The notes beneath the pieces are model-generated. The model made no database searches, had not been told where the DNA came from, and saw only the letters and a program-made list of their open reading frames with translations. Made by a program: the position numbers and the translations under genes. Positions 1 through 64,000 of a stretch of 64,000 nucleotides of DNA are shown here, in pieces (positions within the stretch are counted from its first letter, which is position 1; each line of letters begins with the position of its first letter). Source of the stretch: Oceanospirillaceae bacterium (lineage in GTDB: Bacteria > Pseudomonadota > Gammaproteobacteria > Pseudomonadales > Oceanobacteraceae); contig PBQA01000013.1 in assembly GCA_002724925.1 (NCBI GenBank), forward strand, positions 620,001 through 684,000, given 5' to 3'.

Positions 1-33
1 TGACAGGGCCGTGTTTTCACAGGAGAAATAATA

Positions 34-1998
<1,965 letters not shown>

Positions 1999-2016
1999 GG
2001 TCGGCCTGAAAGGAAT

Positions 2017-2040
2017 ACCGGACAAACTGTCCGGTTTTCT
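2017..2040 (+). terminator. Rho-independent terminator after acs
   Basis: An 8-bp perfect stem (ACCGGACA, loop AAC, TGTCCGGT) is followed by TTTCT, 19 bases after the acs stop codon. It should separate acs from the downstream response regulator gene. Confidence 0.8.
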
Positions 2041-2083
2041 GTATCTGGCCCATAATAAAAATAAATCTTTGCCGGAGTTAGCT

Positions 2084-2767
2084 ATGCAACTAGCGCAAAA
2101 GATCATTGTTGCAGATGATCATCCTCTGTTCCGTACTGCGTTACAGCAGGCTGTCAGCCAGATAGCACCAGATGCTGAGATCGTTCAGGCTGAGTCCTTG
2201 CCCGAGCTTCAGACCGTGGTTGAAGGCCATACAGACACAGATCTGATTCTTCTGGACCTCAATATGCCTGGGGCTCACGGTTATTCGGGTCTGGTATTCC
2301 TTCGTTCTCATTACCCTGAGATACCGGTGATGGTTGTGTCTGCCTGTGAAGACCCTGCCGTTATGTGTCAGGCGATTGATCACGAAGCATCGGGGTACAT
2401 CGCTAAGTCTTCGTCGCTGGAAGAGATCTCTGCTGCTATAGGTGAGGTGCTCAAAGGGGATATTTATCTACCCAAGCAAGCCCGGCAGCATCAGCATGCA
2501 CCAGACACAGTATCTATGGATCTGGCGCAAAAACTGGCGAGCCTGACACCCCAGCAGTTCAGGGTACTGACAATGATGTCGGAAGGTATGTTGAATAAGC
2601 AGATCGCTTACGACCTGGAAGTCAGTGAAGCGACGATTAAGGCGCACGTCACGGCAATATTCCGCAAGCTGGGCGTACGCACCCGGACTCAGGCGGTGAT
2701 TGCTGTACAGACGCTCGACATAGAACGTAATGACCTGGCATCAGATCCGGTTGGTGAGGCCGAGTAA
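2084..2767 (+). CDS. crbR: LuxR/NarL-family response regulator, CrbR/ErdR-like
   Basis: Cytoplasmic response regulator of 227 residues: an N-terminal receiver domain (paired Asp at residues 11-12, probable phosphoacceptor D58 in LLDLNMPG) and a C-terminal LuxR-type helix-turn-helix (VSEATIKAHVTAIFRKLGVRT). I chose the ATG at 2084 because GCCGGAG lies just upstream; an in-frame TTG at 2069 is less likely. The gene lies between acs and a convergent hybrid kinase with an SLC5 domain. This matches the CrbR/CrbS (ErdR/MxtR) systems that control acs and acetate permease genes in Vibrio and Pseudomonas. The family call is firm; the target genes are inferred from context. Confidence 0.9.
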   Translation: MQLAQKIIVADDHPLFRTALQQAVSQIAPDAEIVQAESLPELQTVVEGHTDTDLILLDLNMPGAHGYSGLVFLRSHYPEIPVMVVSACEDPAVMCQAIDHEASGYIAKSSSLEEISAAIGEVLKGDIYLPKQARQHQHAPDTVSMDLAQKLASLTPQQFRVLTMMSEGMLNKQIAYDLEVSEATIKAHVTAIFRKLGVRTRTQAVIAVQTLDIERNDLASDPVGEAE

Positions 2768-2790
2768 GGCCTCTATGTCTGTCTGCCGTA

Positions 2791-5700
2791 TCAGTGTTTG
2801 GCAATACGGCGCATCAATGCCCTGAGGGATGCCGGTCTTACAGGCTTACCGAGGAATTGATAACCATCCTGTTTCGCTTTTTCAGCCACTTGTGAGCGCG
2901 GGTCTGCAGTAATCAGAATGCCCGGAATTTCAATATCACCAAACTTTTCCCGCAGTCGCGACATCACATCCAGCCCCGTAACATCGCCGTCCAGTTGAAA
3001 ATCAGCCAGCATGATGTCGGGTTTAAATGGGATATCTTCCGCATCAATTTCATTCTGGGCTGCGAAAATGTCGCAGCCCCAGCTTGAGAGCAGGGCTTTC
3101 ATGCCTTCCAGGACTTCCGGATCATTATCGATACAGAAGGCCTTCAGATGCGCGAAGCTGGCAGCCTGCGGCGTGGTATGAACTGCTATCGCCTCTTCAG
3201 CCTGAGCTGCGGTTAAGGGCAGAGTAATAGCGAAACAGGTTCCTGCTCCTGGCTTAGATTTTACCTGAATCGGATGATCCATCCGCTTTGCCATGCGCTC
3301 AACAATCGCAAGCCCGAGTCCCAGCCCTTTACTGTCTTGCGGTGTGTTATTGAGACGGCGGAACTCACGGAATATTTCTTCTATTTTATCATCCGGTATT
3401 CCAGGGCCTGTATCCCAGACTTCTAACCTGAGGGTGTCACCACGAAAGCGACAGCCAACCAGAATACCGCCACTTTCGGTGTAACGGACAGCGTTACTGA
3501 TAAAGTTCTGAATGATCCTGCGTAGCCAGTGAGCATCACTTATTACCCAGGCAGTGGTATAGCGGACGGTTAATTTGATACCACGCTCCTGCGCGAGCGC
3601 ACCGAACTCGTCGCGAAGCGGTTTAAGAATCCTCTCCAACGACACAGGCATAGGTTTCGGTTCCATATTACCGGAGTCAAGCTTGGATATTTCGACAAGA
3701 TGCGAGAGTACTTCCTCTGCAGATTGCAAAGACCCTTCAAGGTGCTGCAATAGTTCACTTTGTTTTTCTGAAAGAGATTGTTGGGCCAGAGTAGAGGCAA
3801 ACAACTTAGCCGCATTCAGCGGCTGCATAAGATCATGGCCCGTAGCTGCAAGGAAGCGTGTTTTACTCTGATTGGCTTCAATCAGCTGTGCAGCGAGTTC
3901 ATCCAGTTCTTCGGAGCGTTTTTCTACCCGACGTTCAAGGCTGATGTTCGCCTCTTTGAGAGCACGCTCCGCTTGCCTGTGAACGGTAATATCTGTAAAG
4001 CTCGTTACGAAGCCTCCGTCCGGCATTGGATGGCCTTGCATGGAAACGACGACACCGTTCGGTAGTTGTCGTTCAAACTCGTGCGCGGATCCTGTTCTCA
4101 GGAATTGCATGCGGCGTTGCACTTGTTCTTCGACTTCGCCTTCGCCACAGAAGCCACGCATGGCGTTGTAAGCAATGACGTCTTCTATAGCTTTACCTAC
4201 GTGTATGAAGCCACTGGGGTATTCAAAGAGCTCGGAGTAACGGTTATTCCAGGCGACGAGCTTGAGGTCGCGGTCAATAACGCTGACACCTTGTCGAATA
4301 TTTTCCAGCGCTGCCTGGAGTTGTTCCCGGCTCATGGCAAAGGCGTTAGATGCTTCGCTGGCGAGAAGAGTAAGATCCTTGAGCTGGATCTGCTCGCCGC
4401 CCAATAAAGTAGAAAAAATCAATCGTGCAGAAGATGACCCTACGACAGAGCCGAGCAGCTCTTCAGCATCATGTAAGAGTTCATTTGAAGCGGCGGCATG
4501 GTCGTACTGAAGGCCGTGCGTTCCCTGATAAACGTGGAAGAAGCTATCAGATTTTTCCTGGCCAAGAATACGTTCCAGAACGACCCTGACATCGTCGACC
4601 TTGCAGTCCAGGCTGCTTTTCGGGCGTCGCTCCGGTGCTGCACGCATACTGGTGAACTCGTTCGCCAACATACGCTCTCTTACAGGAGCTGTAGAGACCA
4701 CAGAAAATACAATATATAGCGTGATGTTAACCATCAGGCTGACAATGACAGCGAAGCTGAAATCGTCCATATCGAAACCCAGCAGGGCGTATGGTATGAG
4801 CACATCGACGCTGTCTGCGCCCAACTGTTGGCTGACAACGGGCCAGAACAGCTGCTGAAACCAGATAAATATGCCACCGAGAATACCCGCAATGGCCCCC
4901 TGACGATTACCGCCTTGCCAAAGTAATCCGCCAAACAGCGCGGGCGCGAACTGAGCGATGGCAGCGAACGACAGAAGACCGATCGCTGCCAGAGACTCCA
5001 GCCCTCCGGCGAAGCGGTAAAAGACATATGAACTCAACAGAAGCAGACCAATAACAAGACGACGGACTGTCAGAACCAGCTGGTGAACAGATTCCAGCTG
5101 CTGTCCGTCACGTTGCTGACGGCGGAAAATAACAGGCAGCACGACTTCATTTGAAATCATGGTGCTGACCGCAATGGTTGCGACAATGATCATACCCGTG
5201 GCAGCACTGGCGCCACCGATGAAGGCAAACATGGCTAACGCGTCTGCCCCCATGGTCAATGGCAGGCTGACAACGTATGAGTCGGGCGAGAAGCCAAGGT
5301 CCTTCATAAACAGATGGCCGGAGAGTGCCAGTGGCGCAACAAATAACAACATGAGTGCCAGGTAGAGAGGAAACATCCATCGTGCCGACTGGATGTGGCC
5401 TGTGGACTCGTTCTCGATTACTCCTACCTGAAACTGTCGCGGTAAACAAAGAATGGCGATGCCGGCAAGCAAAGTCTGGAGCATAAAGGAGACAGAGATG
5501 AAACTGCTGTTAAACAGCGGATGGTTAGGGTCCGTTTCTCGGGCAATACGCACCACATCGCCTGGCGTATCATAAAGTGAATAAATCGCCCAGAGGCCGA
5601 CCGTCACCATGGCGACGAGCTTTACGACAGATTCAAATGCGACAGCCAGTATCATGCCGGGGTGTTGCTCGCTGGCATCAATATCCCGGGTGCCAAACAT

Positions 5701-6231
5701 GACGACAAAAAGTGCCATCAGCAGAGTGATATAAAAAGCCGTGTCTTGAAATATCAGTTCGGGAATAGGGTGGCTGAACCCTAGCGGCTGGGTCAGTAAC
5801 TCGTAGGTCGTCGAAATGGCTTTTAATTGCAGCGCGACATACGGAATCACCCCAACAACTGCAACCACTGTGACCAGAATGGCCAGTGAATGGTCTTTAC
5901 CATATCGGGTGGCAATAAAATCGGCGATAGACGTCAGGCGCTTCTCTTTGGTGATACGGATAATGCGTTCGAGGAGTGGCCATAACAGCAACAGAAATAT
6001 AATCGGGCCGACATATATCGCCATAAACAGCCAGCCACTGCTGGCGGCCTGACCGACCGCACCGTAAAACGTCCAGGACGTGCAGTAGACTGCGAGTGAA
6101 AGGCTGTACACCAGTGGGCGGTTATGGACGGGGTTACCTGAAATCGCACGCTTGTCGCCGTACCAGGCAACTGCGAAGAGAATGGCGATATAAGCTAGTG
6201 AAAGAAGCAGTAGATGCCAGTCAGGAATCAT
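2791..6231 (-). CDS. crbS: SLC5-domain hybrid sensor histidine kinase, CrbS/MxtR-like
   Basis: Inner-membrane hybrid kinase of 1146 residues. Residues 1 to about 500 are a multi-helix sodium:solute-symporter (SLC5) domain. A linker, a PAS-like domain (about 630-750) and a short coiled coil follow. Next come HisKA with phospho-acceptor H799 (GHDLMQPLN), a HATPase domain (DTGPGIPDD, GLGLGLAIV) and a C-terminal receiver with D1077 (MLADFQLDG). The family couples a transporter-like sensor to phosphorelay and activates acetate metabolism genes through the LuxR-type partner encoded convergently at 2084-2767. Whether the SLC5 domain still transports solute cannot be told from sequence. Domain order agrees with CrbS/MxtR and differs from CbrA by the terminal receiver. 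Confidence 0.92.
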   Translation of the reverse strand: MIPDWHLLLLSLAYIAILFAVAWYGDKRAISGNPVHNRPLVYSLSLAVYCTSWTFYGAVGQAASSGWLFMAIYVGPIIFLLLLWPLLERIIRITKEKRLTSIADFIATRYGKDHSLAILVTVVAVVGVIPYVALQLKAISTTYELLTQPLGFSHPIPELIFQDTAFYITLLMALFVVMFGTRDIDASEQHPGMILAVAFESVVKLVAMVTVGLWAIYSLYDTPGDVVRIARETDPNHPLFNSSFISVSFMLQTLLAGIAILCLPRQFQVGVIENESTGHIQSARWMFPLYLALMLLFVAPLALSGHLFMKDLGFSPDSYVVSLPLTMGADALAMFAFIGGASAATGMIIVATIAVSTMISNEVVLPVIFRRQQRDGQQLESVHQLVLTVRRLVIGLLLLSSYVFYRFAGGLESLAAIGLLSFAAIAQFAPALFGGLLWQGGNRQGAIAGILGGIFIWFQQLFWPVVSQQLGADSVDVLIPYALLGFDMDDFSFAVIVSLMVNITLYIVFSVVSTAPVRERMLANEFTSMRAAPERRPKSSLDCKVDDVRVVLERILGQEKSDSFFHVYQGTHGLQYDHAAASNELLHDAEELLGSVVGSSSARLIFSTLLGGEQIQLKDLTLLASEASNAFAMSREQLQAALENIRQGVSVIDRDLKLVAWNNRYSELFEYPSGFIHVGKAIEDVIAYNAMRGFCGEGEVEEQVQRRMQFLRTGSAHEFERQLPNGVVVSMQGHPMPDGGFVTSFTDITVHRQAERALKEANISLERRVEKRSEELDELAAQLIEANQSKTRFLAATGHDLMQPLNAAKLFASTLAQQSLSEKQSELLQHLEGSLQSAEEVLSHLVEISKLDSGNMEPKPMPVSLERILKPLRDEFGALAQERGIKLTVRYTTAWVISDAHWLRRIIQNFISNAVRYTESGGILVGCRFRGDTLRLEVWDTGPGIPDDKIEEIFREFRRLNNTPQDSKGLGLGLAIVERMAKRMDHPIQVKSKPGAGTCFAITLPLTAAQAEEAIAVHTTPQAASFAHLKAFCIDNDPEVLEGMKALLSSWGCDIFAAQNEIDAEDIPFKPDIMLADFQLDGDVTGLDVMSRLREKFGDIEIPGILITADPRSQVAEKAKQDGYQFLGKPVRPASLRALMRRIAKH

Positions 6232-6404
6232 ACATTTTTCCGGTTATTTTCTTTCAGCCTAACACTATTTTCATCAGATGCATCTTCAATTATTGGGCCA
6301 GAACGCAGCGATATGATAGAGCTTTTCACTTCTACTATGGTAGGGCAGAGAAAAGCCAGCTCAGGCGGTAAACTGATAGTCCAGTATTTGCCCGGGACCG
6401 GCCA

Positions 6405-6749
6405 ATGCCCTCGCATCTCAACTTCAGTCAAAACTCGAACGCCAAAGAGTATCGTGCGAAGCTTCTGATACATCCAGAGTATCAGCGATTGCGGGTCCGT
6501 ATCCGGCAGTATCGTGCAAGTGTCGCCGTCGTGTTGCTTACCTGTTACCTGAGTTTTCTTTTTGTCTTTGTCTCTTTCCCTCAGGTACTGTTGCAGCCGG
6601 TCAGTGCACAGAATCCGACTCCTTGGCTCATTCCTGCAGCCATCATGCTTATCCTGTTTCAGTTCCTGGTGACTGGCGTTTACGTCAAACAAATGAACAC
6701 TGTATTTGATGATGAGCTCGAACGGATCAGGCAGGACGTCGAGGTTTAA
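6405..6749 (+). CDS. DUF485 membrane protein, YjcH-like
   Basis: Small inner-membrane protein of 114 residues with a cytoplasmic N-terminus and two hydrophobic helices (about residues 38-60 and 72-95), ending in a charged tail. DUF485 proteins are encoded directly before ActP-type acetate permeases (yjcH-actP in Escherichia coli) and are thought to be accessory subunits. Here the TAA stop overlaps the ATG of the downstream symporter by one base, indicating coupled translation. It is divergent from the crbS gene with about 170 bp between them, a probable control region. Function beyond the permease association is unknown. Confidence 0.85.
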   Translation: MPSHLNFSQNSNAKEYRAKLLIHPEYQRLRVRIRQYRASVAVVLLTCYLSFLFVFVSFPQVLLQPVSAQNPTPWLIPAAIMLILFQFLVTGVYVKQMNTVFDDELERIRQDVEV

Positions 6750-8230
6750 TGCTGATGAGTAATACGGCACTGTATTTTGTCCTGACTGCACTTCCTTTAA
6801 TGATTCTGATGATCTGGAGTGCTAATCGGATTCGCACCGCCGCTGAATTCTACGCCGCAGGTCGCGAGTATGGCGGTCTGAGGAACGGACTCGCTATTAC
6901 AGGAGATTATCTGTCAGCAGCATCATTACTGGGCATTACTGGTCTGATACTGTTTTCTGGTTACAGTGGACTTCTCTATGCCGTCGGATTTTTTTCTGGT
7001 TGGCCGATAATTCTGATTTTGCTTGCAGATAAACTGAGAACAATCGGACATTTTACTCTGGCTGATGTTCTTAAAAGTAGATTTTCAGACCCTCGTATTG
7101 TGCTTGTCGCTACCCTGGGGTATTTCCCTGTCGTAGTGATTTATCTCTCTGCCCAGCTCGTTGCCATGACCTGGCTACTCAATTATATTTTTGGTGTGAA
7201 GTATGAAATCGTTCTGGCCGGCCTTACAGGTGTGGCACTAGTCACGGCGCTGACAGGGAGAATGATATTTTCATCACGCGCACAGATGATTAAGGCAGGG
7301 CTGGTCATGACCCTGATGCTTTCTATGACTCTACTTGCCTTTGATAGGGCAAGTTCCAGCCTTTCTGAGTTATTCAGTATTGATATATGGTTTGCCAGTA
7401 ATCCGCCGGTAAACGGCGCTGTTAGTGAGGACTCACCATTAGCCTTGTTCAGTCTTGGTATTGCTTTGATTCTCGGGCCGGTGGGACTGCCGCATGTCAT
7501 GAGTCGTTTTTTTTCCGTCGCAGATGAGCGGCGAGCACGTATGTCGGTATTCTATGCCACAGGGATGATCGGAATATTTTATATACTGATTATCCTCCTA
7601 GGATTCCTTACAGTGCACCTTCTCGGACAACCAGAAGCGTCAGTAACAGCAGCAGGCAGTAATCTGGTATTAGTCAGGTTGGCTGAACTTATCGGCGGAG
7701 AGTTTCTCGCTGCTGTGCTTGTGGCGATTCTTGTGGTCGTATTATTTTCGGTTATGACCTCTTTAATTCTTACTGGTAGCTCTGCGTTTTCTCATGACTG
7801 GTATGCCAGAACCGTGATTGGCGGTAGTAAGCGATGGAATGAGCGTCATTTGCACAGGCTGGCATCAAGCGTGACAGTCGTCTTCGCAGCTTCTTTGGCG
7901 TTACTCTGGCAAACGGAAAATGTCGCTAATCTCGTAGGCTTAGCATTTGCATTTTCAGCCAGTGTGAACGTGCCCTTGTTGTTGGGGGCACTGTATTGTG
8001 ACCGGCTCACTTCAGCTGGAGCCTTGTCTGGAGGTCTCGCAGGCTTGTCAGCAACCCTGATCGCAGTCATTACCGGCCCTCTGATCTGGGGCAATCTTTC
8101 AGGAAGTGGAGAATCTTTTTTCTCCTGGCGTCACCCCGCACTATTTTCTTTGAGTGTGGCGGTGTTGGTCATGTGGTTTGTATCCCGTTGGTACCACCCG
8201 TCACGTAGGGAAGGAGACAGTGACAAATGA
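6749..8230 (+). CDS. sodium:solute symporter, ActP-like acetate permease
   Basis: Inner-membrane SLC5-family permease of 493 residues with about 13 hydrophobic helices. It shows the family signatures YAAGREYGGLRNGLAITGDY near residue 33 and GPVGLPHVMSRFF near residue 240, both typical of the ActP branch for acetate and related monocarboxylates. The preceding DUF485 gene and the nearby acs and CrbS/CrbR genes support acetate as substrate (inference). An in-frame ATG two codons downstream is an alternative start. The stop overlaps the next gene by four bases (ATGA). It is shorter than E. coli ActP (about 549 residues) and lacks an obvious cleaved leader. Confidence 0.88.
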   Translation: MLMSNTALYFVLTALPLMILMIWSANRIRTAAEFYAAGREYGGLRNGLAITGDYLSAASLLGITGLILFSGYSGLLYAVGFFSGWPIILILLADKLRTIGHFTLADVLKSRFSDPRIVLVATLGYFPVVVIYLSAQLVAMTWLLNYIFGVKYEIVLAGLTGVALVTALTGRMIFSSRAQMIKAGLVMTLMLSMTLLAFDRASSSLSELFSIDIWFASNPPVNGAVSEDSPLALFSLGIALILGPVGLPHVMSRFFSVADERRARMSVFYATGMIGIFYILIILLGFLTVHLLGQPEASVTAAGSNLVLVRLAELIGGEFLAAVLVAILVVVLFSVMTSLILTGSSAFSHDWYARTVIGGSKRWNERHLHRLASSVTVVFAASLALLWQTENVANLVGLAFAFSASVNVPLLLGALYCDRLTSAGALSGGLAGLSATLIAVITGPLIWGNLSGSGESFFSWRHPALFSLSVAVLVMWFVSRWYHPSRREGDSDK

Positions 8231-10023
8231 GCTTGCAGATTAATCTTGATCAGCCTCCTTTTAGCTTTCTTGGTGAAAAAGAGCTGGCGTGGCTTAAAAG
8301 TCGACTGGACCTTGTTTTTTTTCCTGCTGGTGAAGTGATTCTTGATGTGGGGCAGGCGTCACCGGGTATCTATATTCTGTATAAGGGCGTTGTTGAAGAA
8401 ACCGGAAGCGATGGCCAAGTGTTTACGCAATACGGCACCGAAGACATGTTTGATGTACGAGCGGTATTGGAAAGTAGCTGCAAGCACAGATTTACGGCCA
8501 TAGAAGAAACTCTGTGTTATCTCCTGAAAGCAAAGGATTTTATTCAGCTTCTGAATAGCTCAGATGACTTCTCTGTCTATTTCAGAACAGATCTGGGCAC
8601 ACAACAATCTCTGGTGGAGCAGCGAGGCGGAGAGGTTTCCGAATTTATTCTGGCGCAGGTTGATAGCGACACTATGCGCACGCCTGTGTACGTTACCGGC
8701 CAGACGACTCTGGTTCGAACGGCCGGGATGATGCGAGATGAAAAGCACGATGCGTTATTGGTTCGTGACGGTGATCGGCGTGGAATAGTGACAGGCTCTG
8801 ATCTGCTGCACGCTGTACTCAATGACTCTCTTCCAAAAGACACGCGTGTCGCCGATGTCGCCTGCTTTGACCTGGTCACGGTGGAGGAGGGGGAGTACCT
8901 CTTCAATGCGTTGCTTAAAATGACGCAGCATCAGATTGAACGCGTTGTTGTTACCAGAAATCAGGAAATTGTCGGCGTACTGGAACTGATGGATATGCTC
9001 AGTACATTTTCGACGCACTCTCATATTGTGGCCATGCGGATTGAACAGGCCCGCTCACTGGAGGATTTGATTGTCGCAGCCGGACGTCTGGAGAATCTTA
9101 TAGCTAACCTGTCAGGTCAGGGTGTCAAAGTGATGGCAATTATGTCACTGATCACGACGCTAAATCGTCGACTTATCCGAAAAGCTTTCGAGTTACTTGT
9201 ACCTGAAAAACTGAATTCTCAGGTTTGTCTTCTGGTGCTGGGTAGCGAGGGCCGGGGTGAGCAGATTCTGAAAACAGATCAGGACAATGCCATCATCATT
9301 CGTGATGATCATGTCAAAGATGCGCTGATGCCATCGCTGCAGAAGCTTCATCAGGTGTTGCTTGATTTCGGTTATCCGCGTTGCCCGGGCGGGGTCATGT
9401 TCATTAACGATGCCTGGATTCACACGGCGGGAGACTGGCGGGCACGTGTTGGTAAATGGCTGAATAACTCATCCCCCGAAGCCATGATGAATATGGCCAT
9501 ACTGATGGATGCTGAACCTGTTGCAGGAAACAAAGAACTCTTTGACGAAGTTCGCAGTGCCTGGCATCAGGAATCATTGAGATCCAGTATTGCCTCCTCC
9601 TGGTTTGCCCGACCGGCGTTACAGTTTGAAACACCGCTCACCCTGCTGGGGAATATCCGCGAAGATCATGGTGCTATTGATATTAAAAAAGGAGGAATCT
9701 TTCCTCTGGTTCACGGCGTCCGCGCTCTGGCATTCGAGCATGGGCTTTATGAAACGAATACATTTGACCGTATTGATCGCCTCTCGGAGCAGGAAGTGCT
9801 GAGCCCGGATGTCGCGCAGGGACTTAAAGACTCTCTTGTACTCTTCCTCAGAATCCGACTGCGTCACCAACTTGAGAAAGCGGAAAAGAACCCCGGGCTG
9901 ACACAGCAGCTGAAAGTGTCTGAGTTACGCAGTGTTGACCGATCGTTATTACGTCATGGGTTGCATCGAGTGAAGAAGTTCAAACAATGGCTGATCAGCC
10001 ACTACCATCTGGAGAACCTGTGA
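8227..10023 (+). CDS. cNMP-binding/CBS/DUF294 nucleotidyltransferase-like protein
   Basis: Soluble protein of 598 residues. It has an N-terminal cyclic-nucleotide-binding fold (about 10-125) and two CBS repeats (about 150-260). A DUF294 putative nucleotidyltransferase domain follows, with GSEGRGEQILKTDQDNA starting at residue 339, and a helical DUF294 C-terminal domain (about 440-590). The GS-R-E-TDxDxA pattern resembles GlnD/GlnE-type nucleotidyltransferases, so it may modify a protein in response to nucleotide or adenylate signals. The substrate is unknown. It overlaps the permease gene by ATGA and the exonuclease gene by 37 bp, so it probably belongs to the same transcript. This trio recurs beside acetate permeases in gammaproteobacteria (family knowledge). 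Confidence 0.85.
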   Translation: MSLQINLDQPPFSFLGEKELAWLKSRLDLVFFPAGEVILDVGQASPGIYILYKGVVEETGSDGQVFTQYGTEDMFDVRAVLESSCKHRFTAIEETLCYLLKAKDFIQLLNSSDDFSVYFRTDLGTQQSLVEQRGGEVSEFILAQVDSDTMRTPVYVTGQTTLVRTAGMMRDEKHDALLVRDGDRRGIVTGSDLLHAVLNDSLPKDTRVADVACFDLVTVEEGEYLFNALLKMTQHQIERVVVTRNQEIVGVLELMDMLSTFSTHSHIVAMRIEQARSLEDLIVAAGRLENLIANLSGQGVKVMAIMSLITTLNRRLIRKAFELLVPEKLNSQVCLLVLGSEGRGEQILKTDQDNAIIIRDDHVKDALMPSLQKLHQVLLDFGYPRCPGGVMFINDAWIHTAGDWRARVGKWLNNSSPEAMMNMAILMDAEPVAGNKELFDEVRSAWHQESLRSSIASSWFARPALQFETPLTLLGNIREDHGAIDIKKGGIFPLVHGVRALAFEHGLYETNTFDRIDRLSEQEVLSPDVAQGLKDSLVLFLRIRLRHQLEKAEKNPGLTQQLKVSELRSVDRSLLRHGLHRVKKFKQWLISHYHLENL

Positions 10024-10637
10024 GGTTACCTCTTTGGCTTCGTCGTCGACTCCCGGGCTATCGTCCTCCTCCGGAACGTTGGGCGCATATGGAGCTGCCT
10101 TACACCGGTGACGATGTTGTTGTGGTCGATTGCGAAACCAGCGAATTCGACAAAAAGAAGGGGCAGTTATTAAGCCTCGCTGCGGTGGTGGTCAGTGGCC
10201 GCTCAATCGAGCTATCTTCGGCGCTGGACCTGACCGTTCGTTCTGATGCCATTACCCATCCAGACGCTGTCAGGGTTCACTATCTCAGGCAAGAAGACCG
10301 CATACATGGTGTTGCGACCGCAGATGCCATACAGCAGTTCCTCGATTTTGTTGGCAACCGTCCGATCTGTGGTTTCTACATTGAATATGACAGAGCGATC
10401 CTGAACCGCCACATCCGGGAACTTTACGGATTTGAATTACCCAATCGGTTTATTGAAGTATCTGAGATCTATGTCCGGCAGAAACGTCGCTATATCCCCG
10501 AGGTGAACCTTGATCTCACATTTGAAGGCTTGGCACGAGATCTGAACGTTCCTGTGATTGATCGCCACACAGCGCTTGGCGATGTGGTATCCACCGCGCT
10601 TATGTTTATCAAACTGCAGCGACACTCTGCTTCCTGA
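9987..10637 (+). CDS. 3'-5' exonuclease, DEDDh (DnaQ-like) family
   Basis: DnaQ-like exonuclease of 216 residues. The catalytic set is visible: D48 and E50 in VVDCETSEFD, D135 in IEYDRAIL, and H194/D199 in DRHTALGD, defining the DEDDh class. An N-terminal arginine/proline-rich stretch precedes the nuclease fold. The ATG at 9987 lies inside the end of the DUF294 gene, giving a 37-bp overlap and suggesting translational coupling. It is the last gene of the permease operon. Whether the substrate is DNA, RNA or a dinucleotide is not evident; the constant pairing with DUF294 proteins hints at a joint nucleotide-related role. Confidence 0.85.
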   Translation: MADQPLPSGEPVRLPLWLRRRLPGYRPPPERWAHMELPYTGDDVVVVDCETSEFDKKKGQLLSLAAVVVSGRSIELSSALDLTVRSDAITHPDAVRVHYLRQEDRIHGVATADAIQQFLDFVGNRPICGFYIEYDRAILNRHIRELYGFELPNRFIEVSEIYVRQKRRYIPEVNLDLTFEGLARDLNVPVIDRHTALGDVVSTALMFIKLQRHSAS

Positions 10638-10833
10638 TGGCTCGAAAAGAGAGCCTCTGATGCCCGCTTTACCCTCGCTCGTTCCAATTCAGACTTTGCG
10701 GGAAAGGCACTTCTTGACTACGTTTAATATATAGCGATGGGCAAACCAACGACGAGTCGCGAGTGCGCCGTTCATCGAATTGGAAACCGTTAACTGTCAG
10801 CGTATTGACTGTAACTTAGGAGCATGGCGTCGT

Positions 10834-11526
10834 ATGAATGACAAACTGGGGGGCTTTTTCGTTCGGGCACTCGTTCTTTCTTTCTGTCTTCTTTTCGCCT
10901 TTCGGCTCTCTGCTCAGGAATATCGGATAAAGATCACAGATATGGCGGGGCAGCCGATGGGAAATGCCGTGGTCTCTGTACGCACTGACAGTCCGACTGA
11001 AGTAGCACCGACGATCGCTCTGATGGATCAGGTTGAGCGTAAATTTGCTCCCCGTGTGCTCTCGGTCAATCAAAGCGATCTGGTTTCCTTCCCCAACAGC
11101 GATAACATCCGCCATCATGTTTATTCGTTTTCTGCTCCGAAGGTATTCGAAATCAAACTGTACGCAGATGTCCCTGAGGCTCCGATCGAATTCGGTGAGC
11201 CGGGCATTGTTGTGCTCGGATGCAATATCCACGATGACATGATTGGCTATATCTACGTAACACCGACTGGTTTCAGTTCGGGTGTTACCGGTCGAAATGG
11301 CGAAGCACTGATCCGGGCTGAGGGAAAAATAGAAGAATTGCGTATCTGGCATGAGCGCTTGTCGGCAGTCGAAACCGACCAGATAACGCTGACGGCACAA
11401 GGCCTGCAGAATTATCAGAGTGGTGATTCAGACTACTTGATTGCTATTAACCCTGAGCTCCCTCCTGTCGAGACCAAAGCTAGTTGGCATAACCACGGCG
11501 GTTTTGGCAATGGGATGAGAAGGTAG
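10834..11526 (+). CDS. periplasmic cupredoxin-like protein (methylamine utilization type)
   Basis: Exported protein of 230 residues. The start at 10834 is preceded by TAGGAG and gives a clean Sec signal peptide ending near LSAQ. The mature part has a beta-sandwich fold with possible type-1 copper ligands: histidines at 94-95 (IRHHVYSFS), then C130, H133 and M136 in GCNIHDDM. Similar proteins are annotated as methylamine utilization or plastocyanin-like. No methylamine dehydrogenase genes are present here, so that label should not be read as a function. It is the first gene of a tight four-gene operon with an EAL protein, DUF3034 and an exported globin, suggesting periplasmic redox or gas sensing (inference). 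Confidence 0.78.
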   Translation: MNDKLGGFFVRALVLSFCLLFAFRLSAQEYRIKITDMAGQPMGNAVVSVRTDSPTEVAPTIALMDQVERKFAPRVLSVNQSDLVSFPNSDNIRHHVYSFSAPKVFEIKLYADVPEAPIEFGEPGIVVLGCNIHDDMIGYIYVTPTGFSSGVTGRNGEALIRAEGKIEELRIWHERLSAVETDQITLTAQGLQNYQSGDSDYLIAINPELPPVETKASWHNHGGFGNGMRR

Positions 11527-11530
11527 ATCC

Positions 11531-13909
11531 GTGCTTGGTTTAAAAGGCGCACCTTTCAGCCTCAGGGCTCAGTTACTAACGTTTACAGCAGCACTGGTTG
11601 TCGTATCTTCCTGTACGGTATTGATACTTGTTTTGTTGAGCAGCGGCAGTGCCATTCGTGAAACGGTCAATCAGGAGATGCGCGAAGGTGTAAAGAGCTT
11701 CACAACTGCAATTTACGCAAGGCGACAACAACTGATTAATAATGCGACCTTGTTGGTCTCTGACTTTGGTTTCAAGCAGGCTGTCGCTACTAATGACGCA
11801 GAGACGATTCTCAGCATGTTGCAGAACCATGGTGAGCGTGTCAGTTCGGATCTTATGGTCATTGTAAATCTGGATGGTCGGGTCGTTGTATCGACCGAAC
11901 CTGCACTGACCCGTGGGCAGCGCTTTTCGTATGATCGTGCCATAGGGGAAGTTCGCACCGGAAAAACATTTGCAGACTTTCTGGTCGTTGGCGACGCCAT
12001 TTATCACATGGCAATAGTGCCCGTACGGGCCCCACGTCTGACCGCGATGGCAGGTATCGGTACCAGAGTGCGCCCGGAAGATATCCGTAAATGGATCGCA
12101 CAATCGACTATTCACCTGACCTTTACCAACGGGCTTCCCGGTCAACAGGCCAATTGGGTCGTGGAAACGTCTTTGCCAGATCTGAGTTCTGTGGTGGAGG
12201 CGATCCGTGCACCAGACAACCTGACGAGTCTCGTGCGTTTGCCATTCCAGCGTGTACAGAAGTATTCCAGTCGGGAGGTCGATCTTTCCACTGACGATAG
12301 TTCCGTCAGAGTATTTATGACAGAGGATCTGTCGTCGTACTTTAGATCCTACGAATTCATCAGAAATCAGATTCTTGCGATCGCAGTTCTCGTACTCATC
12401 ATTGCCGTGATCGGTAGTTTTGTTATCAGCCAACGACTGACGAAACCTTTAGTAATCCTTACTGGAAAAGCGCGTGAAATAGCTCGTGGTGTATACAGCG
12501 ACATGTCTGAGATACCCGTGACGAGTTCGGATGTTGGTAGTCTGACCCGTGCCTTCCGGCGCATGAAAGTTGATCTGGCCGAGCGTGAAGAGCGCATTCT
12601 TTATCAGGCTTCTCATGATTCTCTGACGGGCTTACTTAATCGTGACGCCATGATTGAAGCGGTTTCTGGCATTGCTGAGCGTGGAGAGAGCTTCATACTC
12701 CTTGGTCTTAACCTGGTTGGCTTCAAAACGATTAACGACACCCTGGGCATGGAGATCGGTGACGAATGTCTGGTGACGGTTGCTAAGCGATTGCAGAAAG
12801 TGGCTATGGAGGGAGTTGCCTCCCGTCATTCTGCGGATGAGTTTTCAATGCTCTTGCCGATAACCCAGGACCAGGAAACGACAGCCCAGAGAATTCTTGC
12901 CTGTCAGCGCGTACTCAACGAGCTGGCAGCGCCCATGCAAATCGACGATATTAGCCTCACAGTGGAGTATCGAGCAGGGTTTATCGTCTACCCTGATCAG
13001 GCAGAGTCCCCGTCTCAGCTCCTCCGTCGCGGCAAGGTTGCGCTGGAGCATGCCATTACGACTGCAACGCCTCTGTACTTCTTTCGTGAGGGGCAGGATA
13101 AGGTTCACCTTAAAAAGGTCAAAATTCTTAAATACCTCAAAGAGACACTGCAGAACGACGATGACCAGCTGCAGATGTATTACCAGCCGAAATATAACGT
13201 ACGTACGGGCGAAGTAGAAAAAGCTGAAGCACTCATTCGCTGGTTCCACCCGGACGAAGGCTTTATTCCCCCGGATATGTTTATTGAGCTAGCGGAACAA
13301 ACAGGCTTGATTGGCCTGGTCACATCCTGGGTAATTGGTCGTGTTCTGGATGATCAGGCCGACATGAAACGGGCCGGAATATCCCTGCAGCTTTCGATCA
13401 ACATGTCGGCTCAGGATCTGAGTAACGACAACTTACGTGTACTGATAGATCAGAAGTTGATTGAGAATAATCTGGATGCTGCAGATATCTGTCTGGAAGT
13501 CACTGAGCGGGACATGATGACGGAGGTCGATAAGTCTCTGGATCTTCTCAATTATTACCGCAGTCGTGGCTTCAGATTGTCCATCGATGACTATGGCGTT
13601 GGTTATTCCGCGTTGTCGAAGCTGGCGATGATGCCGGTGCACGAATTAAAGATTGATAAGTGCTTTATTCTGCGATTAGCCAGCCGTGCAGATGACCAGA
13701 TTATTGTACGTTCGACGATAACGATGGCTCATGAGTTGGGTCTTTCTGTTATCGCGGAAGGGGTCGAGGATAAAGAATCTCTCGACTTTCTTACGACGCT
13801 CGGATGCGACTATATACAAGGATATTTTATTGCTAAACCTATGTCTCGAGATGCACTGGGGCAATGGTTGCAGGAATTTAACCCAGAGCGTCTGGTGGAG
13901 GAAAAATGA
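11531..13909 (+). CDS. membrane GGDEF/EAL c-di-GMP phosphodiesterase
   Basis: Inner-membrane signalling protein of 792 residues beginning with GTG at 11531, four bases after the previous gene. It has an N-terminal helix (about 11-35), a periplasmic sensor region (about 36-280), a second helix (about 283-305) and a HAMP linker. A GGDEF domain with degenerate signature SADEF (434-438) follows, then a complete EAL domain: E566-A-L, ExTE-like EVTERD, DDYGVGYS, KIDK and EGVED. The GGDEF is unlikely to synthesize c-di-GMP, while the EAL should hydrolyse it. Partner genes encode a periplasmic cupredoxin and an exported globin, which may feed the sensor domain (inference). Confidence 0.9.
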   Translation: MLGLKGAPFSLRAQLLTFTAALVVVSSCTVLILVLLSSGSAIRETVNQEMREGVKSFTTAIYARRQQLINNATLLVSDFGFKQAVATNDAETILSMLQNHGERVSSDLMVIVNLDGRVVVSTEPALTRGQRFSYDRAIGEVRTGKTFADFLVVGDAIYHMAIVPVRAPRLTAMAGIGTRVRPEDIRKWIAQSTIHLTFTNGLPGQQANWVVETSLPDLSSVVEAIRAPDNLTSLVRLPFQRVQKYSSREVDLSTDDSSVRVFMTEDLSSYFRSYEFIRNQILAIAVLVLIIAVIGSFVISQRLTKPLVILTGKAREIARGVYSDMSEIPVTSSDVGSLTRAFRRMKVDLAEREERILYQASHDSLTGLLNRDAMIEAVSGIAERGESFILLGLNLVGFKTINDTLGMEIGDECLVTVAKRLQKVAMEGVASRHSADEFSMLLPITQDQETTAQRILACQRVLNELAAPMQIDDISLTVEYRAGFIVYPDQAESPSQLLRRGKVALEHAITTATPLYFFREGQDKVHLKKVKILKYLKETLQNDDDQLQMYYQPKYNVRTGEVEKAEALIRWFHPDEGFIPPDMFIELAEQTGLIGLVTSWVIGRVLDDQADMKRAGISLQLSINMSAQDLSNDNLRVLIDQKLIENNLDAADICLEVTERDMMTEVDKSLDLLNYYRSRGFRLSIDDYGVGYSALSKLAMMPVHELKIDKCFILRLASRADDQIIVRSTITMAHELGLSVIAEGVEDKESLDFLTTLGCDYIQGYFIAKPMSRDALGQWLQEFNPERLVEEK

Positions 13910-14754
13910 AGAGTAAACTAATTCCATTAACAGCGGTAGCCATATCCACTCTGGCAGTCGCTGATGTAAATGCAGGCTCGCGCCTGATAGCAACATCGGG
14001 TGTTACTCAGCTTGAAGGTGGTGCGGGTGGTGGTTTGACGCCCTGGGCAGTGATCAGTGGTTACGCAGATGAAGGTGAGTATTCGGTGGGTGCCTTTCAT
14101 ACATCCACCGATGTTCAGGACTTTCGTCTGAAAGTAAACGGTGTTTCGGCCAGTTACGATAATCGATTTGAAGTCAGTGCTGCTTTACAAAGTTTCGAAA
14201 TTAAGGGCGTAGCAGGAGACCTTAGGCAGGAAATTTACGGAGCCAAATACCGGATTTATGGTGATGCTATTTATACCGCTCTACCGCAGGTTGCAGCAGG
14301 TATTCAGTATAAGCGGCTGCTTGACGGAGATATTGCAGAAGCTGTGGGAGCCGAAGATAGCGATTCAGGTATTGACTACTACGTGTCTGCGACGAAAGTG
14401 CATCTGGCTGCTGTGGGAGGCTATCACCTCTTATGGAATGCCACATTGCGGGCAACACAGGCAAATCAGATGGGGTTGTTGGGGTACGGTGGTGACGATG
14501 AGTCGGGCTACACATTACAGCCTGAAGTATCCGCTCTGGTACTGCTGAGAGATGACCTGGCTATTGGAGCTGAATACCGGAAAAAGCCCGATAACCTGAG
14601 TGCATTCGATGAAGACAGTTTCAGTGATGTATTCATCGCCTGGTTCCCGAACAAAAACGTCAATCTGACACTCGCGTATGCTGATCTGGGCAGTATTGCT
14701 GGTAGTGAAGATCAGGACGGTTTTTATTTTTCCATTTCAAGCTGGTTTAAATAA
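13906..14754 (+). CDS. DUF3034 outer-membrane protein
   Basis: Exported protein of 282 residues with a signal peptide (cleavage near VNAGS) and alternating hydrophobic strands typical of an outer-membrane beta-barrel, ending in SSWFK. The glycine-rich mature N-terminus (TQLEGGAGGGLTPW) is typical of DUF3034. It overlaps the EAL gene by four bases (ATGA) and is followed nine bases later by the globin gene. No biochemical function is established for DUF3034. The association with a periplasmic cupredoxin, an EAL protein and an exported globin is the main clue. Confidence 0.8.
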   Translation: MKSKLIPLTAVAISTLAVADVNAGSRLIATSGVTQLEGGAGGGLTPWAVISGYADEGEYSVGAFHTSTDVQDFRLKVNGVSASYDNRFEVSAALQSFEIKGVAGDLRQEIYGAKYRIYGDAIYTALPQVAAGIQYKRLLDGDIAEAVGAEDSDSGIDYYVSATKVHLAAVGGYHLLWNATLRATQANQMGLLGYGGDDESGYTLQPEVSALVLLRDDLAIGAEYRKKPDNLSAFDEDSFSDVFIAWFPNKNVNLTLAYADLGSIAGSEDQDGFYFSISSWFK

Positions 14755-14763
14755 GGAAGTATC

Positions 14764-15186
14764 ATGATTAGAAAATTGACCTACGTCGCTACCTTGTTTG
14801 CAGGCTTGACCTGTTTCAGCGCCGCCCATGCCGACGACTATTATCAGGAACTTGGTGGGAAAGAGGGGGTTGAGAAAATTGTTGATAATTTTATTAACGA
14901 AATCTCCTTTGATCAGGACATCGTGACGTTTTTCGAAGGGACTGACATCACTCGTCTTCGTGAGAAGCTCATTGAGCAATTCTGCCATGAGAGCGGTGGG
15001 CCGTGTGAATATACCGGTGATTCCATGAAGGATGTGCACGCGGGTATGAAGATTACTAAGGCTCAGTTCAATCGTGTGGTAGAGCTGCTTCAGGCTGCCA
15101 TGGATGACGCCGGGACGCCTCAGACAGCTCAGAACCGGCTGATACGCTCTCTGGCGCCTATGCGCCCAGACATCATACATCGCTGA
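14764..15186 (+). CDS. exported group 1 truncated hemoglobin
   Basis: Small globin of 140 residues with a Sec signal peptide (residues 1-23, ending AHA), so the heme protein is predicted to be periplasmic, unusual for a globin. After the leader the group 1 pattern is clear: YYQELGGKEGVEKIVDNF, then FFEGTDITRLREKLIEQFC, then KDVHAGMKITKAQF containing the probable proximal His. Such globins bind O2 or NO. It is the last gene of the operon and is followed by a hairpin terminator. Roles could be NO detoxification or ligand presentation to the upstream membrane EAL protein; both are inference. Confidence 0.88.
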   Translation: MIRKLTYVATLFAGLTCFSAAHADDYYQELGGKEGVEKIVDNFINEISFDQDIVTFFEGTDITRLREKLIEQFCHESGGPCEYTGDSMKDVHAGMKITKAQFNRVVELLQAAMDDAGTPQTAQNRLIRSLAPMRPDIIHR

Positions 15187-15192
15187 TGCTGT

Positions 15193-15240
15193 TCCCGATG
15201 GTGAAAGGACTGTTTTGTCGCCATCGGGATTTTCTTTGTT
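15193..15240 (+). terminator. terminator of the cupredoxin-EAL-DUF3034-globin operon
   Basis: TCCCGATGG pairs with CCATCGGGA across a 19-base loop, followed by TTTTCTTTGTT, immediately after the globin stop codon. Confidence 0.75.
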
Positions 15241-15308
15241 AAGAATGATTGAAAGACCTATCGAGCCATAGCATAGTAATCGTCCATTTCATCGATGTGA
15301 GACGACTC

Positions 15309-15803
15309 ATGGCAACTGTTACTCTACAAGGCAATCCATTTTCAACGGCTGGTGAACTCCCACCTGTAGGCACGAAAGCGCCTGGCTTTACCCTTGCTGC
15401 AGCAGATCTCGGTGATCTGTCTCTCGATAGCCTGTCGGGTAAGCGGGTTGTTCTGAATATCTTCCCATCTGTTGATACTCCGACCTGTGCGACTTCCGTA
15501 CGTAAGTTTAATGAAAAAGCAGCGTCTCTGGATAACGTTGTTGTTGTCTGTATTTCCGCTGACCTGCCTTTCGCAATGGCAAGATTCTGTGGTGCTGAAG
15601 GCATAGACAATGTGATGGTGGGGTCGACTTTCCGTTCCAGCTTTGGCGACAACTACGGTGTAACCTTCGTTGAAGGGCCGCTGACTGGCCTGTTGTCCCG
15701 TGCCGTTGTGGTGGTTGATACCGACGGTTCAGTACTGCACATTGAGCAGGTGGGTGAAACCGCTGATGAGCCGGACTACGACGCGGCACTGTCTGTACTC
15801 TGA
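15309..15803 (+). CDS. tpx: thiol peroxidase
   Basis: Atypical two-cysteine peroxiredoxin of 164 residues that reduces hydroperoxides using thioredoxin. Peroxidatic C60 lies in SVDTPTCATSVRKFN and resolving C94 in MARFCGAEG, matching E. coli Tpx positions 61 and 95. The ATG at 15309 starts the canonical MATVTLQGNPF; an in-frame ATG at 15249 would add a 20-residue extension absent from the family. It is a single-gene unit with terminators on both sides. Confidence 0.95.
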   Translation: MATVTLQGNPFSTAGELPPVGTKAPGFTLAAADLGDLSLDSLSGKRVVLNIFPSVDTPTCATSVRKFNEKAASLDNVVVVCISADLPFAMARFCGAEGIDNVMVGSTFRSSFGDNYGVTFVEGPLTGLLSRAVVVVDTDGSVLHIEQVGETADEPDYDAALSVL

Positions 15804-15817
15804 GGCTCAGCTACACC

Positions 15818-15850
15818 AAAGCCGGTAGCGTATGAACACCGGCTTTTTTG
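15818..15850 (+). terminator. Rho-independent terminator after tpx
   Basis: AAAGCCGGT pairs with ACCGGCTTT across an 11-base loop, followed by a T-run (TTTG), 15 bases after the tpx stop. Confidence 0.85.
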
Positions 15851-15924
15851 TCCTTTTCTTTTGTACGCCTTTACTGTGAGATTAAATCTCAGTTTCAGCT
15901 TTCTATTTCTCAGGTTCATACATC

Positions 15925-16803
15925 ATGAAAAAACTGATCTGGCTCCCTATTGCTTCGATCTTAAGTGCGTGCAGTCCACTGGGACTTGTGAACGGTATCT
16001 CGAATGTTTACAACGCTGAGTTGCGTAAAGATATAGCGTACGGAGAGCACGAGCGTCATAAGCTTGATCTGTACCTTCCTGAGCGTGACGGTGCTCTTTC
16101 GCAAGAGGAAACGACTCCCGTTCTGTTGTTTTTTTATGGAGGTAGCTGGAACAGCGGTTCGCGCAGTGACTACCGTTTCGTAGGGCGTCGCCTAGCCAGT
16201 GCAGGGTACATTGTTGCTGTCGCCGATTATCGTCTTTACCCAGAAGTCCGCTATCCAGAGTTTCTTTATGACAGTGCTGGTGCCGTACGTAAAGTATCAG
16301 AGATTATCCGCTCTGATGAGCTTAAACAGTACCAACCGGATTCGAAGATGACGTTAATCGGGCACAGTGCCGGCGCTTATAATGCCGCCATGATGGCGCT
16401 CGATCAGACCTGGCTCCGTCGTGAAAACCTCGACCGCGAAGATGTGTTAAATGGTTGGGTAGGCATCGCTGGGCCTTATGATCTTTATCCGATTAAAATC
16501 GAAGAGGTGAAGCCCGTGTTTTTTCACCCTGATTACCCCGCGGAATCCAATCCTATCGAATTTGCGGCAGAGGCGGTTATTCCCGCTTTGCTGCTGGTTC
16601 CGGAGGAAGATGATCTTGTCGATCCCCAAAGAAACAGTGTTGCAATGGCAAACAAGCTCCAAGACGCTGGTAAGGAGGTGGACCTTCAGCAACTGCAGGG
16701 TACTTCCCATGTGACCATTATCGGCACTATGTCACCCCTGTTGTTTTTCAAAGAAAGCAGCGTTGAACCTGTAGTTCAATTTGTTGAAAAGCTTCGCAAG
16801 TAG
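15925..16803 (+). CDS. lipoprotein alpha/beta hydrolase (esterase)
   Basis: Protein of 292 residues with a lipoprotein signal (SILSAC, lipidated C16), so anchored in the inner or outer membrane. The alpha/beta-hydrolase fold shows an oxyanion motif FYGGSWNSG and nucleophile S148 in GHSAGA. A late Asp (EEDDLVDPQ) and a His (GTSHVTI) complete the triad. This resembles the BD-FAE/carboxylesterase type B-like group that acts on short acyl esters. Substrate unknown. It stands alone between two terminators. Confidence 0.87.
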   Translation: MKKLIWLPIASILSACSPLGLVNGISNVYNAELRKDIAYGEHERHKLDLYLPERDGALSQEETTPVLLFFYGGSWNSGSRSDYRFVGRRLASAGYIVAVADYRLYPEVRYPEFLYDSAGAVRKVSEIIRSDELKQYQPDSKMTLIGHSAGAYNAAMMALDQTWLRRENLDREDVLNGWVGIAGPYDLYPIKIEEVKPVFFHPDYPAESNPIEFAAEAVIPALLLVPEEDDLVDPQRNSVAMANKLQDAGKEVDLQQLQGTSHVTIIGTMSPLLFFKESSVEPVVQFVEKLRK

Positions 16804-16818
16804 CAAATTGCAGACATC

Positions 16819-16846
16819 AAAAAACCCGGCAATGCCGGGTTTTTTG
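16819..16846. terminator. bidirectional terminator
   Basis: AAAAAACCCGGC and GCCGGGTTTTTT form a 12-bp perfect stem with a three-base loop (AAT). With A-tract and T-tract on opposite sides it can serve both the esterase gene (plus) and the symporter gene ending at 16866 (minus). Confidence 0.92.
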
Positions 16847-16865
16847 TTCAGTATCACCGATTTAA

Positions 16866-18644
16866 TCAGTGATCCTGAGCGTCTCCCGCACCTTTCGGTA
16901 CGCGAATGTCTTCAACCATCTGGCGGATATCGTCAGGCACAGGTGCCGTCATGTTCGATACCACAAAGGCCACGATAAAGTTGAGTAAGGCACCCAATGC
17001 ACCGAACGCTTCAGGCGCAATACCAAGGAACCAGTTATCCGGAGTATTCGCCAGCAGCTCAGTGCCAGGGATAAACAGGAAGCCTTTGTAGCTGAAGATG
17101 TAGAGCAGTGTACTCAGCAGACCTGTCAGCATACCGGCAATCGCGCCTGCTTTGTTCACCTTCGTTGAGAATATACCCATCATCAGTACCGGGAAGATCG
17201 ATGACGCTGCCAGACCAAAGGCCAGAGCCACGACTTGAGCTGCAAACCCTGGAGGGTTAAGGCCAAGGTAGCCCGCCACCAGAATCGCACCTGCCATCGC
17301 AATACGTGCTGATAAAAGCTCGTTCCTCTCGCTGATACCGGTCATAAAGGTACGCTTCAGCAGGTCATGAGAGATGGCTGTTGAGATGGCCAGCAGCAGA
17401 CCCGCAGCGGTAGACAGTGCAGCAGCAAGGCCACCGGCAGCCACCAGAGCGATAACCCAGTTAGGCAGTTTTGCAATTTCAGGGTTGGCCAGTACCATGA
17501 TGTCACGGTCGACTTTCACCATCTCATTACCTTTCCAGCCGTACTCAGCTTCGGCTTTTGCAGCGAACTCAGCATTGCCATCGTTGTAGTACTGAATACG
17601 ACCGTCACCGTTCTTATCTTCGAACTGCAGCAGGCCAGTATTTTCCCAGTTCTTGAACCAGTCAGGACGTTCTTCATACACCAGGTTGCCTTGTGGGTCA
17701 CCGACTTCACCATGTTGAATAGTGTTGGTCAGGTTCAGACGAGCCATAGAACCTACCGCAGGCGCAGTGGTATACAGGATCGCAATGAACAGCAGAGCCC
17801 AGCCAGCAGAGGTACGTGCGTCGCTCACTTTAGGTACAGTGAAGAAACGAATGATGACGTGTGGCAGACCGGCTGTACCCAGCATCAGAGACAGCGTATA
17901 CATCATCATATTGAAGGTACCACCTTTCTGAGCCGTGTATTCCGCAAAACCCAGGTCAACCAGCGTCTGGTCGAGTTTCAGCAGCAGCGGTGTACCGTCA
18001 GCCGTGTCACCGATCAGGCCCAGCTGAGGCAGAGGGTTACCGGTCAGGTTCAGTGAGATAAAGACCGCAGGGACGGTGTAAGCGAAAATCAGTACACAGT
18101 ATTGCGCGATCTGTGTATAGGTAACACCTTTCATACCACCGAGTACGGCGTAGAAGAATACGATTGCCATACCTGAATACAGGCCGGTCGCGTAGTCCAC
18201 GTCGAGGAAGCGGGAGAAGGCCACACCGATACCTTTCATTTGACCAATTACGTAGGTCAGCGAAGCGACGATCAGACAGATCACTGCCACGATACGGGCG
18301 GTGCTTGAATAGAAACGGTCACCGATAAAGTCAGGCACAGTGAACTTACCGAACTTACGCAGGTAAGGTGCAAGGCAGAGTGCCAACAGCACATAACCAC
18401 CGGTCCAGCCCATCAGAAAGATAGAGGCGTCGTAGCCTTTAAAGGCAATCAGACCCGCCATGGAGATAAATGACGCGGCTGACATCCAGTCCGCGGCCGT
18501 TGCCATACCGTTGGCGACCGGGTGAATACCGCGGCCAGCCGCATAGTACTCACCTGTCGTTCCGGCGCGAGCCCAGATAGCGATACCGATGTAGAGTGAG
18601 AACGTCAGTCCCACTACGATATAGGTTAAGGTTTGCAGATCCAT
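16866..18644 (-). CDS. sodium:solute symporter, DUF4212-linked acetate-type permease
   Basis: SLC5-family permease of 592 residues with about 13 helices. Family signatures YYAAGRGIHPVANGMATAAD and GTAGLPHVIIRFFTVP place it with the VC_2705-type symporters for acetate and similar acids. A hydrophilic insert (about residues 318-385) between helices contains DKNGDGRIQYY (from about 341), resembling an EF-hand calcium loop but with Asn at position 12. Start at 18644 has GAGG upstream. The DUF4212 partner ends 12 bases upstream on the same strand, so the two are cotranscribed. It is the second acetate-type permease near acs; the two may differ in affinity or regulation (inference). Confidence 0.9.
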   Translation of the reverse strand: MDLQTLTYIVVGLTFSLYIGIAIWARAGTTGEYYAAGRGIHPVANGMATAADWMSAASFISMAGLIAFKGYDASIFLMGWTGGYVLLALCLAPYLRKFGKFTVPDFIGDRFYSSTARIVAVICLIVASLTYVIGQMKGIGVAFSRFLDVDYATGLYSGMAIVFFYAVLGGMKGVTYTQIAQYCVLIFAYTVPAVFISLNLTGNPLPQLGLIGDTADGTPLLLKLDQTLVDLGFAEYTAQKGGTFNMMMYTLSLMLGTAGLPHVIIRFFTVPKVSDARTSAGWALLFIAILYTTAPAVGSMARLNLTNTIQHGEVGDPQGNLVYEERPDWFKNWENTGLLQFEDKNGDGRIQYYNDGNAEFAAKAEAEYGWKGNEMVKVDRDIMVLANPEIAKLPNWVIALVAAGGLAAALSTAAGLLLAISTAISHDLLKRTFMTGISERNELLSARIAMAGAILVAGYLGLNPPGFAAQVVALAFGLAASSIFPVLMMGIFSTKVNKAGAIAGMLTGLLSTLLYIFSYKGFLFIPGTELLANTPDNWFLGIAPEAFGALGALLNFIVAFVVSNMTAPVPDDIRQMVEDIRVPKGAGDAQDH

Positions 18645-18656
18645 ATCAGGCTCCTC

Positions 18657-18926
18657 TTATTCGTCATCATCAACGCCGAACTCACGGTCGAGTTCGCGCA
18701 TTTTTTTGGCGTAGAAAAACACAATGCCAAGGAACACATAGATGGACCCCTGTTGTGCGAACCAGAAGCCAAGGCCAACGCCACCGACTGGAATTGCGTC
18801 CAGCACAGGGCGTAACAGAATGCCGAATCCGTATGAAACGACTGCCCAGATCACCAGCAGTACGAACATCAGATTCAGGTTTTTACGCCAATAGGCCTTT
18901 TTGTCTTCATCAGATCGGAAAGCCAT
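18657..18926 (-). CDS. DUF4212 small membrane protein
   Basis: Inner-membrane protein of 89 residues with two hydrophobic helices (about 18-38 and 52-72), a basic N-terminus (WRKNLNLM) and an acidic C-terminus (FGVDDDE). DUF4212 proteins are almost always encoded just before a VC_2705-type symporter, as here, and probably act as a small subunit of it. It parallels the DUF485/ActP pair at 6405-8230. Confidence 0.88.
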   Translation of the reverse strand: MAFRSDEDKKAYWRKNLNLMFVLLVIWAVVSYGFGILLRPVLDAIPVGGVGLGFWFAQQGSIYVFLGIVFFYAKKMRELDREFGVDDDE

Positions 18927-19006
18927 AACCCACTCCTCGTTTTTATTGGTACTTCACCAAACTAGCCTTGAGGGATGTCGCAGAACAGCTAGACCTTGGT
19001 ATTAAC

Positions 19007-19021
19007 GCCCGGATTACGGGC
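19007..19021. promoter_or_regulatory. inverted repeat between divergent genes
   Basis: GCCCG-GATTA-CGGGC, a perfect 5-bp palindrome with a 5-base spacer, lies in the 160-bp region between the DUF4212/symporter operon (minus) and marC (plus). It could be an operator for the permease operon; no regulator is assigned. Confidence 0.35.
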
Positions 19022-19088
19022 ATTCACTGGAGTCGACTTTGGGGGAGTGCTAGAGTCAAAGTTGAACAGGATAAAACAAGGTTGAGTT

Positions 19089-19730
19089 GTGCTAGAAATC
19101 GCTGCAATCACACTGGCCACGCTGTTTGCGACGGTCAGTCCGATTGATATTTCCGCTATTTTTGCGGCGTTAACATCTGAATATTCGGATCAGAAACGTA
19201 AGAAAACGGCGATCCGGTCTGTTGTGGTTGCGACTATAGTCTTACTCATTTTCGCCATCCTGGGTGAGGCCTTGTTGTCCGTTCTGGGAATTTCGATGGC
19301 CTCATTACGTACTGCCGGTGGCATTATTTTGCTGTTGATTGGCATCGAAATGGTGTTTGCGAGGACTTCGGGGGCCAGCAGTACAACCGAACTTGAGGAC
19401 GAAGAAACACAGGAGCGTCAGGATGTTTCTGTGTTCCCCATGGCATTGCCTCTGATTGCCGGGCCCGGAAGTATGGGGGCCGTTATGCTGATGATGGCCC
19501 ACGCCAGCGATATTTATCAGCAAGCCACCGTGGTTGTGTGCATTCTGGCCATTATGATTCTGACGTTGATCTGTCTGTTTGCTGCAACTCCGATTACCCG
19601 CTTGCTGGGGGTAACCGGAATGCATGTGATTATGCGGGTAATGGGGGTATTACTGTGCGCTCTGGCCGTTCAGTTTATCTTTGACGGCATCATCGAGAGT
19701 GGATTGCTGGCGCCGGTCCACCAGGAGTAG
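19089..19730 (+). CDS. MarC-family integral membrane protein
   Basis: Six-helix inner-membrane protein of 213 residues starting with GTG. The MarC pattern is present: TLFATVSPIDI in helix 1, ASLRTAGGIILLLIGIEM, MALPLIAGPGSMGAVM, and a C-terminal RVMGVLLCALAVQFIFDGI. The family has no proven transport substrate. The 3' end overlaps the convergent MMPL exporter gene by 81 bp; both C-termini match their families, so the overlap looks genuine. Confidence 0.85.
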   Translation: MLEIAAITLATLFATVSPIDISAIFAALTSEYSDQKRKKTAIRSVVVATIVLLIFAILGEALLSVLGISMASLRTAGGIILLLIGIEMVFARTSGASSTTELEDEETQERQDVSVFPMALPLIAGPGSMGAVMLMMAHASDIYQQATVVVCILAIMILTLICLFAATPITRLLGVTGMHVIMRVMGVLLCALAVQFIFDGIIESGLLAPVHQE

Positions 19731-21983
19731 CAGTGGCGGCAACAGCAGAAAGTCGATAATCAATGCAACGGCAATGGTGAGGGCCAAGAGCAGGCCCATC
19801 GCCCGGCTCGGGTTGAAATGCGAGAATTCCATGACGGTAAAACCACCGACAAGAATCGCTGATGTGATCAGCAGGGCGATGCCGACGGTGTGGAAGGCGT
19901 AACGTATGGCGTCTTCGACATTTCTGCCGAGCACAACACGTGCGTGATTGTATTTACTGAGAAAGTGTACCGTATCATCGACCACGATTCCGAGTGACAG
20001 GCAGGCGACCACCGAGGTTGCCGTATCGACGTGACCGACAATAATCCCCCACAGTCCATAAGCCATTAAAGCGGGAAACACATTCGGGACCATACTGATG
20101 AGGCCAAGGCGCAGGGAGCGTAAAGCGCCAATCATAAGCAGTGAAATAATGACCAGGGCCAGTGCAGTTCCTTCAAGCATCGAAGACACATTGCGGTGGG
20201 TCAGGTTGGCAAAAACCACATCGAGGCCTGTCGTTTCCGTAATATTTAATAGAGGTGCGTTTTCTTGTGCCCAGAGAACGGCGGCTTGTTCCATGTCGCG
20301 GATCGTTGCTGAGTCAGTTCGCTCCAGTGTAGCGCTTAAGCGGGTCGCGCTACGGTCACTGGTCATGGTTGTTTCCAGTCCCAGCCCCATCGGCAATGAC
20401 AGCTCGTATAGCAATAGATACTGTGCTGCTGCCTCTGATGATTCGGGTATCTGATACCAGGCATCGTCGTTCTGGTGCAGGTTTTTATTCAGGCGCTTTA
20501 TGGTGTCACTTAATGAACTGACATGGACGACGCCGGGTTGTTTCTCCAGCCACTGATCAAACGCATCCAGTTGATGTAAAAAATCGACCTGATTAATACC
20601 GTCGCTTTGGCGAGAGTCGGCGACAAAATAAAGTGCGTGAAGGCCTTTTAATGATGTGTCGATATTATCGACGGTGCGTCTGACCTCGAAGGACTCGTCA
20701 AAAAATTCGTGCCAGCGCTCAGTAATAATATTGCGATTGGCCATGGTGGCGCAGCCGGCGACAATAGCCAGCATTACGATGAAGAGAAGTTTGTGATGTC
20801 GTATGACGCCATCTGCAAATGTATCCATCCAGCGGTGTTGCCCCTTTGCTTTAAAGCGGTCGGGTGCAGGCAGAATTGTTAGTGCGGTAGGTAAGAAGGT
20901 GATCGTCAGCGCCCAGGCCACCATAACTCCAACAGCAATCATGTTGCCCATATCACGATATGGCGGTGAGTCGCTTGTATTAAGTGCCAGTACGCCAATC
21001 ATCGTGGTAATGCTGGTTATAAAAACCGGGGCAAAGTTAATGCGTAAACTGTTGAGCAGTGCCTCGCGTTTTTCCTCTCCCTCGCGTAGGTGAAAATAAT
21101 ACGACACCAGAATATGGATGGTATCGGCAACAGCGATGGTCATCACTGCAGTAGGCACAAAGCCAGTTGGCGGGGTGAGGGTGTAACCTGCCCAGCCAAA
21201 CAGCCCCATGGTAATCAATACCGACATTCCTATCAGAGCCGTGACCAGAATTACCCCTGAAAGTGTGCGGAGCATGACCAGCATAATGACCAGCATGACG
21301 GCAAAAGAAATAACCAGAAGCGAACTTATATCCTGAGCAATAGCTTCGCCCATGGTGACATTCGATGTCGCCGACCCGCCCAGTTCTATCAGAAAGTCCG
21401 GGTAGTCCGGGCGAATAGATTCGAGAAGCACTCTTGCTGCATCGACAGCCTCAAGGGATGCTTGCGATGATTGCCCATCGGGTAAATACAGAGTGAGGTT
21501 TATGCCGGTAACTTCGCCGTCTTCGCTGATCGTTTTTAACACCAGATCAGAATGCTCGATGGCTTTTTTCTGCAACTCGGTTAAATCGTCGGGGAGTTCG
21601 TCGATGCGATAGAAGTTGTCGATAATCAGTTCGTCGCCATCGACATCGGTATTCTGAAAATTTTGCAGAGAATCGACGCGTTGCACGTGAGGCAGTGTCC
21701 ATGCTTCTTCTGTCAGGCGTTCAACCAGTCTCAGACCTTCTTCAGAAAACAGGGTCTGATCGACGGAGGACACCAGAAAATACAGGTTGTCTTGTCGGGA
21801 GAAGCGTTTTTCCATGGCTTCGAAAGCGCGTAATTCCGGGTTCTTTTCACTGAAATAGGCGCGGAAGTCGCTGGTAAAGGACAACTCTTTCACGCCACTG
21901 CCTGTCGCCAGAAGCACCAGGAGTACAGAAAACAGAGTGATCAAAGGGTTGCGAAGTATCAGCTCAAAATAACGATTCAGCAT
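19650..21983 (-). CDS. MMPL/RND-family exporter
   Basis: Inner-membrane protein of 777 residues with the two-fold RND layout. Helix 1 is near residue 18, followed by a large periplasmic domain (about 40-210) and helices 2-6 (about 213-375). Helix 7 is near 395, with a second periplasmic domain and helices 8-12 (about 610-765). Motifs AVADTIHILVSYYFHLREGEE and GIVVDDTVHFLSKYNHAR are typical of the MMPL group that exports lipids or hydrophobic compounds without an obligatory adaptor. No adaptor or outer-membrane gene is adjacent. Substrate unknown. Confidence 0.88.
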   Translation of the reverse strand: MLNRYFELILRNPLITLFSVLLVLLATGSGVKELSFTSDFRAYFSEKNPELRAFEAMEKRFSRQDNLYFLVSSVDQTLFSEEGLRLVERLTEEAWTLPHVQRVDSLQNFQNTDVDGDELIIDNFYRIDELPDDLTELQKKAIEHSDLVLKTISEDGEVTGINLTLYLPDGQSSQASLEAVDAARVLLESIRPDYPDFLIELGGSATSNVTMGEAIAQDISSLLVISFAVMLVIMLVMLRTLSGVILVTALIGMSVLITMGLFGWAGYTLTPPTGFVPTAVMTIAVADTIHILVSYYFHLREGEEKREALLNSLRINFAPVFITSITTMIGVLALNTSDSPPYRDMGNMIAVGVMVAWALTITFLPTALTILPAPDRFKAKGQHRWMDTFADGVIRHHKLLFIVMLAIVAGCATMANRNIITERWHEFFDESFEVRRTVDNIDTSLKGLHALYFVADSRQSDGINQVDFLHQLDAFDQWLEKQPGVVHVSSLSDTIKRLNKNLHQNDDAWYQIPESSEAAAQYLLLYELSLPMGLGLETTMTSDRSATRLSATLERTDSATIRDMEQAAVLWAQENAPLLNITETTGLDVVFANLTHRNVSSMLEGTALALVIISLLMIGALRSLRLGLISMVPNVFPALMAYGLWGIIVGHVDTATSVVACLSLGIVVDDTVHFLSKYNHARVVLGRNVEDAIRYAFHTVGIALLITSAILVGGFTVMEFSHFNPSRAMGLLLALTIAVALIIDFLLLPPLLLLVDRRQQSTLDDAVKDKLNGQSAQ

Positions 21984-22127
21984 GGTGCCTGCTTAAAGAA
22001 GAAAAGATCTGACCCTGAGCATAACGCTGATCAGTGTGTGATCAAGGTGATTAAGAGACATATGCCTGCACGCAAGCGTTGAGTGACGTTATACTCCTGA
22101 GCACAATTAATTTCAGTGAAGTTATTT

Positions 22128-23489
22128 ATGGAATCTCAGGAAAAATCGCAATCAAACCAGAGAATGAGCTGGGAGCGTCTGTTTTCACCGATTCGCTTTG
22201 GTGAGCATCAGGGCAGTCTTGCGCTAGAAAGTGGTCGGACGCCATTCCATAAAGACTATGATCGCATTATCTTTTCCTCAGCATTCCGCCGCCTCGACAG
22301 AAAGACTCAGGTACACCCACTGAGTGAAAACGATCATGTACATACCCGCCTGACCCACAGCCTTGAAGTCGGTTGTGTCGGTCGCTCCCTCGGGATTCGC
22401 GTCGGTCAGATGCTGGGAAAGCAATTGCCCGGACACGTTGACGCCAGTGATGTTGGCGCAATGGTTCAGGCCGCCTGCCTCGCGCATGACATCGGTAACC
22501 CTCCGTACGGTCATACCGGCGAAGATGCCATCCGTCATTTTTTCGTAGACCCTCGAAACGCACATTTTCTGGATGGCCTCAGCATTGATGAAGCGGCTGA
22601 CCTGCAGACTTATGAAGGCAACGCTCAGGGCTTTCGTATCGTCACTCAGGTTGAATATCACAGGTTTGAGGGGGGAATGCGCCTGACTTACGGGACGCTC
22701 GGCGCCTTCCTCAAGTATCCATGGACGGTCGACTACGTTGTGCGTGGCGAAGAAAAGAAGTTTGGCTGCTTCAATACGGAGTTGCCGGTACTGAAAGAGG
22801 TCGCTTCCAGTCTGGGATTGTTGCCGACTGGTAAGAATGCCTGGTGTCGTCACCCGTTAGTGTATCTGCTCGAAGCAGCCGACGACATCTGCTACGGCCT
22901 GATTGACCTTGAGGACGGTATTGAGCTGGGTTTGCTGCGTTACGAAGAAGTTGAGAATCTTATTCAGCCACTGTTGAGTGAGCAGTGGGAGGTGATTCTG
23001 GATGACCTCGAAAAAGCAGATAACCCTCGTCGCCGCCTGCAAATGCTGCGAGGGCAGGCGATGGAGGCGATGGTCAATGCCGTGGCCAGTGCCTTTATCC
23101 GTCAACAGGATTCTCTGCTCAGTGGTACTCTTCAGGGCAGCATCATTGACTATTGTCCGGAGGAAGTGCGCAACCTCGTTAATGGTGCCAAGCAGATGGC
23201 GCGGGAGAGAATTTTCAACGACAGCCGTAAGTTAGCGATCGAAGTCGGATCGTATGCCACCTTGTCGGTGCTGTTGGAGAATTTTCTGGGCGCCGTGCGC
23301 GAGAATGTCCAGACAGGTAAGGCGACTTTTCGTAATCGTCGCATTATCGAATTGATGGGACGCTCGGCGCCAGGTGCAGACTGGACCTTATATGACGCCT
23401 ACATGCGTGCACTCGACTACATCTCCGGAATGACTGATAACTACGCCGCCGAGATGGCACGCCAGTTTAGTGGCTATCAGCCGGACTGA
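22128..23489 (+). CDS. dgt: deoxyguanosinetriphosphate triphosphohydrolase-like protein
   Basis: HD-domain dNTP triphosphohydrolase of 453 residues, cleaving dNTPs to nucleoside and triphosphate. Metal-binding residues are visible in HTRLTHSLEVG and LAHDIGNPPYGHTGEDA, and the substrate-loop motif FSSAFRRLDRKTQV lies near the N-terminus. The ATG at 22128 is preferred; a GTG at 22116 would add four residues. It runs divergently from the MMPL exporter, and its last 13 bases overlap the convergent hydrolase gene. Confidence 0.93.
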   Translation: MESQEKSQSNQRMSWERLFSPIRFGEHQGSLALESGRTPFHKDYDRIIFSSAFRRLDRKTQVHPLSENDHVHTRLTHSLEVGCVGRSLGIRVGQMLGKQLPGHVDASDVGAMVQAACLAHDIGNPPYGHTGEDAIRHFFVDPRNAHFLDGLSIDEAADLQTYEGNAQGFRIVTQVEYHRFEGGMRLTYGTLGAFLKYPWTVDYVVRGEEKKFGCFNTELPVLKEVASSLGLLPTGKNAWCRHPLVYLLEAADDICYGLIDLEDGIELGLLRYEEVENLIQPLLSEQWEVILDDLEKADNPRRRLQMLRGQAMEAMVNAVASAFIRQQDSLLSGTLQGSIIDYCPEEVRNLVNGAKQMARERIFNDSRKLAIEVGSYATLSVLLENFLGAVRENVQTGKATFRNRRIIELMGRSAPGADWTLYDAYMRALDYISGMTDNYAAEMARQFSGYQPD

Positions 23490-24493
23490 TCGGGACTGTC
23501 CAGTGGCTCGAGCCAATCCATCGGGTCACTGCTGTCTTCGTTCGCGGCCGTTTTGGTCGGAACTTCGGCACGCTTTTTCTTTTTCAGCTTTTGTTGCCAT
23601 TCAGTGTCGGCGCGGTTTACGTGCTTGATCAGCAAACGGCTAAGTCTCGGCACCAGTGATTCCGGAAAATCGTGTCCCATGCCTGTGACGACCCGTAATT
23701 TTGCTTTGGGGATCAATGAGGCGGTCTCGATGCCCATAGTGACCGGAATCAGCGGATCTTCGGCGCCATGAATGACCAGGGTACGTGCTTTGATTTTTTG
23801 CAATAAACGCCGGCGGTCACCCGCATGAGTGATTGCGACAAGCTGGCGCTTGAAGCCGAGAGGACTTGAGGTGCGTTCCCAGCTGGTTTCTGCCAGACGT
23901 TGTATCTCTGCCTCTGACATCGGATAGCCAGGGCTGCCGATGACTTCACTCATTCGGGCAATGTAGCGGAAGTGTTCGTCGCGGTTGCGTTGCACCGGGC
24001 GGCGGGCAAGTTTAAGCATGACCTGGAGCTGACTGACGGGTACTTTAGGCGCCGAAGCAGAAGACATGATTGAGGTCAGGCTGCGGACCCGTTTGCGCTT
24101 CTTTGCTGCCAGAATCTGCGCAATCATGCCGCCCATTGAGGCGCCAACGAGATGAGCGCTGGGTAAACCAAGCGCATCCATCAGGGCGATGACATCACGG
24201 GACATGTCTTTGAGGGTATAAGGTACACGGGGTTTACGCTTAAGGCGGCGGCCCAGCCACACTCTGATCAGGCTTGGATTGCCATGCTCATCAAGCGAGG
24301 TTGACGCGCCCGTATCACGATTATCAAACCGGATGACACGAAACCCTGCATCAACAAGGCGCTGGCAAAGAGAGGTAGGCCAGACATGCATCTGAGCCCC
24401 CAGCCCCATGATCAGAATGACGGGAGGAGCATCTTCTGCTCCCATGGATTCGTAAGCCAGCTCTATACCATCGCGGGTACGTATTCGGGTCAT
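23477..24493 (-). CDS. alpha/beta hydrolase
   Basis: Cytoplasmic alpha/beta-hydrolase of 338 residues from the ATG at 24493; an upstream start at 24553 is possible but adds non-homologous sequence. The nucleophile elbow is VGASMGGMIAQ, the oxyanion region ILIMGLGAQMHVWP, the acid HGAEDPLIP and the His GMGHDFP. A lysine-rich, then acidic C-terminal tail (KKKKRAEV to the end) extends beyond the fold. Substrate unknown; the family includes esterases and dienelactone-type hydrolases. Confidence 0.88.
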   Translation of the reverse strand: MTRIRTRDGIELAYESMGAEDAPPVILIMGLGAQMHVWPTSLCQRLVDAGFRVIRFDNRDTGASTSLDEHGNPSLIRVWLGRRLKRKPRVPYTLKDMSRDVIALMDALGLPSAHLVGASMGGMIAQILAAKKRKRVRSLTSIMSSASAPKVPVSQLQVMLKLARRPVQRNRDEHFRYIARMSEVIGSPGYPMSEAEIQRLAETSWERTSSPLGFKRQLVAITHAGDRRRLLQKIKARTLVIHGAEDPLIPVTMGIETASLIPKAKLRVVTGMGHDFPESLVPRLSRLLIKHVNRADTEWQQKLKKKKRAEVPTKTAANEDSSDPMDWLEPLDSPDQSG

Positions 24494-24614
24494 CAGTGCG
24501 GTTACCTGGCGCTGGACTGCTCCAGGCCTTATTCGGGTGGCTATCAATAACACCGCCAGTTAGAATGCCAGACCTAACAGCGGACAGAAGTGCCAGCAAA
24601 CCTGCATCCTCTGC

Positions 24615-24671
24615 AGTGTCATACTGGCTTTTCCCTAGTCTAGCGTAAGCCTGCAGCAGGAATATGACACT
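24615..24671 (+). promoter_or_regulatory. inverted repeat in the lepB leader
   Basis: AGTGTCATA (24615-24623) and TATGACACT (24663-24671) are perfect 9-bp inverted repeats, 39 bases apart; the second arm ends three bases before the lepB ATG. In RNA the stem would bring the AGGA at 24658-24661 and the start region into structure. Confidence 0.35.
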
Positions 24672-24674
24672 TTT

Positions 24675-25505
24675 ATGGAACTTGATTTACCCCTGATTCT
24701 TATGGTGGCCACGGGCCTGACGGGTCTCATTGTATTGGTCGACCGACTTTTTCTTCGCCGCAAACGTCAGGAGCGCATCGAAGCACTCGAGCAGAGCGGT
24801 GCGCCTCAGGAAAATATCCTGGAAGCGACAAAAGAGCCTTTCCTGATTGATCAGTCCAGGCAGTTCTTTCCTGTACTTGCACTGGTGTTTGTTCTGCGCT
24901 CGTTTGCTTTTGAGCCTTTCCAGATTCCCTCTGGTTCAATGGAACCTGGTCTTCAGGTCGGTGATTTTATTCTGGTCAGTAAATTCAGCTATGGTCTGCG
25001 TGTGCCGGGCAACGGATCGACTATTATTCCAGTAGACCAGCCTCAGCGTGGTGATGTGATGGTGTTCTTCCCGCCGGAAGACTCTCGTTACTTTATTAAG
25101 CGTGTTATCGGTTTACCCGGTGATCATATCGTTTACAAAGATCTGCGCCTGACGATCAACGGGGAAGCGGTGCCAACCGAGGTGTTAGGCGGCAAGCCTG
25201 CCTACGCGCCGACTATGGTGTTGGGTGAAGAAACTATGGATAACGCCACTCCGGTTGTGAAATGGTTACCAGGGCGCGATCGTACTACCGGTCAGGCAGC
25301 GCTCTGGGGTGGCCCGGAGGGGGAGTGGACGGTTCCTGATGGTCATTACTTTATGATGGGTGACAACCGCGGAAATAGCGGAGACAGCCGCATGTGGGGC
25401 TTCGTGCCAGAGAAAAATATTGTCGGAAAGGCTGTGGCTGTCTGGATGCACTGGGAGTCCTGGACGAGCCTGCCGTCCTTTGACCGCGTAAAAGTGATTG
25501 AGTGA
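24675..25505 (+). CDS. lepB: signal peptidase I
   Basis: Inner-membrane serine protease of 276 residues that removes Sec and Tat signal peptides. One N-terminal helix (about 5-22), a basic loop, a second helix (about 62-77), then the periplasmic catalytic domain. Catalytic S88 is in IPSGSMEPGL and K142 in YFIKRVIGLPGD, with the GDNRGNSGDSR signature near the end, close to E. coli S90/K145. It is shorter than the E. coli enzyme (324) but full-domain. lepA is not adjacent. A small membrane-peptide gene overlaps its stop codon. Confidence 0.95.
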   Translation: MELDLPLILMVATGLTGLIVLVDRLFLRRKRQERIEALEQSGAPQENILEATKEPFLIDQSRQFFPVLALVFVLRSFAFEPFQIPSGSMEPGLQVGDFILVSKFSYGLRVPGNGSTIIPVDQPQRGDVMVFFPPEDSRYFIKRVIGLPGDHIVYKDLRLTINGEAVPTEVLGGKPAYAPTMVLGEETMDNATPVVKWLPGRDRTTGQAALWGGPEGEWTVPDGHYFMMGDNRGNSGDSRMWGFVPEKNIVGKAVAVWMHWESWTSLPSFDRVKVIE

Positions 25506-25618
25506 TGACAAAAAAGAAACCATGCAAGTTCTGCCAGCGATCGCGCTGGCTTCTTGTGGTCACCATGTTGGCCATGATGCTGGGTGTGGTTTTAGTTAAT
25601 CATTCGACCTTCGGCTGA
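25505..25618 (+). CDS. 37-residue membrane peptide with CxxC
   Basis: The ATG at 25505 overlaps the lepB stop (ATGA) and opens a 37-codon frame ending at 25618. The peptide has a basic head (MTKKKPCKFCQRSRW) with a CKFC pair, then one hydrophobic helix (about residues 16-32) and a short tail (NHSTFG). The layout suggests a single-pass inner-membrane peptide with the cysteine pair in the cytoplasm. It is translationally coupled to lepB and is followed by a terminator. I do not recognise the family. The tight overlap and coherent composition favour a real gene. Confidence 0.6.
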   Translation: MTKKKPCKFCQRSRWLLVVTMLAMMLGVVLVNHSTFG

Positions 25619-25717
25619 TAATTGACCGAAATCGCATAAAAATTTTCTTCAGGGGGTAGTAATCCTTACGCCCATGCATAGAATGCCCGCAGTCGGTAAG
25701 CAAAAAAGCTAATCGCC

Positions 25718-25748
25718 ACAGGGTTGGCCAGCAGAGCCCTGTTTTTTC
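25718..25748 (+). terminator. terminator of the lepB operon
   Basis: ACAGGG pairs with CCCTGT across a 13-base loop, followed by TTTTT and C, about 100 bases after the small membrane-peptide gene. Confidence 0.65.
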
Positions 25749-25779
25749 AGAATCAGACCATAGGTCCCATGACGCAGTT

Positions 25780-26175
25780 ATGAATCTGACGAGACATATC
25801 AAAGGCAAAACTCTCGGTCTGGTAGACCGATTCCTTCCGGTTAAGCCGATTGAGCGACCAGCAGAAGAGCAGACTCTGCTGAATCGCGAATCCCGCCGAA
25901 TGCATCTTTATTACTCGAGACAGTGTCCATCATCGATATCCGTGAAACGGTATGTTGAGCGAGCCGGCCTGCACCCAGTGACGAAAGAGGTTGAGCGTGC
26001 GGATGCTTACCGAAACGAACTGGTGAAAGGCGGCGGTGAAAGCCGTGTTCCCTGTCTGAGAATCTGCACCCGCAGTGGCGACCGCTGGATCTACAGCCCT
26101 GAAGCCATTATCAACTATCTTGAAAAACGTCTGGGAAAACTGGGCAGCTGCCAGTCACCCAAAGCACCTCTATAA
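25780..26175 (+). CDS. glutaredoxin-like protein with CPSS site
   Basis: Protein of 131 residues with a thioredoxin/glutaredoxin-like fold at about residues 40-122. The strand MHLYYSRQ leads to C49-P-S-S, where the second active-site cysteine of CPxC is Ser. A cis-Pro motif RVPCLRI follows, then a C-terminal helix (SPEAIINYLEKRLG). The basic N-terminal 40 residues are outside the fold. It resembles monothiol glutaredoxins or GST N-terminal domains, so it probably acts through glutathione. No strong Shine-Dalgarno precedes the ATG. Confidence 0.75.
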   Translation: MNLTRHIKGKTLGLVDRFLPVKPIERPAEEQTLLNRESRRMHLYYSRQCPSSISVKRYVERAGLHPVTKEVERADAYRNELVKGGGESRVPCLRICTRSGDRWIYSPEAIINYLEKRLGKLGSCQSPKAPL

Positions 26176-26317
26176 TAAGTGATCATTTGTTCAGATAACA
26201 CAACGGACTAAGTGTTGTGGTCTGGTACTGCATTTGTGTGAAACTGTTACAAGCACCTGAAAAAGTGGCCTGACGCGTCTAGAGTTACAGCGAAGACGTT
26301 TTCACCGGGCCCACCAG

Positions 26318-28369
26318 ATGATCCGACTCACAATTCTCTTCCTGCTGCTGACCGGGTGGCAGGTGGGGCATGCTCAGACCCCGCCAGCGCTGGAGTGGGC
26401 AGACCTTCATATGCTGAACGGCGACAGCCACAGGGTCATGTTGTTGGGCTCGCGTTCGGCACCGTATCTGATGCTCGAAGACGGCCGCTACCTGGTCGAG
26501 CAGCAGGGTATTTATTATCTGGCTCGTCTGCAGGATAAGCGCTATGCCACCAGTACCGGTGAAGAATTTGGCCGGTCAGCATCGTATGAAGAGTCTGAAG
26601 AAAAAGAGTCTCGTCAGGCGAGCAGTACCGTAAGCGCCCAGGCCAATCCGCCGGCTCGTACTCCGTACCGCTATCAGGGTGGCGCCTTTGAACAACCTCT
26701 GGTGGTCGTCCGTGTTGCTTTTTCTGATCAAGGGTTCGAGTACAGTGATGCTGAGATCTCCTCACGAATTTTTGGCGCTTCTGGGAGTGTCTCTTCCTAT
26801 TTTTATGAGGGGTCAGGTCAACAATTCCGCATTGTGCCTGCCAGTGAGTCCGACGGCACCAGTGGCGATGGCATTATTCGCACAACGCTTAGCAGCGCGC
26901 ATCCTGACTTCGGTTCCTCTTATGGTACACAGAGCCGTAACCTGGTGACATCCGCGCTTCAGGCATTGAATGGCAAGATTAACCTCAGTTCTTATGATCG
27001 CAATGGTGATTCCTGGCTCGATCCTTCTGAACTCGGGGTGATCGTTCTTGCAGCGGGTTTTGAGCAAGCGTACGCCAGCTCTGCTACAACTCATCCTCGT
27101 GTCTGGGCTCATAAGTCTTCTGTACCTGCGGTCAATACCGCTGGGGTCTGGATTTCTGAGTACACCATGTTTGGTGAGCAACACGAGCAACACATGGCGA
27201 CCATCGGTCTGATGGCCCATGAGCTTGGTCATCTCCTGTTTGACTTGCCAGATCTCTACGAGAGTATCGGGCTGGGTGAATCGATCGGTCGCTGGGGATT
27301 GATGAGCTTCGGTATCTGGAACTCTGGCGGTGGCAAAGCAGGAGATAAGCCGGCGCACCTGATAGGTTGGTCACGAGAGTTTCTGGGGTTTACTGACAGT
27401 GTGTCGGATACGGGGGGGATTTTCCTCAATTCAGCCAGTGACGGTGGTGAAGTGCTGCGTATTGATCTTGATGAGTATCGTCATGGCAAGCGCCTGATGG
27501 TCGAGAACCGAACTCGTCAGGGCTTTGACAGTGGCTTGCCTTCACCAGGTTTGATGATTACAGAGATAGATGATTGGCGAGGGTTCGGGTCATTGTCCAG
27601 CCTGACTGCGCGACACTCCCAACGTCTGGTGACCGCCGAAACCACGCATACCGGCTCGAATATAGTGACCGACAGTAGCGGCATCATGATAGAAAGCGCC
27701 TCTTCTGTAACTCTGGCTGATGGCAGGGTGACTTTGACGGCCGTTGCATCCGGTGACCGCGCTCAGCTGAATGTGCAGTCGAGTATTAAACCCAAAGGCT
27801 TTGCCATTGGCTATGACGAGCTTCCCGCGAATGCAACCTGGGGAGCCTACGGTGGTGATGGTTACGCACTGGTTACTGTACCAGTCAGTAGTGATGTTCT
27901 GAGTATTGATGGCATTGATTTCTATGCTCACGGTTCGGGTACGGTGGAATTCGGCTTATATACCAGCGCCTCACGGTACTCGGGTGAAGGGCGTCTGGTT
28001 GAGAAGAAGAGCAGTGTTCAGGAGGGCTGGAACCGCCTGCTATTTGATGCCCCGCCAGAAATCCCCGTGGATACCATCTACCTTCAGATTATCAGCGAGC
28101 CTTCGGGTCAGCACGCTCCGTTTCTGGTCGACATTCAGGGGCCCCCGAGCGGGCAGACAAAAGTGAAAGAGAGACTGGACTACGCATTTGGTGATGCAAG
28201 CTTTGATCTGAGTGTGAAGCTTCTTGTCAGCAGCAGTGACCAACCGATTGAACGTGCGCCAGCGACTGCCAGCTCATCCTCTTCCTCGTCATCTGGCGGA
28301 GGAGGCTCTATGGGCTTGCTGTGTCTTGTACTTAGCCTCGGATTGCTGAGAAGACGACCGCTTAGGTGA
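26318..28369 (+). CDS. secreted M6-like metalloprotease with GlyGly-CTERM
   Basis: Exported zinc protease of 683 residues: signal peptide (1-19, ending HAQ), pro-region, then a catalytic domain with HELGHLLFDLPDLYE from H301, the M6 (immune-inhibitor A-like) zincin motif. A calcium-loop-like DRNGDSWLD lies near residue 227. Beta-rich C-terminal domains follow, then a Ser-rich linker, SGGGGSMG, a hydrophobic helix and RRRPLR. That tripartite end is the GlyGly-CTERM sorting signal recognised by rhombosortase, and the next gene encodes one. The protein is therefore predicted to be secreted, cleaved at the tail and released or surface-attached. Confidence 0.9.
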   Translation: MIRLTILFLLLTGWQVGHAQTPPALEWADLHMLNGDSHRVMLLGSRSAPYLMLEDGRYLVEQQGIYYLARLQDKRYATSTGEEFGRSASYEESEEKESRQASSTVSAQANPPARTPYRYQGGAFEQPLVVVRVAFSDQGFEYSDAEISSRIFGASGSVSSYFYEGSGQQFRIVPASESDGTSGDGIIRTTLSSAHPDFGSSYGTQSRNLVTSALQALNGKINLSSYDRNGDSWLDPSELGVIVLAAGFEQAYASSATTHPRVWAHKSSVPAVNTAGVWISEYTMFGEQHEQHMATIGLMAHELGHLLFDLPDLYESIGLGESIGRWGLMSFGIWNSGGGKAGDKPAHLIGWSREFLGFTDSVSDTGGIFLNSASDGGEVLRIDLDEYRHGKRLMVENRTRQGFDSGLPSPGLMITEIDDWRGFGSLSSLTARHSQRLVTAETTHTGSNIVTDSSGIMIESASSVTLADGRVTLTAVASGDRAQLNVQSSIKPKGFAIGYDELPANATWGAYGGDGYALVTVPVSSDVLSIDGIDFYAHGSGTVEFGLYTSASRYSGEGRLVEKKSSVQEGWNRLLFDAPPEIPVDTIYLQIISEPSGQHAPFLVDIQGPPSGQTKVKERLDYAFGDASFDLSVKLLVSSSDQPIERAPATASSSSSSSSGGGGSMGLLCLVLSLGLLRRRPLR

Positions 28370-28398
28370 TACACTGCCTCTTTTTCAGAGGCATTGGT

Positions 28399-28995
28399 GT
28401 GCAACATTTCCTCGCATGGTCGGTATGGGTTGGTATTGGCCTTTTATCCGCTGTCGTTTTCGGTGCTGGTGAAGCGGCCACTGAGCTTTTGCGCTTTGAC
28501 CGTACAGCCGTAGAGGGCGGCGATTGGTGGCGATTACTCACTGCCCACTTCGTTCACCTTTCTTCTGGTCACCTCCTGCTTAACCTGGCGGCGCTTGCTC
28601 TGGCAGCGTATGTTGCCTCGCCCGCAACACCCTTGCGCATGCAAATTCTGGCGTGGGGATGGCTCTGTTTCGCGACGGGGCTTGGCCTGTATCTGTTCGC
28701 CGATGATCTTTATTACTACGTCGGTCTCTCCGGTGCCCTTCATGGTGCGATGCTGATCGCGATTGCTCCATCCCCATACTATTCCCTGAAAGTCCGTATC
28801 ACCGTTGTGCTTGTTATCGTCGTTAAGGTGCTCTGGGAGCAGTCGGGTTTTTACGACGACATGGCAAATGCAGAAATGGTCGGTGGCCGTACAGAGGCCA
28901 GATCGCATTTGTTGGGTGTCATTGCAGGCCTTATCTGGATAGCGCTATCACAGAGTTGGAAACACTATGAGCGAAGAAAATCCCTGGAAAACTAA
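28399..28995 (+). CDS. rhombosortase (GlyGly-CTERM-specific rhomboid protease)
   Basis: Six-helix rhomboid-family intramembrane protease of 198 residues. Catalytic S111 lies in YVGLSGALHGAM and H170 in EARSHLLGVIAG, and the HFVHLSSGHLLLNL motif is in helix 2. The GTG at 28399 has CAGAGGC seven bases upstream and is preferred; a GTG at 28366 would overlap the protease stop. Rhombosortases cleave GlyGly-CTERM tails, and the gene directly follows a protease carrying that tail. This is strong context for an enzyme-substrate pair. Its 3' end overlaps the NUDIX gene by 29 bp. Confidence 0.9.
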   Translation: MQHFLAWSVWVGIGLLSAVVFGAGEAATELLRFDRTAVEGGDWWRLLTAHFVHLSSGHLLLNLAALALAAYVASPATPLRMQILAWGWLCFATGLGLYLFADDLYYYVGLSGALHGAMLIAIAPSPYYSLKVRITVVLVIVVKVLWEQSGFYDDMANAEMVGGRTEARSHLLGVIAGLIWIALSQSWKHYERRKSLEN

Positions 28996-29512
28996 GTCTG
29001 TTACAACGACTTATGAAAACCCCTGGATTAAGGTGGAGCATCATGACGTTCTGAATCCCGCTGGTAATCCGGGGATATACGGAACAGTGAGCTTTAAGAA
29101 CAGAGCCGTAGGCGTTGTTCCTATCGCCGACAACGGCGACACCTGGCTGGTGGGGCAGTATCGTTTTCCGCTGCAGGAATATCACTGGGAGATTCCCATG
29201 GGCGGCGCACCCAAGGGGGAATCCCCCGAAGACTGCGCGCTCAGAGAGTTGCGTGAGGAAAGCGGGCTGATTGCAGAGTCGCTCATACCCATAGGGCGTG
29301 TACATCTGAGTAACTGCATAACCGATGAGGAGGGGCTGCTCTTTGTTGCGCAGGGTCTCACTGAAGGGCCAAGTGAGACTGAGGAGACAGAAGTGTTGAC
29401 ATTACGTCGCCTGCCGTTTGAAGAGGCGTTTCAGATGGCCCAGGATGGTCGCATTACCGATGTACTTTCGGTACTTGCACTGACGCGTATCCGGTTATGC
29501 GGCATCGCCTGA
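28967..29512 (+). CDS. NUDIX hydrolase (ADP-ribose pyrophosphatase-like)
   Basis: Cytoplasmic NUDIX enzyme of 181 residues. The NUDIX box is complete: GGAPKGESPEDCALRELREE followed by SGLI. The preceding YRFPLQEYHWEIPMGG is typical of ADP-ribose/ADP-sugar pyrophosphatases (NudF/NudE-like). It hydrolyses nucleoside diphosphate derivatives; the exact substrate is not determinable. It overlaps rhombosortase by 29 bp, probably for translational coupling rather than shared function. Confidence 0.9.
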   Translation: MSEENPWKTKSVTTTYENPWIKVEHHDVLNPAGNPGIYGTVSFKNRAVGVVPIADNGDTWLVGQYRFPLQEYHWEIPMGGAPKGESPEDCALRELREESGLIAESLIPIGRVHLSNCITDEEGLLFVAQGLTEGPSETEETEVLTLRRLPFEEAFQMAQDGRITDVLSVLALTRIRLCGIA

Positions 29513-29533
29513 TCACGATGGTGATCAGGCGAT
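29504..29533. other. perfect 13-bp hairpin spanning a stop codon
   Basis: ATCGCCTGATCAC and GTGATCAGGCGAT are perfect inverted repeats around a GATG loop. The left arm contains the last codons and stop of the NUDIX gene. There is no T-run, so it is not a classical intrinsic terminator. It may be an mRNA 3'-stabilising hairpin or a protein site between convergent genes. Confidence 0.6.
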
Positions 29534-29585
29534 ATAACACAAAGTCGATTGAGTAATTCTCAGGTCCGGTTTCAGTAAGGCAAGC

Positions 29586-30629
29586 TTAGTGAACCAGTGC
29601 GACCTTCTGGCGAAATCTCTGACGGAACTGGGCGGGTGACATATTCATTTCTTTGATGAATATCCGGTCCAGAGTTCTGCGTCCTGAAAGACCAATATTC
29701 AGAGCGATCTGTTCAATAGGATCTTCTGAGTCGGTCAGCATCTTCTTCGCCATTTCAAGACGAACCTGAGTGACGATCTGCTTCAGTGACGTATCTTCAC
29801 GGTGCAGGTGTCGATTCAGGGTGCGAGCACTGATATGAAAATAGCCAGCCACTTCCTGCTGATTAGCATTCAGGCGGACTTTTTCCTGTAATAGGGCTTT
29901 GCGGATGCGATCTGCCAGAGAACCAGAGCGAGCCAGTTTACGATACTGCTCTTCGACTTCCCGCTTCATCATATTCAGGATATGCGGGTTGGTGTTGTGG
30001 AGGCCCTCATCCAACGCACCGGCAGACAGCAGAATGGCGCACTCTCCTGAATTGTAATTCAGCTTAGCGTTCCATAGCTGTGCCTGGGCCTGTTGATATT
30101 GAGTCGCAGGGTAAGGCAGGTTGATACCCAACAGGTTCAGGCGGTTACCGCAGAGTTGACGCATCCAGTTCAGTAAAACGCTGAGCATAAGCTCGGAGCG
30201 GTGACGCTGATCAGACATGTAGGAAGACTCGCCGACAGGCAGCTTCACTTTGATGGTGCCTTCGCGAGTTCGTGTCACGTTAATCTCGAGTAAGTCACTT
30301 AACAGCGGGGCAAATTTCTCCATGTAGTAGAGAGCTTCGCGCAGGGTGTTGCTGCAAAGAAACAGATTCTGTAACTGACAACTGCTCTGAGTATTGAACT
30401 TATGTGGGGGGTGAACGCACAGTGCTTCATTACCTGACTGACGAATCAGTTTTGCAATGACGTGATCTGCATCCTCTACCGGAATCCGGCAGTCATTATC
30501 TTTGAGCTGTTTAACGACGCGCTGTATATCAGCATCCTGCTCGGCCAGCTGATCAATCGACCGGATACCTGAGTTCTCGATCACCGGGCGGATTAACGCT
30601 GCTGAGACGTAACCTTTATCCATGTTCAT
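29586..30629 (-). CDS. AraC-family transcriptional regulator
   Basis: Regulator of 347 residues from the ATG at 30629; a TTG at 30731 would prepend 34 residues encoded across a palindromic site and is less likely. The N-terminal half (about 1-220) fits the arabinose-binding-like domain of OruR/ArgR-type AraC proteins. The C-terminal 100 residues hold two helix-turn-helix motifs (NQQEVAGYFHISARTLNRHL and EDPIEQIALNIGLSGRRTLD). Here the usual FxxxSxFxRxFKR region is divergent (RTLDRIFIKEMN). The nearest candidate target is the outer-membrane protein gene upstream on the same strand, or itself. Confidence 0.85.
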   Translation of the reverse strand: MNMDKGYVSAALIRPVIENSGIRSIDQLAEQDADIQRVVKQLKDNDCRIPVEDADHVIAKLIRQSGNEALCVHPPHKFNTQSSCQLQNLFLCSNTLREALYYMEKFAPLLSDLLEINVTRTREGTIKVKLPVGESSYMSDQRHRSELMLSVLLNWMRQLCGNRLNLLGINLPYPATQYQQAQAQLWNAKLNYNSGECAILLSAGALDEGLHNTNPHILNMMKREVEEQYRKLARSGSLADRIRKALLQEKVRLNANQQEVAGYFHISARTLNRHLHREDTSLKQIVTQVRLEMAKKMLTDSEDPIEQIALNIGLSGRRTLDRIFIKEMNMSPAQFRQRFRQKVALVH

Positions 30630-30723
30630 ACGCTGGTAACTATTATTGGGATTGTTGTTATTCAACGTCTGCTTAGCCGGACTTTCCTGGTCCCACAGCA
30701 GACAACCATTGCATGGTATACCG

Positions 30724-30742
30724 GGTGACAAAATTTGTCACC
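30724..30742. promoter_or_regulatory. 19-bp perfect palindrome upstream of the AraC gene
   Basis: GGTGACAAAATTTGTCACC: 9-bp arms around a central A, 95 bases upstream of the araC-type start codon and downstream of the outer-membrane protein gene. The length and perfection suggest an operator for a dimeric repressor. AraC proteins themselves usually bind direct repeats, so another regulator is possible. Confidence 0.6.
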
Positions 30743-30863
30743 TGTTACCTCGAGTAGCACTTTGTTGGCTTAGAGGTATAAACCGGCCCATATGACACCA
30801 ACAGAAACCCTTGGTTCCCTAAGGGTAATCGAATATCATAGACAAGTTACGCCAATCTATTGG

Positions 30864-31562
30864 TCAGAATTCGTACTGAAGGCCGAGGCTGTATAGAAAG
30901 AAGCTGGTGGGCTCAATATAAAAACTGTCGAGCGAGGTGGACTCAATCTCCGCGCGAACATTCAGACCTGCCCAGGGATTCCACAGAAGACCGGCACCAG
31001 TAATCAGTTCGACACCGGATGTCTCGTTTTTACCTGCGTCTTCCTTAACGCCATAAGTACCGTCGCCGTAGTAAGTAATACGGGTTTTCTCTACGTCGGC
31101 AATCCAGGCACTGGCTCCGCCCTTAATAAAGAAGTCGAGAGTTTCGGTGTACTCGAAGTTATAGCGCAGATTCACCAGGATACTACGTGCCTGATAACTT
31201 TCGGGGCCAGTGTAGATGGTTTCGCCTGGCACGCCGTTATCGTTACTGTTGCGATCTACATCGCCCTGACTTGCACCACTCAGAAGAGGCGCAATGGTTG
31301 GGTCGTCTTCAAACAGAATGGGTGACGGATCTTTGTAGGACATTTCACCAAAGTCCATCAGGCCGAATTCCAGAGACAGATTTTCAGTAATGTTGGGGCC
31401 GAAAACGATTTTGGCTGCGAAATCTGTTTCGTCGATGTCACTGGTCTGGATGTAAGACCCTGTCATCCCCAGAAATCCCCCATAGCTTTCTGATTCAGCA
31501 GCACTGGCTGTAACACCAGATATTGCCAGAGTGAGCGCTGTCAGTGTGGCAGAGATACGCAT
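30864..31562 (-). CDS. outer-membrane beta-barrel protein
   Basis: Exported protein of 232 residues with a signal peptide (1-21, ending ASA) and alternating amphipathic strands. It ends in YSLGLQYEF, the C-terminal phenylalanine signature for BAM-dependent barrel insertion. The size suggests an eight-stranded OmpA/OmpW-like barrel. A long acidic, Asp/Asn-rich loop (about residues 77-115) would face outside. Function unknown. It is transcribed toward the AraC gene with 234 bp between them. Confidence 0.75.
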   Translation of the reverse strand: MRISATLTALTLAISGVTASAAESESYGGFLGMTGSYIQTSDIDETDFAAKIVFGPNITENLSLEFGLMDFGEMSYKDPSPILFEDDPTIAPLLSGASQGDVDRNSNDNGVPGETIYTGPESYQARSILVNLRYNFEYTETLDFFIKGGASAWIADVEKTRITYYGDGTYGVKEDAGKNETSGVELITGAGLLWNPWAGLNVRAEIESTSLDSFYIEPTSFFLYSLGLQYEF

Positions 31563-31815
31563 GATGTATATCCATTCTTGTTATTGTTGGGCCATCTTTC
31601 CACGGAAACTGATTCAGGTTTCAGTAGTCGGCAGTAGACCGCATAATAACAATGATGTGATTAACTTACAGTCCCCAGAGCGCATTATTTAACCTGTTTT
31701 GAAGATTGCCTTCCGAAGTTGATATTTAATAATGAGAAAGTGCATCTGGATGGTTTTCATTCTCGTTTTTTTGCGATAGGTTGTTATCAATTGTTTTTTT
31801 ATAACTGATTGAAAT

Positions 31816-32235
31816 ATGACAGTTCGAGACACTGGCGCAGGGGCAGCGCCGGAAATAAGAGTTGAAAATGATATTGTGGTGCACGATCTGACGGGCATCA
31901 GTCACTTGAGTCGCGAATTAATGCGCACTCTCTACAAGCAGCGCGTGCACAGGGCCGGCATGTCACCCAAGATGGTCGCTATCATTGCTTCAGATGTTCT
32001 TACTGTTGATTTCGAAGTTCAGATATACGCATCAAACCCCCTGGTGCAAGCCTCTACCACGGCCGTTGCTGTGATCGGTGATTCGTTTATGCTGCAACAC
32101 CTTACCTCAATGTTTCTGTCGTACCATGCGCCAGCTTATCCCGTCAGGCTTTTCAGTCATTACGACGATGCGATGCAGTGGTTGTCTGGTGGAAACCCTG
32201 TGAGTTCTGATGATGAGATTGTAGGGGATAGGTAA
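31816..32235 (+). CDS. hypothetical protein, STAS/SpoIIAA-like length
   Basis: Protein of 139 residues with no signal peptide and alternating beta and alpha segments (VAIIASDVLTVDFEVQIYAS, TAVAVIGDSFMLQHLTSMFL). A C-terminal helix (SHYDDAMQWLSGG) resembles the end of SpoIIAA/STAS-like domains. I do not recognise a defined family. It is a single gene in an AT-rich setting; the 250 bp upstream separates it from the divergent outer-membrane protein gene. Confidence 0.6.
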   Translation: MTVRDTGAGAAPEIRVENDIVVHDLTGISHLSRELMRTLYKQRVHRAGMSPKMVAIIASDVLTVDFEVQIYASNPLVQASTTAVAVIGDSFMLQHLTSMFLSYHAPAYPVRLFSHYDDAMQWLSGGNPVSSDDEIVGDR

Positions 32236-32288
32236 GTACCCGGCTGAGCCCGGGCACTTATCAGTAAGTAGCTGAACTGTCGTTCGGT

Positions 32289-33164
32289 TTACAAGGCTTT
32301 AATGTAACCTGCAAGGTGAACATCGTCGTTGCGGGTAGCTGCTACTTCGAAGTTAATTTCCTGATCTTTTTTGCCTGAGTGCAGCTCCACTTTGGCTGGC
32401 AGGAAAATCGGACGTTTAAACTCAACGTAGATTTCTGCGGCATCTGAGCCCAGCATCTTATGAACGCTCGCTGCAGCGCGACCTTTGGTCCACATACCGT
32501 GAGCAAGGTGACGTTTGAAGCCGAACGCTTTCGCTGCGATAACACCCCAGTGAATAGGGTTCGGGTCACCGGCAACGGGACCATACTTCAGGCCGAGGTT
32601 TGACGGCAGTGTCCAGGTTTCGCTTTCAGTGTACTCAGGGTTCTCTGGAAGAACCTGCTCGACTTCTTTCTTCTCGACGCCTTTGCTTGGCAGCAGTGCC
32701 AGATACGTGCTGAGACCCTCCCAGACAAGCTCCATACCCACACGAATTTCGGTGCGAAGGCTGACCTCCAGACCTTTATGTGTGCGGTTTGAACCAGCAA
32801 AGAAAGCACGTACGTCAAGCGCTTCGCCCAATTTGATACCGCGGTGCTGGGTAATCTTATTGGTGACGTGAACCATCCCCATGATCCCCAGTGGGAAGGT
32901 ACGGTGCAGCATCAGCTCCATGTGCAACTTGAACGCAGCGACGTGCGGATAGGTAATCGGCAGCAGCTCGCTCTTAGTGTCGAAGCCACAGATACTGGAG
33001 TAATCTTTGACGTTTTTTTTGCTTGGGACGTGGCCGTAAATGACCGCATCCATATTTGGCAACTCAGGGTTGCGGATGTTGGTGTTGCGTGAAAACGCAG
33101 AGCGCACAGTGTGATTTGCAACGCTCGGAAGCTTTTTTAACTCAATACGGGTAGCGTGATACAT
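32289..33164 (-). CDS. MaoC-like hydratase/dehydratase
   Basis: Hot-dog-fold protein of 291 residues from the ATG at 33164, which has AGGA eight bases upstream. The C-terminal MaoC motif is clear: YGPVAGDPNPIHW followed by FGFKRHLAHGMWT, containing the Asp/His pair of (R)-specific enoyl hydratases. The N-terminal half is a second, degenerate hot-dog. It probably hydrates enoyl-CoA in fatty acid or related metabolism. An AraC-type regulator gene is divergent, 178 bp away, and may control it (inference). Confidence 0.85.
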   Translation of the reverse strand: MYHATRIELKKLPSVANHTVRSAFSRNTNIRNPELPNMDAVIYGHVPSKKNVKDYSSICGFDTKSELLPITYPHVAAFKLHMELMLHRTFPLGIMGMVHVTNKITQHRGIKLGEALDVRAFFAGSNRTHKGLEVSLRTEIRVGMELVWEGLSTYLALLPSKGVEKKEVEQVLPENPEYTESETWTLPSNLGLKYGPVAGDPNPIHWGVIAAKAFGFKRHLAHGMWTKGRAAASVHKMLGSDAAEIYVEFKRPIFLPAKVELHSGKKDQEINFEVAATRNDDVHLAGYIKAL

Positions 33165-33342
33165 AAATAAAGTCCTGAAAAAACTCTTTTTTGACACATA
33201 TCAAGCCAGATAGTAGGCCGGCCAGAGCGGATCACCATTGGCGCAATCACGCGGGTTCTGCGTCAGATCGGTCAATAAGGCTTGCAGACGGCCGAGTATC
33301 TGGCAAAATCGCACTCTCTTCTTTTTGGAATATCAAACACTT

Positions 33343-34362
33343 ATGTCTGGCGGAATGGCTGAATTGCGTGACTCCGGCATCATGATCCAACTTGCGCATC
33401 ATGCGATGCTGAAGATGGGGATTAATGCTGATGAGGTCTGGCAGAGACTTGGGGTCACACCTGAGGTCCTGCAGGATCGCAATCTTCGTACCCCCCACGA
33501 CGCTCAGATTATCTTCTGGAGTGTTATGGAAGAGGTCTCTGGTGATCCTGATATTGGTATTCACCTCGGCGAAAATATGCCTGTCTACAAAGGGCAGGTG
33601 TTGCAGTATCTCTTCTTGTCGAGTCCAACCTTTGGCGAAGGGCTGAAGCGGGCATTGAGTTACCAACGTCTGTTGAGCGATGCCTCTCAGGCGAGTATTG
33701 AGATAGACAGTCATCAGGCATCGGTGAAAGTAGAGTCGGCGAGCGACAAAGTAACCGGTCTGCGTCACTTGAACGAATGCATGGTGTTAGGTCTGGTACG
33801 CTTTTTTGAGTACGTGACGGATGAGCAATTCCGCCCGGCGGCGATTGAATTCACACATCCAGAACCCGAGAACTGCTCAGAGCATCATCGCATCTTTGAT
33901 TGCGATGTTCGTTTCGGCTGCAGTGAAAATCGTATTCGCTTTGATGACAGTCTACTGGATCTGCCGTCATTGCACGCTGAACCAGAGTTGTTACAACTTC
34001 ACGAGAAGCTTGCCAGCGAGCATGTTGCCAAGCTTGAACGCCAGGATGTTGTTTCCAGGGTGTACAAAGTCTTTGGTGAAGTACTGGAAACAGGCCAGGT
34101 CAATCTTGATGACGTGGCAGGGCGTCTGGATATGAAACCGCGCACACTGAGAACCCGTCTGACCGAGGCGGGTACCAACTTTAATCAATTGCTCGCTGAC
34201 TATCGATGCAATCTGGCCAAGCGACTGCTGTCCGGTACTGATGAGAGTATTGATGAGATCGTCTACCTTACGGGATTCTCTGAGCCCAGTACCTTTTATC
34301 GGGCGTTTAAGCGCTGGACGAATCAGACACCGGTTGAGTATCGCAACAGCCGTCGAAGCTGA
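33343..34362 (+). CDS. AraC-family transcriptional regulator
   Basis: Regulator of 339 residues from the ATG at 33343; ATG at 33355 or an upstream start at 33238 are possible. An N-terminal arabinose-binding-like domain (about 10-200) precedes the DNA-binding domain. That domain carries VNLDDVAGRLDMKPRTLRTRL and ESIDEIVYLTGFSEPSTFYRAFKRWTNQTPVEYR across the two helix-turn-helix units. It belongs to the OruR-like branch, as do the AraC proteins at 29.6 and 55.6 kb. Divergent from the MaoC gene, its likely target. Confidence 0.87.
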   Translation: MSGGMAELRDSGIMIQLAHHAMLKMGINADEVWQRLGVTPEVLQDRNLRTPHDAQIIFWSVMEEVSGDPDIGIHLGENMPVYKGQVLQYLFLSSPTFGEGLKRALSYQRLLSDASQASIEIDSHQASVKVESASDKVTGLRHLNECMVLGLVRFFEYVTDEQFRPAAIEFTHPEPENCSEHHRIFDCDVRFGCSENRIRFDDSLLDLPSLHAEPELLQLHEKLASEHVAKLERQDVVSRVYKVFGEVLETGQVNLDDVAGRLDMKPRTLRTRLTEAGTNFNQLLADYRCNLAKRLLSGTDESIDEIVYLTGFSEPSTFYRAFKRWTNQTPVEYRNSRRS

Positions 34363-34493
34363 TTGATCCGCGCCATGCGGGACAGCCCACGCCAATTTAG
34401 TGTAAATATTTGCTGAACGGGCTATTTTCGCTTAAGAAAACAGCTTCCCGACCGATATAGAAGTCACACTCATCGGTCACTGCGGAGCTTGCT

Positions 34494-35603
34494 ATGAACA
34501 TTCCGTCTTTTTCATCATTCTCCAGCGCAGGTTTTCAGAACTACGGCAAAAGCCTGGGCAACCTGCAGCGATCCTCTCAGGAATCGGCTCAGTCGCAAAA
34601 TACTTCAAACCGTCCGGCGCAGGGGGGCAAGTCTGAGCAAGCCGCTAACACCACGTCAGCTCAGCCTGTTTCCACTCAAAGCCCTGAAGTTACAGCTACC
34701 AATATTCTTCGTCATGTCTATCAAAGTGTTGAAGGCCTGCGGGCAGCGGGCGCGTCGGAAGAGCGGATCGCTGAGCGTCTCGAAGCGGCGCGAGAAGGCA
34801 TTGAGAAAGGTTATGGAGAGGCTCGCTCTATTCTTGAGGATCTCGGGCGGCTTGATGAAGCCCTCGCAACAGATATCGATAAGGGCGAAGCTTTGATTGC
34901 AGAAGGACTGAAGCAGATTGAGGCCGGTGAGAAGCCCGATTTACTGACGCCTCAGATTCCAGAGCGCGATGACTCATCTGACAGGGCGCAAAGCTCTGCG
35001 CCTGCGGGGTTCACGCTGGCAGGTACGAGAACATCACAAAGCCTTTCACTTGAAGTTGTCACCCGCGATGGAGATAAAGTCACCGTGAATTTCCGTCAGA
35101 AAGAGGGTGGGATCAGCCTGACCACGCCAGGGATGAGTCTGACGGCCAGTGCGTTTTCCAGCCGTTTTGATATGCAGGTAGAGGGGAATCTCGATGAAGG
35201 AGAGCTTAATGCACTGCAAACTCTGTTTGACGATGTTGGCAAACTGAGCGAAACATTTTATGGCGGAGACCTTGGTGCGGCGCTCGAAGAGGCAATGCAG
35301 CTTGGTTTTGACGGTAATGAACTGGCTTCTATGAGCCTCGAATTGCGCCAGAGAAGCTTCTCAAGCGTTTCCCGTGCATACGGTGAGTCAGGCCCATCGC
35401 TGCCGACACCGCGCCTCGAATCTCAGCAGAATATGATTTCTGACTACGTTAAAAGCTATACCGAAGCATTGGATCGCGCTAAGCCACTTGCCGAACCACG
35501 GGACACATTGCAGAAAATGCTGGATGCACTCGTGCCAGACGATTCAAGAATGGACGCATTGCGCCAATTTAATGCAGGTCTCGGCAAGCTGCTCGATCGC
35601 TGA
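34494..35603 (+). CDS. DUF5610-like hypothetical protein
   Basis: Protein of 369 residues with a Ser/Gln-rich, low-complexity first 65 residues and no signal peptide. A helical DUF5610-type segment (about 68-145) follows, with HVYQSVEGLRAAGASEERI and EKGYGEARSILEDLGRLDE. A beta-rich middle part (about 178-225) and a helical C-terminus complete it. GGAG precedes the ATG at 34494. The function of the family is unknown; the composition recalls flagellar- or secretion-associated accessory proteins but no such genes are near. Followed by a hairpin terminator. Confidence 0.72.
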   Translation: MNIPSFSSFSSAGFQNYGKSLGNLQRSSQESAQSQNTSNRPAQGGKSEQAANTTSAQPVSTQSPEVTATNILRHVYQSVEGLRAAGASEERIAERLEAAREGIEKGYGEARSILEDLGRLDEALATDIDKGEALIAEGLKQIEAGEKPDLLTPQIPERDDSSDRAQSSAPAGFTLAGTRTSQSLSLEVVTRDGDKVTVNFRQKEGGISLTTPGMSLTASAFSSRFDMQVEGNLDEGELNALQTLFDDVGKLSETFYGGDLGAALEEAMQLGFDGNELASMSLELRQRSFSSVSRAYGESGPSLPTPRLESQQNMISDYVKSYTEALDRAKPLAEPRDTLQKMLDALVPDDSRMDALRQFNAGLGKLLDR

Positions 35604-35634
35604 TCTTCTGAACGTCTCTTAACAGCATGCTCCT

Positions 35635-35670
35635 ACGTCGCCAGATAGGATTACACCTCTGGCGGCGTTA
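35635..35670 (+). terminator. terminator after the DUF5610 gene
   Basis: ACGTCGCCAGA (35635-35645) pairs with TCTGGCGGCGT (35658-35668), an 11-bp stem with one T-G wobble. An AT-rich stretch with TTTTATT follows. Confidence 0.6.
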
Positions 35671-35706
35671 TACTTTTATTCCTGTTATAACTTCGGTAAA
35701 CCAACC

Positions 35707-35955
35707 TTGAGCTACGTTCTTCTGGGGACTTCTGAGTGCCATCTTTGTGACCAGGCTTCGGCAATTGTGACTGAAGGCGCAGAGGGCCTTGCGGTCACCG
35801 TATACATTGAAGATATTACCGACATTGAGGGTGGCGTTGACCGGTATGGTCTACGGATACCTGTCCTCCGCAACGAAATAACAGGCGAAGAACTCAACTG
35901 GCCGTTTACGGCGGCTGATGTTCGAGCTTTGTTCACCGCTTCAGATAAGGAATAA
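35707..35955 (+). CDS. DUF836 glutaredoxin-family protein
   Basis: Small thioredoxin-fold protein of 82 residues. The active site is ECHLCDQA (CxxC type), the cis-Pro lies in YGLRIPVL, and the C-terminus LNWPFTAADVRALF is typical of DUF836. I see no in-frame ATG, so the TTG at 35707 is the probable start. It is two bases upstream of the lipoprotein gene and probably cotranscribed with it. A role as a glutathione- or thioredoxin-linked reductase is inferred from the fold. Confidence 0.8.
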   Translation: MSYVLLGTSECHLCDQASAIVTEGAEGLAVTVYIEDITDIEGGVDRYGLRIPVLRNEITGEELNWPFTAADVRALFTASDKE

Positions 35956-35957
35956 AA

Positions 35958-36671
35958 ATGACCAGAGCACTGCTTTCCATGGTTGCAGCAGCGACGTTCT
36001 TGACCGGTTGTGCAAGTAACCAGCTCTCCCCAAAAGGAGACGCAATTTTTTACGCATTACAAGCAGACACCATGATGAACACCTGGCGTTATGAATGTGC
36101 GGCGGTCAGTGGTCGCGCTAACTATGCCGCGGAGACAGCAAGAGCAGACTGGTGGCAACGTAACGGTGATGCTGTTGAGGCTGCAGACTTTGGCCTTGCC
36201 TACAATTTGATTACGGTCACAGATACCCGGTTAGATACGGGAGCGCGTGTGGCTATGGGGCTGACTTGGGAAGTCCAGGAGCGCGCGGTGCAGACGGTCA
36301 GGAATAAACTTGAAGGTGCTTCAGATAAAGAAGATCTGTGTGTGAAAATTCTTGGTGAATATCAGGCGGGTGAGTGGGATATCAAAGGCTCAGAAGAAAT
36401 TCAGCAGGCGCTGTCGAGCCTTGAAGCGACTGCCGCGAAAGAGCAGGACACCTATCGTGAGCGCAAAGGCATGGTCGAAACAGCAACGGGTAAGCGTTAT
36501 GGACGTTCGCTTTATGTCGTTGAGAAACTCTCAGATCAACAAAGCTGTGACCGTTCAGGTGTCAGCCTGATCAAGGGTGAATGGCCTTATGAAATTTATA
36601 ATGTTGAATGTGATGATCAACCACTGAGTATCGTGCGCTGTGAGTGGGGGCGTTGTACCTTCGTTGAGTAA
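35958..36671 (+). CDS. hypothetical lipoprotein
   Basis: Protein of 237 residues with a lipoprotein signal (FLTGCASN, lipidated C18). The mature part is soluble and mixed alpha/beta, with four to five cysteines (YECAAVS, EDLCVKI, QSCDRSG, VECDDQ, VRCEWGRC) that could form periplasmic disulfides. I do not recognise a family. SD AAGGAAT precedes the ATG, and a terminator follows. Confidence 0.75.
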   Translation: MTRALLSMVAAATFLTGCASNQLSPKGDAIFYALQADTMMNTWRYECAAVSGRANYAAETARADWWQRNGDAVEAADFGLAYNLITVTDTRLDTGARVAMGLTWEVQERAVQTVRNKLEGASDKEDLCVKILGEYQAGEWDIKGSEEIQQALSSLEATAAKEQDTYRERKGMVETATGKRYGRSLYVVEKLSDQQSCDRSGVSLIKGEWPYEIYNVECDDQPLSIVRCEWGRCTFVE

Positions 36672-36708
36672 GGTCTTTCATGGCTCCTTGTATGGTGCAG
36701 TTTATGAT

Positions 36709-36737
36709 TAAAAAAGGAGGCTGATGCCTCCTTTTTA
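36709..36737. terminator. bidirectional terminator
   Basis: AAAAAGGAGGC and GCCTCCTTTTT form an 11-bp stem with a TGAT loop, between the lipoprotein gene (plus) and the ComEA-like gene (minus). Confidence 0.92.
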
Positions 36738-36748
36738 TTGTTCAGTGC

Positions 36749-37018
36749 TTATTCCAGGCTCAGTAGTGGGCGGTTCGAATTAAGGATTGATTCGCCTATC
36801 CCTTTAACTTGAGTGATGTCTTCAACTTTATCAAACTGCCCGTGTTCTTTGCGGTGGGCAACAATAGCTTCTGCTTTTGCTTTGCCAACGCCTTTCAGTT
36901 CACTGAGTTCTTCAGCGGACGCAGTATTAATATTCACTGGGCCACCCGGCTCTTCAGCATAAACCTGAGAGAAAGCCAGTGATGCTGCAAGAATGAGTAG
37001 AGAAATAAATCCTTTCAT
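36749..37018 (-). CDS. ComEA-family helix-hairpin-helix DNA-binding protein
   Basis: Small exported protein of 89 residues with a signal peptide (ending VYAEE) and a double helix-hairpin-helix domain (VNINTASAEELSELKGVGKAK and FDKVEDITQVKGIGESIL). The ATG at 37018 has AAGGAA eight bases upstream; a TTG at 37024 is not needed. Such periplasmic proteins bind double-stranded DNA during uptake in naturally competent bacteria, though many gammaproteobacteria carry the short form without proven competence. Monocistronic. Confidence 0.9.
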   Translation of the reverse strand: MKGFISLLILAASLAFSQVYAEEPGGPVNINTASAEELSELKGVGKAKAEAIVAHRKEHGQFDKVEDITQVKGIGESILNSNRPLLSLE

Positions 37019-37133
37019 AGCCAATTTCCTTAAATGTTATCGGGTACCTGAGGCACAGGTAAGTCGTTCTCTGATTTCAGAGATTTCCAGATTAACAGTG
37101 AAGAAATGATGAAAGATATACGAATATATTATT

Positions 37134-37160
37134 AAAAAAAGGCCACGTTTAAGGCCTTTT
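37134..37160 (-). terminator. terminator for topA
   Basis: AAAGGCC (37138-37144) pairs with GGCCTTT (37153-37159). Read on the minus strand the T-rich flank (TTTTTTTAAT) follows the stem, downstream of the topA stop at 37215. Confidence 0.8.
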
Positions 37161-37214
37161 TATGGGGCTTCAGACGCCTTACTGGCGCCCTTGGCCGATC
37201 TTGCTGAAAGTGAC

Positions 37215-39944
37215 TTATTCCGCCGATTTTTTTTCTGCGGTTTTCTTAGCTGTTGCTTTTTTTGTTGCGGTTTTCTTAGTTGTCGTTTTTTTTGCAGTCG
37301 CTTTCTTAGGGGCAGCCTTTTTCTTTTCAGTAATGTTCCACTGCTTGCCGTCCCAAGTGGCACTCCAGCCTGTTGCTTTACCTTCGCTTTCCGTCATCAC
37401 GTACTGCTCTTTGGATTTCCGGCTGTAACGAATGATGGTCGGATTACCATCATTGTCTCTTTCCGGAGCACTCATCAGGAAGTGATACTTAGGATCAATC
37501 TCATTCTTGTGTGGAATGATCTCAGATACCAGTGGTGCACGGGTTTCACGTTTGCGTGGAAACTGACTTGCGGCGAGGAAAAGACCACTTGCGCCATCGC
37601 GCAGAATATAGGTGTCTTCAACTTTTTCGCACTGCAGTTCCGGCATAGGTACCGGGTCCATTTTGGGCGGCGCGGCTTCACCATTTTTCAGCAACTTACG
37701 GGTGTTTTTACACTCGTCATTGGTACAGCCAAAATACTTACCGAAACGGCCAGACTTGAGCTGCATCTCTGATCCGCACTTATCGCATTCCAGCGTCGGG
37801 CCATCGTAGCCTTTGATGCGGAACTGACCTTCTTCTACTTCAAAGCCTTCGCAATCCGGATTGTTGCCGCAGATATGTACTTTGCGTTTTTCATCCAGCA
37901 GATAGCTTTCCATTGCGGCATCACAGATTTTGCAGCGACGCTTGTCCATCAGGCGGCGGCTCTCTGCCTCATCGTCTTCGTCAGCACTAATGACTTCATC
38001 ACCCGGAATGAGGTTCAGTGTCTGTGTGCAACGCTCTTTAGGCGGAAGGCTGTAACCAGAACAACCAAGGAATACCCCTGTAGAACCCGTACGAATCTGC
38101 ATGTGGCGACCGCAGGTCGGACATTTGATGTCAGTATCGACCGGGTCATTAGGGCGCATTCCGTCTTCACTGCCAGCTTCCTCGAGCTTGTCGGTAAAGT
38201 CGCTGTAGAAGTTATTCAGAACGCCTTTCCAGTTAGCTTCACCATCGGCAATTTCATCCAGCTTTTCTTCCATGGTGGCAGTGAAGCTGTAATCCATCAG
38301 ATCGGTGAAGTTTTCGGTCAGGCGGCTGGTGACAATATCGCCCATTTTTTCAGCGTAGAAGCGTCGGCCTTTCAGGCTGACGTAACCGCGATCCTGAATG
38401 GTCGAAATAATCGACGCATAGGTAGACGGGCGACCGATACCTCGTTTTTCAAGCTCTTTCACCAGCGCCGCTTCAGAGAACCGCGGTGCAGGCTTGGTAA
38501 AATGCTGCTTTGGTTCAAGCTCTTGCAGAGTGAGAACATCACCTTCCTGAACATCGGGCAGAAGCACATCATCATCGCCTTTGCTGCCCACTGGTGGCAG
38601 CACTTTCAGATGGCCGTCGAAACGGATCACACGGCCCTTGGTACGCAGTTCGTAGTCGCCGGAGTGAACCGTTACAGTGGTGCTGGTAAATTTGGCATCG
38701 TTCGTCTGACAGGCAACAAAACGGCGCCAGATCAGGTCATACAGGCGTTCAGCGTCTGGTTCCATGGAAGACAGGTCACCAGAACGCAGTTTCACATCAG
38801 AAGGGCGAATCGCTTCGTGCGCTTCTTGTGCGCCTTCTTTGCTGCTGTATTGGCGTGGGTTGTCCGGAAGATACTCGGCACCAAGTTTGTCGGTGATGTA
38901 ATCACGTACGCTCGTCACTGCGTCCTGACTGAGGTTCGTCGAGTCAGTACGCATGTAGGTGATGTAACCAGCTTCATACAGGCGCTGAGCGAGAGTCATC
39001 GTCTTTTTAACACTGTACCCCAGGCGGGTACTTGCAGCCTGCTGCAGCGTCGAGGTAATAAAAGGCGCAGCCGGACGAGAACTGGTTGGTTTGTCTTCGC
39101 GCTTGGTGACCTTAAACGGGCCTTTACGGATAATATCGAGTGCTGACGTCGTGTCCGCTTCGTTGTTTGGGCGGAACTCCTTACCGGCAACTTTGGCAAC
39201 CTGCGCCCGCAGGTCGTCGCCATCGGCAGATTTCAGATTGGCAAAGGCTTCCCAGTACTCTTCTGGAATAAAGGCACGAATTTCACGTTCGCGTTCGACG
39301 ATCAGGCGTACAGCAACCGACTGTACACGCCCCGCAGAGAGGCCGCGTGCAACTTTTGCCCACAACAGAGGGGATACCATGAAGCCAACGACGCGGTCGA
39401 GGAAGCGGCGCGCCTGCTGAGCATTAACCCGATTGATGTTCAGCTCAGAAGGTTGTTCGAATGCAGCCTGGATGGCTTTCTTTGTGATTTCGTTGAACAC
39501 CACGCGACGATATGGCTTGGCGTCGCTACCGATGACTTCCCGCAGGTGCCAGGCAATGGCTTCCCCTTCGCGGTCCAAATCCGTTGCGAGATAGATCTGG
39601 TCGGCATTCTTTGCCAGACGCTGTAGTTCTTCGACAACCTTTTCTTTACCCGGAAGCACTTCGTAGCTGGCTTTCCAGTCGTTGTCCGGATCAATACCCA
39701 TCCGGTTGATCAACTGGTCATGAGCCTTTTTCTTTTTGTACTCGGCTTTCTCATCGGGTGACATTTTACGTGTCAGGGCCGCCTGTCGGGCACGTTCTTT
39801 CGGGTCTGACTTGGTTGCTCCGCCCGATGTGGGCAGGTCGCGGATGTGGCCGACACTGGATTTTACGATGAAATCTTTGCCGAGATACTTATTGATCGTC
39901 TTCGCCTTAGCAGGCGACTCCACAATCACCAGTGATTTGCCCAT
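37215..39944 (-). CDS. topA: DNA topoisomerase I
   Basis: Type IA topoisomerase of 909 residues that relaxes negative supercoils. From the ATG at 39944 it begins [20 protein letters not shown], the Toprim start; longer upstream starts are not family-like. Toprim acidic cluster TDLDREGEA, catalytic tyrosine in [12 protein letters not shown], then three C4 zinc fingers ([27 protein letters not shown]). It ends in a lysine/threonine/alanine-rich repetitive tail (last about 35 residues), a known DNA-binding extension in gammaproteobacterial enzymes. Divergent from a membrane protein gene. Confidence 0.97.
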
Positions 39945-40203
39945 AGTCCGTTCAGATACCTTAATAGGGCGCTGGCAGAGGATGCCTGCGCCTGAAATTC
40001 CACTGGCCGGCTTGATGAAGACACCGGACAGGCTCAATTAGGCGACACTTTAAAACCAAAACATGGGGTAAGGTCAAGTCTCATGATCAGCTCAGTAAAC
40101 CAGCGGACAGCCAGAAACTTGCTAAACTTTGGTTAATCAACACCCATTCTTTAACTTTGCCACCTGTTGTCAGGAATAGCACAAACACACGGAGTTGGAA
40201 AAT

Positions 40204-40992
40204 ATGTCGGCTATCGGACTGGTTCTGGCGATCGCTGTACCGCTGACGTTACTCATGCTTGGTGCCGTTGTTTATAACCGCAATATGCAGAAGAAACAGG
40301 CTAAGCAGAGTCAGGCGCGGCTTCTTCGTCAGAAGGCCGGAGATCTGCTGGAAGCGTTGGAATATCTGATGCTTGTCGACAGTCACCGTGAAATTCAGGC
40401 TGCCGTATTGGAGCGGGTAAGGGAACTCTATGCGCTGGCGGCGTCGCAGGCCGGTGCAGAGGCGGGTGAAGGAGAGTTTGATGCTGAACCGTACGAGCAG
40501 AAAATTAAGGCCGATGGCCCATGTCGCAAGGTGCTGAAAAGTGACCGTGAGCTGAAGTATGGCCGCCGGCAGTTCTCAGCGGTGCTGAAAGCACTTGCGT
40601 TGATGGCGAAGAAGAAACAGATATCTGAAACCGCCATGGTTGAGTATCGACGGTACCTTAAAATGACCCTGCTGGAGCGAGAAGTGGATACTTACACTGC
40701 TCAGGGCGATGTTGCTGCCGGACGTGGTGATATCGTCACGGCCGCTAATTATTTCAAGGCCGCACGCAAACTGTTGATTGAGTTTGATATTCAGTTCCCT
40801 GAAAAGAATCAGCGCGTGAAGGCCATTGCCGAAAAAACCGCAGCGTTGTACCGCGGTGAAAAAAACGAAGTACTCGAAGAGCCTGAGGGCCCGAACGACA
40901 ATCTGTCCAAAGCTCTGTCGAAAGAAGCAGCATCCGAGACCAATGAGTTTGGCATGCCAACGGACCCGAGTGCAGTGAAAAAGCGTTACTGA
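40204..40992 (+). CDS. hypothetical membrane-anchored helical protein
   Basis: Protein of 262 residues from the ATG at 40204 (GGAG 8-9 bases upstream). One N-terminal helix (about 4-24), a basic stop-transfer patch (NRNMQKKQAKQSQ), then a mostly helical cytoplasmic domain with possible TPR-like character (about 150-205). A homologous hypothetical gene lies beside topA in other gammaproteobacteria such as Pseudomonas. No function can be assigned. Confidence 0.75.
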   Translation: MSAIGLVLAIAVPLTLLMLGAVVYNRNMQKKQAKQSQARLLRQKAGDLLEALEYLMLVDSHREIQAAVLERVRELYALAASQAGAEAGEGEFDAEPYEQKIKADGPCRKVLKSDRELKYGRRQFSAVLKALALMAKKKQISETAMVEYRRYLKMTLLEREVDTYTAQGDVAAGRGDIVTAANYFKAARKLLIEFDIQFPEKNQRVKAIAEKTAALYRGEKNEVLEEPEGPNDNLSKALSKEAASETNEFGMPTDPSAVKKRY

Positions 40993-41109
40993 GGCTGTAG
41001 TAAGCCCTGTCTACCCCTTTGTGTTGCATGACAGCAGGCGAGGCATCTGGCATTGTACGCTTATTATTTCCTTAGTAATTTATCTGAGCAATTTACCTGA
41101 CCCTTTCTT

Positions 41110-42012
41110 GTGTCTGATTTATCCCACTTTTTGGAACGCCTGATCCCTGATGCCGGCTCGCGTGTCAGTTCAGACCTGATCGCGATTCATGAGATTCGTG
41201 GACTGAGGTTTGATTGCCTTCACCTTGATCGGTTAGATCCTGTGTTATCAGGCAATAAAGTATTCAAGCTTCTCGGGCACCTGGAGGCCTGGGAGGCATC
41301 GGGCAAATCTTCTCTCGTCAGTTTTGGTGGGCGATGGTCAAATCATCTTCACGCGCTGGCGTTTGCCGCGCAACGGCTCAACATTCCCGTGACCGCTTTG
41401 GTGCAGGGATACCCTGAACAGCCACTCACGCCTACGTTGCAGGACTGTATCGACGCAGGTATGACAATCCGGTTCTGCAATCGTGGTCAGTACGCTTTGC
41501 GCTACAACGAAGCATGGCGTGAACAGCTGGCGGTTGATGAGGATGCCTGGGTGATTCCTGAGGGCGGCGACGGCTCTGAGGGCAGGCATGGGTTTGCCAT
41601 GCTGGCGCCGTTATTTGAGAAGTATGACGAAATCTGGGTCGCTGCCGGAACGGGAACGACCGCAATAGCCATCGCCGAGAGGTTGAGGCCCGACCAGACC
41701 TTGGTCATCGTTAATGCAGTGCAGGACCAGGGGGCGCTTGAAGCAAAAATGATGAGTATGCCCTTGGCACCTGAGATCCGCTTTGCAGGTCAACCAGAGA
41801 AACTGCGATTTGGTAAGTTGTCGCCAGCACTCAGAGAGCTGATCACAGATGCAGACCGGGCAGGCCTGATGCTTGATCCCGTTTATACCGTTCGCCTGTT
41901 GGCGGCCTGGCTGATGGAGCGTGAAGCTGACCATGGACGTAGCCTGCTGATCCATAGTGGTGGACTTCAGGGGCGGCGCAGTGTGGATGGTCTCTCAGGC
42001 AAATATGAGTAG
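41110..42012 (+). CDS. PLP-dependent D-cysteine desulfhydrase/ACC deaminase-like enzyme
   Basis: Fold-type II PLP enzyme of 300 residues. The PLP lysine is in LSGNKVFKLLGHLE, the Ser/Asn/His phosphate-contact region is FGGRWSNHLHALA, and the glycine loop is AAGTGTTAIAIAERL. This places it with D-cysteine desulfhydrases and 1-aminocyclopropane-1-carboxylate deaminases. Which substrate is used is not clear from sequence. The start is GTG at 41110; no ATG alternative is close. Convergent with the DUF1853 gene. Confidence 0.85.
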   Translation: MSDLSHFLERLIPDAGSRVSSDLIAIHEIRGLRFDCLHLDRLDPVLSGNKVFKLLGHLEAWEASGKSSLVSFGGRWSNHLHALAFAAQRLNIPVTALVQGYPEQPLTPTLQDCIDAGMTIRFCNRGQYALRYNEAWREQLAVDEDAWVIPEGGDGSEGRHGFAMLAPLFEKYDEIWVAAGTGTTAIAIAERLRPDQTLVIVNAVQDQGALEAKMMSMPLAPEIRFAGQPEKLRFGKLSPALRELITDADRAGLMLDPVYTVRLLAAWLMEREADHGRSLLIHSGGLQGRRSVDGLSGKYE

Positions 42013-42027
42013 AAATACCGCCACGCG

Positions 42028-42870
42028 TTAGCTATGCCAGTCAGGCGCCACCATCATCCAGCGCTCAACTTCACCCCAGCCGTTTTCTAGCTTTCCCATC
42101 CGGGCGATCGCCAGCGGAATGCTCAGATGTTTATACGTGCATTTAAGATACTTCAGCAATTCTTCGCGAGATACAGCAAACGACGAGTATACGGGGCTAA
42201 GCCAGTCTTGTTTTGATAAAACATACCAGTGCCCTTCCGGTAAGTAGTGAGCCTGATCAACCGGGCACCAATAGCCGGACCAGTGGTCTGGACTGATCTC
42301 GGCGGGAAGAGGGGCGGCCGATACATCATGCACGGGCGAGAACAGGCAACCGCGCATAATGGCGAATGACCTCACCGGCGTCGGGGTAAATTCTCTAATT
42401 GCATCCAGTGCAACATCATGCTGAGCCAGAGGTAACTGGTGCTCGAAAGTGTGCTGTATTTTGCGGCTGAGAAGATCGCGACGATTAGGGCCAATCCAGT
42501 CGTCTTCCACACCGAGATAAAACTTCAGTGCGAGCTCAATGTGCAGGGTGCTGTTTTCCCTCGGAATTAACAGATCGAGTTCACCTAAAGTTCTGTTCTG
42601 TTCAGTTATCTGCTGATTGGCGATAAAAGGAACCTGACTACTGCTCAGAGCAGATTGCCAGAGTTGTTCGAAACGAAAGCCCAGGCGCGGGCTCTGAAAG
42701 TCGGGTGACAGAGTGGTCCCTTTCAGGTGGCTTTCGCGCAACTCGGGCAATATTTCTTTCAGTGCCGGTGTTACGCTGCTGTCCAGGAGAGACGGGCCGA
42801 ATATGCTCCAGAGCAGATCGCGTTTGTTCTTATCCTGAATATCGAAGAATGCTTCCGGGGTGGTCGCCAT
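42028..42870 (-). CDS. DUF1853 family protein
   Basis: Soluble protein of 280 residues from the ATG at 42870. It shows the DUF1853 landmarks LGFRFEQLWQ, GELDLLIPRENSTLHIELALKFYLG and PDHWSGYWC. The GELD-ExK-like core (GELDLLI with HIELALKFY) resembles a PD-(D/E)XK nuclease fold, so it may be a nuclease of unknown target (inference). Divergent from nadK with 97 bp between starts. Confidence 0.85.
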   Translation of the reverse strand: MATTPEAFFDIQDKNKRDLLWSIFGPSLLDSSVTPALKEILPELRESHLKGTTLSPDFQSPRLGFRFEQLWQSALSSSQVPFIANQQITEQNRTLGELDLLIPRENSTLHIELALKFYLGVEDDWIGPNRRDLLSRKIQHTFEHQLPLAQHDVALDAIREFTPTPVRSFAIMRGCLFSPVHDVSAAPLPAEISPDHWSGYWCPVDQAHYLPEGHWYVLSKQDWLSPVYSSFAVSREELLKYLKCTYKHLSIPLAIARMGKLENGWGEVERWMMVAPDWHS

Positions 42871-42967
42871 GGGGTCAAGCCTGGTGTTCTGCGGTATAGT
42901 ATATAAAAAGACGCTGCAGCAGGATGATGACTGCAGCCCGTGATTTGTTGAGGTTACCAGTTTTCTG

Positions 42968-43852
42968 ATGGAAGAGTTCCGCAATATCGGTCTGATTGGC
43001 CGACTGAACAGTAATAAAGTGATTGATACTATCCGTCGTTTGGCGCGCTATCTGATTGACGAGGGGTATCACACCATTCTGGACGACCGTATCGCGGAGG
43101 TAATGCCGGGGCACGGCATGCAGGTCAGCAATGTGAATATGCTGGGTGAAATATGTGACCTGGTGATTGTTGTCGGTGGTGACGGCAGCCTTCTCGGTGC
43201 CGCTCGGGCGCTCGCCAAATTCAACACGCCGGTGTTGGGGATCAACCGTGGTCGCCTGGGCTTCCTGACCGATATCAGCCCGGATGATGAAATGTGCGAG
43301 GCGGTTCAGGCCGTTCTCGACGGTGAATATATAGAAGAAAGACGTTTCCTTCTCGATGCGGAAATCAAACGTGATGGCAACCCGATAGGTTCTGCAACAG
43401 GCCTGAACGACGTGGTTCTGCACCCGGGTAAGTCCGCCCGGATGATCGCCTTTGATCTCTACATCGAAGGGCAGTTTGTTTATCACCTGCGTTCTGATGG
43501 TCTGATTGTTTCAACACCCACCGGATCTACCGCCTATGCTTTGTCTGGGGGCGGTCCAATCATGCACCCGCGACTGGATGCTTTGGTGTTGGTACCAATG
43601 TTCCCGCATACCCTGTCGAGCCGGCCTATCGTGGTTGACGGCAAGGCCGAAGTGAAAATTGTTGTGGATGCCAGCCAGGGGCTGTATCCGACGATCAGTT
43701 GTGATGGCCAGACACACATTCCTTGTGCACCGGGTGATAGCATCACTATCCGTAAAAAAGCGCACAAGCTGAAACTGATCCATCCGAAAGGTCACAACTT
43801 TTACGAGATCTGTCGTACTAAGTTGGGCTGGAGCAGTAACCTCGGAGAATGA
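42968..43852 (+). CDS. nadK: NAD kinase
   Basis: ATP-dependent NAD+ kinase of 294 residues making NADP+. Signature GGDGS lies in VIVVGGDGSLLGAAR, then NRGRLGFLTDI and the TPTGSTAYALSGGGPI loop, all canonical. It starts a dense operon: nadK, phosphoesterase, rhomboid, DUF1315, DUF2797 and pepN overlap or abut each other. The first junction is ATGA-type. Confidence 0.97.
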   Translation: MEEFRNIGLIGRLNSNKVIDTIRRLARYLIDEGYHTILDDRIAEVMPGHGMQVSNVNMLGEICDLVIVVGGDGSLLGAARALAKFNTPVLGINRGRLGFLTDISPDDEMCEAVQAVLDGEYIEERRFLLDAEIKRDGNPIGSATGLNDVVLHPGKSARMIAFDLYIEGQFVYHLRSDGLIVSTPTGSTAYALSGGGPIMHPRLDALVLVPMFPHTLSSRPIVVDGKAEVKIVVDASQGLYPTISCDGQTHIPCAPGDSITIRKKAHKLKLIHPKGHNFYEICRTKLGWSSNLGE

Positions 43853-44811
43853 ATATGCATCAGGGATATGACCTGATAGGCGACATTCATGGCTGCGGCC
43901 TGACGCTGATTGATCTGCTTGAACAGATGGGTTACAGCAAGCGCAACGGGGTGTATCAGCATCCGAAGCGGAAAGTTGTTTTTCTGGGTGACATCGTTGA
44001 CCGTGGGCCTAATATCCGTCTTGCGTGTCACATCGTGCGCGACATGGTAGAAGCTGGCCACGCCGATATCGTTATGGGTAACCACGAATACAACGTTGTG
44101 ACTTATCTGAGCGAAGCACCGGCGGGTATGCGTCAGCCATTTCTGCGTCCTCATACGCCGCGTAATAACTTCATCGTCGAGCAGACATTAGAGCAATTCG
44201 CGAATTATCCGCAGGAATTTAACGAAATGCTCGACTGGTTCCTGACCATTCCGCTGTTCCGCGAGTACGAGCACTTCCGAGTGGTGCATGCCTGTTGGGA
44301 TCACCAGATGATTGACGAATACCTGCGACGGTACGGAACCAACCACATCACCAAAGACATGCTGCCTGAGTCTGTGCAGACGGACTCATTTCTCTATCAG
44401 TTTCTGGATCGGATGCTTCGCGGAACATCACTGAAATTGCCTGATGGACGTTCAATGACGGCGAAAGACGGCATGGTCCGTCAGTTCTTCCGCACTAAAT
44501 TCTGGGCCGGAGACCCGCAACGGTACAATGATGTGATCTTTCAGCCAGATCCTCTGCCAGAAGATCTGCAGCACGCGCTGTTGAGCGAAGACGAGAAAGA
44601 GCAGTTGTTGTTCTACGGACCCGACGAAAAACCGCTGTTTATTGGCCACTACTGGATGTCCGGTTTGCCTGAGCCCATCGTGCCAAATATCGCCTGCCTC
44701 GATTACAGTGCGGTAAAGTATGGCCGTCTCGTAGCGTACCGAATGGATACCGAGCGTCATCTGCAGAAGGGTAAATTCGCTTGGGTTCGTGTTGAAAAGA
44801 AAGAGCGCTGA
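43849..44811 (+). CDS. metallophosphoesterase (PrpA/ApaH-like)
   Basis: Calcineurin-fold phosphoesterase of 320 residues. Metal-binding blocks GDIHGCG, LGDIVDRGPN and MGNHEYN are present, and a late GHYW block. It probably hydrolyses phosphoesters or dinucleoside polyphosphates; the substrate is not evident. ATG at 43849 overlaps the nadK stop; a second ATG at 43855 has better Shine-Dalgarno spacing and may be used instead. Confidence 0.87.
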   Translation: MNMHQGYDLIGDIHGCGLTLIDLLEQMGYSKRNGVYQHPKRKVVFLGDIVDRGPNIRLACHIVRDMVEAGHADIVMGNHEYNVVTYLSEAPAGMRQPFLRPHTPRNNFIVEQTLEQFANYPQEFNEMLDWFLTIPLFREYEHFRVVHACWDHQMIDEYLRRYGTNHITKDMLPESVQTDSFLYQFLDRMLRGTSLKLPDGRSMTAKDGMVRQFFRTKFWAGDPQRYNDVIFQPDPLPEDLQHALLSEDEKEQLLFYGPDEKPLFIGHYWMSGLPEPIVPNIACLDYSAVKYGRLVAYRMDTERHLQKGKFAWVRVEKKER

Positions 44812-45647
44812 TGCAACCGCTGGCCGTACTGAGTGCTCCACTGGAGACTGATCTGTCGCCTCTGACCCGCCATCTTTGGTCAGAGAAAATCGTACATCGC
44901 GTTGTTGAGGAGGGTAATCAGCAGGTTTTGCTGATAGCCGACCCCGATGATATTGACCGAATTAAAGAACTGCTGGACGACTGGCGAGAGGGTTCGTTGC
45001 CAGAGCCTGAACCGGTTACAACCTCGGGCACGTCAATAGTACAGCGTCTGGCTGCGGTACCACTGACTGTCGGCCTTATGTTGCTGGTGGTTGGCGTCTT
45101 TGGCTGGCAGCACTTATCAAATGATTGGCACGGGTGGTTGGAAAATAGCCAGGCACTCTGGCCGGATGCCCGCAATCAACTTTCTACCTATCTGAACATG
45201 TCGTTCTGGGAAATCTGGCGGCCGACACTGCTGCATTTCAGCGTGATGCACCTGTTGTTCAACAGTTTATGGGTCTGGGTGCTGGCCGGAGCCATGGAGC
45301 GTCAGGGAGAGCGTTTCGGAATTTTGGCATTGCTCATACTGTGCGGCGTAAGCGGGAACCTGTTGCAGTGGTGGTTGGCTGGCCCGGCATTTGGCGGCAT
45401 ATCGGGTGTCGTCTATGGCCTGGCGGCCTGGACCGGGCTGCGTCAATACCGCTACAAAATACAATACGGCATTCCTCCGGCCTTGTTGGGGGTAATGATT
45501 TTCTTTATGGTGATTATGCTGTTTGGAGACACCGTGGTGCCGGGCCTGTCGGGGTCGGCTCATGGTGGGCACCTGGGCGGTTTACTGTGTGGTTTCCTGC
45601 TGGCCGTGATCTGGCCAAATCCTAATCGGAGAAATAATGAATCTTGA
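44811..45647 (+). CDS. rhomboid-family intramembrane protease, GlpG-like
   Basis: Protein of 278 residues: a soluble N-terminal domain (about 1-75, GlpG-like fold with DPDDIDRIKELLDDW) and six helices. Catalytic Ser in GGISGVVYG and His in SAHGGHLGGLLCG are present, and HFSVMHLLFNSLW is the conserved L1/helix-2 motif. It is an inner-membrane serine protease of unknown substrate. It overlaps both neighbours by a few bases. It is the second rhomboid in the window, distinct from the rhombosortase at 28.4 kb. Confidence 0.9.
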   Translation: MQPLAVLSAPLETDLSPLTRHLWSEKIVHRVVEEGNQQVLLIADPDDIDRIKELLDDWREGSLPEPEPVTTSGTSIVQRLAAVPLTVGLMLLVVGVFGWQHLSNDWHGWLENSQALWPDARNQLSTYLNMSFWEIWRPTLLHFSVMHLLFNSLWVWVLAGAMERQGERFGILALLILCGVSGNLLQWWLAGPAFGGISGVVYGLAAWTGLRQYRYKIQYGIPPALLGVMIFFMVIMLFGDTVVPGLSGSAHGGHLGGLLCGFLLAVIWPNPNRRNNES

Positions 45648-45882
45648 TGATCTGATCCGTTCACTCACACCAGAAGTGTACGAAAACCTGAAAAACGCGG
45701 TTGCAACAGGTCGCTGGCCGAACGGTCGAAAGCTTGAAGACGGGCAGCGTGAATTGTGCATGGAAGCCATCATCTATTACGAAAACACCCACGATGTGCC
45801 TGCCGATCAGCGAGTAGGTTACCTCGATCAGGGCTGTAAATCGGGCAAAGACGACGACACCCAGCCGCTGAATATCCAATGA
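45637..45882 (+). CDS. DUF1315 (YeaC-like) protein
   Basis: Small soluble protein of 81 residues. NLDDLIRSLTPEVYENLKNA and RWPNGRKL are the family pattern (YeaC in E. coli). It overlaps the rhomboid gene by 11 bp and the DUF2797 gene by ATGA. Function unknown; the dense overlap indicates cotranscription. Confidence 0.85.
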   Translation: MNLDDLIRSLTPEVYENLKNAVATGRWPNGRKLEDGQRELCMEAIIYYENTHDVPADQRVGYLDQGCKSGKDDDTQPLNIQ

Positions 45883-46721
45883 GCAAGTCAGAATTTTCCG
45901 GCCATTTGGATAAGATGCGCATTCGTCCGGCGGCAACGGTGGCATACTCGCTTGTGCTCAACAATGAAGAGTTCCCAATCAACGACTTTCTCGGAAAAAG
46001 CCTGTCCCTTACGTGGGAAGGTGACATCCATTGTCGTGCCTGTAACCGACCAACCAATAAAAGTTTCAGTCAAGGTTACTGTTACCCCTGCTTCACCAAG
46101 TTGCCTGAGTGCGATTCCTGCATCATGAGCCCTGAAAAGTGTCATTTCCATCAGGGGACCTGTCGTGATGCAGCCTGGGGAGAACGGGTCTGTTTTAACG
46201 ACCATATCGTATATCTTGCCAACTCGTCGGGTGTGAAAGTGGGAATCACTCGAATGAAGAACATGCCGTCGCGCTGGCTGGATCAGGGCGCAGCACAAGC
46301 TTTACCGATTGCGAGAGTAGCGACACGACGCCTGGCTGGGCTGGTCGAAGATATTATCCGACGAGATATCGCCGATAAAACGAACTGGCGGGCGATGCTC
46401 AAAGGCGATTCACCAGAGCTGGATCTGCTCTCAGAGAGAGAGCGACTCAGAGAACATTTCGCAGAAGAACTTAATCAGCTTGAGCTGGAGCAAGGTCCTG
46501 GCTCGATAACATGGTTGACGAACGAGAGCGTCCGGCACTTTAATTACCCAGTGATTGAGTACCCGACCAAAGTAACCAGCCATAATTTCGATAAAACCGC
46601 AGAAGTGTCGGGTCGCCTGATGGGCATGAAGGGGCAGTACCTTATACTCGATACTGGTGTCATCAACCTGCGAAAATTTACCTCATACAATGTCAGAGTG
46701 ACTGTGAACAGGGAGTCTTAA
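45879..46721 (+). CDS. DUF2797 family cysteine-rich protein
   Basis: Soluble protein of 280 residues. Residues about 47-90 hold a cluster of cysteines and histidines (CRACNR, YCYPCF, CDSC, CHFHQGTC) that probably binds zinc. The rest includes the GIY-like stretch VYLANSSGVKVGITRMKNMPSRW, which resembles a GIY-YIG nuclease fold with altered motif. The function is unknown. It is coupled to DUF1315 upstream and pepN one base downstream. Confidence 0.83.
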   Translation: MSKSEFSGHLDKMRIRPAATVAYSLVLNNEEFPINDFLGKSLSLTWEGDIHCRACNRPTNKSFSQGYCYPCFTKLPECDSCIMSPEKCHFHQGTCRDAAWGERVCFNDHIVYLANSSGVKVGITRMKNMPSRWLDQGAAQALPIARVATRRLAGLVEDIIRRDIADKTNWRAMLKGDSPELDLLSERERLREHFAEELNQLELEQGPGSITWLTNESVRHFNYPVIEYPTKVTSHNFDKTAEVSGRLMGMKGQYLILDTGVINLRKFTSYNVRVTVNRES

Positions 46722-46722
46722 C

Positions 46723-49338
46723 ATGCGTGACGCTCAACCGAAGGCGATTCAGTTAGCGGATTACCGCGCGCCTGCTTATGAAGTAACTGATACCCATCTT
46801 AAATTTGAATTAAACGATGGCTATACCCAGGTGCATTCTGTTCTGACCCTGAAACAGGTCGGTGAAGGAAACGAGCTCGTGCTCAACGGCCAGGACCTTG
46901 AGCTACTGAGCATCCGTCTCGATGGCAACGACCTGACAACCGATGATTATGTACTGGGTGATGAAACTCTGACGCTCAGTGGATTGGGCTCTTCGCATGA
47001 GTTGGCAATCTCTACGCAGATTTACCCCGAGAAAAATACGGCACTGGAAGGTTTGTATCGCTCCGGCGGCATGTACTGCACGCAGTGTGAGGCTGAAGGA
47101 TTCCGTCGTATTACTTACTACCCGGATCGCCCGGACGTGATGTCGGTCTTTACGACTGAAATTATCGCTGATGCTGAGCAGTTTCCAGTGTTACTGTCGA
47201 ACGGTAATCCGGTAAGCGAAAAAACCGAAGAGGGTAAGAAGCACGTTGTCTGGCATGACCCACACAAAAAGCCAGCTTACCTGTTTGCGTTAGTCGCGGG
47301 TGACCTGCAGGTTCGCGATGATCACTTCACGACCTGTTCGGGGCGCGAAGTGCTGTTGCGCATTTTCGTCGAGCCGCAAAACGTTGATAAAACAGAATAC
47401 GCGCTGGATGCCCTTAAGCGATCCATGCGTTGGGATGAAGAGGTTTACGGCCGCGAATACGATCTGGATATTTTCATGATTGTTGCTGTTGATGACTTCA
47501 ACATGGGGGCGATGGAAAACAAAGGTCTTAATATCTTTAACTCCTCCTGTGTTCTCGCTAATCCAGCAACCGCTACGGATGCGGCGTATCAGCGTATTGA
47601 AGCCATCGTTGCACATGAGTATTTCCACAACTGGTCGGGCAACCGTGTCACCTGTCGTGACTGGTTTCAGTTGAGTCTCAAAGAAGGCTTTACAGTTTTT
47701 CGGGATGCCTGTTTCTCCGCGGATATGAATTCACCGACCGTTAAACGAATTGAAGACGCCAGCATGCTGCGTACGGTTCAGTTCGCTGAAGATAGTGGGC
47801 CGATGGCACACCCGGTGCAGCCAGATTCGTACATCGAAATTTCGAACTTTTACACAGTGACCATTTATGAAAAAGGCGCTGAAATTGTTCGCATGCTGCA
47901 TAAAATTCTGGGTGCCGACGGTTTCTGCAAAGGCTCTGACCTCTACTTTGAGCGTCACGATGGTCAGGCTGTCACCATCAACGATTTTGTACAGGCGATG
48001 GAAGACGCCAATAGCGTCGACCTGAGTCAGTTCCGCTTGTGGTATAAACAATCAGGTACGCCGGTGGTCGAAGTCCTTACGCAGTACGATCATGCCGCAG
48101 AGCGTTTGACCATTAACCTGCGTCAAAGTACTCCGGATACTCCGGGGCAAACGAATAAAAAACCGCTGTGGATTCCTGTTCAGTTGGGGTTCATCGCACA
48201 CAGTGGCGAAGATATCGAGATTCGCCCGGATCAGCCGGACTTCTGGACCGAAGAGAGTCAGGTACTGCACTTTCGCGAAGCCGAGCAGACCTTTAGTTTT
48301 GGTGGCGTGATTGAAGAACCGGTTGTGTCACTGTTCCGGGATTTTTCTGCGCCGGTACGCATCAATTATCAGCACAGTCAGTCAGCGTTGCGTTTTATGT
48401 TGCAACACGACAGCGATGGCTTTAACCGCTGGGATGCTGGTCAGCAGCTGATGCTACACTGGATCGAGCTGGCCGAAAAGGGTCGCTTTAAGCTGGTAAA
48501 AGAGGATGTGGAAGCACTTCGGAGTGTGATCAGTGATGAGAGTCTTGATCCTGCGATGGTCGCTTACCTGTTGGCTCTTCCGTCAGAGGCGTATATCGCA
48601 GAAACGCGTAAATCCTATGATCCTGTTGCCATTCATAACGGCCGCGAGCAGGTGTTGTCTGCTGTGGCTGAGGCATTGAAAGAAGACTTTCAGGCGTGCT
48701 ACGAGCGTCTGAACATTGTGGCAGAATATCAGCCAGCACCCGCAGACATGGCGCGCCGTTCACTTAAAAACCTCGCGCTGTCGTTCTGGGCGCGGGCATC
48801 TGCGGATGGCGTCGCAGCGGCTAAGGCGCAGTTTACCAGCGCCGATAATATGACCGATCAGATGGCGGCGTTACGCGTACTTGTTACCTGTGGCGATGAA
48901 CCCGAAGCGCTGGAAGCACTGAATACCTTCTATGAACAGTGGAAACACGATTCATTGGTGGTTAATCAGTGGCTGACTGTACAGTGTGGATCATCACGTC
49001 TGGGTTCACCGGATCACATTGAGACAATGCTGGAGCACGAAGCATTTGATTGGCGCAACCCGAATAAAGTACGTTCAGTGATTGGCGCGTTCGCCAACCA
49101 GGCCCTGTGTCACTTCCACAGTGAGAATGGACGTGGTTATCGTCTTCTTTCAGACGCTGTTATCCGCCTGAACGCCAGCAACCCTCAGATTGCTTCACGA
49201 TTACTGACGCCACTGACCCGGTGGAAGCGTTTAGTGCCAAGTCAGTCACAATTGATGAAAGCTGAGTTGCAACGGATCATGGATAGCGGCAGTCTTTCGA
49301 AAGACGTGTACGAAGTTGTTAGCAAGAGTTTGGTTTAA
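46723..49338 (+). CDS. pepN: aminopeptidase N
   Basis: Zinc aminopeptidase of the M1 family, 871 residues, cytoplasmic, releasing N-terminal residues from peptides. GAMEN starts at residue 262 and HEYFHNWSGNR at H298, with the third zinc ligand Glu in LSLKEGFTVFRD; these positions nearly match E. coli PepN. It is the last gene of the nadK operon, one base after the DUF2797 stop. Confidence 0.97.
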   Translation: MRDAQPKAIQLADYRAPAYEVTDTHLKFELNDGYTQVHSVLTLKQVGEGNELVLNGQDLELLSIRLDGNDLTTDDYVLGDETLTLSGLGSSHELAISTQIYPEKNTALEGLYRSGGMYCTQCEAEGFRRITYYPDRPDVMSVFTTEIIADAEQFPVLLSNGNPVSEKTEEGKKHVVWHDPHKKPAYLFALVAGDLQVRDDHFTTCSGREVLLRIFVEPQNVDKTEYALDALKRSMRWDEEVYGREYDLDIFMIVAVDDFNMGAMENKGLNIFNSSCVLANPATATDAAYQRIEAIVAHEYFHNWSGNRVTCRDWFQLSLKEGFTVFRDACFSADMNSPTVKRIEDASMLRTVQFAEDSGPMAHPVQPDSYIEISNFYTVTIYEKGAEIVRMLHKILGADGFCKGSDLYFERHDGQAVTINDFVQAMEDANSVDLSQFRLWYKQSGTPVVEVLTQYDHAAERLTINLRQSTPDTPGQTNKKPLWIPVQLGFIAHSGEDIEIRPDQPDFWTEESQVLHFREAEQTFSFGGVIEEPVVSLFRDFSAPVRINYQHSQSALRFMLQHDSDGFNRWDAGQQLMLHWIELAEKGRFKLVKEDVEALRSVISDESLDPAMVAYLLALPSEAYIAETRKSYDPVAIHNGREQVLSAVAEALKEDFQACYERLNIVAEYQPAPADMARRSLKNLALSFWARASADGVAAAKAQFTSADNMTDQMAALRVLVTCGDEPEALEALNTFYEQWKHDSLVVNQWLTVQCGSSRLGSPDHIETMLEHEAFDWRNPNKVRSVIGAFANQALCHFHSENGRGYRLLSDAVIRLNASNPQIASRLLTPLTRWKRLVPSQSQLMKAELQRIMDSGSLSKDVYEVVSKSLV

Positions 49339-49352
49339 GGAAAACTGATCTG

Positions 49353-50762
49353 ATGGATCTTTCAGGTGTCATCCGTGTAAAACGCGGTTCCTCATTGCTT
49401 GCCACGCTATGCGTGGCGGGTGGTATGTTTGTGTCTCAGGCCTATGCCTCTGTCTCAGTTTCTGAAGCCGAACGGCTTAAGTCTGTCCTCACTCCCATGG
49501 GTGGGCAGCGCGAGGGCAACGGTCGTGATATTCCCCCATGGCGGGGTGGACTGACTCTGCCGCCGGTTGAATACAAAGAGCCAGGGCAACATCACCCTGA
49601 TCCATTTCCGGACGACCAGCCTCTGTTTACTGTGACTGCTCAGAACATGAATCAGTACAGCAATAATCTGACAGAAGGGCAGAAAGAGATGTTCAGGACA
49701 TACCCTGACACCTTCAAAATGCCCGTATACCAGACTCGTCGTACCGCAGCGGCACCTGAGTGGGTGTATGAAAACACCTATAAGAATGCGTTACGCGCCG
49801 AATTGGCCGACGGTGGTAACTCGCTTCTTTATTCGTACGCGGGTATTCCGTTCCCCATCCTGAGTGATAATAAAAATCAGGCGGGTGTTCAGGCGGTCTG
49901 GAATCACATTACTCGCTGGCGTGGCACCTACCTGCAGCTGCAGGCTTCAGAGGTTGCAGTTCATCAGGACGGCAAATTCACACCGACTACGGTAGAGCAA
50001 CAGGTTGAATTCAACTACTACCGTCAGGATAAAACGATTGAAGAGCTGGATAACTTACTTTTCTATTATCTGTCTGTGACCAAAGCACCAGCGCGTCTCG
50101 CTGGTGGTGCGGTACTGGTCCATGAACCTCTTAACCAGGCAAACGATGCCCGGCAGGCTTGGGGTTACAACGCTGGTCAGCGTCGTGTACGTCGTGCCCC
50201 TAACCTTGCGTACGACACGCCTATTGCCGCTGCCGATGGCTTACGCTATGCCGACGACACGGACATTTATAACGGTTCGCCGGACCGCTATAACTGGAAA
50301 CTTATCGATAAACGCGAAATTTACATTCCATACAATAACTATCGTCTCACCTCGAATGAGGCAAGTTACAACGATATTCTGCGCCCAGGGCATCTCAACC
50401 CAGAATACACCCGCTATGAAAAACATCGTGTCTGGGTCGTTGAAGGTACGCTTAAAGATGGTATGAGGCATGTTTACAGCAAAAGAGTGTTCTATATTGA
50501 TGAAGATACCTGGAGCATTGCGGTAGCAGATCAGTACGATATGAATGGCCAGTTGTGGCGTGTGAGCATGGCCTATATTAAGACGTATTATGAGCTACCG
50601 GTGACCTGGACTGGCATGGATGTGTTCCATGATCTTCTCGACCGCCGCTACCATGTACAGGGCTTGATGAACGAAGAGCCCGAAGAAATTGACTACAGTA
50701 ACCCACCTCCGGGTGACCGTTACTTCACACCGGCTGAATTGCGTCGACGCGGACGCCGATAA
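49353..50762 (+). CDS. DUF1329 periplasmic/outer-membrane-associated protein
   Basis: Exported protein of 469 residues with a signal peptide (helix about 15-30, cleavage after SQAYA). DUF1329 pattern: NKNQAGVQAVWNH, RWRGTYLQ, and YSKRVFYIDEDTWSIAVADQYD. DUF1329 proteins resemble the LolA/LolB/LppX fold and are usually encoded with DUF1302 porins, YCF48-like proteins and MMPL exporters, implying movement of hydrophobic molecules. The YCF48 and MMPL genes follow here. It is probably the first gene of that functional set, though 156 bp and two palindromes separate it from them. Confidence 0.87.
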   Translation: MDLSGVIRVKRGSSLLATLCVAGGMFVSQAYASVSVSEAERLKSVLTPMGGQREGNGRDIPPWRGGLTLPPVEYKEPGQHHPDPFPDDQPLFTVTAQNMNQYSNNLTEGQKEMFRTYPDTFKMPVYQTRRTAAAPEWVYENTYKNALRAELADGGNSLLYSYAGIPFPILSDNKNQAGVQAVWNHITRWRGTYLQLQASEVAVHQDGKFTPTTVEQQVEFNYYRQDKTIEELDNLLFYYLSVTKAPARLAGGAVLVHEPLNQANDARQAWGYNAGQRRVRRAPNLAYDTPIAAADGLRYADDTDIYNGSPDRYNWKLIDKREIYIPYNNYRLTSNEASYNDILRPGHLNPEYTRYEKHRVWVVEGTLKDGMRHVYSKRVFYIDEDTWSIAVADQYDMNGQLWRVSMAYIKTYYELPVTWTGMDVFHDLLDRRYHVQGLMNEEPEEIDYSNPPPGDRYFTPAELRRRGRR

Positions 50763-50826
50763 CACCTCCCCGGTAATTTTCACTGTCAAGGGGGCGTAGC
50801 AGTAAGGTGCGGGAAGCGCCAGTTTG

Positions 50827-50884
50827 GTTACATAACGTAACAAGAGCGTGTTAGTCAGTGGTAGGGCTGTCCGCTAGACTAGCG
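50827..50884. promoter_or_regulatory. two palindromes upstream of the YCF48-MMPL operon
   Basis: GTTAC-ATAAC-GTAAC (50827-50841) and CGCTAG-A-CTAGCG (50872-50884) are both perfect inverted repeats, 30 bases apart, within the 156-bp gap before the YCF48-like gene. The gap ends in an AT-rich TAATAATGCTAATAATAC stretch suited to a -10 region. Both could be operators. Confidence 0.5.
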
Positions 50885-50918
50885 CCGCTTTAATAATGCT
50901 AATAATACGGGGTTTTAT

Positions 50919-52136
50919 ATGTTTTCTGATTTGGTCAGGCCATGGGCAGGCAACCAAAAGAGCGGGCTAAGCCTCCTCTCGGGTCTGTTCATTAGCGGGG
51001 CTCTGGCTACATCAACCGGAGCATTCGCAGAGTGGCAGGATCCTCTCCAGACACCTGCAATGTCGTCCGACAAGGCGCATGAATCATTGTTACTTGATGT
51101 TACAGATCGTGGTCAAGCGCTTGTCAGTGTTGGTGCCTACGGCCACGCTATCGTTTCAACAGACAACGGCTTCACCTGGAGTCAGGGTAGCGTTCCTGTA
51201 ACCACAACCTTAACTTCCGTTGATTTTGCTGATGAACAGAATGGCTGGGCTGTCGGCCATGACGGCGTGATTCTCAACACGATGGACGGTGGATCAAACT
51301 GGACGAAACAGTTTGACGGCTTCAAAGCCAATGAAGCGATGCTGAGGTCGGCACGGAATAACCTGACAAATGCGGAAGAGCGCTTAGAAGCAATTCAGGA
51401 AACGGGCTCCGATATGGATGTAGAGCAGGCCATGACTGCTCTGGAGAATGCAGAATTTGCATTTCAGGATGCTGAGTACGATCTCGAAACTGGCTCGACC
51501 AAACCCTTCCTTGATGTGTATTTCTGGTCAGCGAGAGAAGGTATTGCAGTCGGTGCGTACGGGATGGCCTTCCAGACGATGGACGGTGGCAATGAGTGGT
51601 TTGAAATCAGTTCAAGACTGCCAAACCCGAATCGCTTGCACCTCAACGCAATTACCCGCGTCGGCGAACGCTCACTGACAATTGTCGGTGAAATGGGGCT
51701 TATGCTTCGATCAGACGACATGGGTGAAACCTGGGTTGGTCAGTCAGCACCTTACGACGGCTCTCTTTTTGGATTGCTCGATGAAGGGGATACCCAGATT
51801 CTTTTCGCTCTGCGCGGACACACCTACCGCTCCGATGATGACGGCATTACCTGGCAAGTGCTCGATACCGGTTCTGAGCAAACTCTGCTGGGAGGTTTCA
51901 GTTCAGATCGAGGTGCGATGCTAGTCGGAAACGGCGGTAGCGTGGTGACGCTGAACGCTCAGCTATCAGGAGCAGAATCGACAATCATCGCTGGCCGCAA
52001 AGGCGCAGCATCAGTTATTCGCAGTGAAGCCGGGCATTTCGTTATTGCCGGCGACGCTGGCATTCAATTGGTAAGCAGAGAGGGCAAATTGTTGCAACGT
52101 CAGGCAGAAATGAGCGGGGAGAAAGGCAATGAGTGA
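50919..52136 (+). CDS. YCF48-like beta-propeller protein
   Basis: Exported protein of 405 residues: signal peptide (about 18-37, ending AFA), then BNR/YCF48 repeats recognised by DNGFTWSQG, DGGSNWTKQ, DGGNEWFEI, DMGETWVGQ and DDGITWQVL. Between the second and third repeats (about residues 133-183) sits a charged helical segment predicted as a coiled-coil hairpin. The propeller probably serves as a periplasmic scaffold for the MMPL exporter, whose ATG overlaps this gene by 8 bp. The YCF48 name comes from a photosystem II assembly factor, but no photosynthesis is implied. Confidence 0.88.
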   Translation: MFSDLVRPWAGNQKSGLSLLSGLFISGALATSTGAFAEWQDPLQTPAMSSDKAHESLLLDVTDRGQALVSVGAYGHAIVSTDNGFTWSQGSVPVTTTLTSVDFADEQNGWAVGHDGVILNTMDGGSNWTKQFDGFKANEAMLRSARNNLTNAEERLEAIQETGSDMDVEQAMTALENAEFAFQDAEYDLETGSTKPFLDVYFWSAREGIAVGAYGMAFQTMDGGNEWFEISSRLPNPNRLHLNAITRVGERSLTIVGEMGLMLRSDDMGETWVGQSAPYDGSLFGLLDEGDTQILFALRGHTYRSDDDGITWQVLDTGSEQTLLGGFSSDRGAMLVGNGGSVVTLNAQLSGAESTIIAGRKGAASVIRSEAGHFVIAGDAGIQLVSREGKLLQRQAEMSGEKGNE

Positions 52137-54612
52137 ACAGAAGCACCATTACTCCTCTGAGCCAGAGCACTACATTCTGTCTTCAGAATCGGAGCCGTTT
52201 CTTGAACGCCTGATCTTTAACAATCGCTCGCTGGTCATCGTCGTACTGATGGCCCTGACTGCGTTATTTGGCTATGGCCTGAGTAAGGTTACGCTGGATG
52301 CCAGTATCGAAAAGTATATCCCTCTGAACCACGAGTACATCCAGAACTACCTTGTTCATAAAGATGAGATGAAAAGTGGTGTAGCCAACGTAAAAATTGC
52401 TGTCGAAACAACTGACGGTGACATTTTTACCCAGGACTACATGGATACTCTGAGTAAAATCAGTGACGAAATCTTTTTCGTTAAGGGTGTCGACCGCTCC
52501 GGAATGGAGTCTCTCTGGACACCGAACGTCCGTTGGATGGAAGTGACCGAGGAAGGTTTTCAGGGCGGCCCGGTTATTCCGAGCACCTATGATGGTTCTC
52601 CTGACAGCCTCGAACAGGTTCGTCAGAATGTCTTGAAGTCGGGTCAGGTTGGTCGTCTGGTAGCGAACAACTTTGAGTCTTCGATCATCAATGTACCGCT
52701 GGTTGAGTACAACCCGGACACAGGTGAAAAGCTGAGCTACGCAACCTTCAGTGCTGATCTTGAAGAGAAAATCCGTAGTAAATACGGCAGTGATCAGTAC
52801 CGCATATACATCACGGGTACACCGAAAAAACTGGGTGATCTGTTAGAAGGTGCGCAATCCATTGCGCTCTTCTTCCTCGCTGCCATGGTGATGACCGCCA
52901 TTCTGCTGTATCTCTACTCCCGTTGTATTCGCGGTACCATTGTTCCTATTGTGGCGTCTCTTATCGCGGTTGTCTGGCAGTTAGGGTCACTGGCTCTGCT
53001 GGGTTTTACCATTGATCTCTATTCTGTTCTGGTACCTTTCCTGGTGTTTGCGATTGGTATCAGCCACGGTGTTCAGATCATTAACGGCATTGCGATTGAA
53101 TCTGGCAAAGGTGCTTCGCCGGTGCAGGCGGCCCGCCATGCATTCCGTGGTCTGTACGTGCCGGGCATGTTGGCTCTCCTGAGTGACGCGATTGGCTTCT
53201 TGACGCTGCTCTTTATCGATGTTGGCGTTATTCAGGAACTGGCGATCGCTGCGAGTGTGGGGGTTGCCATGATCATTGTGACCAACCTGGTCCTGTTGCC
53301 TGTGATTATGTCTTATATAGGTATCAGTCAGCCGGGTATCGATCATGCTTACAAAGCATCTCAGAGCAAAGCGCCGGTATGGCGTGGTCTTTCTGCATTT
53401 GCCAGCCGCAAGGTTGCACCGTTCCCAATCGCGATTGCTATCGCAATGGGGATTGGCGGTTACTATTACAGCCAGGACCTGAAAATTGGGGACCTTGATA
53501 AAGGTGCACCAGAACTTCGTGCCGACAGTCGTTACAACAAAGACAACGCCTTCATGGTTGGGAATTACTCCACCAGTTCTGACGTATTCGTGGTGATGGT
53601 CGAAACGGCGCCTGAGCGTTGTAACGCCTACAAAGTTATGGACGCTATGGATCGTTTCATGTGGTACATGGAGAACGTACCGGGAGTGCAGTCGGCGACC
53701 TCACTGGTGACAGTCTCTAAACTGGTCACCAAATCGATGAACGAAGGCAACCTGAACTGGTCAGCGCTGTCACGAAACCAGACGGTTCTGAACACCTCAA
53801 TTCAACGTGCACCGGGCGCACTGCTGAATTCCGATTGCTCAATGGCACCAGTCATTATCTATCTGAATGATCACAAAGCCGAGACGCTCGAAACGGTTGT
53901 TGCCGCTGTCGAAAACTTCAAAGACAGCTACGACGATGACGTCGATATGAAATTTTATGGCTATCGCTACAACGAACTTGAACAGGCCATCGAAGACGGT
54001 GAAATCGATTCAGTGCCAGTTCGCTTCCAGTTAGCTTCGGGTAACGCGGGTATTGAAGCTGCGACGAATCAGGTCATCGCAGATGCGCAGGGCACCATGC
54101 TGATCTTCGTTTACGTGGTGGTCTTTGTTCTCTGCTTTATAACCTTCCGTAGCTTACGGGCGGTTGCCTGTATTCTCATTCCGTTGGCGTTAACCTCCAT
54201 TCTGAGTCAGGCGCTGATGACGTACCTGGATATCGGTGTGAAGGTGGCAACGCTGCCAGTGATTGCGCTGGGTGTCGGTATCGGTGTCGATTACGGCATT
54301 TATATCTACAACCGCCTTGAAGTTATGATCCTCGCAGGTAAGTCGATGCAGGAGGCCTTTTTCGAAACCCTTCGCTCGACGGGTAAGGCAGTAAGCTTTA
54401 CTGGTGTCACTCTGGCCATTGGTGTCGCTACATGGATGCTGTCGCCGATTAAGTTCCAGGCCGACATGGGTATCCTGCTGACCTTTATGTTCCTCTGGAA
54501 TATGTTAGGCGCACTGATTCTGTTACCTGCGTTGGCCAGCTTCCTGCTTAAACCAGAGAGCATGTTGGCGCGCCACAAGGAAAAGCACGGTGATGTCCCG
54601 CCAGCGGGATAA
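52129..54612 (+). CDS. MMPL/RND-family lipid exporter
   Basis: Inner-membrane transporter of 827 residues with two sets of helices and two periplasmic domains. Sterol-sensing-like helices around 242-400 include LVPFLVFAIGISHGVQIINGIA; the second set (about 645-800) includes ALGVGIGVDYGIYIYNRLEVM. It overlaps the YCF48 gene by 8 bp, so the two act together. This group co-occurs with DUF1329 and is associated with export of hydrophobic compounds; the substrate here is unknown. Followed by a strong terminator. Confidence 0.9.
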   Translation: MSEQKHHYSSEPEHYILSSESEPFLERLIFNNRSLVIVVLMALTALFGYGLSKVTLDASIEKYIPLNHEYIQNYLVHKDEMKSGVANVKIAVETTDGDIFTQDYMDTLSKISDEIFFVKGVDRSGMESLWTPNVRWMEVTEEGFQGGPVIPSTYDGSPDSLEQVRQNVLKSGQVGRLVANNFESSIINVPLVEYNPDTGEKLSYATFSADLEEKIRSKYGSDQYRIYITGTPKKLGDLLEGAQSIALFFLAAMVMTAILLYLYSRCIRGTIVPIVASLIAVVWQLGSLALLGFTIDLYSVLVPFLVFAIGISHGVQIINGIAIESGKGASPVQAARHAFRGLYVPGMLALLSDAIGFLTLLFIDVGVIQELAIAASVGVAMIIVTNLVLLPVIMSYIGISQPGIDHAYKASQSKAPVWRGLSAFASRKVAPFPIAIAIAMGIGGYYYSQDLKIGDLDKGAPELRADSRYNKDNAFMVGNYSTSSDVFVVMVETAPERCNAYKVMDAMDRFMWYMENVPGVQSATSLVTVSKLVTKSMNEGNLNWSALSRNQTVLNTSIQRAPGALLNSDCSMAPVIIYLNDHKAETLETVVAAVENFKDSYDDDVDMKFYGYRYNELEQAIEDGEIDSVPVRFQLASGNAGIEAATNQVIADAQGTMLIFVYVVVFVLCFITFRSLRAVACILIPLALTSILSQALMTYLDIGVKVATLPVIALGVGIGVDYGIYIYNRLEVMILAGKSMQEAFFETLRSTGKAVSFTGVTLAIGVATWMLSPIKFQADMGILLTFMFLWNMLGALILLPALASFLLKPESMLARHKEKHGDVPPAG

Positions 54613-54636
54613 TATCGCTGAAAGCAGGTAAACTAA

Positions 54637-54675
54637 TGCCCCTGACAGAGTCTCTGTTCAGGGGCATTTTTTTAG
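54637..54675 (+). terminator. terminator of the YCF48-MMPL operon
   Basis: TGCCCCTGA pairs with TCAGGGGCA around a loop that itself has ACAGAG/CTCTGT complementarity, followed by TTTTTTT. Confidence 0.92.
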
Positions 54676-54699
54676 CGTTAATTTGTCATTGGAGTGAAA

Positions 54700-55557
54700 A
54701 TGAAAAGTCCGCTTGGCCTGGAAGCCAGAATCCCGGTATTCGAATTGTTCAAAGATGCGCTGTTTTTACTGTGGGCTAAGCGCGCGCGTCTTTTCAGTAT
54801 GTTTCTTCCAATTATTGTCGTTCTCGTCGTATTAGATCGCTACAGCGCTGCGATTACTGAACCTATCATTGCCGCGATGGGACAAGAGGGAGCAGAGATG
54901 CAGATGGGTTTCCCCATCGAGTTCTGGATTGTCACGGGTATCTCCATGCTTTTGAGCATCCTGTTGGCGACGACCGTTCATCGCTTTACGCTTCAGGATG
55001 CATCTCACTGGCCAAGTAATGCTTTACGTATACCAAACCGTTCCGACTGGCGTTATTTGTTACGCTCGCTGCAGCTTATTTTTGTCTCTGCTGGAGCAGG
55101 GTTGGGCGTGACTATTGTGGCTATGGTTATTCTGGGTATTGTGACCGGTGCCGGTGATCCCGCTGCTATGCAAAAAGTGGTTGGGCTGGCGTTTATTCCG
55201 GCATTTATGCTGATGCTTTATATTCTCGCGCGGCTGTCGATTACATTGCCAGAGATCGCCATCGGTACAGAAGGCTCTGATCTTGGGCGCGCCTGGAGAA
55301 TGAGCAAAGGTAATGGCACGCGTCTCGTTATCGTAGCCCTGGTTTTGCCTTTGGTGGTCAATCTGCCATTTTTCCTACTGGTATCACTGGATAATGTTGC
55401 TACAAATCTCATCGCTGCGTTTGGCATCTACAGCATGACACTGATATCAATCACGGTACTCTCTCTGAGTTACCAGTTCCTGCTTGAGTTTTACGAGCCG
55501 GGTGATGGCGAAGAGGTCACTCCTGAGACGGATGACAACGACGGCATGGATGCCTGA
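54700..55557 (+). CDS. hypothetical polytopic membrane protein
   Basis: Inner-membrane protein of 285 residues from the ATG at 54700 (TTGGAG five bases upstream; a GTG at 54694 overlaps that site). About six hydrophobic helices lie at about 35-52, 72-92, 122-150, 165-185, 210-232 and 235-260. An acidic tail ends the protein. No family recognised beyond YciC-like length and layout. Six bases separate it from the following AraC gene. Confidence 0.72.
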   Translation: MKSPLGLEARIPVFELFKDALFLLWAKRARLFSMFLPIIVVLVVLDRYSAAITEPIIAAMGQEGAEMQMGFPIEFWIVTGISMLLSILLATTVHRFTLQDASHWPSNALRIPNRSDWRYLLRSLQLIFVSAGAGLGVTIVAMVILGIVTGAGDPAAMQKVVGLAFIPAFMLMLYILARLSITLPEIAIGTEGSDLGRAWRMSKGNGTRLVIVALVLPLVVNLPFFLLVSLDNVATNLIAAFGIYSMTLISITVLSLSYQFLLEFYEPGDGEEVTPETDDNDGMDA

Positions 55558-55563
55558 TCAAAT

Positions 55564-56580
55564 ATGAAGCTGGGTGATCTGAGCATTACCTACGTCGAGG
55601 TGATCGCATGCACCATGCGTACCCTCGGTGCTGACCCGGATGCGCTTCTGGGTCAGTACAACATTCTTCCTGAAACCCTTGCATCGCCTGATACCCGAAT
55701 CAGTATTCCACGCTTTATGCGTATCGGACACGATGCGATCCAGCAGACCCGCGCCCCCTGGTTTGGTTTAGAAATGGGTCGTAATACCTGGCCAGCTCAG
55801 TTAGGGCTAGCGGGGCTGGTTGCCATGACGGCGCCAGATCTGCGTCGTGCCTGTCAGGCAATCGCTGGCTTTGAATTGCTGTCGAGCTTCAACGCGCGTG
55901 GTGCGAGTTCGTTCTCGTTGGAAGAGGGGAAGCCTGCACTTAAGTTCTACTCTGTGAGCCCCTACAACGCTTACAACCTGTTTGTGGTTGACTCTGTACT
56001 ATCTAGTTGGGCGCATATCCTGAGCTCGATCAGTGGCCAGAAAGAGGGAATACTCGAAGCGGTGGATATCGAGTTCTCGGACCCCGGTTACGCCGATATG
56101 TACCGTCGTTACTTCAAGTGCCCGGTGAATTTTGGCGCGGGCTCGAATCGGTTAGTGCTTCAAAATGAGGCACTGAAGCTACCCGTGATCCAAAGTTGCC
56201 ACTCTGTCCACGAAGGTTTGAAGCGTCAGGCGGAACGTGAGTTAGACAGGGTGAGACTGGGCCTTAGTGTGACAGAGCAGGTTGCTCGTACTCTGGCGCC
56301 CCTGTTGGACGGTGAAACTCCAGAGTTGAGAAAGGTGGCCAGTCGCCTCAATATGGCGCCCTGGACGCTGCGCAGACGCCTTCAGGCCGAAGGAAAGACC
56401 TATCAGGATGTACTCAACGCAACGCGCAGAGATCTGGCTGTGAGTTATATCAGGGATACGTCACTGACGTTGGGGGAAATAGCGTATTTGCTGGGGTTTG
56501 GTTCTGCTGCGGCATTCCAGCGCGCATTCAGGCGCTGGACCGGCGAGGCGCCGGGCCGCTATAGGGAAAACTGCCGCTAG
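55564..56580 (+). CDS. AraC-family transcriptional regulator
   Basis: Regulator of 338 residues. N-terminal arabinose-binding-like domain (about 15-215, starting ITYVEVIACTMRTLG) and a C-terminal double helix-turn-helix (ASRLNMAPWTLRRRLQAEGK and LTLGEIAYLLGFGSAAAFQR, ending FRRWTGEAPGRYR). It is the third OruR-like AraC protein in the window. It is close behind a membrane protein and an MMPL operon that it may regulate (inference). Confidence 0.88.
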   Translation: MKLGDLSITYVEVIACTMRTLGADPDALLGQYNILPETLASPDTRISIPRFMRIGHDAIQQTRAPWFGLEMGRNTWPAQLGLAGLVAMTAPDLRRACQAIAGFELLSSFNARGASSFSLEEGKPALKFYSVSPYNAYNLFVVDSVLSSWAHILSSISGQKEGILEAVDIEFSDPGYADMYRRYFKCPVNFGAGSNRLVLQNEALKLPVIQSCHSVHEGLKRQAERELDRVRLGLSVTEQVARTLAPLLDGETPELRKVASRLNMAPWTLRRRLQAEGKTYQDVLNATRRDLAVSYIRDTSLTLGEIAYLLGFGSAAAFQRAFRRWTGEAPGRYRENCR

Positions 56581-56593
56581 GGCAGAGCCGCAG

Positions 56594-56674
56594 TTACATC
56601 TCTACGGCGTCATCGCAGTCGTCTTCGTAATCGTCAAAGCCGACATCTAACAGATCTTCAATGTAATCAGACAT
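56594..56674 (-). CDS. 26-residue acidic micropeptide
   Basis: An ATG at 56674 opens a 26-codon frame ending TAA at 56594. The peptide (MSDYIEDLLDVGFDD at the start, YEDDCDDAVEM at the end) has 12 Asp/Glu, no Lys or Arg, and one Cys. The ribosome site is ideal: AAGGAG (56682-56687) with a seven-base spacer. About 115 bases upstream of the ATG is a sigma-54-like -24/-12 element. No modification enzyme, transporter or toxin partner is adjacent, and the family is unknown to me. It could be a signalling peptide, a small regulator or a metal-binding peptide; all are speculation. Confidence 0.6.
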   Translation of the reverse strand: MSDYIEDLLDVGFDDYEDDCDDAVEM

Positions 56675-56789
56675 TTTTGATCTCCTTTTTGTTGTTGATC
56701 CAATCCTGTTGGTTTGCCACTACAGGAACGCTTCCTGAGCGACGACTCTAAGTACACAGCTGATCGTGAAGAAGTACTCAAACGGATTT

Positions 56790-56805
56790 AGCATATAGCG
56801 TGCCA
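56790..56805 (-). promoter_or_regulatory. candidate sigma-54 promoter
   Basis: On the minus strand the bases read TGGCACG-CTAT-ATGCT: the -24 box TGGCACG is perfect, GG and GC are exactly 10 bases apart, and the -12 box has one mismatch to TTGCW. Transcription would start near 56779, giving a leader of about 105 bases before the acidic micropeptide. Confidence 0.55.
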
Positions 56806-56875
56806 CTTAAAGTAAATATAGTCGCTGCTGGAGAAAAGACCGGGCATCCTTACCCGAGTTCCCAGACTTCCCTGC

Positions 56876-56896
56876 GACTATGTGTAAAAGATAGTC
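56876..56896. promoter_or_regulatory. candidate upstream activator site
   Basis: GACTAT-N9-ATAGTC is a 6-bp inverted repeat centred about 107 bases upstream of the predicted sigma-54 start. A further ATAGTCGC at 56818-56825 is complementary to GCGACTAT at 56874-56881, and CGGG/CCCG at 56841-56856 nests between them, so this stretch could also fold as RNA. Confidence 0.4.
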
Positions 56897-57012
56897 AGCC
56901 AATATGACGTGGGTATGACAACGACTCAGAATCCCTGATGCCAAAGCGTAAAGATCTGTTGGAGGTAAATCAGAACTGGAAACACAGAGGTTCCGGTTGA
57001 AATAGCGCGTGT

Positions 57013-57118
57013 AAAAAAGGGGATCTTAAAAGAAGATGGCGGACGGCCGGGCTTCCGCTCAAGCGGGACTCGAACTCGGCGTGCATTTAAAAAGGGGATC
57101 TTAAAAAAGATGGCGGAC
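57013..57118 (-). repeat. duplicated tRNA-Asp 3' flank
   Basis: The AAAAGGGGATCTTAAAA-type sequence followed by GATGGCGGAC occurs at about 57013-57044 and again at about 57088-57118, where it runs into the intact tRNA-Asp. The first copy leads into a broken tRNA fragment. Between 56897 and 57012 I see no other feature. Confidence 0.6.
57037..57081 (-). pseudogene. degenerate tRNA-Asp remnant
   Basis: TGGCGGAC (3' CCA end and part of the acceptor stem) and CGGGACTCGAACTCGGCG (T-arm like, mismatched to the intact CGGGACTCGAACCCGCGA) match tRNA-Asp. They are interrupted by about 19 foreign bases, and no anticodon or D arm follows. It is a decayed partial copy of the adjacent gene. Confidence 0.55.
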
Positions 57119-57187
57119 TGGACGGGACTCGAACCCGCGACCCCCGGCGTGACAGGCCGGTATTCTAACCAACTGAACTACCAGTCC
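57111..57187 (-). tRNA. tRNA-Asp(GUC), copy 1
   Basis: A 77-base cloverleaf on the minus strand: acceptor GGACTGG/CCAGTCC, anticodon loop with GTC, T-loop GGTTCGAGTCC, and an encoded 3' CCA. Identical to copies 2 and 3 across the region. Last tRNA in the direction of transcription. Confidence 0.96.
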
Positions 57188-57215
57188 GCATTGTGTTCAC
57201 TTTATTGCAAAGTGA

Positions 57216-57291
57216 TGGTGGGTGATGACGGGATCGAACCGCCGACCCTCTGCTTGTAAGGCAGATGCTCTCCCAGCTGAGCTAATCACCC
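57216..57291 (-). tRNA. tRNA-Val(UAC), copy 1
   Basis: A 76-base cloverleaf on the minus strand: acceptor GGGTGAT/ATCACCC, anticodon TAC in the loop CTTACAA, T-loop GGTTCGATCC, encoded CCA. Transcribed just before tRNA-Asp copy 1. Confidence 0.96.
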
Positions 57292-57311
57292 AAATAGGTT
57301 TGTCGCTTCGC

Positions 57312-57412
57312 TGATTGAGTTGTTACTGCGTTGTTCCTCGCTCGTCCCTTCGCCTACCAGTAGGTATGTCTCAGGGTACTCGCTGCGGTACGCCTTGTAC
57401 CATTCTCAATCA
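57312..57412 (-). repeat. hairpin spacer element, copy 1
   Basis: A 72-bp core (57326-57397) is repeated at 57654-57725 with six differences. The core holds an internal palindrome CCTACCAGTAGG. It is bracketed by TGATTGAG (57312-57319) and CTCAATCA (57405-57412), which are perfect inverted arms. On the transcript it would form a long imperfect hairpin between two tRNA pairs. Confidence 0.75.
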
Positions 57413-57465
57413 TCAAACCGCATAGAGAGCGGTGAAACGTTTCAATTTTACTTCTTGAAAGAAGA

Positions 57466-57542
57466 TGGCGGACTGGACGGGACTCGAACCCGCGACCCCC
57501 GGCGTGACAGGCCGGTATTCTAACCAACTGAACTACCAGTCC
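57466..57542 (-). tRNA. tRNA-Asp(GUC), copy 2
   Basis: Identical 77-base tRNA-Asp with anticodon GTC and encoded CCA; five bases from tRNA-Val copy 2. Confidence 0.96.
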
Positions 57543-57547
57543 ACATT

Positions 57548-57623
57548 TGGTGGGTGATGACGGGATCGAACCGCCGACCCTCTGCTTGTAAGGCAGATGC
57601 TCTCCCAGCTGAGCTAATCACCC
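57548..57623 (-). tRNA. tRNA-Val(UAC), copy 2
   Basis: Identical 76-base tRNA-Val with anticodon TAC and encoded CCA. Confidence 0.96.
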
Positions 57624-57640
57624 ACTACAGAGTGCTTATC

Positions 57641-57738
57641 TTTTTCCGTATAGCTGCGTTGTTCCTCGTTCGCCCCTTCGCCTACCAGGTGGTATGTCTC
57701 AGGGTGCTCACTGCGGTACGCCTTGCTCTACGAAAAAA
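57641..57738 (-). repeat. hairpin spacer element, copy 2
   Basis: Second copy of the 72-bp core (57654-57725). The central palindrome differs in sequence but remains paired (TACCAGGTGGTA). The flanking arms TTTTTCCGTA (57641-57650) and TACGAAAAAA (57729-57738) are complementary apart from one missing base, although unrelated to the arms of copy 1. Confidence 0.75.
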
Positions 57739-57791
57739 TCTTTCACACATCAAAAGCGTTGTTGAGGTTAAGTACTCAACGATTTGAAAGT

Positions 57792-57868
57792 TGGCGGACT
57801 GGACGGGACTCGAACCCGCGACCCCCGGCGTGACAGGCCGGTATTCTAACCAACTGAACTACCAGTCC
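57792..57868 (-). tRNA. tRNA-Asp(GUC), copy 3
   Basis: Identical 77-base tRNA-Asp with anticodon GTC and encoded CCA; 42 bases from tRNA-Val copy 3, a longer spacer than in the other pairs. Confidence 0.96.
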
Positions 57869-57910
57869 ACTTTCAAAAACTGAGTCTTTTCAGACTCTTG
57901 CATCAGGATT

Positions 57911-57986
57911 TGGTGGGTGATGACGGGATCGAACCGCCGACCCTCTGCTTGTAAGGCAGATGCTCTCCCAGCTGAGCTAATCACCC
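57911..57986 (-). tRNA. tRNA-Val(UAC), copy 3
   Basis: Identical 76-base tRNA-Val with anticodon TAC and encoded CCA. First tRNA in the direction of transcription, so the array promoter should lie between here and the RND pump gene end at 58063, or within that gene. Confidence 0.96.
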
Positions 57987-58062
57987 ATGCCCTGAAGCGA
58001 GGTCGCATTCTACTCGCGTCAGGGTGGATGTCAAACGCTATATGCAATTTTTTCTACTTTTT

Positions 58063-61000
58063 TCAGTGACTTGCATTGTGTTCGTGGTCGCGGTCTTTAT
58101 TGCGGTCGCGCCACACCAGTAATGCCGGGGTAAAGATCAGTGTCAGCACGGTGGCAAAGGTCAGTCCGCCAGCGATTGCGGTCGATAATTGGGTCCACCA
58201 CTGAGATGATGGCGCCCCCATACTGACCTCACGGTGGATCAGGTCGATATTCCACTGCATCACCATAGGGATAAGGCCAACAACCGTGGTAACGGCCGTC
58301 AGAAGCACCGGACGCAGACGTATGGCGCCCGTCCGCATTGCCGCATCAAACGCGCTCACACCGGTCATACGGATCTGGTTATAAGTATCGATCAATACGA
58401 TGTTGTTATTCACCACAATACCGGCCAGCGAAATGACACCGACACCGCTCATAACAATTCCGAATGGTTCGCCACGAATGAGTAGTCCCATGAGTACACC
58501 TGCGACGGATAGAATAATTGCGCTCATGATCAGGCCTGCCTGATAGAAGCTATTAAACTGAGTTACCAGTAAGGTCACCATCAGGAAGATCGCAATGGAG
58601 AAGGCGCTCATCAAGAAGATCCCGGTCTCCATCTGCTGCTCAAAGTCACCGCGGAATTTCGGTTCAACTTCTGCTTCCAGCCAGTCAAACTCTTTCAGCT
58701 TTTCACCCAGTTCGGCGATTTTCTCGTTGGAGTTAACGCCCTCCGCGACATTGGCCGTGATCAGGTAGCGACGCTTACCATCGACACGGACAATATCGCC
58801 GGTTTTATTAATGGGCACGCGGGTTACAAACTGGCTCAGAGGCACCAGACCTTTTGCCGTTTTAATGTTGATGTCTGTGAACAGGTCAATCGTCCGCTTC
58901 TGTTCTGGATACCTGAGAAGAATATCGAGTTCCTCATCAGCGTAGTCAGGCTGGAACTGAGTAATAACCTGTCCGCCGGTAATCATCCTGATGAGGGAGC
59001 CAATTTCAGCGACACTGGCACCGAAACGCACGGCTTCTTCACGATCAATGTCCAGACGCCACTCGACACCATCGAGAGGGCGGTCGTCGCGGACATCTTT
59101 TAACTCAGGGTCGTTTTTGAGCATGGGCAATACTTTCTCCATCATAGGGATAATATTGCTCTCGCTACGACTGCTCAGCTGTAACTGAATAGGAGGGCCG
59201 CCTGCGGGGCCGCCTTCTTTTTTGCGGGTTTCGATAATAATGCCGGGTAAGTGCGCTGTGCGCTCTTCAATTTCTGCAAGAATATCGTCAGCGGTTCTGC
59301 GTGATTGCCAGTCGACTAACTCCAGTTGAATACGGCCGACCAGGTCGGGTGGTGAGGATTCCATTCCACCGCGTGGTGCGGTCACAAAGACGGAGGTATA
59401 GATTGCATCAATTTCTTTCATGTCGAAAATTTCATATTCGACTTCTCTGACTAAGGCTTCACGTTCAGCGAACGACAGATTCCCGCGGGCACGGACATCC
59501 ACCATCGCGACATCAACGTCCACCTCAGGGAAGAACTCTGTGCCGTGACCGCCAACGCCGTAGACACCAAAGGAAGAAAAAACGAACGCCAGTACAATCA
59601 GGCATGTCTTGCCCGGGTTCTCCAGTGCTTTGCGGAGTACTTTTACATAGCGTGAGGAAAACCCACTCATTTTATCGAAGTCGCCGTTTTCAGCCGCGAC
59701 AATCACATCCAGTGCTTCCTGGTCGTGGTGTCCGGCGCGCCCGAGTACTTTGCCCACGGCGGGAATAACGATCAGCGCCATCACCAGTGAGCCGGTCAAA
59801 GTGAATAGCAGGGTTAAAGGCAGGTATTTCATAAAGCCGCCCATTACGCCCGGCCAGAAAAGCAGGGGGAGGAATACGGCGAGTGTCGTTGCCGTCGAGG
59901 CAATGATTGGCCATGCCATTCGTCGCGCACCTTCGTTGTACGCATCACGTGGCTGTAATCCTTCTGCGAGACGTCGGTCAGCGTATTCGACAACCACGAT
60001 AGCGCTGTCGACGAGCATACCAACAGACAAAATCAGCGCGAACAGAACAACCATATTGAGCGTATCGCCCATCGCGTTAATGGCCATAATCCCCATCAGG
60101 AAGGCGCCCGGAATAGCAAGGCCAACAAGCACTGAAGAACGCACGCCAAGACTGCCAAGTATCAGAAGAAATACCAAAAGTGTAGCGACCAGAACACTGT
60201 TAAACAGGTCGTTCAACATCGTCCGGATCTGCTTTGACTCGTCCTGAATGATGCCGAGTTTTATCCCTTCGGGTAGCATATCTTTGGCGGCATCCGTGAT
60301 CACCCGGGCTTCATCGAGCGTCTCAATGATGTTGGCGCCAATACGCTTTTTAATTTCCAGGGTAACAGCCTGGTGACCGTTTACGCGGGCCCCGGTAGAA
60401 GGATCTTTAAAAGAGAGGCGACCTACGGCCACGTCCTGAAACAGCACGACCTCATCGCCGACCGACTTAACCGGAAGTCTCAGAAGCCCCTCAATATCAT
60501 TAATTCGCCCCGGAATTTTTACACTGAAACGTCCCTGTTCATTATTAATATCTTCCGTGGCGACAAGCAGACTGTTATTGCGGAGCAGGTTACCGACTTC
60601 GGTAAGAGATAAACCATAGTTGTCCATTTTTGCCGGATCGATAATCAGTTCGGCGACCTGTTCGCGTTTCCCTTTAATATCAACTTCCAGAACGCCCGGT
60701 AATGATTCAATACGTTTTTTCAGTTCGTCGGCAGCCAGATAAAGAACATGCTCATCAACGTCACCCGCGACGGTTACTACCATCACCGGGAAAAGAGCCA
60801 CGTTAATTTCACGAACAATCGGCTCTTCACTGTCGGCGGGCAGTTCGCCGACGGCATCATTTACCTTATTGCGGACGTCATCGAGTGCATTATCGATATC
60901 AACATTGCTGTAAAACTCCAGCTGAATAGACAGATGCCCAAAGCTGGCGGTCGACACCATTTCCTTTAGACCTTCAAGCCCTTGCAGTTGGGTCTCGAGG

Positions 61001-61200
61001 GGTTCGTAGAGCAGGGTGTCGGCATCTTCCGGCGAAATACCATTATGAATGACCGAGACGTAAACATTGGGGATGGTAACGTCAGGTGAGCTTTCTTTTG
61101 GGATGGTAATCAGCGTGGCTGTGCCGGTAATCAACATCAGCACAAACAGCATAATCACCGTACGGTGCCGATTGATCGCGGCTTCGATTAACCTCTTCAT
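58063..61200 (-). CDS. RND efflux pump, AcrB/HAE1-like permease
   Basis: Inner-membrane proton-driven exporter of 1045 residues with 12 helices and two large periplasmic domains. Helix 1 starts after INRHRTVIMLFVLMLITGTA. The proton-relay region in helix 4 reads LFALILSVGMLVDSAIVVVEYADRRLAEG, including the conserved Asp, and GIVVNNNIVLIDTYNQIR lies in helix 11. The start overlaps the stop of the fusion-protein gene (ATGA). The branch resembles HAE1 pumps for small hydrophobic or drug-like compounds. No outer-membrane TolC-type gene is adjacent, so a distant one is presumably shared. Confidence 0.93.
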   Translation of the reverse strand: MKRLIEAAINRHRTVIMLFVLMLITGTATLITIPKESSPDVTIPNVYVSVIHNGISPEDADTLLYEPLETQLQGLEGLKEMVSTASFGHLSIQLEFYSNVDIDNALDDVRNKVNDAVGELPADSEEPIVREINVALFPVMVVTVAGDVDEHVLYLAADELKKRIESLPGVLEVDIKGKREQVAELIIDPAKMDNYGLSLTEVGNLLRNNSLLVATEDINNEQGRFSVKIPGRINDIEGLLRLPVKSVGDEVVLFQDVAVGRLSFKDPSTGARVNGHQAVTLEIKKRIGANIIETLDEARVITDAAKDMLPEGIKLGIIQDESKQIRTMLNDLFNSVLVATLLVFLLILGSLGVRSSVLVGLAIPGAFLMGIMAINAMGDTLNMVVLFALILSVGMLVDSAIVVVEYADRRLAEGLQPRDAYNEGARRMAWPIIASTATTLAVFLPLLFWPGVMGGFMKYLPLTLLFTLTGSLVMALIVIPAVGKVLGRAGHHDQEALDVIVAAENGDFDKMSGFSSRYVKVLRKALENPGKTCLIVLAFVFSSFGVYGVGGHGTEFFPEVDVDVAMVDVRARGNLSFAEREALVREVEYEIFDMKEIDAIYTSVFVTAPRGGMESSPPDLVGRIQLELVDWQSRRTADDILAEIEERTAHLPGIIIETRKKEGGPAGGPPIQLQLSSRSESNIIPMMEKVLPMLKNDPELKDVRDDRPLDGVEWRLDIDREEAVRFGASVAEIGSLIRMITGGQVITQFQPDYADEELDILLRYPEQKRTIDLFTDINIKTAKGLVPLSQFVTRVPINKTGDIVRVDGKRRYLITANVAEGVNSNEKIAELGEKLKEFDWLEAEVEPKFRGDFEQQMETGIFLMSAFSIAIFLMVTLLVTQFNSFYQAGLIMSAIILSVAGVLMGLLIRGEPFGIVMSGVGVISLAGIVVNNNIVLIDTYNQIRMTGVSAFDAAMRTGAIRLRPVLLTAVTTVVGLIPMVMQWNIDLIHREVSMGAPSSQWWTQLSTAIAGGLTFATVLTLIFTPALLVWRDRNKDRDHEHNASH

Positions 61201-62336
61201 GCTTCACCGGCCTTTTGCTGAGACGCTCCTTCCTCTTGCTCGTCGTCCCCTTTTTCAGAGCGCGAAGATGCTTGTTCTTTTGCATCGACTTGCTGGCCTA
61301 TGTCTACGAAGCCCTGACCCACAGTAATTAACCGGATGTCGCCTTGGGGGCCATAGATCCAGATACCGTCTGTACCTGCTTCGAGGATGTCGACATTAAC
61401 AATGACCACACGGTTGTCGGTATCAAGTAATTTAACGCCCAGGCCACCGTCTTCGGTAATAATCAGAAGTGCAGGTGAGATCTCGTAGGCATCCTGCTCA
61501 CCCTGAGGAATCATCAATGTCGCGGTCTGACCATCATAGAGACCTTCGCGATCGCCTGTGACTTCCATCTCTACGGCGTAGGTACGGGTGTCCGCTGAAG
61601 CAGACGCCGCAATAAATCGGATTGTACCTTTCACTTTTTTACCGTTTGGTAGTTCAGCGTAAGCCTCTGAACCAACACTAACGTCATTGATAGACTTCTC
61701 GGATAAGGCGCCTTTGATGAGCATGGTGCGGTTATCAATTACACGAACGAGAGCGGTACCCGGAGAAACGTATTCGCCTTCTTCAACGTAGCGCTGATCA
61801 TAAATACCGTCGAATGGCGCTTTTACGCGTGTAGATTCAAGGTCGAGTTTGATGTCGGTCAGTGCCGCTTCTGCTTCTGCCAGCTCAGATTCAGCGATCA
61901 CAACAGCAGATTGATTGGTCAGGTCGCGGTCAAACAGGTTGCGGGTACTCTGGGTTTCGAGTTTGCGTCGTTTGAGCTGTGCTTCTGCCTGCTTCAGGCG
62001 GGCGGGCAAGTTACGCTGATCAATCTCAAGCAGTAACTGACCTTCGTTAACCTGTGTGCCTTTTGTTGCTGGCAAGCCGGTTACTCTTCCGCTGACCTCG
62101 GCGACGATATCCACCGCTCGGTTGGCCGCGACATGCGCAGATACTTTGACTGAACGTTCTTTGGTTTCAGGTTTGAGGACTTTATAAGCTACCGTCAGGC
62201 TGAGTTCTTCCTGCGACAATGGTCGGTCTGTGACATCTTCTGTATGCGCAGGGCCGGTGACCACCCACAGAATAAGAATGAACAGGATCGCCAGTGCGAC
62301 TTTGTGTGAGAAGCTCAGCTTCAGTGCATAACTCAT
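61197..62336 (-). CDS. RND periplasmic adaptor (membrane-fusion protein)
   Basis: Adaptor of 379 residues from the ATG at 62336 (AGGAAAG upstream); a start at 62414 is not needed. N-terminal helix (about 12-30), lipoyl/barrel-sandwich halves around 75-105 and 165-190, a helical hairpin between them (about 106-160, RNLPARLKQAEAQLKRRKLE), then beta-barrel and membrane-proximal domains. The acidic, Ser/Gln-rich C-terminus (EQASSRSEKGDDEQEEGASQ) is an unusual tail. It is encoded before and overlaps its permease gene. Confidence 0.92.
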   Translation of the reverse strand: MSYALKLSFSHKVALAILFILILWVVTGPAHTEDVTDRPLSQEELSLTVAYKVLKPETKERSVKVSAHVAANRAVDIVAEVSGRVTGLPATKGTQVNEGQLLLEIDQRNLPARLKQAEAQLKRRKLETQSTRNLFDRDLTNQSAVVIAESELAEAEAALTDIKLDLESTRVKAPFDGIYDQRYVEEGEYVSPGTALVRVIDNRTMLIKGALSEKSINDVSVGSEAYAELPNGKKVKGTIRFIAASASADTRTYAVEMEVTGDREGLYDGQTATLMIPQGEQDAYEISPALLIITEDGGLGVKLLDTDNRVVIVNVDILEAGTDGIWIYGPQGDIRLITVGQGFVDIGQQVDAKEQASSRSEKGDDEQEEGASQQKAGEA

Positions 62337-62616
62337 AATACTTTCCTGATATCCGGGGGCGCCAATAGGGCGTTCCCTCCTGTCTGGTCCGTGTGTATTC
62401 GATGCAGGACACACGGGTGGCAGATTTTGTACATGCGCGATTTGTTTAAAACAATGGCCGCCTGCAACTTTTCACGTTACAGAATGTTGCAGGTGAAGGA
62501 CAATCATAGCCGAAAACTTCGTTGGAGTTCGCAGCGATGGGCGCTCACTGATACTATGCTCGCCAGATTTCACGGCGTTGTCACAGCCGCCGTTCAAACA
62601 CGAAAAGGCTATATAA

Positions 62617-64000
62617 ATGGTATTAGTCAGATTACAGCAGGTTGAGCTGGCATTTGGTGATCACGTTCTTCTCGATAAAGTCGACCTTGATGTCCAGAGC
62701 GGTGAGCGCTTGTGCGTTGTCGGCCGCAATGGTGAAGGCAAGTCGACCCTGCTGAAAATCATCAATCGCGAGATTACCCCGGACGATGGGGTCGTTCAGT
62801 ATCGCGATACGCTGCGTGTTGCCGCGTTGCAGCAAGAACTCCCTAAGAGTGTCGACGAGTCAGTGTACGATGTTGTCGCCGATGGTATCGGCGACCTCGG
62901 TGCTGTTCTGGCGCGTTACCACGAAGAGACGGCACGCGGCGCAGACGCTGACCTGAAAAAACTCGAAACTCTTCAGGCAAAGATCGAAGCCGCAGATGGC
63001 TGGCGTATTCAGCAACGTGTTGATGCCATGATTCAGCGCCTGAACCTCCCGGCAGAAAGCCGCTTTAACGAGCTGTCTGGCGGTTGGCAACGTCGTGTCA
63101 TGTTGGCACGGGCGTTGGTGACCGACCCTGAGCTGCTCATTCTCGACGAGCCAACCAACCATATGGACGTCGAAACAATCGAGTGGCTTGAAGAACAACT
63201 CAAACAGTTTAATGGTGCACTGGTATTCATCAGTCACGACCGGGCATTCGTTCAGGCACTTGCTACGCGGATCGTCGATCTGGATCGTGGAAATCTCTAC
63301 AACTGGATAGGCGATTACCGGGGCTTTCTTGAGTTCCGTGAAAAGCGTCTTGAGGATGAGGCCACGCAAAACGCTCTGTTTGATAAGCGCCTTGCTGAAG
63401 AAGAAAAGTGGATTCGTCAGGGTATTAAGGCCCGCCGTACACGTAACGAAGGTCGCGTCGAGCGTCTGAAAGAAATGCGCAAACAGCACTCTGCGCGACG
63501 TGACCGTGTAGGCACCGCCAATATCAGCATGACCGGCTCTGAGAATTCAGGTAAGCAGGTGTTTGAACTGAGCGATGTCAGTTACGCCTGGAAAGACGTC
63601 AGCCAGGTCAAAGATTTCTCGACCCTGGTGATGCGCGGAGACCGAATCGGTCTGGTCGGCCCCAACGGCGTGGGTAAAAGTACACTATTGAAGCTGCTGC
63701 TCGGTAAGCTACAGCCGCAGGCGGGGAATATCCGTACCGGTACCAAGCTCGAAGTTGCGTATTTTGATCAGTCGCGGGATGTGCTGGAAGAAGACAAGTC
63801 CATCGCTGACAACGTTGCTGATGGAAAAGACCACGTTGTGGTGAATGGTCAGAGCCGTCATGTGATTGGCTACCTGGGCGACTTTCTGTTTCCACCGGAG
63901 CGTGCTCGAACACCCGTGAAGGCGTTGTCTGGTGGTGAACGAAATCGCGTGATGCTGGCCAAGCTATTCCTCAAACCCTGCAACTTGCTGGTGATGGATG
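62617..64000 (+). CDS. uup: ABC-F ATPase Uup (partial, runs off the window)
   Basis: ABC-F protein: at least 461 residues, cut by the right edge. First ATPase: Walker A GRNGEGKST, signature LSGGWQRR, Walker B LLILDEPTNHMD, then SHDRAF. The linker is rich in Arg/Lys/Glu (EEEKWIRQGIKARRTRNEG). Second ATPase: Walker A GPNGVGKST and signature LSGGERNR, with the Walker B region at the edge. GKARRTRN-type linkers and the overall order match Uup, which acts at the ribosome or on DNA structures. ATG at 62617 follows AAAAGG. Divergent from the RND adaptor gene, 280 bp away. Confidence 0.93.
   Translation, partial: MVLVRLQQVELAFGDHVLLDKVDLDVQSGERLCVVGRNGEGKSTLLKIINREITPDDGVVQYRDTLRVAALQQELPKSVDESVYDVVADGIGDLGAVLARYHEETARGADADLKKLETLQAKIEAADGWRIQQRVDAMIQRLNLPAESRFNELSGGWQRRVMLARALVTDPELLILDEPTNHMDVETIEWLEEQLKQFNGALVFISHDRAFVQALATRIVDLDRGNLYNWIGDYRGFLEFREKRLEDEATQNALFDKRLAEEEKWIRQGIKARRTRNEGRVERLKEMRKQHSARRDRVGTANISMTGSENSGKQVFELSDVSYAWKDVSQVKDFSTLVMRGDRIGLVGPNGVGKSTLLKLLLGKLQPQAGNIRTGTKLEVAYFDQSRDVLEEDKSIADNVADGKDHVVVNGQSRHVIGYLGDFLFPPERARTPVKALSGGERNRVMLAKLFLKPCNLLVMD

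Follow-up and report, generated by a model that had tools for sequence, protein, structure and literature searches.

What does a membrane peptide of 37 residues, encoded immediately behind the gene for signal peptidase I, do for the cell that carries it, and is its business with the peptidase at all? The locus that poses this question lies in a 3.97 Mb genome whose relatives are Thalassolituus and Oleibacter (the lepB of T. maritimus DSM 24913 is 96% identical), within a stretch of 64,000 nucleotides (620001-684000 of its contig) referred to here as the window. The window's own family is labelled f1, and other families bear labels of the same kind (f6, f27 and so on).

The lepB locus

The upstream protein is recognised as signal peptidase I by Pfam Peptidase_S26 (E 2.8e-52) and TIGR02227 (156.9 bits against a cut-off of 47), and none of its 276 residues is a cysteine. 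The frame behind it is as an earlier note on this DNA had described it: 37 codons, translated as MTKKKPCKFCQRSRWLLVVTMLAMMLGVVLVNHSTFG, with CKFC in its basic head and a single hydrophobic segment (Table 1). That note had the start codon overlapping the lepB stop as ATGA; the overlap is there, but it comprises a single base (TGATG) rather than four, and an in-frame GTG lies one codon 5' of the ATG. A terminator had likewise been placed downstream, and a stem-loop (25718-25742) with a T-run to 25747 is indeed seen some 100 nt 3' of the ORF, ahead of the glutaredoxin-like gene at 25780, although 25 of 200 shuffles fold equally well (z only -1.1). This hairpin is absent from the output of the automatic terminator scan, the presumed reason being a loop of 9 nt where the scan allows no more than 8. 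Within the peptide ORF, a perfect 7-bp hairpin (25533-25550, z -3.3) covers the CQRSRW codons.

Table 1. Coordinates, within the window, of the features discussed.
Feature	Position	Strand	Basis
lepB, signal peptidase I, 276 aa	24675..25505	+	Upstream cistron in f1
CxxCxxxR single-helix membrane peptide, 37 aa	25505..25618	+	ORF call, family HMM, purifying selection
Cys7 codon	25523..25525	+	Kept in 38/38 f1 peptides (CxxC required by search), also in A1 and A2
Cys10 codon	25532..25534	+	As Cys7: 38/38 f1 peptides, A1, A2
Arg14 codon (CXXC+4)	25544..25546	+	38/38 f1 peptides, Arg not demanded by search
Predicted transmembrane stretch, residues 15-32	25547..25600	+	Hydropathy; AlphaFold helix 8-36
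Terminator-like hairpin and T-run	25718..25747	+	-11.3 kcal/mol, z -1.1
Glutaredoxin-like protein, CPSS site	25780..26175	+	Pfam Glutaredoxin E 7.7e-6, 26.5 bits against a cut-off of 22.9

A conserved gene under purifying selection

The peptide ORF is a real gene, conserved and under purifying selection. When ORFs behind lepB were listed without any motif being imposed at 30 f1 loci, the window's included (L002-L031), 28 held a short frame that combines C-x-x-C-x-x-x-R with a hydrophobic stretch, the exceptions being L015 and L029. A profile (A1) built from 25 of these 28 peptides matched in 37 of 44 f1 genomes at E 0.0011 or better, every match lying on the lepB strand and no more than 170 nt past lepB. 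As to the other seven genomes, G001 and G058 gave no lepB match, in G010 the profile overlooked a peptide, G060 retains a remnant broken by N (N-masked), and G026, G028 and G059 have lepB with no peptide behind it. A repeat survey of one locus per lepB genome (n = 42), in which only CxxC and a hydrophobic stretch were required, recovered the peptide at 38 loci and an Arg at CXXC+4 in all 38; at L016 and L017 it also listed a chance out-of-frame stretch. The earlier note had asked whether the same frame would be found behind lepB in related genomes or be lost there to frequent stop codons: of the 42 f1 genomes with a lepB match, 38 have it directly behind that gene, and by position and selection the CxxC membrane peptide is real across f1.

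Selection was gauged by the Nei-Gojobori method. Variable f1 pairs of more than 85% identity gave pN/pS of 0.06-0.22, and the more distant pairs listed, in which synonymous sites often approach saturation, gave 0.22-0.44; in the part compared, L003 and L004 depart from the window by synonymous changes alone, with no amino-acid change. The frame is short and three f1 genomes do without it, as might be expected of a chance ORF or a degraded remnant, but such a reading is scarcely credible and in our view already refuted by the low pN/pS together with HMM matches (E 1e-8 to 1e-12), among 390 genomes of the order, to members of other families encoded elsewhere in the genome.

Searching f1 genomes with the profile revealed no convincing second copy, further matches within a genome having E values no better than 0.004, with the ones in G018, G022 and G030 falling within DsbB. 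The window peptide matches the family HMM at E 2.7e-18 (its own sequence being part of the profile), no Pfam family over its cut-off and no NCBIfam family, whilst a PDB profile search returned one match only, to a lone receptor helix at E 0.71. The portions of the literature reached by our searches held no description of such a CxxCxxxR membrane peptide, and within the searches made the family is undescribed and was found named nowhere. Origin from a phage or plasmid was considered and set aside, the window peptide having no match in either collection.

The peptide away from lepB

A profile search of the 390 order genomes places stand-alone peptides, at E 1e-4 or better, in f6, f27, f29, f45, f46 and f47 besides f1, and weaker ones, read individually, in f17 (2.9e-4), f38 (1e-3) and f39 (2e-3); many matches above about 1e-3 are chance or DsbB itself. 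Across the class, 16 of 369 genomes matched at E <= 0.005, the window's genome included, and 11 of the 15 others were read individually (G719, G665, G686 and G434 being left out). Three genomes of f112, in another order, have a clear peptide (E 9e-13 to 2e-8), and G735 (E 1e-4) and G556 (2e-4) have what look by eye like stand-alone peptides; G468 and G710 proved to be SCO1 fusions, and the matches in G669, G450, G502 and G756 were unconvincing on reading.

Neighbouring genes were identified by Pfam for greB and EamA and mostly by eye for the rest. The peptide gene stands beside secB and a lipoprotein gene in f27 (which we take to be Marinomonas-type), an unnamed 179-aa protein and a hydrolase in f6 (presumably Halomonas-type), greB in f46, an M28-like peptidase or EamA transporter in f47, an FKBP-type gene in f39 and a DUF4124-aspartyl protease in f38. 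A neighbour common to all families was not seen, and the peptide would therefore act alone or with a partner encoded elsewhere. TusA, encoded near the f6 peptides, was considered and set aside, lying some 2 kb off within the f6 block.

These distributions bear directly on the peptidase. The earlier statement that the peptide always accompanies LepB proved false, because none of 16 non-f1 loci (among L062-L079) has a lepB match within 3 kb and G026, G028 and G059 carry lepB with no peptide; nor was lepB found at 29 wider loci (L080-L099, L172-L180), a set that in part consists of fusions or false matches. Even in f1 the distance of the peptide start from the lepB stop varies between -1 and over 100 nt (28 loci), with overlap in 8 and a start within 6 nt in 12, and the tight overlap is a trait of some genera only. 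The companion suggestion, that the peptide modulates LepB or serves as its accessory subunit, draws on its place directly behind lepB in most f1 genomes and on the stop overlap at some; special support is missing, since the peptide occurs with no lepB neighbour and lepB with no peptide. At 4 of the 9 f6 loci the same kind of stop-start overlap (TGATG or TAATG) joins the peptide to some unrelated gene, and the Cys-free LepB of the window makes a mixed disulfide with the peptide impossible, all of which leaves a LepB modulator very unlikely. Neighbourhood within a single family, here lepB, can mislead about function.

Three invariant residues at the end of a predicted helix

Two alignments describe the family more widely: A2, with 46 rows picked by eye, and A5, with 52 unaltered rows extracted with a pattern demanding C..C...R. 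In both, the only columns invariant across families are C7, C10 and R14. The invariance of the Arg in A5 is partly built in by the extraction pattern, and the profile that retrieved the members of other families already contained C..C...R, so that the unbiased figure for the Arg is the 38 of 38 f1 peptides. In no member read is CXXC+4 a Lys, and at other head positions the two basic residues interchange (72 Lys against 72 Arg in the 38 f1 peptides, a tally that includes the out-of-frame stretches of L016 and L017; 109 Lys against 86 Arg in A5), for which reason the guanidinium group, rather than bare charge, is seemingly what is kept. Trp15, adjoining the Arg, occurs in 38 of 52 rows of A5, and most of the sequence drifts (mean column identity 23%).

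Members in A5 range from 31 to 55 aa and have a single hydrophobic stretch, which AlphaFold, given that alignment, models as one helix over residues 8-36 (pLDDT 84.4); a helix beginning at residue 8 would place Cys7 at its start. A basic head stands against a neutral tail, with mean net charges of +5.3 and +0.1 in A2 and +4.9 and +0.1 in A5, the head exceeding the tail in 45 of 46 and 51 of 52 members respectively, and the CxxC is therefore predicted to face the cytoplasm. In size, in having one hydrophobic stretch and in being tucked behind larger genes, the peptide resembles CydX, AcrZ and MgtR, none of which is known to have a conserved CxxCxxxR head.

Resemblance to DsbB

The closest likeness in residues is to DsbB, in which P-C-x-x-C-x-x-x-R likewise precedes a membrane helix: the two Cys and the CXXC+4 Arg of the peptide equal C41 (the first Cys of the DsbB pair), C44 and R48. 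According to PMC11208910, R48 stabilises the quinone charge-transfer complex, and PMC6752827 presents it as a proposed ubiquinone-binding residue. The Pfam DsbB model (PF02600) was matched at E <= 1 by 20 of 46 members. Ten members besides the window peptide were scored singly against its cut-off of 22.1 bits, which L020 (23.7) and L023 (23.0) pass, L085 equals and seven fall below, the window peptide reaching 18.0; the matches of L020, L023 and L085 span 24-25 of 148 model positions.

Homology to DsbB, tempting though it is from the Pfam scores and the residue match, was rejected as an explanation, DsbB being retained solely as a lead to a similar way of working. An hhalign comparison of the peptide with 30 f1 DsbBs scored 28.3, controls with shuffled helix columns scored 22.1-28.8 (two of the 30 equalling or exceeding the real value), and controls with shuffled heads gave 19.0 or less in 29 of 30 cases and 23.5 in the other. 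Since shuffled helices score nearly as well, the resemblance amounts to motif plus generic hydrophobicity, and homology is not shown. The two proteins also differ in build and orientation, DsbB having four helices, a second Cys pair and a periplasmic position for the pair in question, whereas the peptide has one helix, two Cys in 37 aa and a CxxC predicted to be cytoplasmic. A DsbB match is found elsewhere in all 44 f1 genomes (in G004 as a fragment at a contig end).

The peptide might nonetheless be a minimal DsbB turned upside down, with one helix and its Cys-Cys-Arg triad in the cytoplasm, passing electrons between glutaredoxin or glutathione and the quinone pool, so that glutaredoxin would do on this side what DsbA does on the other. 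We consider this quite unlikely, the two members that pass the DsbB cut-off raising it slightly.

Fusions and the glutaredoxin neighbour

The head and helix also occur as the beginning of larger proteins. In G468 and G710, two genomes of one family, a CxxCxxxR head and helix (HMM E 2.6e-6 and 2.1e-5) form the N-terminus of SCO1/SenC proteins (Pfam E 9.6e-23 and 9.4e-17), as an N-terminal anchor to which the SCO1/SenC domain is added; L175 and L180 are loci with this arrangement. In G346 the head and helix start a DUF4124-aspartyl protease, and in G293, of the same family, a stand-alone peptide gene sits just before the DUF4124-aspartyl protease gene (named by its likeness to that of G346), the corresponding loci L186 and L200 thus offering the fused form in one and a preceding peptide gene in its relative. 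In G171 and G081 the module starts proteins with a second hydrophobic stretch. SCO1/SenC and DUF4124-aspartyl protease domains are normally exported or periplasmic, and their position behind the head and helix therefore fits an N-in topology. As the matches are short, common descent of the fusions and the peptide is no more than plausible.

At all 41 f1 loci tested (39 genomes), lepB is followed by a glutaredoxin-like gene, loci without the peptide included. To gauge the association more widely, PF00462 was located in 24 genomes, of which G092 was dropped for want of a convincing peptide, leaving 23 genomes in 11 families. The peptide has a glutaredoxin gene no more than 2.6 kb away in f1, in f27 (in the order grxC-secB-peptide), in f29 (with an antisense gene in between) and in G125, alone among the four f6 genomes tested, whose glutaredoxin shares 26-33% identity and 19 invariant columns with those of f1. 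Judged by the density of such genes, a nearby glutaredoxin in 3 or more of the 10 families other than f1 has P 3.6e-4, and in 2 or more of 9, with f29 also excluded, P 0.007, the 2.6-kb radius being post hoc in both. The gene counts behind these values are off by one for G000 (7 entered, 6 over the cut-off) and G360 (12 entered, 13 over it), a difference too small to alter the outcome. No glutaredoxin was found within 2.6 kb in 7 of the 11 families (one of them on a 6.4-kb contig). Relatives of the f1-type glutaredoxin, sought by profile, occur in 166 of 390 order genomes and mostly lie far from any peptide where compared (e.g. G167, G087); the aligned catalytic Cys of CPxS is missing in 3 of 36 f1 glutaredoxin-like proteins (L024, L026, L027), at loci that keep the peptide motif. 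We take the association as a moderate hint. The CPxC site at the N-terminus of glutaredoxins and GSTs resembles the peptide in setting a CxxC at a helix start, and GST_N_3 matches 4 of 46 members weakly (best E 0.013), but those proteins have a thioredoxin fold and the peptide is predicted to have a helix only.

What the peptide may do

The explanation that we favour, tentatively, is that the peptide is a free-standing inner-membrane protein with a dithiol on the cytoplasmic face, probably redox-active, and that LepB is a mere genomic neighbour. In f1 the peptide would probably be made from the lepB transcript. Its basic N-terminal head would stay in the cytoplasm and its single helix would cross the membrane, with the CxxC where the helix begins, on the cytoplasmic side, and the conserved Arg four residues past the second Cys. 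The helix end and Arg14 may make the thiols reactive, and the dithiol could then serve as a redox switch or relay at the membrane surface, its exchange partners being glutaredoxin-type proteins of the cytoplasm and perhaps quinones of the membrane. Of the two roles floated in the earlier note, sensing of metal or of redox at the membrane, redox is somewhat favoured by the neighbouring glutaredoxins and by a pattern of residues like that of DsbB; against it, the f1 glutaredoxin persists in genomes that have no peptide, and a cytoplasmic CxxC is normally kept reduced.

The CxxC could equally bind metal, and redox is the most likely of the two by a modest margin. Metal binding or sensing at the cytoplasmic face, whether two CxxC heads of a dimer clasp Zn(II) or one CxxC binds Cu(I), is possible if rather unlikely. 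It is consistent with two conserved Cys in CxxC spacing where other conserved ligands are absent, with the module starting two SCO1/SenC proteins, a copper-related family, and with a weak match of Pfam DUF2116 ('probable treble clef') to 2 of 46 members; on the other side, the residues that separate and flank the Cys are for the most part basic or bulky, which common Cu(I) loops are not, and no recurrent metal-handling neighbour was recognised in the contexts read, most neighbours being named by eye. The peptide might instead be a small structural subunit of some membrane complex, with CxxCxxxRW as an interface anchor only, an idea that its CydX-like size and single helix and the frequent Trp beside the Arg invite; both Cys are, however, kept amid the drift of the rest, which an anchor would not need, and we think this improbable.

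Should the preferred redox reading hold, with cytoplasmic thiols exchanging with quinones or glutaredoxin, the peptide would link respiration to cytoplasmic thiol balance and may be the smallest thiol-quinone or thiol-glutaredoxin element known. The three conserved residues offer a clean target, testable by three point mutations.

Other observations

A contig of a metagenome-assembled genome labelled Paraglaciecola (L123) encodes a LepB 97.5% and a glutaredoxin-like protein 100% identical to those of the window, and is probably misbinned Thalassolituus DNA. Further along the window, at 26318-28995, lies the gene of an M6-family metalloprotease with a Gly-rich, hydrophobic and Arg-rich tail (GlyGly-CTERM-like, by eye), which overlaps a rhombosortase gene (TIGR03902, 131.5 bits against a cut-off of 84); the rhombosortase is a sorting enzyme adjoining its probable substrate, the metalloprotease.
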